Shown here piece by piece: positions 1-64,000 of a stretch of DNA of 64,000 nt; positions within the stretch are counted from its first letter, which is position 1, and each line of letters starts with the position of its first letter. A program made the position numbers and the translations under genes. Below the pieces are notes generated by a model. The model was not told where the DNA came from. It ran no database searches and saw only the letters and a list, made by a program, of their open reading frames with translations. The DNA comes from Beijerinckia sp. 28-YEA-48 (lineage in GTDB: Bacteria > Pseudomonadota > Alphaproteobacteria > Rhizobiales > Beijerinckiaceae), in NCBI RefSeq assembly GCF_900104955.1, contig NZ_FNSI01000001.1, forward strand, positions 1,150,001-1,214,000, given 5' to 3'.

Positions 1-1
1 G

Positions 2-382
2 GGTGGTCGGCTCGGCTTGATTTGGAACATGCGCGACACATCCGTCGGCTGGGTCAAACAGCTCAATGCGATCGTCGATCGCTACGAAGGCAACACGCCC
101 CGTTACGCCAATGGCGATTGGAAGCAGGCCTTTCCGTTCGCCGGTTTCGGACCGATGCAGACGGTGCATTTCCGTTACGGCCACACCGGCGCACCGGAAG
201 ATGTCATCGTCAATCGTGTGCGCTCGACGAGCTTCATCGCGGCGCTGCCGAAAGATGAGGAAGCCAAAGTGGTGGCCGAGGTCCGCGCCTTGATCGAAGC
301 AACGCCGGAGCTGAAAGGGCAGGGCACCGTGACAACGCCTTATGTCACCGACGCCTACAGCATGATCAAGGTCGCAGGGTAA
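2..382 (+). CDS. class I SAM-dependent methyltransferase, C-terminal part (5' end outside window)
   Basis: The reading frame is open from the first complete codon of the window and ends with TAA at 380-382, so only about 126 C-terminal residues are visible. The opening residues GGRLGLIWNMRDTS fit the late strand of the Rossmann-type methyltransferase fold in the UbiE/methyltransferase type 11 group, where a G(G)RL-hydrophobic-W-N-R-D segment is common. The rest is the usual C-terminal beta-hairpin region (VRSTSFIAALP). The SAM-binding motifs lie upstream of the window, so family membership rests on this C-terminal pattern only. The ATG or other start codon inside the window at 17 is an artefact of the truncation. 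The substrate cannot be inferred. Confidence 0.6.
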   Translation, partial: GGRLGLIWNMRDTSVGWVKQLNAIVDRYEGNTPRYANGDWKQAFPFAGFGPMQTVHFRYGHTGAPEDVIVNRVRSTSFIAALPKDEEAKVVAEVRALIEATPELKGQGTVTTPYVTDAYSMIKVAG

Positions 383-691
383 TCAGTGCTGGTTGTTGCG
401 TCGTCTAAGCGCAGTGCAATGTTGAGTGATGGTCGTAGTCTAGCTCGAGGATCAGCGTGTACGGCAGAGTGGGCCAATTCTTCTCGAAAGAAATACGAGC
501 GTGAAACGGCTGATTGCAACATGTTGCATAGTGGGCGCGGCGGCGATCTTGTGATGCCTATCGCGGTAACCGGTTGACAGTCCGAAAGCCAATCGTCAGT
601 CTCCAGTCTTATAACGAATAGAACCCGCCTGGGGAGGTCCGATGATTGAAGCGCCGCGTCGTTCGCGCGTTTTTGGTGTTAGGGCGCTATT
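383..691. other. intergenic region before the ABC importer operon
   Basis: No convincing gene. A 63-codon frame at 386-577 has no RBS and no recognisable protein features. A TTGACA hexamer lies at 574-579 and TATAAC at 610-615, but they are 30 bp apart, too far for one sigma-70 promoter. The promoter of the downstream operon is expected here but I cannot place it. No palindromic iron-regulator box was recognised. Confidence 0.4.
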
Positions 692-2473
692 GTGACGGGA
701 GCGACGGTTGGGAGTATCAGCCTCGGCCGGCAAGTCCCTCTCGGCCTGACAAAGCAACGGCCACCGTCGCGCTTCACGCGCCTGTTCAGTCTGGAATATC
801 TCATCATGGGCGGCGCGATCGTCGCCCTGTTCGTGCTTGTGGTCTTGCCGCTCTGCTCCTTACTGATCGGGAGTATCTGGGGGGAGAATGGCTTCACCCT
901 CGAATATTTCAGCGAGGCTTTCTCTGGCCGGCTTTATGTTCAGGCGCTGCTCAACTCGTTGATCTTGGGCGCCTGGACGGGATTGTTCAGCCTGCTGCTC
1001 GGACTGCCGTTAGCCTGGGCGGTGGCGCGCACGAATATACCGGGCAAGCCGCTCATCACTCTGACCGCCAATCTATCCTATCTCTCGCCGCCTTTCCTGA
1101 CCGCGATCGCCTTCGTCAATCTGTTTGGCCCCAACGCTGGCCTGATCAACGCCTTCTCTCGCGACGTCCTCGGTCTGCCTTGGCTTGGCTTCAACATTTT
1201 CTCGATGTCAGGCCTCGTCCTGGTCACGGTGCTGCACACTTTTCCTTACGTCTATCTGCTGGCCTCAAGCGCGCTTCAGTCGGTCGATGCATCCTATGAG
1301 GAGGCCGCCCAAATCTTAGGGGCCAGCAAATGGCGCACGGCCCTGGTGATCACGACGCCGCTGGTGATGCCGGCGATCCTGTCGGGCGTTCTCCTTGCCT
1401 TTGTTAACGCCATCGCGCTGTTCGGCTCGCAAGCGATCATCGGCCTGCCTGGCCGCATTGTGACCTTGCCAACCCGCATCTATTCGCTTTTCGATTATCC
1501 GCCGCAGTATGGGCTGGCCTCGGCTTTATCGTTGCTTTTTGTCTTCATCACGATCGCAGCGCTCTACCTGCAACGCGCCTACCTGGCGAAGCGCTCCTTC
1601 GTGACGCTGGGCGGCAAAGGCGCGAGGCCGCAACTGATGGACCTGGGTTGGGTCAAATGGCCGCTTTTTGGCTTTTGCCTCTTGGTCTTTTTCATCGCGA
1701 TCGTGCTGCCCTACATGACCTTGATCGCGGTTTCGCTCTCGAAGTCGTGGGGGCTTGCTTTTTGGCAGGGGCTGACGCTCGAGCATTATCGCTTTGTGCT
1801 GTTCGACTATGATGTCACGCAGCGCGCTATCCGCAATTCCCTCGGATTGGCGACCATCGCCGCCACCGTCGCTGTTTTTCTCGGCGCGATCATCGGCTGG
1901 ATCGACATCCGCACTCATCTCCCTGGCCGCAAATTCCTCGACTATGCCGCCTTGGTGCCACTCGGCTTGCCAGGGATCGTCATGGCGGTGGCGTTGATCC
2001 AGTTTTGGCTGTCGATGCCGATCGCGCTTTACGGCACGCTGGTGATCCTGCTGCTTGCCTATGTCGGCCGCTATATTCCACTGGGCGTGCGCGCCGCCAA
2101 TACATCGCTGCGCCAGATCGATCCGACGCTCGAGGAAAGCGCTCGCATCCTCGGCGCAAGCTGGGGCCATACGCTTAAGGAGATCACCTTGCCGCTGATG
2201 CGGCCTGGTCTCTTTGCTGGTTGGCTGCTCGTCTTCGTGCCGGTCATCCAAGAACTCAGCGCCTCGATCCTGCTGTTCTCGTCGAGTTCGATGACGTTGG
2301 CGGTGGCGATCTACAACCTCTACGAAACCGGCTATACCGAGCCTGTCGCCGCGCTTGCCATGATCAACATGGCGATCATCGTCGTGGCGATCGCACTGGC
2401 GCGCAAGATCGCTGGCGGAAGCATTGGCAAAGAGTCCGATAAAAACCTAACAGCACAGGGAGGAACCGCCTGA
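692..2473 (+). CDS. iron(III)-type ABC transporter permease (fused two-domain, FbpB/AfuB-like)
   Basis: A 593-residue inner-membrane protein with two tandem permease halves. Each half has an EAA loop that docks on the ATPase: EEAAQILGASKWRT near residues 203-217 and EESARILGASWGHT near 480-494. The double-length permease with about 12 hydrophobic segments is typical of FbpB/AfuB/SfuB ferric-iron importers and of related 2-aminoethylphosphonate and polyamine systems. The chosen start is GTG with AGGGCG just upstream; an in-frame ATG at 806 would remove 38 residues that precede the first membrane helix. The stop codon overlaps the next gene's start (TGATG), which indicates translational coupling. 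The cargo is not proven: ferric iron, an iron chelate or another small anion are all possible. Confidence 0.88.
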   Translation: MTGATVGSISLGRQVPLGLTKQRPPSRFTRLFSLEYLIMGGAIVALFVLVVLPLCSLLIGSIWGENGFTLEYFSEAFSGRLYVQALLNSLILGAWTGLFSLLLGLPLAWAVARTNIPGKPLITLTANLSYLSPPFLTAIAFVNLFGPNAGLINAFSRDVLGLPWLGFNIFSMSGLVLVTVLHTFPYVYLLASSALQSVDASYEEAAQILGASKWRTALVITTPLVMPAILSGVLLAFVNAIALFGSQAIIGLPGRIVTLPTRIYSLFDYPPQYGLASALSLLFVFITIAALYLQRAYLAKRSFVTLGGKGARPQLMDLGWVKWPLFGFCLLVFFIAIVLPYMTLIAVSLSKSWGLAFWQGLTLEHYRFVLFDYDVTQRAIRNSLGLATIAATVAVFLGAIIGWIDIRTHLPGRKFLDYAALVPLGLPGIVMAVALIQFWLSMPIALYGTLVILLLAYVGRYIPLGVRAANTSLRQIDPTLEESARILGASWGHTLKEITLPLMRPGLFAGWLLVFVPVIQELSASILLFSSSSMTLAVAIYNLYETGYTEPVAALAMINMAIIVVAIALARKIAGGSIGKESDKNLTAQGGTA

Positions 2474-3576
2474 TGGCCGGTATTACGATCTCCTCGCTTT
2501 CCAAAAGCTATGGTGGGCATCATCTGCGGCTGACGGCTGTGCAGGATCTCGACCTGGCGGTCCAGGACAATCAGTTTATCACGCTGCTCGGTCCTTCGGG
2601 CTGCGGCAAGACGACGACGCTGCGACTGATCGCGGGCTATGTCACCCCCGATACCGGTTCCATCCATGTCGGTGACAGGTTGGTCTCGTCGCCATCCGGC
2701 GTGGTCTCGCCTGAACGGCGCGGCATGGGCATGGTCTTCCAGAACTATGCGGTCTGGCCGCACAAGACGGTCTACGAGAACATCGCCTTCGGCTTGAAAC
2801 TCAGGAAGCTCTCCTCGACACAGGTCCGTGACAAGGTTGAGGGAGCGCTCGACCTGGTCAATCTGAAGGGGCTCGCGGCGCGTTTCCCCAATGAGCTTTC
2901 CGGTGGTCAACAGCAGCGCGTCGCGCTGGCGCGCTCGCTCGTGGTCGAGCCCGACATCCTGTTGTTGGACGAACCTCTCTCGAACCTCGACGCCAAGTTG
3001 CGGGAGAAGATGCGCGGCGAACTCAAACAATTGCAGCGGCGCACGGGCATCACCTTCATCTATGTCACCCATGATCAGGCCGAAGCGTTGGCTCTCTCCG
3101 ACCAGATTGCCGTGATGCATGCCGGGCGGTTGCAGCAATTCGGCTCGCCCTTCGATGTCTACACCACGCCGGCGAACCGCGTCGTCGCCGACTTCATGGG
3201 GCTCGTGAATTTGGTTCCAGGCCGCATCCGCTCGATCAGCGGCGACAGGGCCGAAATCGAGGCCGACGGCGGATTGGTCCTGGTGGCGCCACGGCCGCCC
3301 GAGATGGCGGTGGGTATGGAGATCGACATCGCGATCCGCCCGGAGAATATCCGATTGAGCGTCGCACCCGAAGCCTTTGCCGGTGTCGTCAGCGAGCGAA
3401 CCTTTCTCGGCAATCTCTGCGAATATGTTGTCGTCATCCCGGGCGGACGGGCGCTGCGCGTTCAGACCCATCCCTTGCAGCAATTTTCTATCGGCGAAAG
3501 CGTCGGCATCACCATCGACCCAAGCCAGTGCAGCCTGTTCGCGTGCGAGCCGGATGCCGTCGCTTCGGCCGCATGA
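2473..3576 (+). CDS. ABC transporter ATP-binding protein (FbpC/PotA-like)
   Basis: The ATPase partner of the preceding permease, 367 residues. Walker A is GPSGCGKTT (about 40-48), the signature is LSGGQQQR (about 142-149), Walker B is ILLLDEP (about 162-168) and the H-loop is THDQ (about 199). About 120 residues follow the nucleotide-binding domain and contain a TOBE-type region (IAIRPENIRL near 280), as in FbpC, PotA and MalK-type ATPases. The start overlaps the permease stop by one base. It should energise import from the cytoplasmic side. All catalytic motifs look intact, so the transporter is expected to be functional. Confidence 0.92.
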   Translation: MAGITISSLSKSYGGHHLRLTAVQDLDLAVQDNQFITLLGPSGCGKTTTLRLIAGYVTPDTGSIHVGDRLVSSPSGVVSPERRGMGMVFQNYAVWPHKTVYENIAFGLKLRKLSSTQVRDKVEGALDLVNLKGLAARFPNELSGGQQQRVALARSLVVEPDILLLDEPLSNLDAKLREKMRGELKQLQRRTGITFIYVTHDQAEALALSDQIAVMHAGRLQQFGSPFDVYTTPANRVVADFMGLVNLVPGRIRSISGDRAEIEADGGLVLVAPRPPEMAVGMEIDIAIRPENIRLSVAPEAFAGVVSERTFLGNLCEYVVVIPGGRALRVQTHPLQQFSIGESVGITIDPSQCSLFACEPDAVASAA

Positions 3577-3599
3577 AACCATCAGAGACGGAGACGGAT

Positions 3600-4529
3600 A
3601 TGAATCAGCATGCAACCATGCAAGGCGCCATCAAGAGCGAGGAGCACTGGACCAAGAAGGGGGATGTCGATCTCTTTCTATTCGAAAAATATCTAAACCA
3701 TCCCAGCGACGACAAGGGCACGATCTTGTTCGTACATGGCTCGTCGATGGCCTCGCAACCGACCTTCGATCTCAATGTTCCTGGCCGGCCGGATTCCTCG
3801 GTGATGGAATGGTTCGCCAAGCAGGGCTACGATACCTGGTGTGTCGATATGGAGGGCTATGGTCGCTCGACCAAGACCCGCGACATCACCAGCAACATCG
3901 CTGACGGCGCCGATGATCTGGCGGCAGCCTCCGAGTATATTATGAAACTGCGCGGCAACCGTCCTTTCCTGATCTATGGGATTTCTTCGGGTGCGCTGCG
4001 CGCCGCGAGCTTTGCCGAGCGTCATCCCGAGCGGGTGCGTCGGCTGGCGCTCGACGCTTTCGTGTGGACCGGCGAGGGGAGTCCGACGCTGGAAGAGCGC
4101 AAGAAGAAGCTACCGCAATTCCAGGCGATGAAACGCCGGCCGATCGACCGTGCTTTCGTGCATTCGATCTTTGAGCGGGACCATCCCGGAACGGCCGACC
4201 ACGCGACGATCGAGGCCTTCGCCGACGCGATCCTGGCGCTCGACGATTCCATGCCGACAGGCACCTATGTCGACATGTGCTCGCGCCTGCCGCTGACCGA
4301 CCCGGCCAAGATTACCGTGCCGACGATCATCATGCGGGGCGAATATGATGGCATCGCCAGTTTCGAGGATCTGATGGCTTTCTATGCGCGGCTGCCGAAT
4401 GCCGACAAGCAATTCATCGTCATGCCTGGCATCTCGCATGCCTCGTTTCAGCAGAAGAACTACAAGCTGGTTTATCACATCTTGAGGAGTTTCTTCGAAC
4501 AGCCGGAGCCGCTCTATCGCGGTGAATGA
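3600..4529 (+). CDS. alpha/beta hydrolase embedded in the ABC importer operon
   Basis: A 309-residue protein of the alpha/beta-hydrolase fold. The oxyanion-hole HG is at 46-47 (FVHGSS), the nucleophile elbow is G127-I-S129-S-G131, the acid is probably D250 (GEYDG), and the histidine is probably H280 (GISHAS). There is no signal peptide, so it is cytoplasmic. The ATG at 3600 was chosen over an upstream in-frame start because GACGGAGACGG precedes it and the upstream extension lies inside the ATPase gene. It sits between the ATPase and the binding-protein gene, 23 bp after the former, and its 3' end precedes the latter by 52 bp. That position suggests it processes the imported compound, for example an ester or a siderophore-like ligand. 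The specific substrate is unknown. Confidence 0.82.
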   Translation: MNQHATMQGAIKSEEHWTKKGDVDLFLFEKYLNHPSDDKGTILFVHGSSMASQPTFDLNVPGRPDSSVMEWFAKQGYDTWCVDMEGYGRSTKTRDITSNIADGADDLAAASEYIMKLRGNRPFLIYGISSGALRAASFAERHPERVRRLALDAFVWTGEGSPTLEERKKKLPQFQAMKRRPIDRAFVHSIFERDHPGTADHATIEAFADAILALDDSMPTGTYVDMCSRLPLTDPAKITVPTIIMRGEYDGIASFEDLMAFYARLPNADKQFIVMPGISHASFQQKNYKLVYHILRSFFEQPEPLYRGE

Positions 4530-4581
4530 GCCCGCAAGGCCGGCGACTGCAAAGGAATATCAACGAACCAGGGAGGATCGC

Positions 4582-5598
4582 ATGCGCAGACTGGCTTACA
4601 CGATCGCGATGGGCACCGTGATATCGCTGGGCGCGGTCAGCGTCACGCTTGCGCAAGACAGGGCCGACCTGGAGGCCGCCAAAAAGGAAGGCAAAGTCGT
4701 CTGGTACACGTCGACGCCGGTCGAGACCGGCCAGAAGATCGCGAAAATGTTCGAGGCAAAATACGGCGTAAAGGTCGAGATCTTCCGCTCGGGCGGCTCG
4801 GCGATCCTGCGCCGTTTCCTGCAGGAGGCGCAGGCCAAGCGCATCAACGCCGATCTCCTCACGACATCGGATCCCGCCGCTGCGGCGGAACTGGGCGACC
4901 AGGGCATGTTCGTCCCGTTTAAGCCCGTCAATTTCGATAAGATCCCCGACAGCGCGAAGGATGCCAATGGCAATTTCATCGCTCAACGGCTCAATATCAT
5001 CACGATCTATGTGCGCAGCGACAAGATGCCGGCGGCGATGGCGCCACGTACCTGGGATGCCTTGCTCGATCCTAAATATAAGGGGCTGCAGGTCATGACC
5101 GACCCTTCCTTCACTTCGCTTCAACTGACGGTGGTTGGCATGAATGCGAAGGAGAAGGGCTGGGGATATTATGAGAAGCTGCGCCAGAACGACATTATGA
5201 TCGTGCAGAGCAACCAGCAGGTCTCCGACATGATCAAGCGCGGCGAACGCGTGATCGCTGCTGGCGCGCTTGATTCTTACGCTGCCGAGGATCGTAAGGA
5301 CGGTCATCCGATCGAGACGATCTATCCGACCGACGGCACCTATGTGATCCCGTCGCCAACCTCGGTGGTCAAGGGCTCGCCCAACCCCAATGCCGGCAAG
5401 CTCCTGGCCGAATTCATGATCAGCGACGACGTTCAGAAGCTCTTCCCCGAGGACGGCGCCTATTCGGCGCGTATCGACATGCCGCCACCGGCCGGCAGTC
5501 CCGCCATCAAGGACATCAAGGTGATCGGCGTCGACTATGCCTTCCTGCGTAAGCAGGGGCCGGTCGTGAAGAAGAAGTTCAATGAGATATTCCAATAA
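4582..5598 (+). CDS. iron(III)-type ABC transporter periplasmic binding protein
   Basis: A 338-residue family 1 extracellular solute-binding protein that should deliver cargo to the permease encoded at 692-2473. The N-terminus MRRLAYTIAMGTVISLGAVSV, ending near TLAQ, is a signal peptide. The mature start (DLEAAKKEGKVVWYTST) is characteristic of the FbpA/AfuA/IdiA group. The ATG at 4582 follows GGGAGG and gives a proper signal peptide, so it is preferred to an earlier in-frame ATG at 4522 that overlaps the hydrolase gene. FbpA-type iron ligands (a C-terminal tyrosine pair) are not obvious by eye, so the ligand could be something other than Fe3+. It is the last gene of the operon. Confidence 0.88.
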   Translation: MRRLAYTIAMGTVISLGAVSVTLAQDRADLEAAKKEGKVVWYTSTPVETGQKIAKMFEAKYGVKVEIFRSGGSAILRRFLQEAQAKRINADLLTTSDPAAAAELGDQGMFVPFKPVNFDKIPDSAKDANGNFIAQRLNIITIYVRSDKMPAAMAPRTWDALLDPKYKGLQVMTDPSFTSLQLTVVGMNAKEKGWGYYEKLRQNDIMIVQSNQQVSDMIKRGERVIAAGALDSYAAEDRKDGHPIETIYPTDGTYVIPSPTSVVKGSPNPNAGKLLAEFMISDDVQKLFPEDGAYSARIDMPPPAGSPAIKDIKVIGVDYAFLRKQGPVVKKKFNEIFQ

Positions 5599-5690
5599 GT
5601 GGGGATGAACCGATTTCGCTTTGTCTGATGCTTTCGCCCCGTCCTTGGACCGTTCGTCTCGATGGGGAGATGAAGGTCAGCTTCGCGTCG

Positions 5691-5876
5691 TTACGACTTG
5701 ATCAGCGCGTAATAGGCGATGAGCAAGATCGGCAACGCCAGCGCGAGCCAGGACAGTATGTCCCAAAATCCGTCCCCGAGCAGGGCCGAGAGCAATCCGA
5801 AAGCTACTACGCCACCGACGACGGCCGGTGCGCCAAAGATGAGCTTGAGCGGCCGATGCCGCGACAGGAATGTCAT
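5691..5876 (-). CDS. small two-helix membrane protein of the siderophore-uptake locus
   Basis: A 61-residue protein with two hydrophobic stretches (VVGGVVAFGLLSALLGDG near 19-36 and ILSWLALALPILLIAYYALI near 40-59). It starts 3 bp after the stop codon of the PepSY gene, which indicates co-translation. Small proteins of this kind commonly follow PepSY/siderophore receptor genes and have no assigned function. Its position suggests a helper of the PepSY reductase-like protein or of heme/siderophore handling in the inner membrane. The length, gene coupling and strong amphipathic pattern support a real gene. Confidence 0.72.
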   Translation of the reverse strand: MTFLSRHRPLKLIFGAPAVVGGVVAFGLLSALLGDGFWDILSWLALALPILLIAYYALIKS

Positions 5877-5879
5877 CGC

Positions 5880-7019
5880 TTAACGTCCTGGCGCGTGTTG
5901 GACTTCGGAAGTCTGGCTGGCTGCCTGCGGACGGCGGATGCGTGCCAACCAGAGGTAAAGACCGCTGCCTAAAACCATGATGGCCGCCAGATCGAGTAGA
6001 GCCCACAGAATTTTCAGGGACATTCCACCATAGTCGCCGAAATGCAGCGGCTTTGAGAGGAAGAGCACCTGCGCATACCAGGGCAGGCTGCGCATGTCGC
6101 TGATGGAACCATCCTCGGCGTTGATGAGGACAGGCATGATGAGTTTTGAGGTCAGCGGCTGATTGCCGCTGAGAAAGACATCGTAGTGGTGGCCACCGGC
6201 CATCATGGTGCCGGGCATCGCGACCGTGTTGATCGTCATGCCGGGCGCCGCCGCGAGAGCCGTCTCGGCCGCCGATTGAGCCGAGATGATTTTCGCTGGC
6301 ACTGGCGTATTGCGCCAAGGGCGGATCATCTCGGCCAGCTCTGTCGCCGCCCAGTGATTGGCGATTTGCAGCGAGAGCGTGTTGACGACGCCGGTCAGGC
6401 CGACGGCGAGCAGCCAGACGGTGAGGACGATGCCGCCCAAATTATGCAGGTCGAGCCAATACAGCCGTCGGCTGGTTTTGCGCACGGTGCCGAAATCGAG
6501 GCGACGCATGAAGGGCGCGTAGACGACGACGCCCGAAACGATTGAAGCGACAAAGCACACGCCGACAATGGCGAGGATCCACATGCCTTTGTCATCGAGG
6601 AGGAGTTCTGAGTGGAGATCCCTGAGGAATTGCATCGCGGGACTGCGGAGGCGGTCGCCGGTTCGCATGACCTTTCCGGTTCGCGCATCGACGGTGACGA
6701 TTGCCGTCAGTTTGCGGGACTCGACCGAGCTGCCCATCGCCATGTTCCACAACGGTTCGCCCGGCACCGGTGTGGCGAAGCGAACGGCTTCGCCAGAGCG
6801 AGCCTGGCTCGCGATCTCCATCAGGCGGTCAAGCGGAAGGTGAGGCATTGTCGCTGTCGCGGACGGATCGGGAATGCCGCGCTGGCCGAAGGCCCGATCG
6901 ATGTCCTCATGGAAGATGAGAGGCAGCCCGGTCACGCACAGCAGGAGCAGGACGAGCATGGGGAGTAGGCTCGTCCAGGTGTGCACACGGATCCAGATGC
7001 GAAGCGTCTTCGAGGTCAT
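5880..7019 (-). CDS. PepSY-domain inner-membrane protein (siderophore-associated reductase type)
   Basis: A 379-residue protein of the PepSY-associated TM helix family (PiuB/FoxB/FegB-like). Four membrane helices are visible: about 13-33 (LLPMLVLLLLCVTGLPLIF), about 145-170 (WILAIVGVCFVASIVSGVVV), about 192-215 (GGIVLTVWLLAVGLTGVVNT) and about 335-360 (AAIMVLGSGLYLWLA). Conserved histidines flank them (RVHTWTS, RDLHSELL, LDLHNLGG), as expected for a heme-binding or electron-transferring membrane reductase. Family members help reduce ferric siderophores in the inner membrane or periplasm. The gene starts 4 bp after the receptor stop codon and is followed by a small membrane-protein gene, so the three form one operon. 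Confidence 0.87.
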   Translation of the reverse strand: MTSKTLRIWIRVHTWTSLLPMLVLLLLCVTGLPLIFHEDIDRAFGQRGIPDPSATATMPHLPLDRLMEIASQARSGEAVRFATPVPGEPLWNMAMGSSVESRKLTAIVTVDARTGKVMRTGDRLRSPAMQFLRDLHSELLLDDKGMWILAIVGVCFVASIVSGVVVYAPFMRRLDFGTVRKTSRRLYWLDLHNLGGIVLTVWLLAVGLTGVVNTLSLQIANHWAATELAEMIRPWRNTPVPAKIISAQSAAETALAAAPGMTINTVAMPGTMMAGGHHYDVFLSGNQPLTSKLIMPVLINAEDGSISDMRSLPWYAQVLFLSKPLHFGDYGGMSLKILWALLDLAAIMVLGSGLYLWLARIRRPQAASQTSEVQHAPGR

Positions 7020-7023
7020 GGAT

Positions 7024-9336
7024 TTACCATGTCATGCGCAGGCTCGCCGTCACGACGCGGCCCGCGCCATAGAAGCAGGCGCTGAGGCTCTGGCAGGTCG
7101 CAACATAGGGGCGATTGAAAATATTCTGCGCGTTGATGGCAATCGTCGCGCCCTTCAAGGTCGGGCTGAGGTTGGCCAGATCATAGCGGAGCGCCGCATC
7201 GACCAGCGCATAGTCAGGAATGCGCATGGTATTGGCCGCATCGCCATAGGATTTGCCGGTGTAGCGAACGCCCGCACCAAGGCTGAGACCGCGCGCCGCG
7301 CCGTCTTGGAACGTATAGTCAGCCCACAAGGCCGCCTGATTGCGCGGCGTGATGATGAGTTGCTTGCCGAGTTGCGCGGCGGTGTTGCTCTTCGTCACCT
7401 TGGTGTCGGTGTAGGTATAGGACGCGATGAGTTTGAGGCCTTCGGTGAGCGAGGCCATGGCTTCCAATTCGACGCCTTTCGATCGAGCTTCGCCGGTCTG
7501 GACCTGAGGAGCACCCGGTATCCCGGAAGGATTAGGCGTGAGAATGTTTTGTTGCGTAATGTCGAACACCGCCGCCGTCAGCATCACATTGGTGCCGACG
7601 GGCTGATATTTGACGCCGGCTTCGATCTGTTCGCCCGTGGTCGGGCGTGACGGACCGGTGGTCGTGACGGCAAGCGTCGGCTGGAACGACCGCGCATAGG
7701 CCACATAGGGCGACAGGCCGAAATCGAACACATAGTTCAAGCCGACGCGGCCGGAAAAGGCTGAGTCACTCTGATTGAGCTTTGGGGTGGTGGCGCTGAG
7801 GTAGTTGCGCGTCTCCGTTGACACCCAGTCATGCCGGCCGCTCAACGTCAGGCGCCAGCGATCGAACGCGATCTGATCCTGCGCATGGAGGCCGAGCTGA
7901 TCTTGCACCTGTTCCGTAAAGGTCGTCAGCGGCGGTAAGGTGATCGGCTGGCTGTAGACCGTGTTGAAGATGTTGATGGAGGGAGCGGGGCCAAAATATT
8001 GTTTGAAGCTGCCCGTCGAGTGCCGGTAGTCGAGCCCGAACAAGGCTGTGTGGGTCAGCGGCCCGGTGTTGAAACGTGCTTCCGCCTGATTGTCGAGTGT
8101 GAACGCGGTAGCCTTTTCAGGCACCCGGAAGGCGAAGCGATTGAGCGTGTACATATTGGCGGCCAGGCCGCCTTGTCCGATAACCGCCTTGATATTGGTA
8201 TCGAGGGATGCGTAGCGCAGATTCTGGCGCAGGGTCAAAGCGTCGTTCACGCGGTGTTCGAGCTGATAGCCCGCCCAATATTGCGTGCGCCCGTAGTGAT
8301 CGAAGTTGGAATCACCGACGAATTTGTTGATCGGAATCTTGCCATAGGGGTTGGGATAGAGCGTGCCGTAAGCCGGCAGGAACTGAATCTCAACGCCGGT
8401 ATCGTCGCGCTGGAAGGAACCGAGCACGGTCAGCGTCGTATCGGCATTCGGTTTCCAGGTGAACGACGGCGAGATCACGCCCCGAAAATCGTCGACGTGG
8501 TCGACCTGCGTGCCGCCGGCATGAACCAGTCCCGTGACGCGATAGAGAAATTCGCCGCTGGGGCCGACAGGGCCGCCGACGTCGAAGGCCGCCTGGCCGC
8601 GGCCAAACGTGTTGGCCTGAAATTCGACGGTGCGGATCGGCGTGGACGGCGGCAGCAGGCTGACGAGATTGACCAAGCCGCCGGGCGCGATCTGGCCATA
8701 GAGGGAAGACGACGGGCCCTTCAGCACCTCAACCCGTTCCAGCATGAAGGGATCGACCTTCGGCCTTGCGAACAGGCCGGTGCCGTAGGGCAGTTGCATG
8801 CCGTCGAGGTAAATGACGGGCTCGAAACCGCGAATGCGGAGCGTCTCGAAGCGCCCGTCGTTCGGATTGGCGTTAGCCGCGACGCCGGCGGTGTAGCGCA
8901 GCGCCTCGACCACGGATTGGGCGTTCTGGTCGCGGATCTGATCGCGCCCGACCACGGAGATCGCCTGCGGCGTTTCCAAAAGCGGCGTGTCGGTCTTTGT
9001 GCCGGCGAGGCTGCGACCGGCGACATAGCCGTTGATCGGGCCGTTGCCGCGCAGGATCGTGGTCGGATTTTGCAACGGCTGGGGCGGGATCGGCCTTGGC
9101 GTTTGTGCGACTTGGCTTGAGCGCGCTCCGGCGCGGGGCCGGCCCGTGGCGGCTTGTCGAACATGTCGTGGGGCACGAGGCGCGATCTGCCTTTGCATCG
9201 GCGCATCGACGGTGACCGCGGGCAAACTGCTGGCGCCGTTGGTCGATTGCGCGGAAACCCGATCGATGCCGAAGGCGAGCGCAGCATAAGCCGTCGTCAG
9301 CATAAGGATGCCCTGCATTCGGAATGTCGGCGTCAT
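7024..9336 (-). CDS. TonB-dependent siderophore receptor
   Basis: A 770-residue outer-membrane receptor. It has a signal sequence (about 1-30, ending VSAQ), a plug domain with the siderophore-receptor segments TPQAISVVGRDQIRDQN, RIRGFEPVIYLDGMQLPYG and VEVLKGPSSSLYGQ (roughly residues 120-230), and a long beta-barrel ending in the terminal aromatic motif SLRMTW. ATG at 9336 is preferred to a TTG one codon earlier because GGGAG lies at ideal spacing. A proline-rich linker between signal and plug (about 45-90) may carry the TonB-contacting region. It should import a ferric siderophore, of the FhuA/FpvA/FoxA class, using TonB-ExbBD encoded elsewhere. A divergent AraC regulator suggests induction by the ligand. 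Confidence 0.93.
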   Translation of the reverse strand: MTPTFRMQGILMLTTAYAALAFGIDRVSAQSTNGASSLPAVTVDAPMQRQIAPRAPRHVRQAATGRPRAGARSSQVAQTPRPIPPQPLQNPTTILRGNGPINGYVAGRSLAGTKTDTPLLETPQAISVVGRDQIRDQNAQSVVEALRYTAGVAANANPNDGRFETLRIRGFEPVIYLDGMQLPYGTGLFARPKVDPFMLERVEVLKGPSSSLYGQIAPGGLVNLVSLLPPSTPIRTVEFQANTFGRGQAAFDVGGPVGPSGEFLYRVTGLVHAGGTQVDHVDDFRGVISPSFTWKPNADTTLTVLGSFQRDDTGVEIQFLPAYGTLYPNPYGKIPINKFVGDSNFDHYGRTQYWAGYQLEHRVNDALTLRQNLRYASLDTNIKAVIGQGGLAANMYTLNRFAFRVPEKATAFTLDNQAEARFNTGPLTHTALFGLDYRHSTGSFKQYFGPAPSINIFNTVYSQPITLPPLTTFTEQVQDQLGLHAQDQIAFDRWRLTLSGRHDWVSTETRNYLSATTPKLNQSDSAFSGRVGLNYVFDFGLSPYVAYARSFQPTLAVTTTGPSRPTTGEQIEAGVKYQPVGTNVMLTAAVFDITQQNILTPNPSGIPGAPQVQTGEARSKGVELEAMASLTEGLKLIASYTYTDTKVTKSNTAAQLGKQLIITPRNQAALWADYTFQDGAARGLSLGAGVRYTGKSYGDAANTMRIPDYALVDAALRYDLANLSPTLKGATIAINAQNIFNRPYVATCQSLSACFYGAGRVVTASLRMTW

Positions 9337-9573
9337 CAAATTCTCCCGCTAAGGTATCGCTCACGGCTAGCGGGCCATCGCCAATTTGGTCAAACTCGGC
9401 GCCTTGCATATCCTGCGTATACAAGTCACATCCTGCGCGCATCGACGGTTCTACCGTCAAATAGTTGTCCTGCGTAACAGCAAAGACACAGAGTATATTT
9501 AGACAATTTAAAAAATATGCCTCCGCCGCAGTGATATTTTGTATTTCGCCATCCAATTTGTATTAATGGCAAC

Positions 9574-10551
9574 ATGACACCGCGCCGTTTCGTGCAGAAA
9601 TCATCTGATGGTACCCTCGCCAGAGGAGACCAGGGCGTCCCTGTCGATCATACTGCAATCGGGCTGCGCGCAGACGGCGCGTTCCGCCGCACGCGAGGTC
9701 CATCGGCCCAGACTGCCAGCAAAGAAGGCGGACACGGCGTTGAATTGCTCCTGACGAACCAGAGCGGCGATGTCCGGCTGATGTATGCGACATATGCGGC
9801 AAAAGAAGGCGAGTTCGCGAAGCTTTCCGACACATGGATTCATCTATGCCGCGACGGCGGCGGCCATCTTTACAGAACCACGGATCGCAACCGGCTCGAT
9901 GGGCAAATGCGGCCAGGAGTTATCGCGCTTGCCGGACCCGATGCGCGCGTCGTCGGTTCCTGGCCGTCGATGAGCCTCTTGAGCCTGGGGATATCAACCA
10001 ACAAGCTCGGCGCCATCATTGCCGATCTGCATCGGCAAGGCAGCGCCGGTTTGATTGATTACTCGCGTTTCTATCAAGACCCTTTGCTTGAGCAGCTTCT
10101 GATCGCGATTGCAGCCGAAGCAGAAACACACGCGTTGTCGACACTCTTCATCGAACACGCCTTGACACTGCTGGTGTTGCGGCTCACCTCGATGCCGCCG
10201 AAGAACACTGAGGGCGCATTGTCACCGAGGCAATTGATTCACGTTTGTGATTTCATCGCCGAACATCTGTCGAATGACATCTCCCTGCCGGCTTTGGCCT
10301 CCATCACGGGTCTGAGTACGGCCGAGTTCAGCCGGCGCTTCAAGACGAGCACCGGTGAAGCGCCCTATGCCTACGTCACTCATCAGCGCATCAGGCGGGC
10401 CATGTGGCTTCTGCGCGACGCGTCGGTCAGCATCGATAGCATCGCTAAGTGCGTTGGCTATCTGAATGGAAGCCAATTCGCACGTGCATTTCAAAGGGTG
10501 GTTGGGCGGTCTCCGACGCACTGGCGTCGAGAAGACGCCGCGCATTCTTGA
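9574..10551 (+). CDS. AraC-family transcriptional regulator of the siderophore locus
   Basis: A 325-residue regulator with a poorly conserved N-terminal sensor half and a C-terminal double helix-turn-helix of the AraC/XylS type (from about residue 220). The typical blocks are LPALASITGLSTAEFSRRFK and SIDSIAKCVGYLNGSQFARA, followed by GRSPTHWRR. It is divergent from the TonB receptor gene with 237 bp between the two starts. Regulators in this position, of the PchR/AlcR kind, usually activate the receptor operon in response to the ferric siderophore. The ATG at 9574 lies near the base of an AT-rich tract at about 9490-9545 that could hold both promoters; the RBS is weak. Confidence 0.85.
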   Translation: MTPRRFVQKSSDGTLARGDQGVPVDHTAIGLRADGAFRRTRGPSAQTASKEGGHGVELLLTNQSGDVRLMYATYAAKEGEFAKLSDTWIHLCRDGGGHLYRTTDRNRLDGQMRPGVIALAGPDARVVGSWPSMSLLSLGISTNKLGAIIADLHRQGSAGLIDYSRFYQDPLLEQLLIAIAAEAETHALSTLFIEHALTLLVLRLTSMPPKNTEGALSPRQLIHVCDFIAEHLSNDISLPALASITGLSTAEFSRRFKTSTGEAPYAYVTHQRIRRAMWLLRDASVSIDSIAKCVGYLNGSQFARAFQRVVGRSPTHWRREDAAHS

Positions 10552-10669
10552 TTTGCTTTTTGAGTTGTTACGCACTGAGAGCGAGAAAGCGTCCGGTCAC
10601 TATAGCGCTTCACAGCTCGACGGAATCGTCGAGCGCCATGAAGACGCGTCCAAATAAGAGGGGCTAAGC

Positions 10670-10699
10670 AAAATCACGTTTCTTCCGAAACGTGATTTT
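10670..10699. terminator. bidirectional hairpin between convergent genes
   Basis: A perfect 13-bp inverted repeat (arms AAAATCACGTTTC at 10670-10682 and its complement at 10687-10699) with a TTCC loop. The arms end in A/T runs, so transcripts from either side would form a stem followed by U-rich sequence. It lies between the end of the AraC gene and the end of the VOC gene on the opposite strand. The stem is less GC-rich than usual. Confidence 0.7.
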
Positions 10700-10730
10700 C
10701 TCCAGGCCGTCACCTCGTCGTCACTCGTGT

Positions 10731-11096
10731 TCAATGCTGGTTCGTTGCGTCGTCGAAGCGCAACACGTTGCCGAACGGATCGGTGAGGTTCATTTCCTTG
10801 GCGGTCGGGCTTGGCCGGGCGAAGCGAGCCTTCTTGGCATGCAGTTCCGCCGCGAGCGCTGGAACGTCATGACCCCGGATATAGACGGCGCTGCCGGGTG
10901 TGCCGTCGCCGTAATGTTCGCTCAGATGCAGCTTCGTGCCGGAGCGCGACACCTGCATGTAGAGCGGCGCATTATCGTCGAAGCGATGTTCCCAATCGAT
11001 CTTGAAGCCAAGGAAGTCGACGTAGAATTCCTTGGCTTTCGCGATGTCGTAGATGCGTAGAATGGGGATGGCGGCGTCGAGTGCGAGACGAGACAT
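10731..11096 (-). CDS. VOC/glyoxalase superfamily protein (bleomycin-resistance type)
   Basis: A 121-residue single-domain protein with the glyoxalase/bleomycin-resistance fold: AIPILRIYDIAKAKEFYVDF at the start, WEHRF and LYMQVSRSGTKLHLSEH in the middle, and MNLTDPFGNVLRF at the end. ATG at 11096 (AAGGG upstream) is chosen because the longer frame runs into accC and its extra sequence is not protein-like. Homologues of this short type are usually annotated as glyoxalase or bleomycin-resistance-like without a known substrate. It is 37 bp downstream of accC on the same strand, so it could be co-transcribed as the last gene of the aroQ-accB-accC unit. Confidence 0.85.
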   Translation of the reverse strand: MSRLALDAAIPILRIYDIAKAKEFYVDFLGFKIDWEHRFDDNAPLYMQVSRSGTKLHLSEHYGDGTPGSAVYIRGHDVPALAAELHAKKARFARPSPTAKEMNLTDPFGNVLRFDDATNQH

Positions 11097-11133
11097 GCGG
11101 TGTGACCCTTTTGCTCGCTCGCGATCCGACGTT

Positions 11134-12492
11134 CTACCGAGACGGATCCATGCCGCCGGTCGCGAGGAATTTTTCCAGCCAGTGGATGTCGTAGTCGCCG
11201 TTCTGCATGTCGGCATTGCGCACGAGCGTGCGGAACAGCGGCAAGGTGGTCTCGACACCATCGACGATGAATTCGTCAAGCGCGCGACGCAGGCGCAGCA
11301 GTGCTTCGTTGCGGCTGCGGCCGTGGACGATCAGTTTGCCGACCAGCGAGTCATAATAGGGCGGGATCGTATAGCCCTGATAGACGGCGGAATCGACGCG
11401 CACGCCAAGGCCGCCCGGCGGATGGAAATAGCTGATGCGGCCAGGCGAGGGTCGGAAGGTCGCGTGATGTTCGGCGTTGATGCGGCACTCGATGGCATGG
11501 CCGGAGATGCGCACGTCATTCTGCGTGATCGTCAGCGGCGCGCCGGCGGCGATCTTGATCTGCTCGTTGACGAGATCGATGCCGGTGATCATCTCGGTCA
11601 CGGGATGTTCGACCTGGATGCGCGTGTTCATTTCGATGAAATAGAACTGGCCGTCCTCGTAAAGGAACTCGATCGTGCCGACGCCGAGATAAGCCATTTC
11701 GCGCATCGCCTTGGCGACGACCTCGCCGATCTTTTCGCGTTCCTCGACATTGAGCGCGGGCGAGGGGCCTTCTTCCCAGACTTTCTGGTGGCGACGTTGC
11801 AGCGAGCAATCGCGTTCACCCAGATGAATGGCGTTGCCCTGGCCATCGCCGAGCACTTGAATTTCGATGTGGCGCGGCTTCTCCAGATATTTCTCGAGAT
11901 AGACCGCATCGTCGCCGAAGGCAGCCTTCGCCTCGGTGCGCGCGGTGGCGAGCGCATCGACAAGATCGTCGGCGGTGCGGGCTACTTTCATGCCCCGTCC
12001 GCCGCCGCCAGCCGCCGCCTTCACCAGAACCGGGAAGCCGATCTCGGTGGCGATCTTCATCGCTTCGACGTCATCGGTGACGCCGCCTTCGGAGCCGGGC
12101 ACGCAAGGAATGCCGAGACGGCGGGCCGTCTTCTTGGCTTCGATCTTGTCGCCCATGGTGCGGATATGCTCGGCCTTGGGGCCGATGAAGGTGATGCCGT
12201 GATCGGCGCAGATGTCGGCGAAGCGGGCGTTCTCCGACAGAAAGCCATAGCCCGGATGCAAAGCGTCGGCGCCGGTGATCTCGCAGGCGGCGAGCAGAGC
12301 AGGGATGTTGAGATAGCTGTCGCGCGCGGTCGGCGGGCCGATGCAAACCGATTCATCGGCCAGCTTCACATGCATGGCGTCGGCATCGGCGGTGGAATGG
12401 ACAGCGACCGTGGCGATCCCGAGTTCCTTCGCCGCGCGCAGAATGCGCAGGGCGATTTCGCCTCGGTTGGCAATGAGAATCTTGTCAAACAT
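11134..12492 (-). CDS. accC: acetyl-CoA carboxylase biotin carboxylase subunit
   Basis: A 452-residue ATP-grasp enzyme that carboxylates the biotin on AccB, the first half-reaction of malonyl-CoA synthesis for fatty acids. The N-terminus [17 protein letters not shown] and the segment [10 protein letters not shown] near 79-88 are diagnostic. The glycine-rich ATP loop is AGGGGRGMK (161-169), the catalytic/metal residues fall at E288, N290 and R292 ([11 protein letters not shown]), and HQKVWEE lies near 235-241. These positions match the well-studied E. coli enzyme numbering closely. It starts 16 bp after accB, the usual operon arrangement. All key residues are intact. Confidence 0.97.
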
Positions 12493-12508
12493 CGGCTGGG
12501 CCGCCCGT

Positions 12509-12988
12509 CTATTCGATCACGAGCAGCGGCGCGCCATACTCGACCGGCTGGCCGTCATCGACGAAGAGCGCCGTGATGGTGCCGGCGCGCGGTGCGACGA
12601 TCTCGTTGAATGTCTTCATCGCTTCGACGAGCAAAATCTTCTCGCCTTCCTTGACGACGCTGCCGATCTCGACGAACGGCTTGGAATCCGGGCTCGGGCG
12701 GCGATAGGCGGTGCCGACCATCGGCGACTTCACCGTGCCGGGATGCTCCACAGGAGCGGCCGCTGGTGTGGCGGCCGCAGGGGTGGCGATCGGCAGCGGC
12801 GGCGGCGCAATGACGGAGGTCGGAGCGGCTGTGGCGATCACGGTCGGCGGCTGACGCGACACGCGCACGCGCATGCCTTCATGCTCAACCTCGATCTCCG
12901 ACAGTTCGAGACGCCCCAGGATCGCGCCCAGTTCCTCGACCAGCGAGGTGTCAAACCGGGGCTTTTCGTCTTCGGGCTTCTTGGTCAT
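12509..12988 (-). CDS. accB: acetyl-CoA carboxylase biotin carboxyl carrier protein
   Basis: A 159-residue carrier. The N-terminal segment ([23 protein letters not shown], near 13-35) is followed by an Ala/Pro-rich hinge (about 47-82) and a biotinyl domain in which K125 of the EAMK motif is the biotinylation site. The domain also shows the expected [13 protein letters not shown] thumb region near 88-100. The length is typical of bacterial AccB. It starts 6 bp after aroQ and is followed by accC 16 bp later. It shuttles carboxybiotin from AccC to the AccAD carboxyltransferase encoded elsewhere. Confidence 0.97.
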
Positions 12989-12994
12989 TCGGTC

Positions 12995-13441
12995 TTAGCT
13001 CTTCTTCTTTGCCGCGAGCGCGATGAGCGCATCGACGGCCAGGTCATAGGACAGGGATCCGAACCCGAGGATGACGCCGCGCGCCACCGGCGAAATCAGG
13101 GAACGGTGGCGGAAGCTTTCCCGGGCGTGGACGTTGGAGAGATGGACCTCGATCACATCGGCGCCGGAGCCGGCAATGGCATCGCGCAGGGCAATAGAGG
13201 TGTGGGTATAGGCGCCGGCATTGAGAATGACACCCGCGCCGCCTTGGCCGGCTTCCTGGATCCAGTCGACCAGATCGCCCTCGTGGTTCGACTGCCGGCA
13301 TTCCAGGATCAAGTTCGCGGCCCTGGCTTTGGCGATGAGGCGCGTCTCGATATCGGCAAGCGTTTCCGAGCCATAGATTTGCGGCTCGCGTGTTCCGAGC
13401 AAATTGAGATTGGGCCCGTTGAGGACATGGATGGCTTGCAT
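12995..13441 (-). CDS. aroQ: 3-dehydroquinate dehydratase, type II
   Basis: A 148-residue type II dehydroquinase that converts 3-dehydroquinate to 3-dehydroshikimate in the shikimate pathway. The start MQAIHVLNGPNLNLLGTREP is the family signature; the catalytic tyrosine is Y23 (QIYG) and the essential loop arginine is in GTRE. The anchoring histidines lie in NAGAYTHTS and HLSNVHARE. The ATG at 13441 is chosen because this N-terminus starts exactly where the family does, although its RBS is weak; a TTG at 13489 would add 16 atypical residues. It leads an aroQ-accB-accC operon, an order common in this class of bacteria. The promoter region upstream carries three 10-bp direct repeats (13621-13650). 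Confidence 0.95.
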   Translation of the reverse strand: MQAIHVLNGPNLNLLGTREPQIYGSETLADIETRLIAKARAANLILECRQSNHEGDLVDWIQEAGQGGAGVILNAGAYTHTSIALRDAIAGSGADVIEVHLSNVHARESFRHRSLISPVARGVILGFGSLSYDLAVDALIALAAKKKS

Positions 13442-13620
13442 CAGTGGCTCGGCAGGACGGTTTGGTGACGCTCGGAAACGGATGAACAACCGCAGGACTG
13501 CGGTGCGGGGGCGTGCCCGCCGGGGTGCCTCATAGCCCGGTTATCCTTGGGATGGAAGGGTTTGGGCTCTCCTGGCGTGCTTTGCGCACGTGAAACGCGG
13601 GGCGGGTTCCGGTTGCGCAA

Positions 13621-13650
13621 GAACAAAAGAGAACAAAAAAGAACAAAACA
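13621..13650. repeat. three tandem 10-bp direct repeats GAACAAAANA
   Basis: Three consecutive decamers, GAACAAAAGA, GAACAAAAAA and GAACAAAACA, lie between the divergent starts of aroQ (13441) and a secreted-protein gene (13732). The period equals one helical turn, so the GAAC half-sites face the same side of the DNA. This resembles a direct-repeat operator. The alphaproteobacterial LexA box is GAAC-N7-GAAC, whereas here the spacing is N6. Confidence 0.6.
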
Positions 13651-13731
13651 TGAAAATTTTTGATGCAAAGCGCGCGAGGTTCTGGCAGCATCGGATCGGC
13701 TGCGTGGGCGGCGACAGGTTGGGAGTTGGCG

Positions 13732-14247
13732 ATGGTGGCAAAGACGATCGTTCTGGCGACGGGACTGGTGCTTCTGGCTGGGCAGGCTTTTGGTCAAGCT
13801 TCTGGATCTGTGGCTGGCCAATCGGCCGGCAAGGAGACCCTGGTGCGGCGTTCGACCGAGGCCGGCAAGCCGGTGGAGGTGTGGAGCCATTCGTCGATGC
13901 GGCCCGATTGCTCGACCAAGGCGCCGGTGGTCACCGTCGTGCAGCAGCCGTCAAGCGGCACGGTGGCGGTCAATGATGGGCCGCGCGTGCTTTCCGGCAA
14001 CAAGGGCGATTTCGCCAAGTGCAATGGCCAGACCGGCTTTGGCAGCCATATCGTCTATCAGCCCAAGCCCGGTTTCGAGGGCCAGGACCGGCTGCGCTAC
14101 ACGGTGCGCTTCGATTCCGGCACGGAGCTTATGGTGACGGCGCAGATGCGGGTCGGCACTGTGGCCCGCAGCGACGAGGGCTGGCATCCCGCGAGCAATG
14201 CGGCCAATGCCACCGCGCCCGTGCCGCAGCAGGCGGCGGCGCGGTAG
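13732..14247 (+). CDS. secreted small protein with an Ig/cadherin-like domain
   Basis: A 171-residue protein beginning with a clear signal peptide (MVAKTIVLATGLVLLAGQAF, cleaved near GQA). The mature part contains one beta-sandwich-like unit, with PSSGTVAVNDGP near 80 and YQPKPGFEGQDRLRYTVRFDSG near 110-130. This matches the pattern of bacterial Ig/cadherin-like repeats (a P-x-x-G-F-x-G-x-D-x-x-x-Y-T-V core). Two cysteines (in RPDCST and FAKCNG) could form a disulfide, consistent with the periplasm. ATG at 13732 has GGGAG upstream and gives the signal peptide; the longer frame from 13660 does not. Function unknown. Confidence 0.75.
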   Translation: MVAKTIVLATGLVLLAGQAFGQASGSVAGQSAGKETLVRRSTEAGKPVEVWSHSSMRPDCSTKAPVVTVVQQPSSGTVAVNDGPRVLSGNKGDFAKCNGQTGFGSHIVYQPKPGFEGQDRLRYTVRFDSGTELMVTAQMRVGTVARSDEGWHPASNAANATAPVPQQAAAR

Positions 14248-14262
14248 TTCGCCTTGAGCCTC

Positions 14263-14294
14263 AAAAAATAATCCCCGAGGCGAACCTCGGGGAT
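14263..14294 (-). terminator. intrinsic terminator of the DsbA-like gene
   Basis: A perfect 10-bp GC-rich stem (arms ATCCCCGAGG at 14271-14280 and its complement at 14285-14294) with a CGAA loop. On the minus strand it is followed by TATTTTTT. It lies just downstream of the gene ending at 14339. Confidence 0.85.
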
Positions 14295-14338
14295 CGGTCA
14301 GTTCCGGAATAGTGAATGGCTCAGATGCAGCCAGGCTT

Positions 14339-15133
14339 TTAGATGCAGTCGGTCTTGCCGCATTTGCGCAGGTTGCTGATCTTGTCCTGCAGCTTTTCCA
14401 CGCCGACGGCGCCGACGACGATTTCGGAGCCGACGATATAGGACGGCGTGCCGTTCAGGCCGAGGGTCTCGGCGATGTTCATCACTTCACTGAGGCCCGC
14501 GCGGACATCCGGGCCAGCCATGTCGGCTTGCAGCTTGTCGAGATCGGCGCCGGTTTCCTCGGCGACGGCGAGCGCCTGCGCCTTGCTGACCGGGCCGCGG
14601 CTGCCACCGAGAAGTTTCTGGTGGAACTCCCAGTATTTCGGGGCATCGACCTGTTTCTTGAGCGCGATGGCGACTTGCGCAGCCTCGACGGAGCCCGGTC
14701 CAAGAACTGGAAATTCCTTAAGGACGACACGTAGATCGGGGTTGTCCTTCATCAACTGCGAGAGGTCGCTGAGGGCGCGTTTGCAATAGCCGCAATTGTA
14801 ATCGAAGAATTCCGCAAGCTGGATCTTGCCGTCCGGATTGCCCAGAACGGTCTGATATTTGGACTGGAAAATCTGCGGGCTGAGCTTGGCGACGGACTCT
14901 TGCTTGCGCGTTTCTTCCTGCGCCTGGGTGTGCCGCTCCATCTCCTCAAGCGCCATCCGCACCACATCCGGGTTCTTCAGCAGATAGTCCTTGATGATGG
15001 CTTCGACCTGCGTCCGTTCCGTTGTCGGTGCGACGACGGCAGGGCTGCGGGCGAGGATCCCGACGCCGAAGGCCAGGAGGGCGACTACCGCGAAGGCGGC
15101 GATCTTGCCGGCCATAGAATCAGGAAAACGCAT
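14339..15133 (-). CDS. DsbA-family thiol:disulfide oxidoreductase (membrane-anchored)
   Basis: A 264-residue periplasmic oxidoreductase. Residues 10-28 (KIAAFAVVALLAFGVGILA) form a signal anchor. A helical N-terminal segment of about 80 residues of the kind seen in Com1/ScsC-like DsbA proteins follows (KDYLLKNPDVVRMALEEMER). The active site is C114-G-Y-C117 in FFDYNCGYCKRA, and the cis-proline loop is GTPSYIVG near 233. A further cysteine pair lies at the extreme C-terminus (RKCGKTDC). It should catalyse disulfide formation or isomerisation in exported proteins. CGYC rather than CPHC suggests isomerase-like redox properties, as an inference. A terminator follows at 14263-14294. Confidence 0.9.
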   Translation of the reverse strand: MRFPDSMAGKIAAFAVVALLAFGVGILARSPAVVAPTTERTQVEAIIKDYLLKNPDVVRMALEEMERHTQAQEETRKQESVAKLSPQIFQSKYQTVLGNPDGKIQLAEFFDYNCGYCKRALSDLSQLMKDNPDLRVVLKEFPVLGPGSVEAAQVAIALKKQVDAPKYWEFHQKLLGGSRGPVSKAQALAVAEETGADLDKLQADMAGPDVRAGLSEVMNIAETLGLNGTPSYIVGSEIVVGAVGVEKLQDKISNLRKCGKTDCI

Positions 15134-15280
15134 GTTTGTATCCAGAATGAGGGTGCTTGACCTGAAGCTATAGGCTGAAAGCGGCTGAATCGCGAACGGC
15201 GGCCAGACAATTTGGTGTGAACGACCACAATCTTGGCCTGATCGCCCGCCGCGCGGGGATGCGGGAAGATATTGCGGCTT

Positions 15281-16729
15281 TCAGTCCTTCGGCGGCCGGT
15301 ATTCGAGGATGTCGTCGGCCTTCAGCCAGCCGGGGGAGTTGTCCTTGAACAGGCGCTTGGCGCGATCGGCCTGGGTGCGAGCTTCGACGAATTTGCCGAC
15401 GAGGAACAGACCCTGGGCGGCGCTGAGCATGGCATTGGCCTGGTCGCCCTTGCGCTCATAGGCCATGGCGAGGAATTGGAAGGCCTCGGCGTTGTCGTCT
15501 TCTTCCTGGGTGGTGCGGGTGAGGACGCGGATCGCGTCATTGGCATAGGTCGGATTGTTGGTCGCCACATAAGCATGGCCGAGCATAACGCGGATCGGCA
15601 CGCCGCGTGGCGCCAGGGCCGCGGCGCGGCGCAGCGGCTCGATCGCCTGGCCAGCACGGCCGGCTTCGAGCAGGGCCTGGCCTTTCAACTCGTGGAAATA
15701 GGCATTGTTGGGCTGCGTCGCGATCAGCGCATCGATCTGCCCCAACGCATCGGGCAGGCGGCCGTTGCGATAGGCGGCGACGGCGCGGGCGTAGCGCGCC
15801 GCCAACGACGTGTCGCTCAAGGGATAGCGCCGGCCGGTCTCCGAAGTGTTGCCAACGAAGGCAATCACCTTGGCGCGCACCAGATCATGCCGCGCCTGCA
15901 ACGCTGGATTGTCCGGTTTGTCGAAATTCGGACTGCGGCGCGCTTGCTGCTGCAGATTGGAAACGCGCTCGGCTGGCAGCGGATGGGAGAGCAGATAGGG
16001 ATCGAGCGCCTGCGACTTGAACAGCATTTCATTTTGAAAGCGCTCAAGGGTTGTCAGCAGGCCCTTGGGCGATTGGCCGGAGGCATTGAGATATTTGACG
16101 GCGGCGATGTCGGCGGCCTGTTCCTCGCTGCGTTGATAGGAGAGCAAGGCGCGCCGCACCATTTCCTGCGGCCCGAGAATGGCGCCCATGGCGCCGCCGG
16201 AGTCCGTGCCGACCTGACGGCTGCGAGAGGCTCCGACCACCGCGCCGGCGCCGAGCAGCAGGCCGGCGACCGAATAGATCTGCGCATTGGCCAATTCGAG
16301 ACGCTGGCGCACCAGATGGCCGCCGGCGATATGGCCGGTCTCATGGGCGATGACGCCGATCATCTCGCCGGGCGTTTTTGCTTCCATGATCGTGCCGAGA
16401 TTGAGGAAAATCTTGCGGCCGTTGGCGACGAAAGCGTTGAAGGCGCGGTCCTGCACCAGGATGATCCGTGTCGCGCCGGCATTGACGCCCGCCGCGCGGA
16501 AAATCGGCGTGGCGTAATCGCGCATCAATTGCTCGGTCTCGGCATCGCGCACGATGATCTGGCTGGCCTCCTGCGCGCGCGCTGGCAGGCCTGTCGCAAT
16601 CCCTGTTCCTGTCACAATCCCTGATATGGCGAGGCCGTAGGCCAGGGTGATCGCGGCTAGGCGCATGGGCGAATACGCGTTAGGGCTGCGCCGGGAGATC
16701 GTTGGCGGGAAGTCCAGCGGGCGGGACAT
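15281..16729 (-). CDS. M48-family metalloprotease with TPR domain (BepA-like)
   Basis: A 482-residue periplasmic zinc protease. The zinc motif is H129-E-T-G-H133 (IAHETGHIAGGH) and the third ligand is probably the Glu in RSEEQAADIAAVKYL. The C-terminal half (about 280-470) is built of tetratricopeptide-like helices (AYRNGRLPDALGQIDALIAT, LLEAGRAGQAIEPLRRAAAL). This layout is that of BepA/YfgC, which supervises outer-membrane protein and LptD assembly. Two starts are possible: ATG 16729 (used here) or ATG 16666, which begins directly with a signal peptide (MRLAAITLAYGLAISG). A still longer frame reaches 17014 but would run through the divergent aminotransferase gene. Confidence 0.9.
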   Translation of the reverse strand: MSRPLDFPPTISRRSPNAYSPMRLAAITLAYGLAISGIVTGTGIATGLPARAQEASQIIVRDAETEQLMRDYATPIFRAAGVNAGATRIILVQDRAFNAFVANGRKIFLNLGTIMEAKTPGEMIGVIAHETGHIAGGHLVRQRLELANAQIYSVAGLLLGAGAVVGASRSRQVGTDSGGAMGAILGPQEMVRRALLSYQRSEEQAADIAAVKYLNASGQSPKGLLTTLERFQNEMLFKSQALDPYLLSHPLPAERVSNLQQQARRSPNFDKPDNPALQARHDLVRAKVIAFVGNTSETGRRYPLSDTSLAARYARAVAAYRNGRLPDALGQIDALIATQPNNAYFHELKGQALLEAGRAGQAIEPLRRAAALAPRGVPIRVMLGHAYVATNNPTYANDAIRVLTRTTQEEDDNAEAFQFLAMAYERKGDQANAMLSAAQGLFLVGKFVEARTQADRAKRLFKDNSPGWLKADDILEYRPPKD

Positions 16730-16781
16730 GGCTACTCTTGAGCAATTCTCGGACAGTTTCGGATCACGTAAGGCAAGTAGT

Positions 16782-17990
16782 ATGGCGACAGAACGGTGGC
16801 AGGGACAAGAGCGAGCATTGCCCGGCAGGTTGCGTAACCAGGCTGCGTTGCGCAGCCAAGTGGCGCCATTCCTTGCCATGGAGGTGTTCAAGGAGGCCGC
16901 CGCGCTGGAAAGCGGCGGGCGCCGCATCATCCGCATGGAAGCAGGCGAGCCATCGGCGCCGGCGCCGCGCATCGTGCGCGAGGCTGCCATCCGTGCGCTC
17001 GAAACTGGCCGCATCGGCTATACCCAGTCGCTGGGCCTGCCGTCGCTGCGCGCGCGCATCGCCCAGCACTATCACGACACCTATGGCGTTCACGTGCCGA
17101 TGGAGCGGGTGGCGGTGACGACCGGCTCGTCCGGCGGTTTCATTCTGGCATTTTTGTCACTGTTCGACGCCGGAGCGCGCGTGGCCGTCGCTTCGCCGGG
17201 CTATCCGGCCTATCGCAACATCCTCGAGGCCATCGATGTGAACGTGGTGGCGCTCGAAACGTCCGCCCGTGACCGTCATGTGGTGACGGCGGCGATAATC
17301 GAGGCGGCCCATGCGCAGCAACCGCTCGATGGCGTGCTGCTGATGAGCCCGGCCAATCCGACCGGCACGATGATGACCGATGCGGCGCTGGCAGAGATCG
17401 GCGCCACCTGCCGACGGCTCGGCATCGCCTTCGTTTCCGACGAAATCTATCATGGCCTGACCTATGAACGGCCGGCGCAGACGGCGCTGGCCTTCGACGA
17501 TCAGGCGATCGTCGTCAATTCCTTCTCCAAGTATTATTGCATGACCGGCTGGCGCATCGGCTGGCTGGTGTTGCCGGAATGGCTGACGCGCTCGGTCGAG
17601 CGGTTGGCGCAGAGTTTCGCCATTTCGCCGCCGACCCTGAGCCAGATCGCGGCTGAGAAGGCTTTCGATGCCATCGACGAACTCGAAATCGTCAAAGCCG
17701 GCTACGCCCGCAATCGCGCCTTGCTGATCAAGGAGCTGCCGCACATCGGTCTCGGCGACTTTCATCCGGTCGACGGCGCTTTCTACGTCTATTGCAACGT
17801 CAGCCGCTTCACCAACGACTCGCTTGATTTCTGCAAGCGCATGCTGAACGAGGCTGGCGTCGCTGCAACACCCGGTGTCGATTTCGACCGCCAACATGGC
17901 TCAAGCGCCGTGCGCTTTTCCTTCGCCGGTTCGCAGGATGACATCGCCGAGGCGCTGGATCGTCTGCAGCGCTGGCTGCCGAAATCATAG
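16782..17990 (+). CDS. PLP-dependent class I/II aminotransferase
   Basis: A 402-residue fold-type I aminotransferase. The PLP lysine lies in NSFSKYYCMTGWRIGW (about residue 249). Other hallmarks are TGSSGGF for phosphate binding, SPANPTGT, and FVSDEIYHG with the Asp that contacts the pyridine nitrogen. The substrate cannot be told from sequence; relatives are called aspartate/alanine-type aminotransferases. ATG at 16782 is preferred (AAGG at good spacing, natural N-terminus). Upstream in-frame ATG at 16728 forms a CATG palindrome with the start of the divergent protease, so if both outer starts are used the 5' ends nearly overlap. No dedicated regulator is adjacent. Confidence 0.9.
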   Translation: MATERWQGQERALPGRLRNQAALRSQVAPFLAMEVFKEAAALESGGRRIIRMEAGEPSAPAPRIVREAAIRALETGRIGYTQSLGLPSLRARIAQHYHDTYGVHVPMERVAVTTGSSGGFILAFLSLFDAGARVAVASPGYPAYRNILEAIDVNVVALETSARDRHVVTAAIIEAAHAQQPLDGVLLMSPANPTGTMMTDAALAEIGATCRRLGIAFVSDEIYHGLTYERPAQTALAFDDQAIVVNSFSKYYCMTGWRIGWLVLPEWLTRSVERLAQSFAISPPTLSQIAAEKAFDAIDELEIVKAGYARNRALLIKELPHIGLGDFHPVDGAFYVYCNVSRFTNDSLDFCKRMLNEAGVAATPGVDFDRQHGSSAVRFSFAGSQDDIAEALDRLQRWLPKS

Positions 17991-18018
17991 AGCGGTCGCG
18001 CCCCGTTATCTCGATCGA

Positions 18019-18741
18019 CTATGGGCCTATGGAATGCGCGCTTCCCAGCCGCTTGGATAAGATATCCGCAGTCTTGAGGATAATGCCTTCAAGGCGCTTC
18101 AAGGCATCATCGTCAATCCGGCTTCTCGGCCCGCTGACGGTGATGGCGCCGGCTAACTCTCCCCCGGTCTTGAAGACCGGGGCGGCGATCGCCGCGACCT
18201 CCTGACTGACCTCGGCAAGGCTCACCGAATAACCCTTCTTTCGGATTTGAGCATTCCGCGCACCTTCGCCACCAGAAAACGCTTCGAGGATGTGACCGGC
18301 AGCGCCGTGCTTCAACGGAATGACGTCGCCAACCGTGACATGGTCGCGGAGACGATGATGCGACTCGATGCGGTAGAGGCAGACGCGATTGTCGCCATTG
18401 CGGATATTGAAGCAGGCGCTCTCGCCGGTTTCTTCGACCAATAGCCGCAGGGCCGGAATAATCACCTCCGCGGGCTCGAACGCTTCCTGATGCAAGCGCG
18501 CGAGCTGCAGCGTGGCCGAGCCCAGATAGTACTGACCACTTTCGCTGCGAGACAAAAATCCAAGCGCTTCAAGAGTCTGAGCCAGGCGTAAAATCGTACT
18601 CTTGTACAATCCCGTCGCTTCCGCGAGGTCGGCCAGCGTCATGCGCGGCCGCGCGATCGAGAATGCCAGCAACAGATTGAGCGCACGCTCCACCGAAGCA
18701 ACATTCTTGGCGTCGCCATCGTCCTGTCTAAGGTCTGTCAT
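18019..18741 (-). CDS. IclR-family transcriptional regulator
   Basis: A 240-residue regulator with the IclR winged helix at the N-terminus (SVERALNLLLAFS, then LADLAEATGLYKSTILRLAQTL near 35-56) and the GAF-like IclR effector domain (HGAAGHILEAF near 150). IclR proteins usually control aromatic or organic-acid catabolism in response to a pathway metabolite. ATG at 18741 is used; an in-frame start at 18777 would place a short extra segment. The gene is divergent from a binding-protein/FAD-monooxygenase unit with 125 bp between starts, and the interval holds two AGAA-N5-TTCT palindromes, so it probably regulates that unit and itself. Confidence 0.9.
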   Translation of the reverse strand: MTDLRQDDGDAKNVASVERALNLLLAFSIARPRMTLADLAEATGLYKSTILRLAQTLEALGFLSRSESGQYYLGSATLQLARLHQEAFEPAEVIIPALRLLVEETGESACFNIRNGDNRVCLYRIESHHRLRDHVTVGDVIPLKHGAAGHILEAFSGGEGARNAQIRKKGYSVSLAEVSQEVAAIAAPVFKTGGELAGAITVSGPRSRIDDDALKRLEGIILKTADILSKRLGSAHSIGP

Positions 18742-18782
18742 GGGGTGACACTTCCAAAAAATGGCGGCAATTGTCAACTTTC

Positions 18783-18795
18783 AGAATGGCGTTCT
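18783..18795. promoter_or_regulatory. short palindrome AGAA-N5-TTCT (possible IclR half-operator)
   Basis: AGAA-N5-TTCT with N5 = TGGCG, 54 bp centre-to-centre from the larger palindrome at 18831-18855. The shared core and spacing suggest a second, weaker binding site for the IclR protein, close to the regulator's own start. Confidence 0.45.
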
Positions 18796-18830
18796 ATTTT
18801 CTTGAACGTCCTCCCGAGTTGCTGTAAGGC

Positions 18831-18855
18831 AAAAACAGAATGATGTTCTGTTTTT
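18831..18855. promoter_or_regulatory. 25-bp perfect palindrome, probable IclR operator
   Basis: Ten-base perfect arms (AAAAACAGAA and TTCTGTTTTT) around a 5-bp centre TGATG. It ends 11 bp before the start codon of the binding-protein gene at 18867 and directly abuts its GGGGAGAGAG RBS, so a protein bound here would block ribosome or polymerase access. It lies in the divergent region of an IclR-type regulator. Confidence 0.7.
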
Positions 18856-18866
18856 TGGGGAGAGAG

Positions 18867-19901
18867 ATGATATTTTCGAAGGGGGCGCTCCGTTGCTGCG
18901 CCATTTTGGCAGCCTGTTTGCCGATGGTCTCGGTTGCCGAGGCGCAAAGCCCAGCCTTTTACAAAGGCAAGACCATCACCATTATTGTCGGCTTTTCGCC
19001 GGGGGGCGGCTACGACCTCAGCGCGCGCACCATCAGTCGCTACATTGGAAAGTATATTCCGGGTAATCCCACCGTCGTCGTTCAAAACATGCCGGGCGCC
19101 GGCAGCCTGACGGCCATCAACTACCTTTCGAATATCTCCCTGAAAGATGGCACTTCTCTCGGCACATTTTCACGTGGCATCGCCTTCGAGCCGTTGCTCG
19201 GCAATAAAAGCGCACAGTTCGATCCGCGTAAGTTGAATTGGATCGGCAGCCCGAGCCGCGAGACCAATGTGGTCTTTGTCCGTCAACAAGCGCCCATCAA
19301 AGTCTTTGATGATCTCAAGACAAAAGAAATGGTCGTCGCGACCACGGGAGCAGGTGCTGATACCGCGACATTTCCGCGTATCGTCAATACGATTTTTGAC
19401 ACCAAGTTGAAGATTGTGACGGGCTATCCGGGCGCCACGGAGACGCTGCTGGCGGTTGATCGCGGCGAAGCTGATGGCATGGCCGGGCTGTCCTGGGGAT
19501 ATTTGAAAGCCAGCCGCCCAGCTTGGATCAAGCAACAGCAAGTTCGCATCCTGATGCAGCTTGGTCTGACCAAAGCGCCCGACTTGCCGGACGTTCCGTC
19601 ATCCCTGGATCTGGTCACCGATGACAGCAGCCGCCAATTGCTCCAGTTTTTTCTCGCGCGGCTCGAGATCGCATGGCCCTTGGCTGCGCCGCCCAACGTT
19701 CCAAGCGAACGCATCGAAATTCTTCGCTCTGCTTTCCAGCAGACCATGAAGGATCCCGAGTTTATCGCGGAAGCTGAAAAGCAGTCGATCGATGTCTCTC
19801 CGGTTTCGGGCGACGAAATCGCGAACATTCTATCGAAGGTCTACGCCACCGATCCGGCCATCGTGGAGCGCGCCCGCCAAATCTCCGACGCCGCGCGCTA
19901 A
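18867..19901 (+). CDS. tripartite tricarboxylate transporter (TctC/Bug) periplasmic binding protein
   Basis: A 344-residue solute-binding protein of the Bug/TctC family. It has a signal peptide (MIFSKGALRCCAILAACLPM, ending near AEAQ), followed by the family hallmark FYKGKTITIIVGFSPGGGYD (about 27-46) and NMPGAGSLTAINYL. Bug proteins bind carboxylates such as aromatic acids or dicarboxylates in the periplasm. ATG 18867 with GGGGAGAGAG is clearly the start; an in-frame ATG at 18840 falls inside the palindrome. No TctA/TctB membrane partners are present in the window, so it must share a transporter or act as a sensor. A FAD monooxygenase follows 20 bp later, suggesting uptake of that enzyme's aromatic substrate. 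Confidence 0.9.
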   Translation: MIFSKGALRCCAILAACLPMVSVAEAQSPAFYKGKTITIIVGFSPGGGYDLSARTISRYIGKYIPGNPTVVVQNMPGAGSLTAINYLSNISLKDGTSLGTFSRGIAFEPLLGNKSAQFDPRKLNWIGSPSRETNVVFVRQQAPIKVFDDLKTKEMVVATTGAGADTATFPRIVNTIFDTKLKIVTGYPGATETLLAVDRGEADGMAGLSWGYLKASRPAWIKQQQVRILMQLGLTKAPDLPDVPSSLDLVTDDSSRQLLQFFLARLEIAWPLAAPPNVPSERIEILRSAFQQTMKDPEFIAEAEKQSIDVSPVSGDEIANILSKVYATDPAIVERARQISDAAR

Positions 19902-19921
19902 CTTTTTCAGGACATCGCATC

Positions 19922-21508
19922 GTGAAAAGTCACTATCAGATCATCATCGTTGGCGGCGGTCCCGTCGGTGTCGGGCTCGCCACCGAATTCGGGCAACGCG
20001 GTGTTTCGTGTTTGCTCGTCGAGCCGCGCACAACACTGAGCAAAGTGCCAAAAGGGCAGAACCTCACGCAACGGACCCTTGAACATTTTGCGACATGGGG
20101 CTTGGAAAAAGAACTTCGCGCCGCGCGCCTCATGCCGAAGGGCTATCCGATTGGTGAGTTGACCGCCTACGGCAATTTAACCAGCGACTATTGGCATGCG
20201 CCTGCAGGGCGCGAGCTTGTCCGTGCTTTCTACGCGCAAGATAACGAACGTCTCCCGCAATATCAGATGGAAGCCGTTCTTCGTAAGAACGTCGTCACGC
20301 TTGCCTCTGTTGACACGCTGTTTGGATGGGAGGCTGGCCCTGTTGTCCAAGATGCCAACGGTGTGCGCGTCGAAATTCGCTCGATCGATACAAACGAGCG
20401 GGTTTTGGTCTCCGGCGATTATCTGGTGGGGTGTGATGGCGCCCATTCCACGGTCAGAACCCAATTGGGGATCGAGCGAAACAAGCAGGATTACGAGCAG
20501 AACATGCTTCTGGCCGTGTTCCGCTCCCCGGAATTGAGCAAGTATCTCGAGAGATTTCCGCAACGCTCGACCTATCGCGTGCTCCGACCCGAGTTGAAGG
20601 GATACTGGCAGTTCTTTGGGCGGATTTCAGAACCGGACGAATGGTTTTTTCATGCCCCGGTGCCGATGGACGCGGATATCAAAACCTTCGATTCCGTGGG
20701 CCTTATTCGTGAAGCGGCGGGCTTCGACTGCAACTGCGATTTCGAGCATGTTTCATTTTGGAAAATGCGTGTCGCGGTCGCCGAGCAGTATCAACTTGGC
20801 CGGATCTTCATTGCTGGCGATGCGGCGCACAGCCATCCGCCCTATGGCGGATTTGGACTGAACAACGGATTGGAAGACATCCGGAACTTGGGGTGGAAGA
20901 TCGCAGCCCGTGTGCAAGGGTGGGGAAGCGATCGCCTGCTTGAGAGCTACAGCATCGAACGCCGCCCGGTGTTTTGGGAAACGGCGGATGATTTTATTAC
21001 CAGCCGCATCAAGCGCGACGCTGCATTCCTTGATCGTTATAATCCGCAGGTCGACAAAACCGAGTTTGAAACGGCCTGGCAGGGTTACGCAACGGACATT
21101 GGCTCGCGGTTCCAGCAGTATGAGCCAAATTACGAGGGCTCGCCCGTCGTCTGTGGTCCGGTTGGCGGGGTGAATACGGCGCACGGAACGCATGCTGTGC
21201 GTGCCCGGGCGGGACATCATCTGGCGCCCGTGCCGATGTCATCGGGCCGCAATAGTTTTGAAGAGCTGGGCTTCGATTTTACGCTTCTGGCCTTTGGCGC
21301 ACCTGACGACGATGTTGCATCGTTCACGTCAGCGGCCGCCGATTTGGGCATACCGCTTAAAGTTGTCCGCGACAGCTTGGATGGCGGGCGTGAGAGCTAT
21401 GAGGCCAATCTCATTCTTGTTCGTCCTGACCAATATGTTGTTTGGCGCAGCGACCTGAACCATGTCGATGCCGCCAGCATTCTCGCACGAGCGACAGGCC
21501 GTTCTTAA
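19922..21508 (+). CDS. FAD-dependent aromatic monooxygenase (group A, TfdB/MhpA-like)
   Basis: A 528-residue class A flavoprotein hydroxylase. It shows the Rossmann GxGxxG (IIVGGGPVGVGLATEF, about 8-23), the DG motif (YLVGCDGAHSTVR, about 165-177) and the GD motif (IFIAGDAAHSHPPYGGFGLN, about 294-313). Length and C-terminal thioredoxin-like region fit the phenol/3-(3-hydroxyphenyl)propionate hydroxylase group, which uses NAD(P)H and O2 to ortho-hydroxylate phenolics. The start is GTG at 19922 with AGGA upstream. It is co-transcribed with the Bug-type binding protein gene upstream, under the IclR regulator. The exact phenolic substrate is unknown. Confidence 0.87.
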   Translation: MKSHYQIIIVGGGPVGVGLATEFGQRGVSCLLVEPRTTLSKVPKGQNLTQRTLEHFATWGLEKELRAARLMPKGYPIGELTAYGNLTSDYWHAPAGRELVRAFYAQDNERLPQYQMEAVLRKNVVTLASVDTLFGWEAGPVVQDANGVRVEIRSIDTNERVLVSGDYLVGCDGAHSTVRTQLGIERNKQDYEQNMLLAVFRSPELSKYLERFPQRSTYRVLRPELKGYWQFFGRISEPDEWFFHAPVPMDADIKTFDSVGLIREAAGFDCNCDFEHVSFWKMRVAVAEQYQLGRIFIAGDAAHSHPPYGGFGLNNGLEDIRNLGWKIAARVQGWGSDRLLESYSIERRPVFWETADDFITSRIKRDAAFLDRYNPQVDKTEFETAWQGYATDIGSRFQQYEPNYEGSPVVCGPVGGVNTAHGTHAVRARAGHHLAPVPMSSGRNSFEELGFDFTLLAFGAPDDDVASFTSAAADLGIPLKVVRDSLDGGRESYEANLILVRPDQYVVWRSDLNHVDAASILARATGRS

Positions 21509-21560
21509 ACGGCGCTGGCGCGGTCAAACTGCAATACGCCGGAACGGCCTTCTTGAAACG

Positions 21561-21592
21561 ACAAAGCCGGGCATCAGCCCGGCTTTGTTTAT
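21561..21592 (+). terminator. intrinsic terminator after the FAD monooxygenase gene
   Basis: A 12-bp perfect stem (arms ACAAAGCCGGGC at 21561-21572 and its complement at 21577-21588) with loop ATCA, followed by TTTATT on the plus strand. It also separates the convergent rne gene on the minus strand. Confidence 0.85.
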
Positions 21593-21609
21593 TCAGATGA
21601 GGCGATCTC

Positions 21610-24540
21610 TTATTCGCCGTTAAACGTCGACTTGGCGCGCTGCCACCAGCCGCCACGCTTTTGCTGCGGGGGCGGGGCCTCGGGCAGCAATTCGACTTCG
21701 CGATGGGCTGCTTGCGCCTGTTCCTCGGCGGATGGCGTCACGGCGATCGGTGCCGTCGGCTGCTCCGCTTCGTGATGGGCATGCACCGGGGCCGGGGGGG
21801 CCTGCGGCTCGGGGGCTACGTCGTGATGCGCTTCGTGAGTGCCGGACGCGGGTTCGGCTTCAGCTTCAGCGGGTGCCGCATAGGGGGCGAATTCGGCGTC
21901 GGGCTGACCGTCGTCCGTTTTAATCCACGCGCCTTCCTGCGAACGGCGCGGTTCATGTTCGTCACCGTCACCATTGCGCGGCAGGCCGTAAGGACCACGG
22001 CGATTGCCGCGCCGCGAGCGGCGCCGACCACGGCCTTCGCGCTCCTCGCGTGCTTCCTGGGCTTCGCCATTGGCGGTTTCCGGGGCATCGTCGTTAGCGG
22101 CGGCTTCCGGATCGCCGGCGAACGGCGTTTCGAGGCCGGCAGTGATGGCGAGAGCGTCGTCGGAGGGCTGTGGCGCCGACGGATCGATGCCTGAAGATTC
22201 ACGGTTGCGACCGCGGCGTCTGCGCCGACGGCGGCGACCGGCTTCTTGTTCGCCATCGCCGCGCGCTTCCTGCGGGCTGTCGGCCTGTTCGTTGCTCTCG
22301 TCTTCGTCGTCGCTCTCTTCGATGGCTTCATCGTCATAGGGCGAGATGGAGTCGACGCGCACCAGCGGCTTCTGCACGGTCGGCGCCGGCACGGCCGTTG
22401 CCGGCTCGCCGCGTTCGAGCGTGTGGTAAACCGAGCCCGCCAGCGTGTCGTCGCCGAGCACGGTGATCGCCACGCCGAAACGCTCTTCCAGCTCGCGCAG
22501 ATGTGCGCGCTTCTGGTTGAGGATGTAGAGGGCGACGACGCTGCGCGTCTTCACCGTCATATTAAAGGAGGCGTTGCGGATCAGCCCGTCTTCGAGCACG
22601 CGCAGGACATGCAGGGCGATCGACGAGGTCGAACGCACCGTACCGGCGCCGGCGCAATGGGGGCAGACGACGCTGGAGCCTTCCAGCACGCCGGGGCGCA
22701 TGCGCTGGCGCGACATTTCCAGAAGGCCGAAATGCGAGATGCGGCCGACCTGGATACGGGCCCGGTCGGCGCGCAGCGCTTCCTTCAAGCGGCGCTCGAC
22801 GGTGCGGTTGTTGCGATGCTCCTCCATGTCGATGAAGTCGACGACGATGAGGCCGGCGAGATCGCGCAGGCGCAGTTGCCGCGCCACTTCATCAGCGGCC
22901 TCGACATTGGTGCGGAGCGCCGTGTCTTCGATATTGTGTTCGCGGGTGGAGCGGCCGGAGTTGACGTCGATGGCGACGAGGGCTTCGGTCGAATTGATGA
23001 CGATATAGCCGCCCGACTTCAGGGTGACCTGGGTCGAGAACATGCCATCGAGCTGCTGTTCGACGCCATATTTGGCGAAGAGCGGCTGCGGCTCGTTCCA
23101 CTGGCGCACATTGCGCACGTGGGTCGGCATCAGCATGCCCATGAAGCTGCGTGCTTCCTCGAAACCGGCCTCACCGGAGACGGTGATATCGTCGATGTCC
23201 TTGTTGAACAGGTCGCGGATCGAGCGCTTGATCAGCGAGCCTTCCTCGTAAACGAGGCTCGGCGCGGTGGATTCGAGCGTCAGTTCGCGCACCGATTCCC
23301 ACATGCGCAGCAGATATTCAAAGTCACGCCGGACTTCCTGCTTGGTGCGCGCGGCGCCGGCGGTGCGCAGGATCACGCCCATGCCTTCCGGCACGTCGAG
23401 CTCCTGGGCGATTTCCTTGAGGCGCTTGCGGTCTTCGCCGTCGGTGATCTTGCGGGAAATGCCGCCACCACGCGCCGTGTTCGGCATCAGCACCGAATAG
23501 CGGCCGGCGAGCGACAGATAGGTGGTCAGGGCTGCGCCCTTGTTGCCGCGTTCTTCCTTGACGACCTGGACGAGCAGGACCTGGCGGCGGCGGATGACTT
23601 CCTGGATCTTGTATTGACGACGGCTGCGCGGGGCGCGGCGCGGCATTTCTTCCAGCGCGTCGCCGCCGAGCATTTCGACATGCTCTTCTTCTTCCTCGCC
23701 GTTGCCGTCTTCGTCCTCGTCGTCCTCATCGTCGGCGTGTTCGCCGTCGTGTTCCTCGTCGCCGTGGCGCGCCTCGGCAGCGTGGGCCTCGGTCTCTTCG
23801 CCATGGGTTTTGTCTTGGGCTTCGCCAGCGTCTGCGTGATGCACGGCCTCGACGTCAGACGAATGCTCGTGCGACGTGTGTTCGGCAGGGGCGGGTTCAG
23901 CCTGCGGCTGGGGTGCCTCAGCCAGCTGGAGCGCTTCGATCGGCTCGGGCGGGCTGGCCTCGGAGCCTTCGATCAGGCGTGCCGGTTCCTGCTCGTGCTC
24001 ATGCGCGACCGGCGCGGCGCGATGTTCGCCTTCGCCATCGTGCGGCAGGAAGTCGGCGTCGGGTTGCTCAGCCGGAATGTCGAGATGCGGCTGATCGCCG
24101 TTCTCGCTATTTTCTCCATTCTCATGCGCCTCACCCGAGACGGTCTCGTCGCCATTGCTGGCGCGGCGCTCGGAGCGGTCGCGGCCACGCCGATTGCGGC
24201 GGCTGCGACGGCCCCCGCCATTGCGCGGCTCTTCTTCTTCCTCTTCGCTGTGCTGGCGAGCTTCCTCGTCGAGCAGGGCCTGCCGGTCGGCGACCGGGAT
24301 CTGATAATAGTCGGGGTGGATTTCCGAGAAGGCGAGAAATCCGTGACGGTTGCCACCGTATTCGATGAAGGCTGCCTGCAGCGACGGTTCAACCCGTGTC
24401 ACCTTGGCGAGGTAGATATTGCCTCTCAGCGGTTTCTTGTTGGCTGCCTCGAAATCGAAATCTTCAATGCGGTTGCCGCGCAGCACCACAACCCGAGTTT
24501 CCTCCGGGTGCGATGCATCTATAAGCATCTTGTTGGCCAT
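21610..24540 (-). CDS. rne: ribonuclease E/G
   Basis: A 976-residue endoribonuclease that processes rRNA, tRNA and mRNA and scaffolds the degradosome. The S1 domain begins at about residue 38 (GNIYLAKVTRVEPSLQAAFI) and is split by a long acidic, low-complexity insertion (about 90-300) before its second half (SRRQYKIQEVIRRRQVLLVQ). This arrangement is known in alphaproteobacteria. The catalytic DNase-I-like core has VAIDVNSGRST and GLIVVDFIDME, and the zinc-link cysteines are CPHC in VVCPHCAGAGT. The C-terminal third is disordered, Arg/Glu-rich and ends in a short basic-aromatic motif (RGGWWQRAK). A long antisense ORF on the plus strand is an artefact. A 696-bp leader region precedes the gene. 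Confidence 0.96.
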   Translation of the reverse strand: MANKMLIDASHPEETRVVVLRGNRIEDFDFEAANKKPLRGNIYLAKVTRVEPSLQAAFIEYGGNRHGFLAFSEIHPDYYQIPVADRQALLDEEARQHSEEEEEEPRNGGGRRSRRNRRGRDRSERRASNGDETVSGEAHENGENSENGDQPHLDIPAEQPDADFLPHDGEGEHRAAPVAHEHEQEPARLIEGSEASPPEPIEALQLAEAPQPQAEPAPAEHTSHEHSSDVEAVHHADAGEAQDKTHGEETEAHAAEARHGDEEHDGEHADDEDDEDEDGNGEEEEEHVEMLGGDALEEMPRRAPRSRRQYKIQEVIRRRQVLLVQVVKEERGNKGAALTTYLSLAGRYSVLMPNTARGGGISRKITDGEDRKRLKEIAQELDVPEGMGVILRTAGAARTKQEVRRDFEYLLRMWESVRELTLESTAPSLVYEEGSLIKRSIRDLFNKDIDDITVSGEAGFEEARSFMGMLMPTHVRNVRQWNEPQPLFAKYGVEQQLDGMFSTQVTLKSGGYIVINSTEALVAIDVNSGRSTREHNIEDTALRTNVEAADEVARQLRLRDLAGLIVVDFIDMEEHRNNRTVERRLKEALRADRARIQVGRISHFGLLEMSRQRMRPGVLEGSSVVCPHCAGAGTVRSTSSIALHVLRVLEDGLIRNASFNMTVKTRSVVALYILNQKRAHLRELEERFGVAITVLGDDTLAGSVYHTLERGEPATAVPAPTVQKPLVRVDSISPYDDEAIEESDDEDESNEQADSPQEARGDGEQEAGRRRRRRRRGRNRESSGIDPSAPQPSDDALAITAGLETPFAGDPEAAANDDAPETANGEAQEAREEREGRGRRRSRRGNRRGPYGLPRNGDGDEHEPRRSQEGAWIKTDDGQPDAEFAPYAAPAEAEAEPASGTHEAHHDVAPEPQAPPAPVHAHHEAEQPTAPIAVTPSAEEQAQAAHREVELLPEAPPPQQKRGGWWQRAKSTFNGE

Positions 24541-25236
24541 AGGGGTCTCTTGTGACTCTGTAGTGATGAGCCCGCGACGGCGGCGACACGGAAAGTCCGC
24601 GTGCTGGTGCGCGCTCCGCTTGAGGGCGGGGCGATGGCGTCGGGGCCGGATGGATGGGAAAAACGGTTAGGGTCAGGACAAGGTCGATCGCGTTCAGCCG
24701 CGATGCCGGCGACTGCCGGTCGAAAGCGGAACGGAGCGAATTCGTGAAAACAGGAGCCGGGCGTCTGCCGACGCGACCGGGTTCGCCTCTCCAGGGAAAG
24801 GTCGCTGCCAGGATATTTCGTCTGCGCTGTCCGGGCCTATCGCCCTTCGCGTGACGGATCATTTCCTACTCACCTGTGCACATCAGCGTGCGCCGGCGCC
24901 GGGTGGGGCCGGAATGCCTGCCCGAGGGCCACGTGACCATTCACGTGGTTCTGGGGCGGCCGGACTTGGACCGTCTGATGCAAACCCCGCAAAACTCGGG
25001 AGGCATTTCGACGTGGACCGCGGCGCCCATTAACGGTGCGCCGGCAGGCTGGCCCGCATCCGGCAGGCAATTGATACATATGACGGTTGCACGAGCCTGA
25101 CAAGTTTCCTGGGACCTGTGGCGAAAGAGACACAGGCTTTGGTAACTGTCTGTCACATCGTTACCGGGCGTTAACCGCTGCGTGGCTATGGCTTACAAGT
25201 CATTAATGGCGGTCTTACGGGCGGATTCCGGGCCAA
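24541..25236. other. long leader/divergent promoter region between rne and the amidase gene
   Basis: 696 bp without a credible gene. Small frames here are short, lack RBSs and overlap on both strands. Part of it is presumably the rne 5' UTR, since RNase E genes often have long leaders that the enzyme itself recognises. A perfect 8-bp hairpin sits at 24929-24948 (arms CCACGTGA and TCACGTGG, loop CCAT). The 3' part near 25070-25236 should carry the amidase promoter, but I cannot assign boxes. Confidence 0.5.
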
Positions 25237-26628
25237 ATGCGTTCCAGCACTGCATTTTTTCGCGTCGGCGCCGGTCGGTCCCTCTGGGCCGGGCGGCGCG
25301 TTGCCTTGGCATTGACCCTCTTCGCCGGCTGCCTTTACCCGGCCGCCGGACAGCAAGGGGCGCAAGCGCCCGCTCAGGCGGCCTCCGACTCAGCTGCCAC
25401 AGCCAAGCCCGCCGAGATGCCTGTCGTGACCGGGGCGCGGATCGTGCGCCAGGACGACCTGACGCGATTGGTGTTCGATCTTTCGGGGCCGGTGACGCCG
25501 CGCGCCTTCGTGATGAGCGGGCCAAACCGGGTCATCGTCGATCTTCCAGAAGTCATTTTCCAAATAGATCAGTCGGTTGGGCAGATCAAAACGAGCCGGG
25601 GGCGGCCCGGAAGCCATGGTCTCATCTCGTCCTTCCGCTTTGGCCGGCTGGCGCCGGGCAAGGCACGAATCATCGTCGACCTGACCGATCCGGCGCGTAT
25701 CGCGCGGGTCGAAACCGAAGTTGATAGCGAGGGCGCCCAGCGGCTGGTGCTCGAATTGACGCGTACCGACGCTGAAAGCTTCGCCCAGGCGGTGCGCGAT
25801 TCGGCCCGGGACGCGGCCGCGCCACAACCTTTGCGGGTAGAGACCGACGCCGCCCGGCAGATTGCCGCCGGCGCCAAGCCCGTGGTGGTGATCGACCCCG
25901 GTCATGGCGGTATCGATACCGGCGCGATCCGGCCAGGTGTGCCGTTTGAAAAGGATTTGGTGCTCGATTTCGCCCGCGCGCTTGCCGAGCAATTGCGCCA
26001 GAGCGAGCGTTATCAAGTGGTTCTGACCCGCGACGAGGACATTTTCGTGCCGTTGGGCGAGCGCGTGCGCATCGCCCAGATGGCGCAGGCGCAATTGCTG
26101 GTGTCGGTGCATGCCGACACGATGCGGGCGCCGGGCGTGTCCGGGGCGACCGTTTATACGGTTTCTGAAAAGGCATCAGACCGTTACGCGGCAAAGCTCG
26201 CGGAACAGGAGAACCTCGCCGACCAAATCGCTGGCTTCGACGCGAAGGAAGAGACCAGTGGTGTCACCGACATTCTGTTCGACCTGACCCGCCGTGAGAC
26301 CCGCGCTTACAGCCATTTGTTTGCCCGCACCCTGGTGTCGGTGTGGAAAGAGGCTGGCAATCTCAATAAGAATCCCATGCGTTCGGCGGGGTTCCATGTG
26401 CTGAAAGCGCCGGATGTGCCCTCGATCCTGCTCGAAATCGGCTATTTATCGAGCGCCCATGACGCGGCGCAGATGCGCACGCCCGAATGGCGCGAAAAGG
26501 CGGCCAGCACCGTGGCGCGTTCGATCGACTCGTTTTTCGAACCGCGGCTGCGCGGCCACACTGCCGATGTAAATCAAGCTTCGGAGCGGGACGGGGGCGG
26601 TACGCCCGTTGCGGCTGCTAACAAGTGA
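25237..26628 (+). CDS. N-acetylmuramoyl-L-alanine amidase with AMIN domain
   Basis: A 463-residue periplasmic amidase of the AmiC type that cleaves the stem peptide from MurNAc during cell separation. After an N-terminal signal segment (ALTLFAGCLYPAAG, near 24-37), an AMIN domain spans about 65-175 (VTGARIVRQDDLTRLVFDLS, PNRVIVDLPEV). The Amidase_3 domain follows, with zinc-ligand motifs VIDPGHGGIDTG (about 216-227), the Glu in PFEKDLVLD, VSVHAD and the catalytic ILLEIGYLSS near the end. All ligands are present. It lies 168 bp before the PBP1A gene, the usual pairing in alphaproteobacteria, linking murein cleavage and synthesis. Confidence 0.93.
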   Translation: MRSSTAFFRVGAGRSLWAGRRVALALTLFAGCLYPAAGQQGAQAPAQAASDSAATAKPAEMPVVTGARIVRQDDLTRLVFDLSGPVTPRAFVMSGPNRVIVDLPEVIFQIDQSVGQIKTSRGRPGSHGLISSFRFGRLAPGKARIIVDLTDPARIARVETEVDSEGAQRLVLELTRTDAESFAQAVRDSARDAAAPQPLRVETDAARQIAAGAKPVVVIDPGHGGIDTGAIRPGVPFEKDLVLDFARALAEQLRQSERYQVVLTRDEDIFVPLGERVRIAQMAQAQLLVSVHADTMRAPGVSGATVYTVSEKASDRYAAKLAEQENLADQIAGFDAKEETSGVTDILFDLTRRETRAYSHLFARTLVSVWKEAGNLNKNPMRSAGFHVLKAPDVPSILLEIGYLSSAHDAAQMRTPEWREKAASTVARSIDSFFEPRLRGHTADVNQASERDGGGTPVAAANK

Positions 26629-26796
26629 TGTAATAAGCGCCATTGTATTGTATTGCGTTTGCCATATTTGGATTTTTGCTGAATCGCCGCCAAATGAACA
26701 CAAAAAGACGCGAGTGAGGCTTTGGCGAGTGCATAGATTCCGCTGGACGGACAGTGCCGGCTGATTTCCGAGAGCTATTGCGGAGCTACGATCAGA

Positions 26797-29205
26797 ATGC
26801 GCGGTATTGGCAGGTTTTTTGGGTTTCTGTTCGCCACCGGCGCGATTCTGTTCGTGTTGGGTGCCGCGGCAGCCGGCATGCTGATCTGGGGGTACGAAAA
26901 GGACCTGCCGGACTACACGCAATTGCGCAACTACGAGCCGCCGGTGATGACCCGCGTGCACGCGGGCGACGGCAGTATCTTGGCCGAATATTCGCGCGAG
27001 CGGCGCCTGTTCCTGCCGATCCAAGCGATTCCACCTCTGGTGAAGAACGCCTTCATCGCGGCGGAAGACAAAAATTTCTATAGCCACTCGGGCATTGATC
27101 CCGAAGGCATCGTTCGTGCCGCGGTCATTCTGATCCAGGGCAATCGCAGCGTGCAGGGCGCCTCGACCATCACCCAGCAGGTCGCCAAGAACTTCCTTTT
27201 GACGAATGAGCGCACGTTCGAGCGCAAGATTCGCGAAATGCTGCTCTCGTTCCGCATCGAGGCGGCCTATTCGAAAGACCGCATTCTCGAACTCTACCTC
27301 AACCAGATTTATCTCGGCCTGGGTAACTATGGCGTCGCCGCCGCGGCGCTGAACTACTACGGCAAGTCGGTGAATGAACTGACCCTGGCGGAAGCGGCCT
27401 ATCTGGCGGCGCTGCCGAAGGCGCCGAGCACCCTGCATCCGTTCCGCAATCGCGACGCGGCCATCGCCCGCCGCAACTACGTGCTCGACCGCATGGTCGC
27501 CGACGGCATGGCGAAGGCGGCCGACGCCGAGAAGGCGCGCAAGGAACCGCTCAACGTCAACCCGCGCTTCCTGTCGCCGAATCATTATGTCGCCGGCTTC
27601 TTCGCCGAAGACGTGCGGCGTGAACTGCTCGACCGCTACGGCGAGAAGAAGCTTTACGAGGGCGGCCTCTCGGTCCGCACCACGCTCGATCCGCAGATGC
27701 AGGTGCAGGCGCGTAAAGCCCTGACCGATGGTCTGGTGCGCTTCGACGAGGCGCAGGGCTATCGCGGCGCCATGCGTGTCATCAATGTCAACGCTGGCGA
27801 TTGGGGTCCGGCGCTGGCCGATATCCCGGCGCTCGGTGACGTGAAGCCCTGGCGCCTGGCCGTGGTGCTCGACGTCAGCGACGCCTCCGCCCGCATCGGC
27901 CTGCAGCCGTCGCGCGAAGCCTCGGGCGAAGTCAGCCGCACCCGCGAGACCGGCCTGGTCACCAATGACGGCGTCCGCTGGACCCGGCGCACGAGTGTCC
28001 GCGCCGCCTTGACGGCGGGCGATGTGGTCTATGTCGAGCCGATGGCTGACCGTCCCGGTCAGTATCGCCTGCGCCAGATCCCTGACGTGTCCGGCGCCAT
28101 CGTGGCGATGGATCCCTACACCGGCCGCGTGCTCGCCATGGTCGGCGGCTTCTCCTACGACCAGTCGGAGTTCAACCGCGCCACGCAGGCGTTCCGCCAG
28201 CCGGGTTCGTCCTTCAAGCCGTTCGTCTATTCCACCGCTCTCGACAACGGCTATACGCCGTCGTCGATCATCCAGGATGCGCCGATCGAAATCGATCAGG
28301 GCAATGGCGAAATCTGGCGGCCGGAAAACTACGGCAACTCGCAGAACTTCGGTCCGCACACACTGCGCTACGGCATCGAGCATTCCAGAAACCTGATGAC
28401 GGTGCGACTGGCGCGCGATGTCGGCATGCCGCTCATTGCCGAATATGCCAAGCGCTTTGGCGTCTATGACGACATGCCGCCGATGCTGGCGATGTCGCTG
28501 GGGGCGGGCGAAACCACCGTGCTGCGCATGGTGACCGCTTATTCAATGCTGGCCAATGGCGGCAAGCGCATCCGCGCCTCGCTGATCGATCGCATCCAGG
28601 ATCGCTGGGGCCGCACCATCTATCGTCACGACCAGCGCGTCTGCCAGGGCTGCGATGCCGAAGGTTGGGACAATCAGCCGGAGCCGCGCCTGATCGACCA
28701 GCGCGAGCAGGTGCTTGATCCGCTGACCGCCTATCAGATCACCTCGATGATGGAAGGCGTCGTCCAGCGCGGTACCGCCCAGGTCCTCAAGGCTGTCGGC
28801 AAGCGGCTGGCGGCCAAGACCGGCACGACCAACGAAGCCAAGGATGTGTGGACCGTCGGGTTCTCGCCGGACCTCGCCGTCGGCGTGTTCATGGGCTACG
28901 ACCGGCCGCGTTCGCTCGGCAATTCGGCGACCGCCGGCCAGTATGCCGCGCCGATCTTCCGCGACTTCATGCTTCAGGCGCTGAAGGGCAAGCCGGACGT
29001 TCCGTTCCGCGTGCCGCCGGGCATCAAGCTGATCTCGATCGATCCGCGCTCCGGCCTGCGTTCGTCGGGCGCTGGCTCGATCCTGGAAGGCTTCAAGCCG
29101 GGCACCGCGCCGCCGGACTATATCGCCGGCGACGGCATCTCGCGCGCCTCGACCTCGCCGTCCTCCGATCGGTCGATCGGCTCGGGCACCGGCGGCCTTT
29201 ACTGA
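26797..29205 (+). CDS. mrcA: penicillin-binding protein 1A, bifunctional glycosyltransferase/transpeptidase
   Basis: An 802-residue class A PBP anchored by one N-terminal helix (FFGFLFATGAILFVLGAAAAG, about 7-27). The GT51 domain shows FIAAEDKNFYSHSGID with the catalytic Glu (near 86-101), QGASTITQQVAKNFLL and LNQIYLGLGNYG. The OB-like insertion of PBP1A lies near 310-430 (YRGAMRVINVNAGDWG). The transpeptidase shows SSFK (about 470), SRN (about 528) and KTGT (about 673). It polymerises and cross-links murein at the inner membrane. ATG at 26797 is preceded by GGAG; the protein ends in a Ser-rich tail. Confidence 0.96.
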   Translation: MRGIGRFFGFLFATGAILFVLGAAAAGMLIWGYEKDLPDYTQLRNYEPPVMTRVHAGDGSILAEYSRERRLFLPIQAIPPLVKNAFIAAEDKNFYSHSGIDPEGIVRAAVILIQGNRSVQGASTITQQVAKNFLLTNERTFERKIREMLLSFRIEAAYSKDRILELYLNQIYLGLGNYGVAAAALNYYGKSVNELTLAEAAYLAALPKAPSTLHPFRNRDAAIARRNYVLDRMVADGMAKAADAEKARKEPLNVNPRFLSPNHYVAGFFAEDVRRELLDRYGEKKLYEGGLSVRTTLDPQMQVQARKALTDGLVRFDEAQGYRGAMRVINVNAGDWGPALADIPALGDVKPWRLAVVLDVSDASARIGLQPSREASGEVSRTRETGLVTNDGVRWTRRTSVRAALTAGDVVYVEPMADRPGQYRLRQIPDVSGAIVAMDPYTGRVLAMVGGFSYDQSEFNRATQAFRQPGSSFKPFVYSTALDNGYTPSSIIQDAPIEIDQGNGEIWRPENYGNSQNFGPHTLRYGIEHSRNLMTVRLARDVGMPLIAEYAKRFGVYDDMPPMLAMSLGAGETTVLRMVTAYSMLANGGKRIRASLIDRIQDRWGRTIYRHDQRVCQGCDAEGWDNQPEPRLIDQREQVLDPLTAYQITSMMEGVVQRGTAQVLKAVGKRLAAKTGTTNEAKDVWTVGFSPDLAVGVFMGYDRPRSLGNSATAGQYAAPIFRDFMLQALKGKPDVPFRVPPGIKLISIDPRSGLRSSGAGSILEGFKPGTAPPDYIAGDGISRASTSPSSDRSIGSGTGGLY

Positions 29206-29212
29206 TAGCCAG

Positions 29213-29240
29213 AACCAGCGGCTTCAACGCCGCTGGTTTA
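29213..29240 (+). terminator. hairpin after the PBP1A gene
   Basis: A 10-bp perfect stem (arms AACCAGCGGC at 29213-29222 and its complement at 29229-29238), loop TTCAAC, followed by only TA and TGC on the plus strand. The weak U-tract makes it a probable but not certain terminator. Confidence 0.55.
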
Positions 29241-29330
29241 TGCTCGCGCAGCTTACACTTGCGCGGTTTACACATGTGCTTGGCGTCGATATGACGAGCG
29301 CAGTTTCTTTCCCTTTTTGAGAGCCATTTC

Positions 29331-30462
29331 ATGCGCGCCGAGGCGGAATCCCTCGTTGAACAGATCAAGCAGTCCGTGGGACTGCTGAGGAGGCATCTTT
29401 GACGTCGGGACTGCCACGCGCCGTCTCGCGGAACTGAATGCCAAGGTTGAAGACCCGTCGCTCTGGAACGATCCGGACGCAGCGCAGAAGATCATGCGCG
29501 AGCGGACGGAGCTTGAGGACCGGCTCGGCGCGCTGTCGCGCTTCGAGCGCGATCTCGAGGATGCGATCACGCTGGTCGAGCTCGGCGAATCCGAGAACGA
29601 TGCCGACACCGAGAAGGAAGGCGTGACCAGCCTGAAGGCGCTGCTGGCGGAAGCCGAGCGCCGGCAGATCGAAACGCTGCTGTCGGGCGAGGCCGATGCC
29701 AACGACACCTATGTGGAAATTCATTCGGGCGCCGGCGGCACGGAGAGCTGCGACTGGGCGCGCATGCTCTTGCGCATGTACACGCGCTGGGCCGAGCGGC
29801 GGAAATACAAGGTCGAGCTGATCGAAGAGACGCCGGGCGATGAAGCCGGCATCAAGTCGGCGACCTTGCTGATCAAGGGCCACAATGCCCATGGCTGGCT
29901 GAAGACGGAATCGGGCGTGCACCGCCTGGTGCGCATTTCGCCGTTCGATTCCAATGCGCGCCGGCACACCAGCTTCGCCTCGGCCTGGGTCTATCCACTG
30001 ATCGACGACAAGATCGATATTCAGGTCAACGAAAGCGACTGCCGCATCGACACCTATCGCTCGTCGGGCGCCGGCGGCCAGCACGTCAACACGACCGATT
30101 CAGCGGTTCGTATCACCCATATTCCAACGGGCATCGTCGTTGCCTGTCAGATGGAACGCTCGCAGCACAAGAACCGCGCCACGGCGTGGAACATGCTGCG
30201 CGCACGCCTTTACGAGCGCGAGCTGGAAATCCGCGAAGCCGCCGCCAATGCGCAGGAGTCGGCCAAGAGCGACGTCGGCTGGGGCCATCAGATCCGCAGT
30301 TATGTGCTGCAGCCCTATCAGATGGTGAAAGACCTGCGCACCGGCCATGTCTCGGGCACGCCCGACGACGTGCTCGACGGCGACCTCGACGAGTTCATGG
30401 AAGCCTCGCTGGCACAGCGCGTCTACGGCGGTGGGCCTGAGGATGTGAGTGACGTGGATTAA
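29331..30462 (+). CDS. prfB: peptide chain release factor 2, with programmed +1 frameshift
   Basis: RF2 recognises UGA/UAA. The gene begins with ATG 29331 in a short zero frame of 23 codons ([12 protein letters not shown]...) that ends at the in-frame TGA at 29400-29402. The shift site reads CTT-TGA-C preceded by AGGAGG, identical in layout to the E. coli prfB site, so ribosomes slip +1 at CTT and continue with GAC at 29401 to 30462. The product is about 376 residues, the normal RF2 length. Downstream landmarks are SPF ([10 protein letters not shown], codon recognition) and the catalytic GGQ ([15 protein letters not shown]). Reading only the later ORF from 29494 would lose the N-terminal domain. 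Confidence 0.95.
29391..29403 (+). promoter_or_regulatory. prfB: RF2 autoregulatory frameshift site
   Basis: An AGGAGG Shine-Dalgarno-like stimulator ending 3 bp before CTT (29397-29399), followed by TGA-C. Low RF2 slows decoding of this UGA and raises +1 slippage, giving negative feedback. The AGGAGG-CAT-CTT-TGA-C spacing matches the established element. Confidence 0.95.
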
Positions 30463-30469
30463 GCGATAA

Positions 30470-30562
30470 CGGAGCGCCGCGATGGCCGTGGCGCTCCGAT
30501 CCGTTTCCCAACATCTATCGGAACGCGATTTAGATCGCGTGCGGCATTCGCTATCCGAATGC
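30470..30562. repeat. three tandem stem-loops downstream of prfB
   Basis: Hairpin 1: arms CGGAGCGCC at 30470-30478 and its complement at 30490-30498, with an 11-nt loop. Hairpin 2: arms CGCGAT and ATCGCG around TTAG, near 30522-30537. Hairpin 3: arms GCATTCG at 30544-30550 and CGAATGC at 30556-30562, loop CTATC. Hairpin 1 probably acts as the prfB terminator (GTTT follows). Hairpins 2 and 3 resemble short intergenic palindromes that are common in such genomes. Confidence 0.6.
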
Positions 30563-30651
30563 GCTAGGCTGGCCGGCGATTAAAGATCGGCGGCGTTGAC
30601 GACGGTCCGTGATTGTGCGGAAATCGTCAGAAGCCATTTCGGGAGGATGGA

Positions 30652-31884
30652 ATGTTGGCAAGACATCTCTTTCCAAAGCATCTGTTGTTCTGCGGGGCAT
30701 GTGTCGCGGCGCTGATGTCGCAGACGGCCCAGGCGCAAGTCTCCGCGCAAATCTCCGACGACATCGTGAAGATCGGCGTGTTGACCGACATGACCGGGCC
30801 GTCGGCCAGCGCGAATGGACCAGGCTCGGCGGTCGCCGCGCAGATGGCCATCGACGATTTTGGTGGCAAGGTTCTCGGCAAGCCGATCACTCTCATCACG
30901 GGCGATACACAGAACAAGCCCGACATTGGCGCTGGTATCGCACGCCGTTGGTACGATACCGAACAGGTCGATCTGATCCTCGACGTTCCGGTCTCGGCGG
31001 TCGGACTGGCGGTCCAGAATATCGCCAACGACAAGAAGAAACTCTTCATCACGCACGCCACCGGCACGGCGGATTTTCACGGCAAGTTCTGTTCGCCTTA
31101 TGCGATACAATGGGTCTTCGACACGCATGCGCTCGCCGTCGGCACGGCGCAGGAGGTGGTCAAGCGTGGCGGCGATACCTGGTTCTTCATCACCGATGAC
31201 TATGCTTTCGGCTATTCGCTTGAGCGCGATGCCTCCGCGGTGATCGTCAAGAACGGCGGTAAAGTCTTGGGATCCGTGCGTCCGCCGTTCGCGACATCGG
31301 ATCCATCATCTTTCATCTTGCAGGCGCAGGCTTCGAAAGCGAAGATTATCGGCATTGCCGGCGGCCCGCCCAACAACATCAATGAGATCAAGTCGGCCAG
31401 TGAGTTTGGCGTCTTGCAGGGCGGACAGTCGCTGGCCGGTCTCCTGGTGCTGATCACCGACGTTCATGCGCTTGGCCTACAGGCGGCGCAGGGGCTTCTG
31501 CTGACGACATCGTTCTACTGGGACATGGACGACAAGACGCGGGAATGGTCGAAGCGTTATTTCGCGAAGATGAAGCAAATGCCGACCATGTGGCAGGCGG
31601 GTGTGTATTCGGCCACCATGCACTATCTTGAGGCGGTTAAGGCCACGGGCTCGGATGAGGCCTTGAAGGTCACCGCGAAAATGCGTGAGACACCTATCGA
31701 AGACGCTTTCGCTCGCAATGGTAAGCTGCGCGCCGACAATCTCATGGTGCATGACCTCGTGCTGGTGCAAGTCAAGTCGCCAGCCGAAAGCAAATACCCG
31801 TGGGATTATTATAAGGTGCTGACAACTATCTCGGGGGAGCAGGCCTTTGGCCCGCCAAATCCGGAATGTCCCTTGGTGCGATGA
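30652..31884 (+). CDS. branched-chain-amino-acid-type ABC transporter binding protein (orphan)
   Basis: A 410-residue periplasmic binding protein (type 1 fold, Peripla_BP_6/LivK-like). Signal peptide MLARHLFPKHLLFCGACVAA ends near AQAQ. The first mature strand IVKIGVLTDMTGPSAS (about 40-55) is typical of the family. ATG 30652 follows GGGAGG; the longer frame from 30613 lacks a signal. Members bind amino acids, amides or aromatic compounds. No LivHMGF partners are nearby, so the gene is an orphan and must work with a transporter encoded elsewhere or act as a chemosensory or regulatory component. Confidence 0.87.
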   Translation: MLARHLFPKHLLFCGACVAALMSQTAQAQVSAQISDDIVKIGVLTDMTGPSASANGPGSAVAAQMAIDDFGGKVLGKPITLITGDTQNKPDIGAGIARRWYDTEQVDLILDVPVSAVGLAVQNIANDKKKLFITHATGTADFHGKFCSPYAIQWVFDTHALAVGTAQEVVKRGGDTWFFITDDYAFGYSLERDASAVIVKNGGKVLGSVRPPFATSDPSSFILQAQASKAKIIGIAGGPPNNINEIKSASEFGVLQGGQSLAGLLVLITDVHALGLQAAQGLLLTTSFYWDMDDKTREWSKRYFAKMKQMPTMWQAGVYSATMHYLEAVKATGSDEALKVTAKMRETPIEDAFARNGKLRADNLMVHDLVLVQVKSPAESKYPWDYYKVLTTISGEQAFGPPNPECPLVR

Positions 31885-31938
31885 CGCATTGATGCGTTGA
31901 GAGGACAACGCTTCTTCCGTTACGCCGCGTTTGCCCGG

Positions 31939-32883
31939 TCACGCCGCCTTGTTGTCGCGCGACGCCACCCAGACGCCAACCAGGATCAGCGCGCAGCCGA
32001 CGATGTGGAACCAGCGCAGATGTTCGCCGAGCAGGCTTGTCGCCAGCACCGCGCCATAGAAGGGGATGAGGTGCAGGAAGACGGCGGCGCGTGAGGCGCC
32101 GATCGCTTCCTGGCCGCGATTCCAGAAGACATAAGCGAGCGTACCTGAGAACAGCGTGATGTAGGTCATGATGCCGAAGGTCAGCCAGGTAAACTGGATC
32201 TGCAAGCCGCGCATATGTTCCCAGATGGCGAAGGGCGCCATGGCCAAGCCGCCCAGGAACGCGACAAAGAACACGAAGGTCATCGGGTGCACGGGCGGGC
32301 GCAGGCGCAGGCAGGTGCAATAAGCCGCCCAAATCCCCATGTTCGCCACCAGTATGATGTCGCCCCAGTTGAACTGGACCGACTGCAGTACGTCGAGACT
32401 GCCACGGCTGACGATGATCATCACGCCAATGAAGGAGACGGCGATGCCGAGGCAGTTGATTGCAGCCAGTCGATCGCGAAATAAAATGGCGCCTGCGGCG
32501 GCAATCATCGGTGGCGCAAAGGAGTTGAAGATCGAGGCGTTGAGTGCCGACGTGTAGTTGAGTGCGACATACTGCAATGTCGTGAAAACGCCACCGCCGA
32601 AGACGCATAGCGGCACGACGATTTTCCAGTTCTTCCGGATCAGTGGCCAGTCGGCGATGACCTGGCGACGGACGAAGGGCCACAGGATCAGGGCGCCGAG
32701 CAGCCAGCGTCCGCTCGCCATGGTGACCGGCGGGATATGGCCGGCGCCGGCTTTGCCGGCGATGTGGTTGCCGCTCCAGAACAGGCCGGCGAGCGCCAGA
32801 AGCAGATAAGGGCTGGTGACGATGCGCCACCACAGGCTGGGCGCGACAGCTTGCGTCGTCTGATCGTCGGTCTGGGCGGTCAT
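31939..32883 (-). CDS. EamA-family (DMT superfamily) transporter
   Basis: A 314-residue inner-membrane protein with ten predicted helices arranged in two EamA repeats: GLFWSGNHIAGKAGAGHIPP near 37-56 and the second copy with GTLAYVFWNRGQEAIGASRA near 240-260. The transport substrate is not determinable; EamA members export amino acids, sugars or metabolites. ATG 32883 has GAGGAG upstream. It converges with the binding-protein gene at 30652 and is unrelated to it by operon structure. Confidence 0.87.
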   Translation of the reverse strand: MTAQTDDQTTQAVAPSLWWRIVTSPYLLLALAGLFWSGNHIAGKAGAGHIPPVTMASGRWLLGALILWPFVRRQVIADWPLIRKNWKIVVPLCVFGGGVFTTLQYVALNYTSALNASIFNSFAPPMIAAAGAILFRDRLAAINCLGIAVSFIGVMIIVSRGSLDVLQSVQFNWGDIILVANMGIWAAYCTCLRLRPPVHPMTFVFFVAFLGGLAMAPFAIWEHMRGLQIQFTWLTFGIMTYITLFSGTLAYVFWNRGQEAIGASRAAVFLHLIPFYGAVLATSLLGEHLRWFHIVGCALILVGVWVASRDNKAA

Positions 32884-32999
32884 GGCATCTCCTCGCCCGA
32901 TCCATGCTTGTTTTTCAGGCAGTCGGCAATGAGCCTCACCGCAGGGCGGGGTTACCTACAGAGCAGGTCAGTTCAAAGAGGCAGTCCGATGAGGTCGGT

Positions 33000-34412
33000 T
33001 CAGCGTTGCGCAAAAAATTGCGCGCCAGCGCGTAGGAACCGGGTCGGATCGACCGGCTCGTCGTCGATCCGTACTTCGTAATGGAGATGAGCGCCGGTGG
33101 AACGACCGGTGGATCCGAGGCGGCCGACGACGGTGCCGGCGGTCAACTGCTGGCCTTCCGAAACCAAGATGGCCGACATATGGCCGTAGCGGGTGGAGAC
33201 TCCATGGCCATGGTCGATCTCGACCATATTGCCGTAGCCACCGTTCCAGCCAGCGGTGACGACTTTCCCGGCGGCGGTCGCCACCACCTGCGCGCCGTAG
33301 GGCTCGCGCAGATCGACGCCCGTATGCATGGCGGCACGGCCGAGAAACGGATCGGTGCGGGCCCCGAAGGGCGAGGTGACATCGGCGACGGATGACAACG
33401 GCCGACGCAGGGGAATGAAGGGCAGGGCCTGGCGCAGGCGCTGGGCGAGGATGATCTGATCTTGCTGGCGGATGACTTCGCGCTCGAACGGCGAGCCGTT
33501 GCTATCGCTCTTCAATGGCACGAAGGGACCACCGACCGCAGCTGGCTCACCAGCAGAGGCTTGGCGTGCCGGGGTGAAACGGTCGAGCGAGACACCGGCC
33601 GAAGCGAGAGCGGTGCGCAATTGCGCCGTCTTGCGCTGCGCCGTGACGGCGATCTGGTTGACCGAGCGGACCTGCAAATTTTCGACCCGGTCGAGCTTAG
33701 CGGTGATTTCAGCCAGATGCAGCGCCAGCGGCACGGCGCTGGAAGCATCGGAGGTTTTGCCTGAGCGCAAGGGCAGCGTCTCGGGCGTGGTGTCTTCGAC
33801 GATGGGTTCGGGCCGGGGTTTCTGCGGCGCGAGGGAGCGTTCGAGCGCTTTCAGCGCCGGCGCATCGCGGGTTTCGAGTGGCGCGAAAGCCGGCGCCTGA
33901 ACAAAGCCGCCACCGATCGCTTGGTTCGCTTGGCGGTTCTTTGCAGCCGGCCGGCCCATTGGCAGAGGCGTGCTGGTGTTTGCCTCAAGGCCAGCGCTAT
34001 CGGCGAGGCTGGCGACGACCACGGCGCGGGTTTCAAGCTGGGCCTGGCGGGCGACGAGTTCCTGTACCCGGTTCTCGATCGAATCCTGATCGAGCAATTG
34101 CCGTGAGGCGACCCGGTCGACATGGGTGCGCATGGCAGCCAAGCGATCCTCGTAGGCCGACTGCATCTCGGCCTGACGGGTCATCAGCGCCTGCAGCATG
34201 CGGTCATGAAAAAGGGAATAGGCGGCGCTGCCGATCGTCAGCAGGGCGACCAAGGGGACGACACCGCCGGCCAGGTACAACGCCCAAGGCCGGATCGCGA
34301 TGCATTTGATGTCGTCGCCGTGCGCCAGGGTAATAAAATAGCGGGAGGCGGGCCGGCGGCCTTTGGTCGTCTTTTGGCGGGAAGTCTTGAGGGAGGAAGC
34401 GCGCAAAGACAT
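33000..34412 (-). CDS. M23-family (LytM) peptidase, membrane-anchored
   Basis: A 470-residue envelope protein. One N-terminal helix (ALYLAGGVVPLVALLTIGSAAY, about 45-66) is followed by a charged coiled-coil stretch (about 75-125) and a disordered linker. A C-terminal LytM domain lies at about 355-465. The zinc/catalytic motifs HTGVDLR (HxxxD) and HLHYEVR (HxH) are both present, so the domain looks active as a peptidoglycan endopeptidase rather than a degenerate activator. ATG 34412 (GGAG upstream) is preferred to a TTG one codon earlier. It probably cleaves peptidoglycan cross-links or regulates amidases during division. Confidence 0.88.
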   Translation of the reverse strand: MSLRASSLKTSRQKTTKGRRPASRYFITLAHGDDIKCIAIRPWALYLAGGVVPLVALLTIGSAAYSLFHDRMLQALMTRQAEMQSAYEDRLAAMRTHVDRVASRQLLDQDSIENRVQELVARQAQLETRAVVVASLADSAGLEANTSTPLPMGRPAAKNRQANQAIGGGFVQAPAFAPLETRDAPALKALERSLAPQKPRPEPIVEDTTPETLPLRSGKTSDASSAVPLALHLAEITAKLDRVENLQVRSVNQIAVTAQRKTAQLRTALASAGVSLDRFTPARQASAGEPAAVGGPFVPLKSDSNGSPFEREVIRQQDQIILAQRLRQALPFIPLRRPLSSVADVTSPFGARTDPFLGRAAMHTGVDLREPYGAQVVATAAGKVVTAGWNGGYGNMVEIDHGHGVSTRYGHMSAILVSEGQQLTAGTVVGRLGSTGRSTGAHLHYEVRIDDEPVDPTRFLRAGAQFFAQR

Positions 34413-34557
34413 CAACCGAACTCCGGCGCCGCATCGAGGCGCAATCAGCAGGTTGATTAGATATTGTTAGGGTTAATTTTTGAGAAACGAGCCTAAAACA
34501 AGGGATTAGCCGTAGCGTTTTGCAGTTCGCAAAGACGCCTCCAAATAGAAGCCTAGG

Positions 34558-35112
34558 CTAGGCCGCCAGGTGGGTGATCAGGATATTGCTGCCGATGGCG
34601 ATCAGGCCGAGGCCACCGAACCGTTCGGCCCAGGCGCCGGCGCGCCGGCCGATTTCGCGGCCGAGATGCAGCCCGATCCAGGCCATGGCGAAGGTGACGA
34701 AGCCGATGGCCAGCAACGTCATGGCGATATCGGTCTCGACCAAAGCCAAGGTGACGCCGACGGCGGTGGCATCGACGCTGGTGCCGAGAGCCGTCGCGAA
34801 CACGGCGGCGACTGACAAAGGCATGGCGACGCCGGTGGGCGTGTCCGTTTTGAAGCTCATCCAGATCATGCGCACGCCGAGGAAGCCGAGGATGGCGAAG
34901 GCGATCCAATGGTCGACGCTCTCGATCGCACCGGCGAAGTGGCGGCCGAGCAGATAGCCGATCAGCGGCATCACCGCCTCGAGCAGGCCGAAGCTGGCGG
35001 CGATGGTGGTGGTGCGCACGATCGACATGCGTGGCGCCCGAGCGCCATTGGCGATCGAGACCGCGAAAGCGTCGGACGACAGGCTGAAAGCAAGGAGGGC
35101 TGTCTGCAACAT
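34558..35112 (-). CDS. mntP: manganese efflux pump MntP-like
   Basis: A 184-residue six-helix membrane protein. The N-terminus LQTALLAFSLSSDAFAVSIANG and the repeat ALGTSVDATAVGVTLA contain the paired acidic helix motifs (SxDAFAxS, TSxDA) of MntP/YebN, which exports Mn2+. ATG 35112 aligns with the family start; an in-frame start at 35151 would add 13 atypical residues. No yybP-ykoY-type manganese riboswitch was recognised upstream. It lies downstream of the peroxiredoxin gene on the same strand, 119 bp away, with a weak 5-bp hairpin at 35187-35200 between them. Confidence 0.87.
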   Translation of the reverse strand: MLQTALLAFSLSSDAFAVSIANGARAPRMSIVRTTTIAASFGLLEAVMPLIGYLLGRHFAGAIESVDHWIAFAILGFLGVRMIWMSFKTDTPTGVAMPLSVAAVFATALGTSVDATAVGVTLALVETDIAMTLLAIGFVTFAMAWIGLHLGREIGRRAGAWAERFGGLGLIAIGSNILITHLAA

Positions 35113-35231
35113 GATGCGGCGAGCTGTAAATCTCGAACGCAAAATAAGCAAGTAAAAACAATTAGATGAAGTGCTTACTGCATGTTGTAGCTGCGGCTAC
35201 GCATTGGTGCCAAGTCTGACAAACACCCGTC

Positions 35232-35705
35232 TCAGGCGAGTGCTTTGGCAGCGGTTAGGACCTCCTTGGCGTGGCCGTCTACCTTCACTTTCCGCCAGAT
35301 ACGGGCGATCTTGCCCTTACTATCAATCAAAAAGGTCGAGCGTTCGACGCCCATATATTTGCGGCCGTACATGCTCTTTTCCGTCCACACGCCATAGGCT
35401 TCGAGCATGGTCTTGTCCTCATTGGACAGGAGCGCAATGCTGAGGTCGTGTTTGGTTTTGAACTTGTCGTGGCTTTTCACCGAATCGGGCGACACGCCGA
35501 ACACCTCGGCTCCGGCTTTGGTGAAGTCCTTCTTCAGGCCGGAAAAATCGATCGCCTCGCGGGTACAGCCGCTGGTGTCGTCCTTGGGGTAGAAATAAAG
35601 CACGATTTTCTTGCCCGCGAGTGACTTGAGCGAGACCTTGCCGTCGCCGTCGCTGGACAGGTTGAAAGCGGGCGCTTTGTCACCCTCCTGTAATGCTGCT
35701 GTCAT
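35232..35705 (-). CDS. bcp: thiol peroxidase, bacterioferritin comigratory protein family (BCP/PrxQ)
   Basis: A 157-residue peroxiredoxin that reduces peroxides. The peroxidatic Cys is in YFYPKDDTSGCTREA (about residue 47). The usual resolving Cys five residues later is Ile here, and no other cysteine occurs in the protein, so it is a one-Cys PrxQ that must be regenerated by an external thiol. The remaining core, including VFGVSPDSVKSHDKF and GVERSTFLID, fits the family. ATG 35705 is preceded by AAAGGATGG. Confidence 0.93.
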   Translation of the reverse strand: MTAALQEGDKAPAFNLSSDGDGKVSLKSLAGKKIVLYFYPKDDTSGCTREAIDFSGLKKDFTKAGAEVFGVSPDSVKSHDKFKTKHDLSIALLSNEDKTMLEAYGVWTEKSMYGRKYMGVERSTFLIDSKGKIARIWRKVKVDGHAKEVLTAAKALA

Positions 35706-35856
35706 TTCGCCATCCTTTCGCTCAACTGACTCTCCAGATGGACGAAGCTAGCGAACCCCTTCTGTCAGGTCCATGCAAGACGAGTGGGAATAAGGTTCGA
35801 ATCGTGGCGAATTCCTTTATGTTTGCAGTGTCCCGCAACCGAGAGATGCGATCCTA

Positions 35857-38800
35857 TTGTCTGACCAGGTGAACCCCGCCGCGATCTGCGACGTCGCACC
35901 TGCGCCGACGAGGATCTGCGCCCGGCCGAGTTTTGCCCGGCGCTGCGCCTTGTTTTGCGCCGGCACGGTCTCGCTGATCGCGATCCTCTGCCTGGGCGCC
36001 GGCGGCTATCTGTACTGGCGCCTCAGCCAGGGGCCGATCCATGTGGAATGGCTGTCGACGCGCATTCAAGACGAGCTCAATGCCCGCTTGCCCAGCGGCT
36101 ATGCGGTTCAGCTCGGCCATACGGTCATCGAGAGCACCGACAATGGACCGGTTCTGTCCATCGATGGTTTGGAATTGCGCGGCCCGGACGGTGGCCTGGC
36201 GGTGACCGCACCGCGCGCCACCGTGTCGATCGACCCACTGCGGCTCGCTGGCGGCGAGGCGCGACCGCGCCGTCTCAATCTCTACGATCTCAATATGCGG
36301 CTCATCGTTCTTGAAGACGGCATGGTGGCGCTGTCGGCGGGCGAGAAAGAGATCATGCTGCCAAAGCCCGCGGCCATGGACGATCCGGCGCTGACGACGC
36401 CGCAGGCGCGTCTGGTGTCCGTCGTCGCCCATATCATCGCGGCGGCCACCGCCGGGGCCTCGCCGCTGGGCGATCTGGAGCATGCCGGCCTCATCGGCGG
36501 TCATCTGGTCTTCGAAGACCAGCGCACCGGCGTGAAGAATCGATTCAACAACCTGTCCTTGTCCTTTGATAAATCGAACGAAGGCGCCGATCTGCAAGTC
36601 ACGGCCGATGACGGTCCGCGGCAGCGCGAGGTGCGTATCAAGGCGGCGGGGTTTAGCGGCGATGGGGCCGATGGCGCTGCCCGCCTCGACATGTCGATGC
36701 GCGATCTCTCGCTCGACGACTTGGCGCTTCTGTCGGGTCGGCGTGAGCTGCCGTTTGATTTCGACATGCCGGTTTCTGGCAATGCCCGTTTCGCCATCGG
36801 CAAGGATGGGGCGCTCTATGTGGCGCAGGGCGACTATACGATCGGCGAGGGTCTCTTCGTCTTCCGCCATCCCGATCACGAACCGATGGCGGTGCGCGCG
36901 GTCAACGGCTCTTTCGCCTGGCAGCCGGATCGTCAGGTTTTCGATCTCACCGGCACGCGCTTTTTGGGCGGCGGCACGGACCTGGGTTTTTCCGGAACGA
37001 TCGTTCCGCCGGCGCCGAACGAGGATGCCTGGCACGTCAATATCGATATCGCCCCTGGCCAGTTTGGGCCGGAACGGCCGAAGGAGACCGATATCGTCAT
37101 CGAGCGTGGCGAGCTGGCGGTCACCGTCAATCCGGTGGCGCAGACGTGGTCGCTTGATCAACTGAATGTCGCCGGGCCGGCTCTGTCGATGAAGCTCAGC
37201 GCCCAGGGCAGCTGGCGTGAGGGCGAGAACCGGCTGGCGCTGTCAGCCGACGTGCAGAAGACGCCGGTGCGCACGGTGATGCGGCTGTGGCCGACCTTCG
37301 CCGCGCCGGAAACACGCGCGTTCCTCCTGCAACATCTGCTCGGCGGTCAGCTCGATACCGGTTCCGTGCGCATCGATCTCGATCCCGATGCCATGGCGGC
37401 GTTGCGCAACGCGCATCCCGTGCCGGAGCAGGCCTTGAACATCGAGTTCAATGTCTCCGACGGCGTGTTCGACTATTTGCCCGGTGCGCCGCCGCTGTCG
37501 CGCCTGGTCGGCAGCGGCCAAGTCTCTGGCAAGAGCACCCAGTTCACGGCGAGCCAGGGGCAAATCGATCTGGCGCAAGGGCGCAAACTCTCGCTCGTTT
37601 CAGCGAAATTCGAGATTCCAGATCAGACCAAGTGGATATTCCCGGCGTCGGTCAACGTGCAATACACGGGCACCGTCGATGCCATTATGGATTTCGTTTC
37701 GCGCGATGCGCTGAAATCCTATGGCGCCGTGCCGATCGATCCGAGCACGATCAAGGGGCAGGTCGATGGCCGCGCGGTGATCGACCTGACCCTTGGGCAC
37801 GAGGCGCCGGGCCGTGACCCCAATATTCGTTTCTCGCAACAGGTCAGCAATCTGACCATCGAGAAATTCGTCGGCAAGGAGCGGCTGGATCAAGGGACGC
37901 TCACTGTCGCTGGCGACAGCAAGGGCATGACGGCCTCGGGGCAGGGCCGTCTCTTTGGCACCACCGCGAAGATCGACATGCGGCAAGCCAACCATGGTCC
38001 GGCGGAGGCGGCGGTCTCCTTCGTGCTCGACGATGCCGCGCGCGCCAAGCAGGGCTGGGCCAGCGATGCTTATTTGTCGGGACCGATGGGCGTTCGACTG
38101 ACGGCGCTTCTTGGTCAAAGCGACAAGCAGCGCGGCACGGTCGAACTCGATTTGCAGAAGACGGCGATCAACTTGCCGATCCCTGGCGTCGGCAAGCCGG
38201 CGGGCCGCGCCTCGAAGGCGACATTCACGCTGACCGGCGACCAGGATAAGATCCAGTTGCAACAGCTCGCCTTCGATGGCGGGACGTTCTCAGCGCAGGG
38301 ACAGATCGATCTCGATGGTGGCGGTGGCTTCCAGAGCGCCCGCCTGAGCCAGATCAAACTCTCGCCCGGCGATGACATGCGCGCCGATATCCAGCTTAGC
38401 GACGACGGACTTAAGATCGTCGCGCGCGGCAATGTCTTCGATGCGCGCCCGCTGTTGCAGCAAGCCAATGAGGGGCAGGGGCGTAGCAATGGCGGCGTCG
38501 ATCTCGATCTCAAGTCGGCGCTGGTGACAGGTTATAATGGTCAGTCCCTGGCCAATGTGGATTTGCGCTTGATCCGCAAGGGCACGACCTTGCGCGATAT
38601 CAAGATGACGGCGCGTTCCGGCCGTGCGCCAGTGACCGTCGGCCTGACGCGCGACGACGGCCAGCCGCAGGTGACGGTGCGGGCCGGCGACGGTGGCGCG
38701 CTGCTGTCTTTCTTCGACTATTACAAGCGCATGGAAGGCGGCCAGCTTGTGCTGGTCACGCAAGGGTTTGGCGAGGATGTGAGCGGCGTGCTCTCGGTGC

Positions 38801-39336
38801 GCGATTTCACTTTGCGCAACGAGCCGGCGCTCGGCCGTCTGTTGCAGGAGGGCGTGCCGCAGCGGGCCGACGAACGGGCGGCGCAGCTTGATCCGAGTGC
38901 CGTCGCCTTCAATCGTCTCGGCGTTACCTTCCATAAGGTCGATGGCCGTCTGGATATCCGGGATGCGATCATCAATGGTCCGTCGATCGGCATGACCCTG
39001 GAAGGCTCGATCGATTATCCCCGCAATCGCGTCAATATGAACGGCACATTCGTGCCGGCCTATGGCGTCAATAATCTCTTCGCGAAAGTGCCGTTGTTCG
39101 GCCCGCTGCTGGGCGGTGGCACGAACGAAGGTCTGTTCGGCGTCAACTTTCGCGTGTCGGGGCTGGCGAGCGCGCCAACCTTGAACATCAACCCGCTCTC
39201 GGCCATCGCGCCTGGCTTCATCCGCAAGATTTTCGGCGCCATCGATGCCTCGCAGACGCCATCGCCGCCGGCTCCGATGCCACAGCAGCGTCAACGCCAG
39301 CCGTCGATGCCGATGTCGATCACGCCAGGGCAGTAA
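35857..39336 (+). CDS. AsmA-like/YhdP-type bridge protein (DUF3971 and AsmA C-terminal domains)
   Basis: A 1159-residue envelope protein with one N-terminal membrane helix (CAGTVSLIAILCLGAGGYLY, about 34-53) and a very long, repetitive beta-rich periplasmic region. The C-terminus (FDYYKRMEGGQLVLVTQGFG at about 952-971, then NGPSIGMTLEGSIDYPRNRV and FRVSGLASAPTLNINPLS) is the conserved AsmA-like end. Such RBG/VPS13-like proteins are thought to carry phospholipids from inner to outer membrane. The start is TTG (35857) with GAGAG upstream; the first ATG lies far inside the protein. It is intact with no frameshifts. Its normal neighbours are the peroxiredoxin and tyrS, but here another gene intervenes. 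Confidence 0.87.
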   Translation: MSDQVNPAAICDVAPAPTRICARPSFARRCALFCAGTVSLIAILCLGAGGYLYWRLSQGPIHVEWLSTRIQDELNARLPSGYAVQLGHTVIESTDNGPVLSIDGLELRGPDGGLAVTAPRATVSIDPLRLAGGEARPRRLNLYDLNMRLIVLEDGMVALSAGEKEIMLPKPAAMDDPALTTPQARLVSVVAHIIAAATAGASPLGDLEHAGLIGGHLVFEDQRTGVKNRFNNLSLSFDKSNEGADLQVTADDGPRQREVRIKAAGFSGDGADGAARLDMSMRDLSLDDLALLSGRRELPFDFDMPVSGNARFAIGKDGALYVAQGDYTIGEGLFVFRHPDHEPMAVRAVNGSFAWQPDRQVFDLTGTRFLGGGTDLGFSGTIVPPAPNEDAWHVNIDIAPGQFGPERPKETDIVIERGELAVTVNPVAQTWSLDQLNVAGPALSMKLSAQGSWREGENRLALSADVQKTPVRTVMRLWPTFAAPETRAFLLQHLLGGQLDTGSVRIDLDPDAMAALRNAHPVPEQALNIEFNVSDGVFDYLPGAPPLSRLVGSGQVSGKSTQFTASQGQIDLAQGRKLSLVSAKFEIPDQTKWIFPASVNVQYTGTVDAIMDFVSRDALKSYGAVPIDPSTIKGQVDGRAVIDLTLGHEAPGRDPNIRFSQQVSNLTIEKFVGKERLDQGTLTVAGDSKGMTASGQGRLFGTTAKIDMRQANHGPAEAAVSFVLDDAARAKQGWASDAYLSGPMGVRLTALLGQSDKQRGTVELDLQKTAINLPIPGVGKPAGRASKATFTLTGDQDKIQLQQLAFDGGTFSAQGQIDLDGGGGFQSARLSQIKLSPGDDMRADIQLSDDGLKIVARGNVFDARPLLQQANEGQGRSNGGVDLDLKSALVTGYNGQSLANVDLRLIRKGTTLRDIKMTARSGRAPVTVGLTRDDGQPQVTVRAGDGGALLSFFDYYKRMEGGQLVLVTQGFGEDVSGVLSVRDFTLRNEPALGRLLQEGVPQRADERAAQLDPSAVAFNRLGVTFHKVDGRLDIRDAIINGPSIGMTLEGSIDYPRNRVNMNGTFVPAYGVNNLFAKVPLFGPLLGGGTNEGLFGVNFRVSGLASAPTLNINPLSAIAPGFIRKIFGAIDASQTPSPPAPMPQQRQRQPSMPMSITPGQ

Positions 39337-39524
39337 GAGCTTATTCCGGGTACAGCAAGAAGCGTTCTGATTTTGCCGTGTCGATAGGATCATCGTCTAT
39401 ACGACGTCCATGCTGGTCGACGCGCGAACGCAACCTCGTCGTGAGTGCGTATTGCGCTTAGTAACGAGCAGGGAGCTTAGTCTGCAAATGTGTTCGTGAG
39501 GTCTGATTACGGATTCCGAACTGC

Positions 39525-41039
39525 TTAGTGTTTTAGATCGCTAGGGGGGGGCGCCTCAAGGTCATTCGATAATTTCTGTTCGTTGGTGTTTGGAGTGTTC
39601 GCGATTAGAGCGCTTGCCCCTCGTGCAGTCACTGTCGAGTTGTCTTGCGATAGATCCTCACCGTAGATTTTAGAAAACGCGCCTGAGAATTTGGAATCGT
39701 CCCGAACCCAAGAGAATACCGGCCACTCTCGGTAACATTCTTTTTTAAGAGAATCGCTCGCCGCAATTCGAGGCATCAATTTTACGACTCCGTCCACGTC
39801 TTCCTTCAGTGAAAGCACACAGATTTGGAAGTCATCGGTTGCTGCACTCCAATCGGTTTGCTCAATTAGGTTGCTAGCCTTCTCTGTCTCTTCTAGATTT
39901 TTATATGCATTCGCAAGGTTGATAGTAAACATTTTTAGTAAGCGATCATTTATTGGTGCTTTTGATTTTACGATAGCGAATTCGATAAGTCTTGAGCTAA
40001 GTCTGTATCTTCTCTTTGTGATCAGTTCGTATGTAATATTATTTAGTTCTTCGTATGCTTTTGTGATCTCGTTTTTGAAATTTTGCTTCCAAAGTAAGCA
40101 GATTAATTCGATGCCAATTTCGATTAGTGTGTCTGCCGATCTATTTAGATAATTTGGGGTTAATTCCAGCTTATCGCCAATTTTCATGTCGGCGGTTGTA
40201 AAGTTGCTTTTTTGACAATTTGAAAGATACGTGGCGTTGATTAGAAGGTCTCCATGCGCAACTAAGTTGCGACGTTCAAATATTTCTACAAACTCTCCCC
40301 ATTTTTCGTGTTTTTCTTTCGGAAATGAGACGTTGAACGTGCGCTCAATATATTCAATCTGCTTTAGATGACTTTCACGCATTACGTTAGATACTTCGTC
40401 GTCGATCAGTCTGGTAATTACATCGTCGAACGAGTTCATTGACAGAATATCAGAAATTGCCATCTTTTTGTCTGAAGAGCGAAGTCTTTCAGGCAGAGCC
40501 ATGATCATAGTTTTGATTAGATCAACTATCAGAGAGTCGAATGTTGCGACTAAGCTGAGTAGAATAGCACCGGGTATCACGGCTTTTGCGGACGACATGT
40601 CTTGCAAGCGTTCTAGGTGTCGCATAACTTTAGACAAATCAGTATTGTAAATACCGAAAGTAGCGAATGAGCCATCATCGCTAATTTTCGCTGTTGTTTT
40701 CTCGATGTCGACTAGCATTTCTTTTTCAAGATATACTGTCTGTAGGATCGGGTAGATAGCTAATACGTTCGTCGTGATAGTTCTGTATCCAGATATTGAT
40801 ATCTGGAAACGGTGCATCAATTCGGAAAGTTGCTGCCATGGAAGCTTTTCATGTGATGCTTCGGTCTTATTTTCCGAGGAGTTTCCTATTTCTAATTTAT
40901 AGGAATCGTCCTGGACTTTTAGTTTCCATTGTTCTGTTTGCTCTAATGTCTTGCAAAAGATTGCGCCGCTATCGGGATCATCTTTTTTCGGTTTTGCAAA
41001 GCAAAGAAAGCCTACGTACTCCTCCTTAGATCCTGTCAT
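39525..41039 (-). CDS. AT-rich 504-residue protein of unknown function with a HEPN-like motif
   Basis: No known family can be named. The composition is visibly poorer in GC than both neighbours, with many AAT/ATT/TTT codons, so recent acquisition is likely. ATG 41039 has a strong RBS (GGAGGGGG), so it should be translated. The protein is soluble, mostly helical, with no signal peptide. The segment FERRNLVAHGD (near residues 258-268) contains R-N-L-V-A-H, the Rx4-6H pattern of HEPN ribonucleases in its R-N-x-x-A-H-G form. The C-terminal third (about 340-450) has a TPR-like feel (LANAYKNLEETEKASNLIEQ). One gene, no partner. An abortive-infection or RNA-processing role is inference only. Confidence 0.65.
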   Translation of the reverse strand: MTGSKEEYVGFLCFAKPKKDDPDSGAIFCKTLEQTEQWKLKVQDDSYKLEIGNSSENKTEASHEKLPWQQLSELMHRFQISISGYRTITTNVLAIYPILQTVYLEKEMLVDIEKTTAKISDDGSFATFGIYNTDLSKVMRHLERLQDMSSAKAVIPGAILLSLVATFDSLIVDLIKTMIMALPERLRSSDKKMAISDILSMNSFDDVITRLIDDEVSNVMRESHLKQIEYIERTFNVSFPKEKHEKWGEFVEIFERRNLVAHGDLLINATYLSNCQKSNFTTADMKIGDKLELTPNYLNRSADTLIEIGIELICLLWKQNFKNEITKAYEELNNITYELITKRRYRLSSRLIEFAIVKSKAPINDRLLKMFTINLANAYKNLEETEKASNLIEQTDWSAATDDFQICVLSLKEDVDGVVKLMPRIAASDSLKKECYREWPVFSWVRDDSKFSGAFSKIYGEDLSQDNSTVTARGASALIANTPNTNEQKLSNDLEAPPPSDLKH

Positions 41040-41267
41040 AAATCCCCCTCCCCAATGCTCTTAGGAGCAACAATTAGTATTACACACAGCACGTATATTG
41101 TGGCGGGGATGAAATACTAGGTCAATATTCTAATCGTTTTTCGCATGATAAACAGGTCGCGTTCCAACGCGTTATAGAGCCTCTTAAGCGAGAGAGGGGC
41201 TCGTTCACACTACTGCTGCGCTGGATAGCCGCGTCTAGGATTCGGCGCGGGTTATGACGTGAGAAGC

Positions 41268-42530
41268 CTACTCCGGCCGCAGCAGGATGTGCTTCTTCTT
41301 GCCAAGCGACAGTTTCACGGCGCCATTAACTAGATCGTCGCGCGTTAGCACAGCTCGCTCGTCGGTGACGACTTTATCGTTGACGCGCAGTCCCCCAGCC
41401 TTGATTTGTCGGCGTGCTTCGCCAGTTGTAGCTACAAGCCCTGCAGCGACATTGGCGGTCAGCACGCCGATGCCGGCGTCGAATTCGGCGGTGGTGACGG
41501 TGATCGTCGGCAGCGTGTCGGCGGCGACGCCTTCCTCAAAGGTTTTGCGTGCCGTTTCGGCCGCCTGTTCGGCGGCCTCGCGGCCATGCATCATCGCCGT
41601 CGCCTCATTGGCGAGCACTTTCTTGGCTTCGTTGATCTCGGCGCCGCCGAGCTTTTCGTAGCGGGCGATCTCGTCGAGCGGCAGGTCGGTGAACAGGCGC
41701 ATGAAGCGGCCGATGTCGCCGTCCTCCGTGTTGCGCCAGTACTGCCAGTAGTCATAGGGGCTGAGCATGTCGCCGTTGAGCCAGACGGCGCCTGACGCGG
41801 TCTTGCCCATTTTGGCGCCCGACGCGGTGGTCAATAGCGGCGCGGTGAGCGCGTAGAGCTGCGGCGTGCCCATGCGGCGGCCGAGATCGATGCCGGTGAC
41901 GATATTACCCCACTGGTCCGAGCCGCCCATTTGCAGGACGCAGCCATAGCGCCGGTTCAGCTCGACGAAGTCGTAGGCCTGCAGGCACATGTAGTTGAAT
42001 TCGATGAACGAGAGTTCCTGGTCGCGTTCGAGGCGCATGGCGACGGAATCCATCGACAGCATGCGGTTGACCGAGAAGTGCCGGCCGACATCGCGCAGGA
42101 AGTCGATGTAGTTGAGCGCCGTCAGCCATTCGGCATTGTCCGACATGTAAGCGTCGGTCTTGCCGTGGCCGAAGTTCAGGAAGCGCGCGAAGGTTTTGCC
42201 GATCTCCGCCTTGTTGGCGTCGATGGTCTCGACCGGCAGCAGTTTGCGGCTCTCGTCCTTGCCCGAGGGATCGCCGACGCGGGTGGTGCCACCGCCCATC
42301 AGCGGGATCGGCTTGCCGGCGCCGGTCTTCTGCAGCCAGTGCATCATCATCGTCGGCAGCAGATGGCCGATGTGCAGGGAGGGGGCGGTGCAGTCGTAGC
42401 CGACATAGGTGATCAGCTCGCCGGCCCGCGCCTTGTCGTCGACCCCGGCAAAATCCGAGCACTGGTGCACGTAGCCGCGCTCCAGGAGGACAGAGAGAAA
42501 ATCGGATTTCGGGCGGAATTCGGCGGACAT
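41268..42530 (-). CDS. tyrS: tyrosyl-tRNA synthetase
   Basis: A 420-residue class I synthetase charging tRNA-Tyr. The HIGH motif is in SLHIGHLLP (about 50-58) and KMSKS appears as KMGKT near residue 240. Tyrosine-recognition residues occur in VGYDCTAPS and [10 protein letters not shown]. An S4-like RNA-binding domain closes the protein ([20 protein letters not shown]). The length is typical. ATG 42530 follows AGAGG. It lies on the minus strand, 228 bp beyond the AT-rich gene. Confidence 0.96.
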
Positions 42531-42623
42531 GGGAACCTCTTAGCGCGGCCTCTCGCAGGAATGGCGCGCGAATGCGGCGTGTTTAGGGGCCAAAAGGCCG
42601 GAGCGCAATGGTGTTGGTGCGCG

Positions 42624-44099
42624 TCAGGCTGGGGTGGGCGAAGGGGCGGGCGCTGGCGTTGGCGCGGGGCTTGGCGCCTGAACCGCTGGCTGATCCCGGT
42701 CGGCGGGGAGGTGCCGTTTCGAGGGGCCGGCGAGGCCCTCGCCGGCATCGGGCGGCAGCCGCAGGTAGATCACGATCGACAGCAGCATCAACACACCCAA
42801 AGCTAGGAAGGCGGGCGCGAAAATATCCGGGGTGAGGGCGCTTTCGCCACGGGCGAACTGGGTCATTTCCACGAAGATGGCGCCCAGTGCGATCCCGCCG
42901 GAGGCGGCGATCTGCTGGCTGGTGGCATTGATGCCGGTGGCATTGCTCATGCGCGGGCTATCGACGTCGGAAAAAACCAGGCCGTTGAGGGTGGTGAACT
43001 GCAGGGACCGGAAGAAACCGCCGACGAGGAAAATCGACAGCAGGATCACATGCGGTGTCGCCGGAGTGAACAGCGCGTTGACGGCGAATGTGCCGGCGCA
43101 GACGATGCCGTTGACGATGAGCGTGTTGCGGAAGCCGAAGGTGCGCAGCACCCAGGCCGAAGCGACCTTCATGAACAGGGCGCCGATGGCGCTGACGAAG
43201 GTCAGCAGGCCGGAATGAAACGGCGACAGGCCGAAGCCCAGCTGCAGCATCAGCGGCAGGAGGAAGGGCACGGCGCCCATGCAGAGGCGGAAAATCGTGC
43301 CGCCGAGGATGGCGCGGCGAAACGTGACCAGCTGGAACAGGGTGAGGTCGAGCAGCGGATTGGGATGGTTGCGGGCGTGGCGGACATAAAGGCCAAGAAA
43401 GCCCAGGCCGGCCAGCACCAGCAGGATGTTGGGACCGGCGGAGATGAAATGGCCGCCGGCGAGCGAGAAGCCGAAGACGACACCGGTGAAGCCCAATCCG
43501 GCGAGGATGAAGCCCTTGAAGTCGAACACGCCGGGCTTCTCCTCGCGCACGTCGGCGATGTACTTCGTCACTAGGATCGCCCCGATGATGGCGATGGGGA
43601 CGTTGATGAAGAAAATCCAGCGCCAGTGAAAATAAGTGGAGATGAAACCGCCGACAGGCGGCCCGAGCATCGGCCCCACCATGGCGGGAAAGGTGAGCCA
43701 GGTGAACGCCTCGATCATCTGCGAGCGCGGCACCGAGCGCAGCACGATGAGCCGTCCGACTGGCGTCATCATCGAGCCGCCGATCCCTTGGATGACTCGG
43801 CAGGCGACCAATTGCTCCAGCGATTGCGACAGTCCGGACAGGATCGAACCGGCGATGAAAATGACGAGCGCGACCCGGAAGACGTTGCGGGCGCCGAAAC
43901 GATCCGCAACCCAGCCGCTGGCCGGGATGAACACCGCCAGCGACAGCATGTAGGAGGTCATCGCCAGCTTCAAAGACAGGGGGCTGGTGCCCAGATCGGC
44001 GGCGATCAGCGGCAGGGACGTCGAGATGACCGTGCTGTCCAGATTCTCCATGAGCAGTGCCGAGGCCACGATAAGCGCGGTGAGTAGGCTGCGGTCCAA
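42624..44099 (-). CDS. MFS drug-efflux transporter, DHA2 (14-TMS, EmrB/QacA type)
   Basis: A 491-residue membrane protein of the DHA2 family: MENLDSTVISTSLPLIAADL (motif D1, LDxTVxxxALP), GWVADRFGARNVF (motif A) and GPPVGGFISTYFHWRWIFFI (motif C, with the drug-antiport GP pair). The C-terminus is a proline/alanine-rich tail (PSPAPTPAPAPSPTPA) of no known role. TTG 44099 with AAGGA upstream is used because the first ATG would cut into helix 1. It is expected to export toxic organic compounds. No regulator is adjacent, and an outer-membrane or fusion partner is absent. Confidence 0.88.
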   Translation of the reverse strand: MDRSLLTALIVASALLMENLDSTVISTSLPLIAADLGTSPLSLKLAMTSYMLSLAVFIPASGWVADRFGARNVFRVALVIFIAGSILSGLSQSLEQLVACRVIQGIGGSMMTPVGRLIVLRSVPRSQMIEAFTWLTFPAMVGPMLGPPVGGFISTYFHWRWIFFINVPIAIIGAILVTKYIADVREEKPGVFDFKGFILAGLGFTGVVFGFSLAGGHFISAGPNILLVLAGLGFLGLYVRHARNHPNPLLDLTLFQLVTFRRAILGGTIFRLCMGAVPFLLPLMLQLGFGLSPFHSGLLTFVSAIGALFMKVASAWVLRTFGFRNTLIVNGIVCAGTFAVNALFTPATPHVILLSIFLVGGFFRSLQFTTLNGLVFSDVDSPRMSNATGINATSQQIAASGGIALGAIFVEMTQFARGESALTPDIFAPAFLALGVLMLLSIVIYLRLPPDAGEGLAGPSKRHLPADRDQPAVQAPSPAPTPAPAPSPTPA

Positions 44100-44183
44100 A
44101 ACGGAGAATCCTTGATGTCGGCACTGTTATGCGCCGGCACATTAGACCGCTCAGCTGCCTACGTCCAAAGCGTTAACCGCGTA

Positions 44184-44657
44184 TCAAGAGGGCGAGAAAT
44201 GCGGTTTTTGCAGAGGTCGCGGCCGGGGCGGGTCGGGCAGCTCCTCGGTGATCGCCTGGCCGGGCTTGGGGTGGACCTCCTGGGCCAAGACGATGAGCAC
44301 CGTGTCGCGCAATTGTTTAAAGTTGAACGGTTTACACAGGAAGTCACTGGCGCCGGCGCTGATCGCCGTCTGCCAGTAGTCGAGCGACATGTTCGCCGTC
44401 ATCATGATGAAGGGCTTGCGAGCGAGCGTCTGGTCGGCGCGCACCGAACGCAGCAGATCGATGCCCATCGCCGGCTCCATGTTCCAGTCGCTGACGATGA
44501 TGTCGACGCGGGACTTGGTTAAGATATCCCAAGCCATCTCCACATCTGAGGCCAGGGCGACGCGCTTGAAGCCCATTCGGCGCAGCATGAAAGCCATGAC
44601 TTCGCGAAAGCTTGAATCGTCTTCGACGACAAGCGCAACCATTGATTTCGTTATCAT
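44184..44657 (-). CDS. stand-alone CheY-like response regulator receiver
   Basis: A 157-residue receiver domain (start ATG 44657; a GTG at 44666 and an ATG at 44642 are alternatives). The acidic pair is EDD near the N-terminus, the phospho-acceptor Asp is in IIVSDWNME, the conserved Thr/Ser is in MMTAN, and the lysine is in LCKPFN. No output domain follows; instead there is a proline-rich tail (about 135-157, PDPPRPRPLQKP). It probably signals by protein-protein contact, as CheY or DivK does. No histidine kinase is nearby, so its partner is unknown. Confidence 0.88.
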   Translation of the reverse strand: MITKSMVALVVEDDSSFREVMAFMLRRMGFKRVALASDVEMAWDILTKSRVDIIVSDWNMEPAMGIDLLRSVRADQTLARKPFIMMTANMSLDYWQTAISAGASDFLCKPFNFKQLRDTVLIVLAQEVHPKPGQAITEELPDPPRPRPLQKPHFSPS

Positions 44658-44856
44658 TACTGCCACTATTTCGGGGGTGGGACTTCCGAATCGCGAGAAC
44701 GACGCAACGGCGATTGAGGGGCAGTGTTTACCTATGGAGGTGAATCCATACTTGCCGAAGTCGTTAAGATTTTAGCGATCTCGCGCGTCTTTTGTGGATC
44801 GGACGGCTTTTGAAATGGCGGCGCGGTTCTGTGCCGGAGCTCCGGCTCTGCGAGCC

Positions 44857-45867
44857 CTATTTCTGCTCCATCCAGCCATTGACCTCGCTCAGGACCGTTG
44901 GCGAGGTGGCGTATAATTTCTCGATCAGCGCGTCCACCTGGGGACCGCTCATGGCGCCGGTGGAATCGAGATTCATCTTCGTCAGGTCCGCCGTGAAGGC
45001 TGGATCAGCCATCGTCTCCTGGAAGGCGCGGCGCCAAAGATCGACAATCTTTGCGGGCGTACCGGGTGGCGCGATATAGGGCCTGGCGATGTCCTGCGAC
45101 GAGAACACCAGCTGAATCGCTGAGCGCTGCTCGTCGGTCTTGGCCAGATCGGTGACGAGCCGAATCCCTTCCAGATCCGGGTGCCCGGTGAGCGCCAGCT
45201 GCAACAGAATCTTGATCTGCCCGCTTTTTACCCAGTTGAGACGAGAGGCCTTGATGCTCGACCAATTCCAGCTCGCCACGCCCTCGACCTCGCCGCGCTC
45301 CATCGCCAGGGCGATGTCTTCGGAAGATTTATAGCCGCGGACGATCTCGAACCTGGTGCCAAGCAGGCCGTTCAGGATCGAGGGAAACACGATGTTTCCC
45401 GACGTGGGGCCGCCGCCGCCGACAAGGACTTTGCGTGAGAAAGCATCTTGAATCGAGGAGACCCCAGACTTCGCGGTGACGGCGACCACGCCGACTTCGC
45501 TGGCCAGACTGGCGAGCCAGATCAGGCGGCGCGGATCGAAGCGAACGTTCGGCACTTTGTAGAGTTGGACGGTGGCGATCGATCCGCCGACAGCGCCAAT
45601 CTCGGTGCCGTCCTTGCGCGCCGCTTCAGCAATGTAATTGGCCGACATGAGAGTGCCGGCGCCCGGTAGCTCTCTGATGATGACGGACGGCGTTCCCGGA
45701 AGCCGTTTGCCGATATGCGCCGCCAGCACGCGCGCATAGAGTGCATAGCCGCCGCCCGACGCGTAGATGGAAATGGTTTTTCCTGCGAAGTTCGGTTCCT
45801 CCGCCGCTTGCGCGGAGGCTGCGAAAAGGCATAGCGATACCAAGCTCAACACAGGCCATTTCGCCAT
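44857..45867 (-). CDS. tripartite tricarboxylate transporter (Bug/TctC) periplasmic binding protein
   Basis: A 336-residue Bug-type binding protein with a signal peptide (MAKWPVLSLVSLCLFAASAQ) and the family segment FAGKTISIYASGGGYALYAR near 27-46. ATG 45867 follows GAGGGAGGG. Here the usual ...VGFxPGGGYD... is SIYASGGGYALYAR, so the motif is divergent and the ligand may be unusual. It ends the minus-strand catabolic cluster (hydrolase, PEP-mutase-like, dioxygenase, binding protein), 67 bp after the dioxygenase gene. No TctA/TctB membrane genes are in the window. Confidence 0.86.
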   Translation of the reverse strand: MAKWPVLSLVSLCLFAASAQAAEEPNFAGKTISIYASGGGYALYARVLAAHIGKRLPGTPSVIIRELPGAGTLMSANYIAEAARKDGTEIGAVGGSIATVQLYKVPNVRFDPRRLIWLASLASEVGVVAVTAKSGVSSIQDAFSRKVLVGGGGPTSGNIVFPSILNGLLGTRFEIVRGYKSSEDIALAMERGEVEGVASWNWSSIKASRLNWVKSGQIKILLQLALTGHPDLEGIRLVTDLAKTDEQRSAIQLVFSSQDIARPYIAPPGTPAKIVDLWRRAFQETMADPAFTADLTKMNLDSTGAMSGPQVDALIEKLYATSPTVLSEVNGWMEQK

Positions 45868-45934
45868 CGGTCCCTCCCTCTGGCAGCACTCTTGCCTCTG
45901 GTCGCATTCTTGCGACGTACTTGGTGGACAGGTG

Positions 45935-46831
45935 CTACGGATAGCCCGGCATGTTCGCGGTTGAGCCAGAACCGAAACCCCAATAGTTGCGCAGGGTCTC
46001 GGGGCCATGTTGTTTCGGCCGCAGAGGCGTTTCCTGATGCCACGGACGCGGATCGAAATAGCCGAGCGCTTCGTCCTTCATCTGATCCATTTCGGTGTAG
46101 AGCTCGACGCGCACGCCATCATGGTTGCGATGGTAGGCCGCGATGTTATGGCCGATGACGTGGCGACCCGGGCCCCAGACAAGCAGCAGATTGTTCTTGG
46201 CCAGGTAGTCGCAGGCGCGGTGGATTTCCGGCCAGTCCTGGAGTTCGAAGGCGATGTGATGCAGCTGCGCCTTCGGGTCGTTGACGAAATTGATCGCGTG
46301 GTGGTCGGAGTTGCAGCGTAGGAAACAAAAGAAATCGCCGCGAATGTCCGACAGCCGGAAGCCCAATATTTCCATATAGAACTTCATCACCGGCTTGATG
46401 TCTTCGCAACGATAAGCGACATGCCCCAGCTTGAGGGGCATGATGCCGATGGGCTTCTCCAGGTCCTTGGCGAATTCATATTCGGCGTAGACGTCGATAT
46501 GGGTGCCCTTGTTGTCCTTGAAGGTGATGGCGTCCTTGACGCCAGGCGAAATCTCGCTGCGCCGCTCAGCCTTCACACCGTGCTTGGATAGGGCCTTGAT
46601 GCAGTCGTTGAGATCGGTACCGGGGGCGACTTGGAAGGAGAGGCGAGATAGTTCCGCGTGATCACCCTCAACCAGGGCGATGGCTTCGAGGCCCATCTTG
46701 GTGGCGAGGATCGCACTCTTCTTGTCGCGGGCAACCACATTGAGACCGATGACCTCGTTATAATATTCGATGGCTCGATCGAGGTTCGGCGTGGTCAGGG
46801 TGGCATGGCCGAGGCGGCGCACATCAATCAT
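45935..46831 (-). CDS. two-domain VOC extradiol dioxygenase (catechol 2,3-dioxygenase type)
   Basis: A 298-residue vicinal-oxygen-chelate protein with two tandem VOC domains: RLGHATLTTPNLDRAIEYYN and, in the second, KLGHVAYRCEDIKPVMKFYM. Putative Fe(II) ligands in the C-terminal domain are H137 (LGHVA), H191 or H192 (LHHIAFE) and E243 (RVELYTE), the HHE triad of type I extradiol dioxygenases such as homoprotocatechuate 2,3-dioxygenase. It should cleave a catechol-like ring meta to the hydroxyls. ATG 46831 follows GGGAGG. It lies within the catabolic operon, downstream of the lyase-like gene. Confidence 0.85.
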   Translation of the reverse strand: MIDVRRLGHATLTTPNLDRAIEYYNEVIGLNVVARDKKSAILATKMGLEAIALVEGDHAELSRLSFQVAPGTDLNDCIKALSKHGVKAERRSEISPGVKDAITFKDNKGTHIDVYAEYEFAKDLEKPIGIMPLKLGHVAYRCEDIKPVMKFYMEILGFRLSDIRGDFFCFLRCNSDHHAINFVNDPKAQLHHIAFELQDWPEIHRACDYLAKNNLLLVWGPGRHVIGHNIAAYHRNHDGVRVELYTEMDQMKDEALGYFDPRPWHQETPLRPKQHGPETLRNYWGFGSGSTANMPGYP

Positions 46832-46915
46832 GAGCGTAGCCTCCCATGCATGAGGTTTTGCATGAGGCTTCGCCACCGTCCTTGTCGTTCTTCATGTTGT
46901 CCTCCCTTTTTTCGT

Positions 46916-47815
46916 TTAGCGCTTTTTATGGGCGCCTATAATATTTGCCGCCGCGTCGAGATCGGATTGTTCGCGCGTGCGCAGGCCGGGCAATCCGACC
47001 AGATCGGTGAAGGCGTCGAAGGTCACCATGCGATCCTGCTGGCCGCGGCTGATGCCATCGACCGCCAGCGCCCGCATGAATTCCTGCAAGGTGCGCGTGA
47101 CAGCCAAGAGTGCCGAGACCGGCCAGATGGCCGCGCTGAAGCCAACGTCCTGCAATTCGCGCGCGGTCAGTTCTGGCGTCATGCCAAAGTCGACCATATT
47201 GGCGAGATGCCTGCCTTCGACCTCGCCGCAGATACGGCGCATCTGCGCCAAGGTGCGCGGCGCTTCGACGAAGAGCAGATCGGCGCCGGCTTCGCGAAAC
47301 AGATTGGCGCGCTCGATCGCCGCTTCGATGCCTTCCACCGCGATGGCATCGGTGCGGGCGAGAATGATGAAGTCGCCGTCTTCGCGCGCGTCAACGGCGG
47401 CTTTCACCTTGGCGATCATGTCCTCGACCGGAATGATCGCCTTGCCTGGCGTGTGACCGCAGCGCTTGGGGAAGACCTGATCCTCGATCAGGATGCCGCC
47501 GGCGCCGGCGCGCTCGAACAGCTTTACGGTGCGGCGCACGTTGGTGACATTGCCAAAGCCCGTGTCGGCATCGGCCAGGACGGGAATGGACACCGCATCG
47601 CAGATGCGGGCGGTGTGATCGGCCATTTCGGTCAATGACAATTGCGAGGAGTCGGGCTCCGCCAAGGTCGCGCCGGTGGCGGCGAAGCCGCCGAGGAAGG
47701 CGGCCTTGTGTCCGGCCTGTTCGGCGATCCGTGCGGACAAAGCATCGTAGATGCCAGGCATGGCGCAGATCGCCGGCGCCTCGATCAAGGTCCGCAATTG
47801 TTTTGTCGGTTTCAT
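46916..47815 (-). CDS. isocitrate lyase/PEP mutase family protein
   Basis: A 299-residue (beta/alpha)8 enzyme of the ICL/PEP-mutase superfamily. The Mg2+-binding segment VLADADTGFGN (about 84-94) and the active-site signature FPKRCGH (KKCGH in ICL) are present. Relatives include methylisocitrate lyase, 2,3-dimethylmalate lyase, oxaloacetate hydrolase and carboxyphosphonoenolpyruvate mutase, so the reaction is a C-C cleavage or hydrolysis of a substituted dicarboxylate; which one is not clear. ATG 47815 has AGGAAA at good distance; a TTG lies one codon earlier. In context it is likely to cleave a downstream catabolic intermediate. Confidence 0.87.
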   Translation of the reverse strand: MKPTKQLRTLIEAPAICAMPGIYDALSARIAEQAGHKAAFLGGFAATGATLAEPDSSQLSLTEMADHTARICDAVSIPVLADADTGFGNVTNVRRTVKLFERAGAGGILIEDQVFPKRCGHTPGKAIIPVEDMIAKVKAAVDAREDGDFIILARTDAIAVEGIEAAIERANLFREAGADLLFVEAPRTLAQMRRICGEVEGRHLANMVDFGMTPELTARELQDVGFSAAIWPVSALLAVTRTLQEFMRALAVDGISRGQQDRMVTFDAFTDLVGLPGLRTREQSDLDAAANIIGAHKKR

Positions 47816-47862
47816 CAAGCGTTTCCTGTGGCGTCCATCCGTGTTGGCGCGTGGTTACAAGG

Positions 47863-49173
47863 TTAGGACAGATATGTCCTATCGATTTTGCCGGTTGCAT
47901 CGACATACCAGCGTTCACTTGTCGTCATGGGGGTGCCGGCGAGGCGGGCCTGCATCCAGTCGGCGATGAGCGTCGGCGCGAAGGGGCCGAGCGTCGCCGC
48001 TGGCACGGTGCCGATGGCGTGACGGGAATCCTGGTAGATCACGAGCTGGCGCGGGCCTTGGATCTTACTCATCATCTCTTCGACGAAATGCAGCGGGCTC
48101 AGCTCGTCGGATTCACCGGTGAGGCAGAGCAGGGGCGCCTTGATCTTCTCGGCGTGGCCGCGCCAGGACAGGTTTTTCGCGAAACGGTCGAAGGCCGCTT
48201 CGTCGGTATAATTGGCCATGAACATGAAGCGCATTTTGAACGTCGGCGACGCCTCTTCGAAAATCGTGTGGCAGCCGGGTTCGAGACAGGGCGCGTTGAG
48301 CGCGATGGCTTTGATGCGCGGCTCGTTGGCGCCAGCCAGCGTCGAGAAGAACGTGCCGAAACTGGTGCCCGACAGGCCGATCCTATCGCCGTCGATCTCA
48401 GGCCGCGTCAGCAGCCAGTCGACGCAGGCCGTGCCGGTGGCGGCCCAGGCTTCCGGCGTGACGTAGATGCCGAGCAGGGGGCATTCGTATTGGCCGGGGC
48501 CGTCGATGGCGAGAACGGCGATGCCGCGATTGAGCCAGCGATCGCCGTAGAGAGAGACGCTGCATTCCTTAAAGCTGTCCATGCCTGGCACGGCAATGAC
48601 CACCGGCACGCGCCCGCCGGCATAGCCATAGGGCAGGTGCAGCCAGGCCGGCAGCTTTTTGCCGCCGAGCGGAATCCAGACTTCCTCGACCTGATGGTCG
48701 GCGATCTCCGCATAGGCGCGGTAGTTGGCGCGCTTGGCAGCGTTGTAGCGCTGATTGGTGGCGTCGGCCGCGTCGATCGGCCATTGCGCCGCGCCCCAGT
48801 GGACCGCTGCGATGAAATGATTGTCGCGGGCGGTGACGGTCTCGCCCGCCGCCGCAGCCGTTTCGGCGCGGGCCTGCCGACGCTTGGCCAAGGCCTCGAA
48901 GGCGGGCGCGGCATCGGCATATTTGCGGATACGCAGGCGCGCGGCGGAAAAATCCGCATTGGCCTCCGAGCCGCAGGGCGCCGACAGATAGATCGAGCGC
49001 GGCTGGTCCCAATCGATGCCATTGGCCTGGATGATGTTGTCGAGGAGCCAGCGTTGCTCGGTCCAGCGCCGCGTGGAGGGGTGAGCGGCGGTGTGTCCTG
49101 TGGTGTGGGCGGGAGCGCCCTCGGACGGCGCGCTGTGTGGAATCCTGTCGAATCGCGAAATTTCGTGCCGCAT
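47863..49173 (-). CDS. alpha/beta hydrolase (2,6-dihydroxypseudooxynicotine-hydrolase-like)
   Basis: A 436-residue alpha/beta-hydrolase with an N-terminal cap of about 160 residues, similar in layout to 2,6-dihydroxypseudooxynicotine hydrolase and related C-C hydrolases. The nucleophile elbow is G269-T-S271-F-G273, D356 (GESDE) is the probable acid and H385 (DSRHAIG) the base. The oxyanion region is VVIAVPGMDSFKE (about 191-203). ATG 49173 is preceded by GGGAGG. It is the first gene of the minus-strand cluster, suggesting an early or ring-side-chain hydrolysis step. The substrate is unknown. Confidence 0.83.
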   Translation of the reverse strand: MRHEISRFDRIPHSAPSEGAPAHTTGHTAAHPSTRRWTEQRWLLDNIIQANGIDWDQPRSIYLSAPCGSEANADFSAARLRIRKYADAAPAFEALAKRRQARAETAAAAGETVTARDNHFIAAVHWGAAQWPIDAADATNQRYNAAKRANYRAYAEIADHQVEEVWIPLGGKKLPAWLHLPYGYAGGRVPVVIAVPGMDSFKECSVSLYGDRWLNRGIAVLAIDGPGQYECPLLGIYVTPEAWAATGTACVDWLLTRPEIDGDRIGLSGTSFGTFFSTLAGANEPRIKAIALNAPCLEPGCHTIFEEASPTFKMRFMFMANYTDEAAFDRFAKNLSWRGHAEKIKAPLLCLTGESDELSPLHFVEEMMSKIQGPRQLVIYQDSRHAIGTVPAATLGPFAPTLIADWMQARLAGTPMTTSERWYVDATGKIDRTYLS

Positions 49174-49428
49174 CCTGCCTCCCGTTTGGCTTTAATCGCC
49201 ATTTCCCCAGGCATATCGCGCAACCGGGCCGTTTGTCGATCCGAGCTATTCGCGCTGGTCAGGTCTGCTAGTTGTGGTCTCAGGGGCAAAATTCGCAATA
49301 TTTAGTTGCGCATCGTCGTATGCATGCTAAGAGCCGCTGCCAACCCTGTTCCCTATGACCAAGCGGAAACGAGTCGCCTCGCGAGCTCGTACCCGTTTCG
49401 CATCCGAAACACATCCAGGAGTTTGGCA

Positions 49429-50922
49429 ATGGCCGCAATTGAACGTCCGACCTTCGAAACCGCACTGACGTTCGACGACGTTTTGCTGAAGCCCGGCCAT
49501 TCCGAAGTCATGCCCTCTGGCGTTGACCTTCGCACCCGCCTTACGCGCTCGATCAGCCTCAACCTGCCGATCATTTCCTCCGCCATGGATACGGTGACGG
49601 AAGCACGCCTCGCCATCGCCATGGCCCAGGCCGGCGGCATTGGCGTCATCCATCGTAATCTCGATCCGGAAGTGCAGGCGGAAGAGGTCCGGCGGGTCAA
49701 GCGCTACGAGAGCGGCACGGTGATCAACCCGATCACCATCTATCCCGATCAGACATTGGCCGACGCGCTTGAGCTGATGAAGGCGCATGCGATCTCCGGC
49801 ATTCCGGTGGTCGAGCGCGGCAATCCGGGCAAGCCGTCGAAGCTGGTGGGCATTCTCACCCATCGCGATGTGCGCTTCGCCGCCGAGCCGGCGCAGCCGG
49901 TCTCCGAACTGATGACCAAGAAAGTCGTCACGGTGCGCGAAGGCGTGACGCAAGACGAAGCGCGCCGCCTGTTGCATCATCATCGTATCGAAAAGCTGAT
50001 CGTGGTCGATGACGACGGCCGTTGCGTCGGCCTGATGACCGTCAAGGACATCGAGAAGGCGACGCTGCATCCCAACGCCTGCAAGGACGAGCAGGGCCGT
50101 CTGCGCGTTGCCGCTGCCTCGACCATCGGCGACAAGGGTTTTGAGCGGGCGCTGTTGCTGATCGAAGCCGGCGTCGACTGCGTTGTCGTCGACACCGCCC
50201 ATGGCCATTCGCAGAACGTGCTCGACCAGGTGACGCGCATCAAGCGCATCTCCAACAAGGTCGCGGTCATCGCCGGCAATGTGGCGACGGCTGATGGCAC
50301 CAAGGCTTTGATCGACGCGGGCGCCGATGCGATCAAGGTCGGCATCGGCCCGGGCTCGATCTGCACGACACGTATCGTTGCTGGCGTTGGCGTGCCGCAG
50401 CTCACCGCCATTCTCGATTCCGCCGAAGAGGCGCGTAAGCAAAACATTCCGGTGATCGGCGACGGCGGCATCAAATTCTCCGGCGATCTGGCCAAGGCGA
50501 TCGCGGCCGGCGCCGAATGCGTGATGATCGGTTCGCTGCTGGCGGGCACGGATGAGAGCCCCGGCGAAGTGTTTCTCTTCCAGGGCCGCTCGTTCAAGGC
50601 CTATCGCGGCATGGGCTCTGTCGGCGCTATGGCGCGCGGCTCGGCCGATCGCTACTTCCAGCAGGACATCAAGGACACGCTGAAACTGGTGCCGGAAGGC
50701 ATCGAGGGGCAGGTGCCGTATAAGGGGCCGGTTGGCGCGGTGGTGCATCAGCTCGCCGGTGGTCTCAGAGCGGCGATGGGTTATGTCGGCGCGCCAGACA
50801 TCACCGAATTCCAGAAGCGCGCCCGCTTCGTGCGCATCTCCAGCGCCGGCCTGCGCGAGAGCCATGTGCATGACGTCTCGATCGTGCGCGAGAGCCCGAA
50901 CTATCCGATGGGTGGTGGCTAG
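49429..50922 (+). CDS. guaB: inosine-5'-monophosphate dehydrogenase
   Basis: A 497-residue IMPDH, which oxidises IMP to XMP with NAD+ (the guanine branch). Start [20 protein letters not shown] is the family N-terminus; two CBS domains occupy roughly 95-215. The catalytic Cys is C312 in [15 protein letters not shown], and the flap [16 protein letters not shown] lies near 400-415. ATG 49429 has AGGAG upstream. guaB and guaA are about 5 kb apart here, with several unrelated genes between them. Confidence 0.97.
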
Positions 50923-51089
50923 GCGAAAGGGCCTTACTTCGGGGCGTATCTAGGGCCTCGAGGGTGTGCCGACATTCCTCTGCGGTGAAGGCGGAGAGGC
51001 AATCGGCGACGACCGGCCAGGTCGTCGACGGTTCTGGCCGTTGCCTTTTCAGTAGGGCTTTGGGCCTTGGGGAACGGCTGTGCGGGCGA

Positions 51090-51968
51090 TCAGCTGCCGG
51101 CTGGTTCAAGCGTTGCGACAAGGCGCTCTATCGCTGTCGTCAGAGAAATCGTGCCGCGCCGGTGCTCGCTGTCGTTCTGGCGGATGAACAGGCCGTTGGC
51201 GATGCCCTCATACATGCCGACAAGCGCGCTCGCGACCTCGCCGGGCACGCCTGCCTCGACCAGCAGCGCGGCGCGGCGCTCCGGCAGCACCAGCACCGGC
51301 GCCACCGGGCGGCCGAGAGCTTGCGCCAAGGCCAACGCCACATCGCTGGCGCTCCAGTCTTCGGGGCCGGCCAACTCCACGATCCGCTTGCCGGTCCATT
51401 CCTCGCACAGCACGGTTGCCGCTGCGCGCCCGACATCGATCGTGCTCACCATCGGGATTTTTTGTGAGGGTTCGAGAAAGGTCGGCAGCACGCTTTCCGA
51501 CATGACGGCTTCCGCCACCTCGCTCCAGGTCTCGACAAAATAGCCCGACCGCAGGAAGGCGGTCGCCGGCGCCACGCCGTCAAGCAGCGCCTCGAACCGG
51601 TTGAGGGTGGCGATGACGCCCGTGCCGGCGATATGCTGCGCGCCGATCGACGACAGGACAACAGCCTTGGGCAGACGCGCCCGCCGAACTGCATCGGCCA
51701 GTGCCGCGCCGAGTTCGTCCGTGCGCGCATAGGGATCACCGCTCACCGGCGGCGGATTGATCAGGAACGCTCCCGACGCGCCCTTCAGCGCATCGGCCAT
51801 CGCGTCAGCGTCCTCCATGGTTGCGACGGCCACTTCGGCGCCGAGGGCTACCCACTTTCTACCCTGTTCCTTTCGACGCAGAATGACACGCACGGCCTCG
51901 CCGCGTTCGATGAGGGCGCGCGCTGCCTCGCCGCTGGCCCGTCCATTTGCTCCAAAGATGACATGCAT
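51090..51968 (-). CDS. NmrA-like NAD(P)-binding oxidoreductase
   Basis: A 292-residue atypical short-chain dehydrogenase. N-terminus MHVIFGANGRASGEAARALI carries the GxxGxxG-like dinucleotide motif, here G-A-N-G-R-A-S-G; residues such as VVLSSIGAQH and AFLRSGYFVE follow the NmrA/QOR2 pattern. ATG 51968 has GGAG at correct distance; a longer frame from 52133 covers the promoter region of the divergent LysR gene. NmrA-type proteins are redox sensors or quinone/ketone reductases; no distinction is possible here. It is divergent from the LysR gene with 85 bp between starts, so the regulator probably controls it. Confidence 0.85.
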   Translation of the reverse strand: MHVIFGANGRASGEAARALIERGEAVRVILRRKEQGRKWVALGAEVAVATMEDADAMADALKGASGAFLINPPPVSGDPYARTDELGAALADAVRRARLPKAVVLSSIGAQHIAGTGVIATLNRFEALLDGVAPATAFLRSGYFVETWSEVAEAVMSESVLPTFLEPSQKIPMVSTIDVGRAAATVLCEEWTGKRIVELAGPEDWSASDVALALAQALGRPVAPVLVLPERRAALLVEAGVPGEVASALVGMYEGIANGLFIRQNDSEHRRGTISLTTAIERLVATLEPAGS

Positions 51969-52053
51969 GATCGCCACTCCGTCCGTTCTCTCGACGGAGG
52001 AACGGATAGGGGCGGGACTTTCATGCGTCCAATGCATGTCATATATAGTTAGT

Positions 52054-52998
52054 ATGCGCGAAGTGGATTTTCGACGGATCGACCTCAACCTGCTGGTGGC
52101 GCTTGAGGCACTGCTGGACGAAAAGAGCGTCACAAGGGCTGCCCAGCGGCTCGGTATGAGCCAGCCGGCCGCGAGCCGTGCCCTGGGGCGGTTGCGCGCG
52201 CTGTTTTCAGACGCGCTGCTGGTCGATGGGCCGGGCGGCTACGTCCTCAGCTCCCGTGCCGAAGAGGTGCGCCCGATGCTGCGCAGGATATTGGCAGACG
52301 TGGGCGACATGTTGGAAGCGAACACGTTCGATCCAGCGACGGCGACGGGTCGAATCCGGCTTCTCATGCCCGATCTCCAGGCCGCCGCGCTCGCGCCGCA
52401 TTTGCTCGCCCGCCTTGCCCGCGAAGCACCATCGCTTGATCTCGATATTGTCGCGCCAGGCACCGATGGGGTTGAAGCGCTGGAGCAGGGTGTCGCGGAT
52501 GCGATGGTGGCGCTGATCGATGAAGCGCCGGCCGGCATTCACCGCCGCCGCCTCTATGACGAAGAACTCGTGACGCTCGTGCGCGCGCATCACCCCGCGC
52601 TCACCGAAGAACTCACCCTCGAGCGCTTTCTGGCGCTCGAGCATATCGTGGTGAGCGTCACCGGCGTCGGGCCTGCGCCTGTCGATGAGGTGCTGGCGCG
52701 GATGGGGCGGGGGCGACGGGTGAAGCTGCGCGTGCCGAACTTCTTCGCGGCGGTCGAGATCGCCGCTCGCTCCGACCTGATCATGACGCTGCCATCGAGC
52801 CTGGCGCGAGCGGCCGCGAACATGAGGCGCTTCGTGTCGCTCCCGCCGCCCCTCGATCTTGGCAGCTTCACGATGAGCCTTGCCTGGCACGCGCGCCAGC
52901 AAGACGCGCCCAGGCACATATGGTTGAGACGCGCCATTGTCGCGGCGGCGAGCGATATGTCATCGGACGGGCATCACACGCGTGACATTGAGGCTTGA
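52054..52998 (+). CDS. LysR-family transcriptional regulator
   Basis: A 314-residue regulator with the LysR winged helix at the N-terminus (DLNLLVALEALLDEKSVTRA and AQRLGMSQPAASRALGRLRA, about 9-50) and a periplasmic-binding-type co-inducer domain. It groups with LysR proteins of the NodD/SyrM-like short-N-terminus type (MREVDFRRIDLNLL). ATG 52054 is used. It is divergent from the NmrA-like gene and separated from it by a short AT-rich interval (ATATATAGTT), the usual arrangement for a LysR regulator and its target. The effector is unknown. Confidence 0.88.
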   Translation: MREVDFRRIDLNLLVALEALLDEKSVTRAAQRLGMSQPAASRALGRLRALFSDALLVDGPGGYVLSSRAEEVRPMLRRILADVGDMLEANTFDPATATGRIRLLMPDLQAAALAPHLLARLAREAPSLDLDIVAPGTDGVEALEQGVADAMVALIDEAPAGIHRRRLYDEELVTLVRAHHPALTEELTLERFLALEHIVVSVTGVGPAPVDEVLARMGRGRRVKLRVPNFFAAVEIAARSDLIMTLPSSLARAAANMRRFVSLPPPLDLGSFTMSLAWHARQQDAPRHIWLRRAIVAAASDMSSDGHHTRDIEA

Positions 52999-53072
52999 CT
53001 TGCAGGGCTGGTGACGAGCCTCCTAGACTCCACCCTCCCAGGCGATTGGCTCGCCGCAGCAAAGGTTCACGC

Positions 53073-53492
53073 ATGTCAGTTCAGGCCATTCTGCTGCCGG
53101 TGTTCGTCTATGTGGCGCTGATCCTCATTCTGCTGCTCGAACTGGGGCGGCGGCGCGCCGGGGCGGTGCGGACACGGCAGGTGGGTAAGGATGCGGCGCT
53201 GCGCGAAAACGCCTGGCCGGATGATGTGACCCAGGTGTCGAACGCGTTTCGCAATCAGTTCGAAGTCCCGGTGCTGTTTCTGGCGCTGGTGGCCTTCGCC
53301 ATGTTCACGCGCAAGGCGGACTTTCTGTTCGTTGTGCTGTCCTGGGTGTTCGTCATCTCGCGCTATCTGCATGCCTTCGTCCACATCACGTTCAATGCGG
53401 TGGCGTGGCGCTTTTCGGCCTATTTCATCGGTGTGCTCGTGCTGGTTGTGATGTGGGTGATCTTCGCCGTGCAGATTCTTGGGGCGATTTAG
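53073..53492 (+). CDS. MAPEG-family membrane protein
   Basis: A 139-residue four-helix integral membrane protein. The segments LLPVFVYVALILILLLELGR (about 6-25), NAFRNQFEVPVLFLALVAFA and VISRYLHAFVHITFN fit the MAPEG family (with the typical F-R-N-Q-F-E-x-P-V-L block). ATG 53073 has AAAGG upstream. MAPEG members are glutathione-dependent transferases or peroxidases; most bacterial ones are uncharacterised. It lies 39 bp before rsmB on the same strand. Confidence 0.88.
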   Translation: MSVQAILLPVFVYVALILILLLELGRRRAGAVRTRQVGKDAALRENAWPDDVTQVSNAFRNQFEVPVLFLALVAFAMFTRKADFLFVVLSWVFVISRYLHAFVHITFNAVAWRFSAYFIGVLVLVVMWVIFAVQILGAI

Positions 53493-53531
53493 AAAACTGG
53501 ACTTTCCGGCCCGGATCGTCACAAGGGGCGC

Positions 53532-54836
53532 ATGACACCCGCAGCCCGCATCGCCGCCGCCATCGAGATTCTCGAAGACATTGAAACCCGCCGCCGCCCC
53601 GCCGGCGACGCCCTGAAGGATTGGGGCCTGCGCCACCGCTTCGCCGGCTCAAAGGACCGTTCGGGCATCGCCAGCCTAGTCTATGACGCTTTGCGGGTGC
53701 GCGCCTCCGCCGCCTGGATCATGGGGCAAGACCAGGGCCAGCCGACCCCGCGCGCGGTCATGCTGGGCGCGCTCAAGCGTGGGCGTGGCATGCAGGTGGA
53801 CGCCATCGCCGGGCTCTGTGGCGCTGGCCCGCATGCGCCGCCCGCGCTGACCGACGACGAACGCCAGCGGCTGACGGCCGACGATCTCAGCGCCGCGCCC
53901 GACCATGTGAAGGGCGATTATCCGGAATGGCTGGCGGCCTCCTTCGCCGCCGCCTTCGGCGATAAGGCCGTGGCGGAAGGCATGGCGCTGGCGGAACGCG
54001 CGCCGGTCGATCTGCGCGCCAACACACTCAAGCTTGGTCGTGACAAAGCCCTGGAAGGGCTGAGCCATCTGGGCGCGCAGCCGACGGCGCTGTCGCCCTG
54101 GGGTCTGCGCATCTCGGTCACCGCCGATGGGCGCGGCCCGGCGCTGGCGGCCGAGCCCGCCTATGTCAAAGGTCAAGTGGAGGTGCAGGACGAAGCTTCG
54201 CAGCTCGCGGCCCTCATCGCTGGCGCCAAGCCCGGCTGGCAGGTGCTGGATCTGTGCGCTGGGGCCGGCGGCAAATCCCTGGCGCTCGCCGCCATGATGG
54301 ACAACAAGGGCCAGATTTTCGCCACCGACAACGACGGCCGCCGGCTGATGCCGATCTACGAGCGGCTGGAGCGCTCAGGCGCGCGCAATGTGCAGGTGCG
54401 GGCGCCGAAGGCCGGCAAGATGGATCTCGCCGATCTCGAAGGCCGCTGCGATCTCGTCTTCGTCGATGCGCCGTGCACTGGCACCGGCACCTGGCGGCGC
54501 AGCCCCGACGCCAAATGGCGGACACGGCCGGGCGCGCTGCAACAGCGCCAGAAGCAGCAGGACGAAGTGCTGCGCCAGGCCGCATCTTACGTGAAAACCG
54601 GCGGCCGCCTCGTTTACGTCACCTGTTCGGTGCTGCGCGAGGAGAACGAGGAGCGCGTCACGTCATTCCTGGAGAGCAACGCCAGCTTCCTGCCGTTGGA
54701 AGCAGCGCATCTGGCGCGCGGCGCCGGCAACGAGGCTTTGGCGCAGTTCGCCTCGCCGCATGGGCCTGGCCTGCGGCTATCGCCGGCCAGCGCCGGCACC
54801 GACGGGTTTTATATAGCCGTCATGCTGAAAGCATGA
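53532..54836 (+). CDS. rsmB: RsmB/NOP-family 16S rRNA m5C methyltransferase
   Basis: A 434-residue SAM-dependent rRNA cytosine-C5 methyltransferase. The N-terminal NusB-like helical region is short; the SAM motif I is VLDLCAGAGGKSLALA (about 238-253). Two catalytic cysteines are seen: C315 in DAPCTGTGTWRR and C365 in YVTCSVLREENE. ATG 53532 is used. It methylates a cytosine in 16S rRNA if it is RsmB proper; some alphaproteobacterial paralogues modify other sites. Its stop is 10 bp from the end of the convergent Aat-like gene. Confidence 0.9.
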   Translation: MTPAARIAAAIEILEDIETRRRPAGDALKDWGLRHRFAGSKDRSGIASLVYDALRVRASAAWIMGQDQGQPTPRAVMLGALKRGRGMQVDAIAGLCGAGPHAPPALTDDERQRLTADDLSAAPDHVKGDYPEWLAASFAAAFGDKAVAEGMALAERAPVDLRANTLKLGRDKALEGLSHLGAQPTALSPWGLRISVTADGRGPALAAEPAYVKGQVEVQDEASQLAALIAGAKPGWQVLDLCAGAGGKSLALAAMMDNKGQIFATDNDGRRLMPIYERLERSGARNVQVRAPKAGKMDLADLEGRCDLVFVDAPCTGTGTWRRSPDAKWRTRPGALQQRQKQQDEVLRQAASYVKTGGRLVYVTCSVLREENEERVTSFLESNASFLPLEAAHLARGAGNEALAQFASPHGPGLRLSPASAGTDGFYIAVMLKA

Positions 54837-54845
54837 TCGGCAGCG

Positions 54846-55736
54846 TCACGCTGCGTATGTGATCGGCTGTTGCAGGCTGACCGGGCACCAGCGGCCCGGC
54901 CGGCCGCCGTTCTGATAGGTGACGTTGAGCAGCATGAAGGCTTCGCGCTGCATCGGCCGGAAGCCCAGTTCCGCGGCGCGGCTGCTGCGCATGTCGTGCA
55001 GCTGAAAATCCCACTGCGAGAGCTGGTTTTCGAGTGCCGCCAGCGCGAAGGCCAGGGCGCCCTTGCGCTTTTCAAACAGGCTTTCGCTGACAAACACACG
55101 GCCCGAGGCGACGCCGAAGCCGCCGGCCAGGAGTTCGCCGGCCCGGTTGCGCACGGCGAAGCAATGGCCAAACCCCTGGTCGAACAGATTGGCGAACACC
55201 TGCAGTGCCGTCGGGCTGAGGCCGAAGCCTTCGCCATTCAGGGTAGCGGCGGCAGCGCAGGCGGCAGAGACCTGCTCAAAGCCCTGGTCGAGCTCGAAGA
55301 CATAATCGCTGGTTGGCCACAGCTCGTCGGCGACGGGCTTGCGGATCATCCGTTCCTGCGGCGACCACCAGGTGGCGCGGCCCAAGATCCAGCGCGGAAA
55401 GAAGCCGGCCGCGTAGCCCCCGGCGATGGCCACCGGCGACAGATCGTCGATGACGCCGGCGAGCCCATCAGGCCGGCGGCGCACCTCTTCCAGGCCCGGC
55501 AGGCCGGTGTGGCCGAGGACGGCGGTGCGGACGAAGAAATCAGCGGTCTGGGGCAGGTCGCGGATGTGGCGCAGCAAATAGCCGACATCGGCGCCAATCC
55601 GCGAGAGGCGCGTTAAAACCGTCTCGCGGAACATCCGCTCACGGTATTTGCGACGTTCGGCGCGGGTCATATCGGTGCCCCAGTCGGATCCGTCCGAAAA
55701 GAGTGTCCCAAACTGCGCGATTCGATAATTCAGCAT
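54846..55736 (-). CDS. leucyl/phenylalanyl-tRNA--protein transferase-like protein (Aat family)
   Basis: A 296-residue protein with the core of Aat, the N-end-rule transferase that adds Leu or Phe to N-terminal Arg/Lys: GYAAGFFPRWILG and TWWSPQERMI resemble the GYFPW...WWSPDPR block. The GNAT-like core reads LLAGGFGVASGRVFVSESLF and SRAAELGFRPMQREAF. It is distinct from canonical Aat (about 230 residues) by an N-terminal extension of about 80 residues. The canonical GG.YG.A and FFGESMF signatures are altered, so its acceptor/donor specificity may differ. ATG 55736 is used; an ATG at 55763 is an alternative. It might be a paralogue beside a canonical Aat elsewhere. Confidence 0.72.
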   Translation of the reverse strand: MLNYRIAQFGTLFSDGSDWGTDMTRAERRKYRERMFRETVLTRLSRIGADVGYLLRHIRDLPQTADFFVRTAVLGHTGLPGLEEVRRRPDGLAGVIDDLSPVAIAGGYAAGFFPRWILGRATWWSPQERMIRKPVADELWPTSDYVFELDQGFEQVSAACAAAATLNGEGFGLSPTALQVFANLFDQGFGHCFAVRNRAGELLAGGFGVASGRVFVSESLFEKRKGALAFALAALENQLSQWDFQLHDMRSSRAAELGFRPMQREAFMLLNVTYQNGGRPGRWCPVSLQQPITYAA

Positions 55737-55945
55737 AACCTGTCCCTGCCGGTTCCGGCGCATTCATTCCCGGTTGCAGCCCCGGTTGCACACAGGGCTT
55801 AGCCGGCAGGGTGTTGCAGGCGGCTCAAGCAAATCGCTCAAAACCCAGTTAAAACCGGTTCACCATGGTGGCTGCGGCACTCCTGCCGTTGCACCTTTCC
55901 GGGGGGTGCCTTAATCGAAGTCCTTGCCCGGAGACCCAGAATTCC

Positions 55946-57550
55946 ATGACCGCCGCCCAAAACGACACCCACTCGGACATCACCGCCCACCACGACAAAG
56001 TGCTGATCATCGACTTCGGCTCGCAGGTGACGCAGCTCATCGCCCGCCGCGTCCGCGAAGCCGGGGTCTATTGCGAGCTGGCGCCGTTCCAGAGCGCCGA
56101 GAAAGCCTTCAAGGAGCTGAATCCAAAGGCTGTTATCCTCTCGGGCGGACCGTGCTCGGTAACCGATGAGGGTTCGCCCCGGGCGCCGCAGGCGGTGTTT
56201 GACGCCGGCATTCCGATCCTCTCCATCTGCTATGGCCAGCAGACCACCGCCGTGCAGCTCGGCGGTGAGGTCGAAGGCGGGCACGCCGCGGAGTTCGGCC
56301 GGGCCGATATCGAGATCAAGGAAAACAGCGCGCTCTTCGACGGTTTGTGGGAAATCGGCGGCCGTTATCCGGTGTGGATGAGCCACGGCGATCGCGTCAC
56401 GCGGTTACCGGAAGGTTTCACCGTCAAGGCTGTCAGCGAGAACGCCCCCTTCGCCATCGCCAGCGACGAGAAGCGCCGCATCTACACCACCATGTTCCAC
56501 CCGGAAGTGGTGCACACCCCCGACGGCGCCAAGCTGATCGCCAACTTCGTCCATAAGATCGCCGGCCTGAAGAGCGACTGGACCATGGCCGCCTTCCGTG
56601 GCGAAGCGGTGAAGGCGATCCGCGCGCAAGTCGGCGAGGGCAGGGTGCTCTGCGGGCTCTCGGGCGGTGTCGACAGCTCGGTGGCCGCCGTGCTGATCCA
56701 TGAAGCCATCGGCGACCGTCTCACCTGCGTCTTCGTCGACCATGGCCTGATGCGCCACGGCGAGGCCGACCAGGTGGTGACCCTGTTCCGCGACCATTAC
56801 AACATCCCGCTCGTCCATGTGGACGCCAGCGACATGTTCATCGGCGCGCTCGAAGGCGTTTCCGATCCCGAGACCAAGCGCAAGACCATCGGCAAACTGT
56901 TCATCGACGTGTTCGAGGAACAGGCCAAGAAGATCGCCAGCGACGGGCGCGGCGCGCCGCAGTTCCTGGCGCAAGGCACGCTCTACCCGGATGTGATCGA
57001 AAGCGTCTCCTTCACCGGCGGCCCCTCGGTGACGATCAAGAGCCACCACAATGTCGGCGGCCTGCCAGCCCGCATGAACATGAAGCTGGTCGAACCGCTA
57101 CGCGAACTGTTCAAGGACGAAGTGCGCGCGCTCGGCCGCGAGCTCGGCCTCACCAAGGCCTTCGTCGACCGCCACCCCTTCCCAGGCCCCGGCCTCGCCA
57201 TCCGCATCCCCGGCGCTATTTCGCGCGAGAAGCTCGACATCCTGCGCAAGGCCGATCTGATCTACCTCGAAGAGATCCGCAAGGCCGGCCTCTACGACAA
57301 GATCTGGCAAGCCTTCGCCGTGCTGCTACCGGTGCGCACCGTGGGCGTGATGGGCGACGGCCGCACCTACGACCATGTCTGCGCGCTGCGCGCCGTGACA
57401 TCAGTCGACGGCATGACGGCGGACTTCTTCCCGTTCGACATGAACGTGCTGGGACGCACCGCGACGCGCATCATCAATGAAGTGCGGGGGATTAACCGGG
57501 TGGTTTATGACGTGACGTCGAAGCCGCCGGGGACGATTGAGTGGGAGTGA
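55946..57550 (+). CDS. guaA: GMP synthase (glutamine-hydrolysing)
   Basis: A 534-residue bifunctional enzyme converting XMP to GMP. The GATase domain carries C95 (SICYGQQT), H185 and E187 (FHPEVVH). The ATP-pyrophosphatase P-loop is [12 protein letters not shown] (about 236-247). The dimerisation domain ends with GTIEWE. ATG 55946 (GGAG about 12 bp upstream) gives a normal N-terminus; the longer frame from 55865 has an atypical extension. The last 258 bp (57293-57550) are duplicated downstream as a decayed copy. The complete gene ends normally, so the enzyme should be functional. Confidence 0.96.
57293..57550 (+). repeat. 3' end of guaA, copy 1 of a 258-bp direct repeat
   Basis: This segment is repeated without gaps at 57867-58124. 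The terminal 30 bp including the stop codon (57521-57550 and 58095-58124) are identical, and an internal block of 26 bp is identical as well. Elsewhere the copies have diverged. The 3' end of guaA is a known site for integration of genomic islands. Confidence 0.9.
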
Positions 57551-57584
57551 ATGCGAGACGTTTCCCGACAACAGGCCTTCCATC

Positions 57585-57809
57585 ATGAGTTACAAAGACA
57601 GCACGTCAGCGCTTGAGCGCCGTATTCGCCGCATCGCGGTGCGTCACGGGCTGCACATCCTAAAGCCACAGACTCCTGATCCCAGGGTGGACCGGCATGG
57701 CGGCTATATGTTGCGCGACGTGGAGACCGCCAAGATCGTTTTTGGTGACCAGCCCTATCCCTTCGCCGCCGACATCGAGGAAATCGAGGCGTATATCGAG
57801 AAACTATGA
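57585..57809 (+). CDS. small conserved-type protein of unknown function between the guaA repeats
   Basis: A 74-residue soluble protein (MSYKDSTSALERRIRRIAVR..., then HILKPQTPDPRVDRHGGYML). A basic N-terminal half with arginines is followed by the motif RxGGYML and an acidic C-terminus (ADIEEIEAYIEKL). Small proteins of this kind recur in rhizobial genomes and mobile segments, but no function is known. ATG 57585 is used with AGG about 8 bp upstream. Its last codons overlap a downstream ATG (57806), suggesting a former two-gene operon whose second gene is truncated. Confidence 0.6.
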   Translation: MSYKDSTSALERRIRRIAVRHGLHILKPQTPDPRVDRHGGYMLRDVETAKIVFGDQPYPFAADIEEIEAYIEKL

Positions 57810-57866
57810 CCGCGACTTCGTATCCCTTCGACACGGGCTTCATCGGCTGGGTGGCGACGCGCGAGA
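57806..57866 (+). pseudogene. truncated 5' end of a gene cut by the guaA fragment
   Basis: The ATG at 57806 overlaps the stop of the small gene (ATGA), the sign of a coupled gene. The first 20 codons ([20 protein letters not shown]) look like a plausible protein start. From about 57867 the DNA is the guaA copy read in another frame, so the remainder is meaningless. This is inference from frame change at the repeat boundary. Confidence 0.4.
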
Positions 57867-58124
57867 TACGACATCGTCTGGCAGGCCTTTGCCGTGCTGC
57901 TGTCGGTGCGCGCTACGGGCTTGATTGGGGATGTGCGCACGTATCATCAGGTGAGTGCGTTGCTCGCGTTGACGTCGGTGGATGGGATGGCGGCGGATGT
58001 CTTCCCCTTCGACATGAACGTGCTGGGCCGGACCGCAACGCGCATCATCAATGAAGTGCGGGGAATTAATCGGGTGGTCGGTGACGTGACGAGCAAGCCG
58101 CCGGGGACGATTGAGTGGGAGTGA
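57867..58124 (+). pseudogene. guaA 3'-end fragment (displaced copy)
   Basis: Read in the guaA frame from TAC 57867, this encodes 85 residues, of which about 69 (by my count) are identical to the end of Gua[13 protein letters not shown], then [18 protein letters not shown] and [10 protein letters not shown]. There are no indels. Substitutions hit normally invariant residues, for example GDGRTY has become GDVRTY. There is no start codon in this frame upstream of a GTG at 57894, so it is not a gene. It is best explained as the displaced 3' end of guaA left by insertion into, or recombination at, that site. Confidence 0.88.
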
Positions 58125-58182
58125 GGGGTGTCGTGCAACGAGAATCACTGGGCGAAACATCTCGCTAAACCCCACATGGTCT

Positions 58183-59604
58183 TCAACGACGCAATGTCGA
58201 CCCGTGGGAGCAGATAATTAATCGATGAGAGCCACGCGTCATCGCGACGTAGAGATTTCGGGCATCAAGATCGTTTGCGTCGAGAATAACGGACACATCC
58301 GCCTCTAATCCCTTGAGTAGCAAAGTGCTGCCGACCGCTCGTTTTGGTAGCGGTCGCCCCAATAGGCGATTTTGTTCACGTGAGCGAACGGCGGTATCGT
58401 GAAACGTGTTTCCTTCTGCGCCATTGCATCCTTGCAGAGCTTTGATACATGCGCGCAGTACCGCGGGACGATGCGCGCGCACGCCACCTTCCTGGCCGAT
58501 TTCTACCAGCAGATTGACTGTCGCTCGTGGCGAGCGTTCGATGTTAAAGGCCATTGCTGCCCGTTCTACATCTGATGCCGCCCTGCGTTCCGCTCCGCGC
58601 TCAAGGATATCGACCCGGCGCAATAAATCGGTTGCGCCCACGCCCGTCATCACAGACGCGGCAAAGTTTATCACACTCTGAAGCGCATCTTCGGCCCGAA
58701 AATCCAAAGTGCGGGCAAACTGTACCAGATCTCGTAGATCGACCGCCTCAACGGTGACGGCTCCAGGGATCTGGCTTGCATAGAGCTGTTGGCTCGGCGG
58801 GCTACGGCTGTTGCCGATGATCAGCACTCCACCATTCTGAGTCGGTGCTTTCGTTTGTGCTGCCTTTAATTGTCGAACGCGATCTTCCGTTCCGTCTAAA
58901 TCGACCCAAGTGATCTCTTCAGGAGCTGTCAAGAGATTGATGGGCTGGCCATTTTGCAATTTGCGACGTGCGTCCAATAGCCACTGTCCAAAATCTTCTT
59001 TTCCGGCGTTTCGCCACCGCCATGGGACATCGAGTTCGCCAACAAGTGGAAAGTGCTTGCAAACGTGCTCGTTCCAATCGGCTAATGTGTTGCCTTGCCA
59101 GCCGAAGATCGCCTGCATGGGGTCGCCGAGCAGGCAAGTTGGAAGCGCCGGTGCAGCACAATAGATGATTGCATGTTGTGGTATGGAGCAGTCTTGGTAT
59201 TCATCGACGATCAGTCGCGCATAGCTTGCCTTTAGTAACTCCTGGATATGTCCGGCCTGGAGCAATTTCCAGGCCGCGTTACGAATAGTCGGATAGTCCG
59301 TTTGAGGGTTTCCTAGTTTCAGGATAGTTGGATCGCTAGCACTTCGTTTTGGGAACATCCCGATCAGGCGCATGGCCCAGCCATCGATAGTGGATAGCCT
59401 GTAAGCGCGAGATGAGACATCAGCCTTGTTGAGCCGTTCTCGCAAAGCGGCAACACCCGCATTCGTATGCGTCAGTACAAGTATGGGTTTTGGTCCGCTG
59501 TGGCGCTTTAGTGTTTCTGCTATTAGGTGCGTCTTACCACATCCGGCAGGTGCCGCGACTGTGCCGCACTCAATTTCGAGAAGATCAATTGTTCTGTCAG
59601 GCAT
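58183..59604 (-). CDS. gajB: UvrD-like helicase of a Gabija-type defence system (GajB-like)
   Basis: A 473-residue superfamily 1 helicase-like protein. Walker A is PAGCGKTH with K24; motif Ia follows as LVLTHTNAG; motif II is LIVDEYQDCS (DExQD); motif III is LLGDPMQAIFGWQG; motif VI is YVAMTRGSHRLII. Length and order fit GajB, the NTPase/helicase partner of GajA. ATG 59604 overlaps the last 8 bp of the gajA gene, showing translational coupling; a longer in-frame start at 59640 is possible. Together with GajA it is expected to degrade phage DNA. GC is visibly lower than in guaA. Confidence 0.82.
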   Translation of the reverse strand: MPDRTIDLLEIECGTVAAPAGCGKTHLIAETLKRHSGPKPILVLTHTNAGVAALRERLNKADVSSRAYRLSTIDGWAMRLIGMFPKRSASDPTILKLGNPQTDYPTIRNAAWKLLQAGHIQELLKASYARLIVDEYQDCSIPQHAIIYCAAPALPTCLLGDPMQAIFGWQGNTLADWNEHVCKHFPLVGELDVPWRWRNAGKEDFGQWLLDARRKLQNGQPINLLTAPEEITWVDLDGTEDRVRQLKAAQTKAPTQNGGVLIIGNSRSPPSQQLYASQIPGAVTVEAVDLRDLVQFARTLDFRAEDALQSVINFAASVMTGVGATDLLRRVDILERGAERRAASDVERAAMAFNIERSPRATVNLLVEIGQEGGVRAHRPAVLRACIKALQGCNGAEGNTFHDTAVRSREQNRLLGRPLPKRAVGSTLLLKGLEADVSVILDANDLDARNLYVAMTRGSHRLIICSHGSTLRR

Positions 59605-61324
59605 TTTGCGTCCACGTGAACACCCGGTCGACGACATCACTTAAGCCCGGGTCCGTATTCGGAAACTCTGGAGCCACAATCTTACGCGCAACCTCTTCCA
59701 TCCACGAGATAGACTTAAACCAGCCGGCTTTTTTCGCACGCGAGGCCCTGCCGAGCGCGGCTAGCGTGTCTGCACTTATTGTCCCATCGGCCAGCTCGGC
59801 ACGAATGGATTCGAGGTCTTTTAAGTTCTGTGTCGCAGATTTTATGTGCTGATTGATCAGCTCATCGCCGTGAAGTTCGATCGCGAAATTGAGTAACTTG
59901 CCGATGGCCGCTATTGGCAAGCTTTGAAATAGCTCATCTTCCAACGTACGGCCGTTACGCCATGAAAACACTGTGCCTTCTTGGTCGGTGAAGCTACTTT
60001 CTACCCCATGCGATGGATGCGTATCACTGTCCCGAAGCACCCCGACACGGTATCCAAGCTGACGAAAGGCCGATGCTCGCTTGAAGGGTCTATCGGCTTC
60101 CCCCCCACCACAATCGACCAATGCAACGCCGTATGCAGATATAGACGCGCCACCGCTCGCCGCTCGATATTGGTCGACTCCTCTAACTAGCCCAACCTCG
60201 CTTGCTCCTTCGCAAACTAAAACGGACTTTGCTAAGAATGCGTCCGGGTAGAGTCGAATGGTGCTCTGTACGTCATTATCTGTGCCAACGTTCATCGCCA
60301 CGTGCTTTTCGTTGATCTTCCGCACTACGATTAGTTGGCTGCCAGCGAGTTCACGCAACGCAACTGGTGAATGCGTGGTCATGAAGACCTGGAGCGGTGG
60401 CGTTTTATCCTTGGCTCCCAGTGAGCCCAGAAACCGAATTATTCGATGCGGCTCTAATCCATGCTCAAGCTCATCAACTAACAGAATCGCTGCCTGTGCC
60501 GCTGCTTTGCGTTGAAGGCCCGCAATTAAGAGGCGGGTAGAGCCGACGCCCAAACCTCGCAGTGGCACGCCGTCTTCATCGTGAAGAGAAATGGTGCCTC
60601 CCCCAAACGTAGCAGAATGGGTATCAAGTAGTGCTCGAACCTTGTCTCCAACATTAATCCCTAGTTCTGTTGCTGCTTCACCTACAATGCGCAGCGTTTC
60701 CCCTAATTGCTTTTCGGCATCGTCCCCAAAGGCACTTCGCGCATCGCGCGCGGCTTTTGCTAATGCTGCTGATGCATCTGCTTTCTCGTCGGTCAGGCGG
60801 TTTAGTACTGAACCTCGGCGCCAACTGAGATTAAAATCTGTTAATACGCCGATACGCGTGGGGGCGAGGCGAATACGGTCATTCCAGGCTAAATTACGGA
60901 TCGCATTCTGCGTTTTGGCCCGATCGGAAACGAGAGTCCAAGCCGGTTCGAGGTCGCTCATTACAGTCAGTGTTAACGTGAGAACGGTCTCAAGGTCCTT
61001 TTCCGGCTCGTCCTCGACATTCCCGCTGCTTGGGTCGAAACCGCGCAAGAAGAGGCCATACGTCTCGATATTCTTTAGCGTGTCGTCCAGGTCACCAATC
61101 GTCAACGTAATGACGATTGGCACGTCAACGTCGAGGTTATGAAAATCAGCGTCAGTTAATTGAATGGTTCGACGTGCGCCTAGACAGAGGTCAATCGCAT
61201 CGAGGATGGTTGATTTGCCGCTATCACCGGGACCAATCAGGCAATTAATACCACTAGAAGGCTGCCACGACATCTCTTTGACACTGCGGAAATTTGCGAT
61301 CTCTACTTTACGGATTCTCGGCAT
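59597..61324 (-). CDS. gajA: OLD-family ATP-dependent nuclease of a Gabija-type defence system (GajA-like)
   Basis: A 575-residue protein with an N-terminal ABC-type ATPase and a C-terminal TOPRIM nuclease. Walker A is GPGDSGKST (31-39), the signature region GVGSTRLLIAGLQ (259-271), Walker B LLVDELEHG (281-289) and the switch histidine H318 (TTHSP). The TOPRIM residues are E372 (VLVCEGASE) and D432-x-D434 (RDSD). Size and layout match GajA (about 580 residues). ATG 61324 follows GGGGAG; a longer in-frame start at 61384 lacks support. In the known systems GajA cuts DNA when nucleotides are depleted during phage replication. It forms an operon with the helicase gene. Confidence 0.85.
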   Translation of the reverse strand: MPRIRKVEIANFRSVKEMSWQPSSGINCLIGPGDSGKSTILDAIDLCLGARRTIQLTDADFHNLDVDVPIVITLTIGDLDDTLKNIETYGLFLRGFDPSSGNVEDEPEKDLETVLTLTLTVMSDLEPAWTLVSDRAKTQNAIRNLAWNDRIRLAPTRIGVLTDFNLSWRRGSVLNRLTDEKADASAALAKAARDARSAFGDDAEKQLGETLRIVGEAATELGINVGDKVRALLDTHSATFGGGTISLHDEDGVPLRGLGVGSTRLLIAGLQRKAAAQAAILLVDELEHGLEPHRIIRFLGSLGAKDKTPPLQVFMTTHSPVALRELAGSQLIVVRKINEKHVAMNVGTDNDVQSTIRLYPDAFLAKSVLVCEGASEVGLVRGVDQYRAASGGASISAYGVALVDCGGGEADRPFKRASAFRQLGYRVGVLRDSDTHPSHGVESSFTDQEGTVFSWRNGRTLEDELFQSLPIAAIGKLLNFAIELHGDELINQHIKSATQNLKDLESIRAELADGTISADTLAALGRASRAKKAGWFKSISWMEEVARKIVAPEFPNTDPGLSDVVDRVFTWTQNA

Positions 61325-61836
61325 ATCGCTCCCCTCGGGCTCGTCTGCCGATTGGCGCGCGATCCCACGATTGCTAACAGTCACATGCCATCGAGCTGAT
61401 CACAACGTCGGGGCTCTACTCCAATCTATTCTCCACATCCTTTCCTTTGGGCTTGGTCCCCTCGGTCCGATTAAGGATTTCTCGCCCAGGCGTGCCTGGA
61501 GCCGTCGCCGTTGCTTATCAAACGCGCGCGCTGCGCCCGCTCAACCTGTCTGATATTTTCGGCTGCCCACGTCCATACCCGGCAAAAGACGCGCCAAGGG
61601 GGCTAGTTCTGTGATCTTGGGGGCAGCTTGACCGCAACATCGCGATCAAAATTAAGTCATGCATGAGCGGCTGCGCTCCCTCTTTGATGATAATGCCTTC
61701 CCTCAGAAAGGGATGTCCGGGCTTGAAACCCGGAAGCGCGATTGCGCAAGCCGCAGCGGCCTGCTGTTATGCGGGGAGCACAAGCGATGTCCGAAGAGGC
61801 AAGACCGATCAAATCCCCGCCGTGCGTGCAGGCTTA
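61325..61836. other. intergenic region downstream of the island, before the SRPBCC gene
   Basis: 512 bp with no credible gene. A hairpin with arms TCCGGG (61716-61721) and CCCGGA (61729-61734) lies in the middle. No third copy of the guaA 3' end, no tRNA and no integrase gene was seen by eye. The gajA promoter is expected at the left end but was not located. Confidence 0.5.
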
Positions 61837-62667
61837 TTACACCGCGACCTTCCGACTCTCCCGCTCCGCATAAATCGGCGCCACGTCCATGAATACCCGC
61901 AGCTCGCCAACCTTGTCGCCGTCCGGTTTTAGGATGGCGACGCTGGGTAGCGTCAGGGTCTGGCCGTCCTGGCGGGTGTAGGTCACGGCCGCCTCAAGGA
62001 TCGATTCATCCGGGTGGTCCCAGCGGTTGATGAATTTGTGTTTGAGGCCGCCGATGGTCGACCAGAACTGGCCGATGGCGCCGGCGATCTGATCGGCGCC
62101 AACGGCCGCCGGGAAATTCGCGAAGGTCATCCGCGCGCTCTCGCTGTGCATGGACTTGAAGGCTTCGAGGTCCATCGCGTCGACCGCGTCGTAATAGCGC
62201 TTGATCAGCGTGTCGCGGGCGGTCTTGGCTTTGCGGATCGCCGCGAGCGTCGCGTCCACGGCCTTCAAATAATCCTGCTCGACAATTTTACCGTAGGCGA
62301 TTTCTTCCGGGCTGCCGTCGGCAACGCCCGCAAGCTGCAACTTGAAGCTGAAGCGCAGGCCGAGGCCATCATCGTCATCTTCGATGAGGTTGAGAATGGT
62401 GCCCAGCACCGAGCCGTCGAGCCGCACGAATTCCACCTGCTGTTGCGGCGTCATCGTGATCCGCTCGCGGCAGCGCTCGCCGCGAAACTCGATCTCGCGC
62501 ACGAAGACATTTTCGCCTTCACGGTTGAGAACCTTGCAATGGGTCATCGCCGGCACGAAGGGCAGGGCATTGTTGGCCTTCAAGACAAGGCCCTGCCACA
62601 CGTCGCCGCGCGTCAGGGTGGGGTGGCCAGGCGCGTTGACCGGAATACGTTTCGACACTTCGATCAT
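61837..62667 (-). CDS. AtaL-like SRPBCC domain fused to a SnoaL-like domain
   Basis: A 276-residue protein with two small-molecule-binding domains. Residues about 1-155 (SKRIPVNAPGHPTLTRGDVW, VPAMTHCKVL, then LEDDDDGLGLRF-like) resemble the DUF1857/AtaL subgroup of the SRPBCC fold. Residues about 165-270 (RDTLIKRYYDAVDAMDLEAF, FWSTIGGLKHKF) resemble a SnoaL/NTF2-like domain. ATG 62667 follows GGGAGG; an extended frame from 62943 covers the TetR promoter region and was not used. It is transcribed divergently from the TetR gene with a TetR-like operator about 100 bp upstream. The substrate is unknown. Confidence 0.78.
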   Translation of the reverse strand: MIEVSKRIPVNAPGHPTLTRGDVWQGLVLKANNALPFVPAMTHCKVLNREGENVFVREIEFRGERCRERITMTPQQQVEFVRLDGSVLGTILNLIEDDDDGLGLRFSFKLQLAGVADGSPEEIAYGKIVEQDYLKAVDATLAAIRKAKTARDTLIKRYYDAVDAMDLEAFKSMHSESARMTFANFPAAVGADQIAGAIGQFWSTIGGLKHKFINRWDHPDESILEAAVTYTRQDGQTLTLPSVAILKPDGDKVGELRVFMDVAPIYAERESRKVAV

Positions 62668-62765
62668 AGGGTGCCTCCCTGGATTATCATCGGTGCAATA
62701 CGGCGCGGGCAGGCGAGAGCGCGTTCCTAGACGTATGCGCTTCCTCAGCCGGCCGGCGAAAATAT

Positions 62766-62786
62766 GTACCGTAACGAACGTTACGG
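62766..62786. promoter_or_regulatory. palindromic operator, copy 1 (TetR-type)
   Basis: Contains GTACCGTAACGAACGTTACG (62766-62785). The core is a perfect palindrome of 8-bp arms around AA (CCGTAACG and CGTTACGG, 62769-62786). It lies in the divergent region between the SRPBCC-SnoaL gene (start 62667) and the TetR gene (start 62858). Confidence 0.85.
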
Positions 62787-62857
62787 AAAAAGCCACCCAG
62801 TGGCTAGCCAAAAGTTTGGGGCTGGCTTCAAAAGCGATTAGCTGGCATAGCTTGGGT

Positions 62858-63580
62858 ATGGATTCACGTAAGAAATCAACGACGCGGCCTGCGGCGTCTG
62901 ACACCCGACGCGCTGCCGACACGCGCACACGGACCGAGATCAAACGCGAGAAAATCGTGCGCTCCGCTGCAAAGCTGTTTTTGGAGCGCGGCTATGACAG
63001 CGTCTCCATCAACGAAATCATTGCGGTCGTCGGCGGTTCAAAAGAAACCATCTATTCGAATTTTGGCAACAAGGCGCAGTTGTTCGAAGCCGTCGTTCGC
63101 CAACTCTGTTCGGATGTCACCATTCACGTCGATACCAGCCCCGAGGGGACGCTCGAGGAGCAGGCGACGCGCCTGGCACGCTCCTTCGTCGCGATCGTGT
63201 TGACCCCGCAAATCATGGCCTTTCATCGGCTGGTCACGTCGATAGGGCGGGCCTTTCCAGAGGTCGGCCGGCTGTTCTATCAGACCGGCCCGGAGACGAT
63301 GTATCGCATCTTTGCCGAGTGGATCGCGCAGCATCAGGCGAAGGGGAATATCCGCGCCGACAAGGACCCGCGTCGGCTGGCCGTCTTGTTTCATGACATG
63401 CTGATCGGCGAACAGCTCCTCAGCTGGCTCACCTCCGCCTCCAGTCAGAAGGACCGGGCAAAGCGGATCAATGAGACTGTCGAGCTTGCGGTTTCGGTGT
63501 TTATCGGGGGCTGCGCGACGGAAGCTGGAACACGGGCTGCGTCGGCCAAAGCGAAAGCGTCACGGTCGAAAAGCGCCTGA
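62858..63580 (+). CDS. TetR-family transcriptional regulator
   Basis: A 240-residue repressor. The N-terminal helix-turn-helix is typical (REKIVRSAAKLFLERGYDSV, then INEIIAVVGGSKETIYSNFG, about 27-70). The C-terminal ligand domain (about 85-215) is of the AcrR/PsrA-like type with RLARSFVAIVLTPQ. ATG 62858 is chosen because it starts just before the HTH with a basic leader; the RBS is weak. It probably binds the two identical palindromes at 62766-62785 and 63769-63788, one controlling the divergent gene and itself, the other the downstream oxidase. Confidence 0.9.
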   Translation: MDSRKKSTTRPAASDTRRAADTRTRTEIKREKIVRSAAKLFLERGYDSVSINEIIAVVGGSKETIYSNFGNKAQLFEAVVRQLCSDVTIHVDTSPEGTLEEQATRLARSFVAIVLTPQIMAFHRLVTSIGRAFPEVGRLFYQTGPETMYRIFAEWIAQHQAKGNIRADKDPRRLAVLFHDMLIGEQLLSWLTSASSQKDRAKRINETVELAVSVFIGGCATEAGTRAASAKAKASRSKSA

Positions 63581-63768
63581 TCGCAGTGTTGCGGCTGCCT
63601 CAAGCGCGGCCTGTCTTGCCGCTTATATCTTCCTGAAAAATCGATCGTTGCAGCGCTGCGGCCACTGGTCGTTGCGACTGTGGCGGTTGCCTGCGCCCGC
63701 GCTCTGCGACGCGAAAACCTCCCGCGCATAATCTCCATTGTAAAAATTTCCAAAGATGCGCAGAATAC

Positions 63769-63788
63769 GTACCGTAACGAACGTTACG
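63769..63788. promoter_or_regulatory. palindromic operator, copy 2 (TetR-type)
   Basis: An identical 20 bp to copy 1 (GTACCGTAACGAACGTTACG), positioned 19 bp before the start codon of the oxidase gene at 63808 and just upstream of its GGGAGGG RBS. The last flanking base differs (C for G), leaving 7-bp perfect arms. Confidence 0.85.
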
Positions 63789-63807
63789 CTTTTGGGAGGG
63801 AGCAAAC

Positions 63808-64000
63808 ATGCAACAGGAAGCGACACGCGTCCTAGCCGTTCACCCGCTGGCGGCGCGGCCTGACTTTTCCGACATCATCGCCAGAATTCGAAAGCTCGCA
63901 CCGGAGATCGACGCGCGGGCGCTGAGCACGGAGAAAGCCAAGCGCGTTTCGGTGGAGACCATGGAGGCGCTGCGCGACGCAAATGTGTTTCGCACGATGC
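63808..64000 (+). CDS. acyl-CoA-dehydrogenase-like flavin monooxygenase, N-terminal part (3' end outside window)
   Basis: The first 64 codons are visible and the frame runs off the window. The start ATG 63808 has a strong RBS (GGGAGGG). The sequence PDFSDIIARIRKLAPEIDAR and MEALRDANVFRTM matches the N-terminal helix bundle of acyl-CoA dehydrogenase-fold flavoproteins, in particular group D monooxygenases such as HsaA or HpaB-like enzymes. Its operator shows it is a TetR target, likely together with the SRPBCC-SnoaL gene. Substrate unknown; the FAD-binding and catalytic regions lie outside the window. Confidence 0.72.
   Translation, partial: MQQEATRVLAVHPLAARPDFSDIIARIRKLAPEIDARALSTEKAKRVSVETMEALRDANVFRTM

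What the first reader, a model, noticed from the sequence alone, without database searches (positions are those of the whole stretch)
39525..41039. AT-rich orphan gene with an R-N-x-x-A-H HEPN-like motif inserted before tyrS
A 504-residue gene in an AT-rich stretch sits between the AsmA-like gene and tyrS, which I expect to be neighbours in related genomes. It has a strong RBS and no recognised homologue. FERRNLVAHGD gives the Rx4H signature of HEPN RNases, which are common effectors of abortive infection. The rest is helical, possibly TPR-like. It is the best candidate in the window for an undescribed single-gene defence or toxin-like system.
Basis: partly seen in the sequence, partly recalled or inferred. 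Interest (0 to 1): 0.75.

Follow-up and report, generated by a model that had tools for sequence, protein, structure and literature searches.

The report
Mobile single-gene HEPN RNase with TPR-like tail
A lone AT-rich gene dropped between two housekeeping genes belongs to an unnamed, widely scattered bacterial protein family that looks like a self-contained anti-phage RNA-cutting switch, with relatives carried by phage satellites, plasmids and probably gene cassettes.

Summary
A 504-codon ORF (39525-41039, minus strand, 41% GC; flanking genes 63-65%) lies between an AsmA-like gene and tyrS, with a strong RBS. None of 36 congeners searched has it; 21 of 29 relatives examined have AsmA and tyrS only 7-152 nt apart. 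It is an insertion.

It is not an orphan: searches found relatives at about 75 loci in more than ten phyla. In 59 aligned members E252, R256, R257, N258 and H262 (ExxxRRNxxxH) are invariant; H262 was outside the search pattern. An AlphaFold2 model (pLDDT 85) is mostly helical with a TPR-like C-terminus.

Context is the new evidence. In E. coli the homologue is the only cargo between int and psu of P4-like satellites, a published anti-phage hotspot. Others lie on cyanobacterial plasmids beside restriction genes, on viral contigs, and in a probable integron cassette.

Best reading: a single-gene abortive-infection RNase whose TPR-like tail senses a phage component. HEPN fold, RNase activity and defence are not shown; no HEPN chain appeared among listed structural matches. 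New variant of a known kind.

The parts
39525..41039 (-). 504-aa HEPN-like/TPR-like gene
   Evidence: ORF; family alignment A2; AlphaFold2 model from 56 sequences, pLDDT 85.0
39336..41267 (.). AT-rich insert between the AsmA-like gene and tyrS; DNA homology to the nearest relative stops at 39335 and resumes at 41268
   Evidence: blastn against L085 of G023, where the gap is 97 nt
41044..41053 (-). Shine-Dalgarno-like GGGGAGGGGG
   Evidence: read from the sequence
40254..40286 (-). E252-xxx-R256-R257-N258-xxx-H262, putative HEPN active-site motif
   Evidence: invariant in 59 of 59 aligned members
40080..40646 (-). residues 132-320, helical region that carries the motif, taken as the HEPN domain
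   Evidence: model helices; sub-threshold Pfam and PADLOC hits at 149-281; stand-alone relatives cover this module
39645..40076 (-). residues 322-465, TPR-like helical repeats with conserved N374, D396-W397 and W439-P440-x-F442

Best explanation
It is a horizontally acquired, self-contained abortive-infection gene. The protein is probably a dimeric HEPN ribonuclease kept inactive in healthy cells. Its TPR-like C-terminal repeats, perhaps helped by the variable N-terminal helix, recognise a phage component such as a protein. That releases the HEPN domains, whose composite R257/N258/H262 site then cleaves cellular and/or phage RNA and stops growth before phage release. Shown here by computation: the gene, its insertion, the family, the invariant active-site-like motif, the helical model with TPR-like tail, and the satellite, plasmid and cassette-like contexts. 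Inferred: HEPN fold, dimer, RNase activity, sensing by the TPR-like part, and defence.
For: Invariant E252/R256/R257/N258/H262 in 59 of 59 members at about 20-28% identity to the window protein; 17 of 18 loci not matching the motif pattern keep RRNxxxH; 6 of 6 stand-alone relatives keep R[ND]xxxH. Sub-threshold HEPN profile hits and relaxed HHalign alignment of the motif. TPR-like C-terminus. Insertion at a normally tight junction. E. coli homologue in 5 of 5426 genomes, abutting the integrase in all 5 and lone cargo between int and psu in the 2 opened, a slot where 7 cloned systems protected against phage (PMC9122126, passages). Beside restriction genes on Nostoc and Crinalium plasmids; type I R-subunit homologues within the fetched flanks at 7 of 77 loci. 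A Marinomonas and a Shewanella copy share the gene plus 38 nt at 91.8% and nothing else.
Against: No HEPN chain among the listed structural matches; the HEPN region could not be folded and searched alone. All HEPN profile hits are below curated cut-offs: RiboL-PSP hits only 4 of 59 members at E 0.01, four other members hit no PADLOC family, the E. coli member hits no Pfam family, and HHalign probability is only 28%. Many neighbours are housekeeping genes, not defence genes. No match in 50,697 phage records. No experiment.
Confidence: 0.65

Rival explanations
1. It is an accessory effector of restriction or other multi-gene systems: a fail-safe RNase that kills when restriction fails, as proposed for other HEPN genes in R-M operons, not a stand-alone system.
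For: Nostoc operon with a type IIG-like methyltransferase and a PLD-SNF2 helicase; Crinalium copy after a type I R subunit; type I R-subunit homologues near 7 of 77 loci; HEPN in R-M operons is a known theme (PMC3710099, passages).
Against: No partner gene is common: the largest neighbour cluster is in 7 of 77 loci. In the window, in the E. coli satellites and in most loci it stands alone.
Confidence: 0.15
2. It is not an active RNase: a HEPN-like or merely helical RNA- or protein-binding regulator with a TPR-like domain, kin in behaviour to MtlR-type or RRNPP-type regulators.
For: No HEPN fold match listed; the best structural rows are TPR regulators such as PlcR, Rap and NprR; HEPN proteins without catalysis exist (PMC3710099, passages).
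Against: Those non-catalytic HEPN proteins are described as having lost the motif; here R257, N258 and H262 are invariant. Scattered, mobile distribution does not suit a housekeeping regulator.
Confidence: 0.12
3. It is an addiction or toxin gene that stabilises mobile elements, with an antitoxin not recognised here.
For: Found on plasmids, satellites and cassette-like units. HEPN toxins of HEPN-MNT pairs are known (PMC4621449, abstract in the listing).
Against: No conserved partner gene. No recognisable mobile element accompanies the window copy.
Confidence: 0.06

Closest known systems
Tha (S. aureus prophage HEPN system, PMC11087260; passages read)
   Same: Single-gene, mobile, Rx4H motif of the form RNxxxH, no partner needed; proposed logic is the same (phage protein triggers a HEPN RNase).
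   Different: Tha-1 is 301 aa with HEPN at the C-terminus (184-296) after an unassigned N-terminal part; here the motif is at 257-262 of 504, followed by about 145 residues of TPR-like repeats. No direct sequence comparison with Tha was run.
HEPN_RiboL-PSP (Pfam PF18735; distantly related to AbiF/AbiD according to PMC3710099)
   Same: Nearest profile: E 7.5e-4, 5.2e-6 for the best member; relaxed alignment matches first helix and RRN...H.
   Different: Below the Pfam cut-off in the window protein (19.9 against 28.4 bits); 4 of 59 members match at E 0.01; TPR-like tail.
LA2681 HEPN (PF18733) and C6orf70, the HEPN families noted as fused to TPR (PMC3710099, passages)
   Same: HEPN plus TPR in one protein.
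   Different: No Pfam LA2681 hit in the window protein; HHalign probability 0.2% against three LA2681 members. C6orf70/DUF4209 was not compared beyond the Pfam scan, which lists no such hit.
CARF-HEPN effectors Csx1/Csm6 (PADLOC models)
   Same: HEPN part of the models aligns at residues 183-291, E 1.5e-5 to 3.3e-3.
   Different: No match to the CARF part of the models.
P4-like satellite hotspot systems (PMC9122126; passages read)
   Same: The E. coli homologue occupies the same int-psu slot; uncharacterised HEPN systems are mentioned there.
   Different: Whether this gene is among the listed or cloned systems could not be checked (supplementary tables not readable here).
DefensePredictor HEPN systems (PMC13092281; passages read)
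   Same: One-protein HEPN defence (DS-11: CBS + HEPN), abolished by catalytic mutation.
   Different: CBS, not TPR. Four further HEPN systems are mentioned without sequences, so identity with one of them is not excluded.

Membership tests
HEPN superfamily (features as in PMC3710099) | Rx4-6H motif | tested here: met
   R257-NLVA-H262; invariant in 59 of 59; 17 of 18 unselected loci
HEPN superfamily (features as in PMC3710099) | polar residue (N, D or H) after the R | tested here: met
   N258 in 59 of 59; N or D in 6 of 6 stand-alone relatives
HEPN superfamily (features as in PMC3710099) | second conserved acidic residue, typically Ex3[KR] | tested here: met
   E252-xxx-R256, both invariant
HEPN superfamily (features as in PMC3710099) | HEPN helical bundle | tested here: inconclusive
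   Confident helical model, but no HEPN chain among the listed matches; domain not folded alone
HEPN superfamily (features as in PMC3710099) | dimer with composite active site; RNase activity | not testable with these tools
   no multimer prediction, no assay
HEPN_RiboL-PSP (PF18735) | score over the Pfam gathering cut-off | tested here: not met
   19.9 bits against 28.4; 23.2 in the genome search
HEPN_LA2681 (PF18733) | profile match | tested here: not met
   no hit in G000 or in the Pfam scan of the window protein up to E 10; HHalign probability 0.2%
Tha | about 300 aa with C-terminal HEPN | tested here: not met
   504 aa with the motif at 257-262 and helical repeats after it; Tha layout
TPR repeat proteins | array of TPR helical hairpins | tested here: inconclusive
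Anti-phage defence system | location in defence hotspots or mobile elements | tested here: met
   int-psu slot of P4-like satellites; plasmids beside restriction genes
Anti-phage defence system | protection against phage | not testable with these tools
   no assay

The most novel reading that the evidence does not exclude
An undescribed, pan-phylum, one-gene immune system: a HEPN RNase wired directly to a TPR-like sensor in one chain, working like an NLR without the NTPase switch. It travels as a single-gene unit through P4-like satellites, integron cassettes, plasmids and bare chromosomal insertions.
Probability: 0.42. Interest if true: 0.75.

Novelty: new variant of a known kind. Interest (0 to 1): 0.6.

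Why it matters
HEPN RNases are common effectors of phage defence, but in many known systems (recalled, for example CRISPR-linked Csm6) the switch is a separate protein, a second messenger or an NTPase domain. A family that appears to hold sensor and killer in one short chain is easy to clone and test. Its E. coli member already sits in a slot known for defence genes. If active, it would be a simple model for how a phage signal opens a HEPN nuclease, and would explain a set of unnamed proteins across more than ten phyla. It also shows how a gene that looks orphan in its own genus can be resolved by its context elsewhere.

Tried and rejected
Single-protein back-translated searches found no relatives in genome or viral contigs, and a first AlphaFold2 job without alignment was useless (pLDDT 35.6). 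Alignment-based searches and folding solved both. tblastn found nothing in 50,697 phage records, with the window protein or the E. coli one. phmmer against PDB sequences gave nothing; a profile search gave only E 0.11 (POP6, not over the motif) and E 1.1 (a TPR stretch of a protease). PHROGs gave no hit for 5 proteins. An NCBIfam hit to TsrA over residues 30-87 (17.3 bits against a cut-off of 85) was dismissed. Foldseek against viral models gave one hit at E 3.5e-4, an uncharacterised 311-aa siphovirus protein, not followed up. No HEPN family was listed by the structural searches (50 rows shown each); since TPR-type matches fill the lists, this excludes nothing.

A conserved partner gene was sought and not found (largest neighbour cluster in 7 of 77 loci). 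Defence enrichment of neighbours could not be counted per protein. 126 immediate neighbours hit 141 PADLOC families at E 1e-10 and 80 distant genes hit 24, but one protein can hit many models, and 25 families at most were shown. The visible hits include type I restriction, TIR and MADS models; Pfam shows many housekeeping genes too.

Terminal repeats of the insert: none found. Integron attC scan: 17 hits in 1.03 Mb, 17 after one round of shuffling and 16 on the other strand, so the scan is not specific by itself. Five hits lie close to the gene at 4 of 75 loci, where about 0.4 would be expected (my arithmetic). Only L028 has sites on both sides; I judge the L076 and L083 hits weak. Two earlier versions of the scan found nothing because their thresholds were too strict.

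Membership of HEPN_RiboL-PSP and HEPN_LA2681 was rejected. Literature: searches showed no paper naming this family; I looked at listings, and at passages of PMC9122126, PMC3710099, PMC11087260 and PMC13092281 only. No paper held the three protein accessions tried or the terms HEPN-TPR / TPR-HEPN.

Full report
1. Observation. The ORF at 39525-41039 on the minus strand encodes 504 residues and is preceded by GGGGAGGGGG. GC is 41% and GC3 42%, against 63-65% and 78-85% for AsmA, tyrS and the MFS gene. FERRNLVAHGD is present. Alone the motif means little: R[NDH]x3H turns up in 3.7% of 5000 shuffles of this protein.

2. It is an insertion. The protein has no match in 60 relatives searched, 36 of them of the same genus. 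The neighbouring tyrS was found in 59 of 61 genomes, and 30 loci were returned, one of them the window's own. Of the 29 others, 22 show AsmA downstream of tyrS within 1.5 kb: 21 at a gap of 7-152 nt between match ends and one at 700 nt. None of the 29 stretches holds the HEPN-like gene. Of the seven without AsmA, two (L097, L103) have under 50 nt of sequence after tyrS and one (L112) only 565 nt. For three of the other four, longer stretches were fetched: in G030 AsmA lies about 5.5 kb away; in G001 and G022 it was not found in 8 kb. In the nearest relative by tyrS (G023, 92%), DNA homology runs to 39335, breaks, and resumes at 41268: 1932 nt here against 97 nt there. In G030 the slot holds other genes, an RND-type 1025-aa ORF and a ParE-like small ORF, both named by eye from translations. 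No flanking repeats were found.

3. The family. tblastn found relatives on Nostoc and Crinalium plasmids, and partial, HEPN-region matches on Rhodococcus and Parageobacillus plasmids, and matches in 6 of 397 genomes of the same order, own genome included. An alignment-based scan gave 69 loci in genome contigs and 5 in viral contigs. By record title and the tree's taxonomy they span Pseudomonadota, Bacteroidota, Cyanobacteriota, Chloroflexota, Spirochaetota, Gemmatimonadota, Planctomycetota, Campylobacterota, Myxococcota, Acidobacteriota, Kiritimatiellota, Verrucomicrobiota, Chlorobiota and candidate phyla; several are MAGs, whose bins can hold stray contigs. It is rare: with the profile, full-length members are in 3 of 394 order genomes and 2 of 398 phylum genomes, each count including the window's own genome. 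Other matches in both samples (5 and 3 genomes) cover only a HEPN-like module in ORFs of about 250-350 residues. In a quick tree of 63 rows the window protein falls in a starred group of 10 rows, 8 alphaproteobacterial and 2 without label, with Croceicoccus as sister. End branches are long and the sister is one of the rows flagged as unsure.

4. The active-site motif. In 59 members (A2; rows left out are named under Tried and rejected) the invariant residues are E252, R256, R257, N258, H262, Y271, Y297, N374, W439 and P440. One of the two search patterns contained EIx[EA]RRNL[FV] and so selected for part of this, but H262 was outside it. Of 72 loci with a core ORF, 18 do not match that pattern; 17 of them still have RRNxxxH, and the exception L071 is a broken copy. 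Six of six stand-alone relatives have R[ND]xxxH. PMC3710099 (passages) gives Rx4-6H, a polar residue after R and often Ex3[KR] as HEPN active-site features. All are met here.

6. Contexts. (a) P4 satellites: blastn with the Erwinia member found a 67%-identical gene in five E. coli genomes; the other 294 matching genomes lack it: the rows shown for them match only a 50-nt end piece. A direct search finds the gene at over 99% in 5 of 5426 genomes, abutting the integrase gene in all five. In the two opened it is the only annotated gene between the integrase at tRNA-Sec and psu, with P4-type genes beyond. The protein aligns along its length with the window's, which has a longer N-terminus, and keeps ERRNLFVH. 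The Erwinia copy and viral contig L080 also follow an integrase directly. PMC9122126 (passages) reports this slot as a hotspot of anti-phage systems: 18 systems and the P4 set were cloned and seven protected; uncharacterised HEPN systems are mentioned. (b) Plasmids: in two Nostoc plasmids the gene lies in a run of TaqI-like methyltransferase, 183-aa protein, HEPN-like gene and helicase; the SO-36 proteins score as type IIG-like methyltransferase and PLD-SNF2 helicase. In Crinalium it follows a type I R subunit, and homologues of that subunit are within the fetched flanks at 7 of 77 loci. (c) Cassette-like units: Marinomonas L017 and Shewanella L024 share 91.8% DNA identity over 1397 nt, that is the gene plus 38 nt, with no other hit between the loci. 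The shared stretch begins at a GTTAGG core site. In Marinospirillum L028 attC-like sites flank the gene on both sides. Naming these as integron attC sites rests on recalled consensus. (d) Elsewhere it stands by housekeeping genes. Of 16 DNA-related pairs that I picked, 12 share only the gene stretch and 4 share more; the Nostoc group (L007, L008, L053, L071) shares the operon. Most of the 12 are only about 70% identical, so the 91.8% pair is the strong case. No partner gene is common. The unit of mobility is often one gene.

7. Mechanism. The most likely reading is an abortive-infection RNase: a HEPN dimer, silent until the TPR-like tail binds a phage component, then cleaving RNA. The nearest tested analogue is Tha, a single-gene HEPN RNase triggered by tail proteins and inactivated by H270A (PMC11087260, passages). 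The proposal is that it works like Tha; by layout it is not a Tha. HEPN plus TPR is known in LA2681 and C6orf70 (PMC3710099), and LA2681 membership was tested and not met.

8. Novelty. No PADLOC, NCBIfam, PHROGs or Pfam family covers it above cut-off among the members scanned, and the literature searches listed under Tried and rejected showed no name for it. It may nevertheless be one of the unnamed HEPN systems in PMC9122126 or PMC13092281, whose supplementary tables I could not read. I therefore rate it a new variant of a known kind.

Noticed in passing
L007:1883-10316 and L008:2965-10325 (Nostoc plasmids): Run of type IIG-like methyltransferase, 183-aa protein, HEPN-like gene and PLD-SNF2 helicase; it looks like a multi-gene defence operon that does not match one PADLOC system.
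   Followed up: partly
L116 (G030:C16), between AsmA and tyrS: The same AsmA-tyrS junction holds an RND-type pump ORF and a ParE-like ORF in another relative (names by eye), so the junction takes inserts more than once.
   Followed up: partly
L028:3597-3680 and 5052-5168; L017:8715-8762; L012 just after the gene: attC-like palindromes next to family members (L012 by eye), hinting at integron cassettes in marine gammaproteobacteria; no integrase was sought.
   Followed up: partly
L142, L143, L144, L147, L148, L149: Stand-alone HEPN-like proteins of about 250-350 aa with R[ND]xxxH and no TPR-like tail, without a Pfam family; L143 comes from the window's own taxonomic family.
   Followed up: partly
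L025, L061, L069, L070, L071: Copies split into two ORFs or truncated, suggesting decay of the gene or assembly errors; L061 is 97% identical in DNA to the intact L060.
   Followed up: no
NC_019734.1:40422-40667 (Crinalium plasmid): A second, partial match (50% identity over 86 residues) on another plasmid of the same strain as L009.
   Followed up: no
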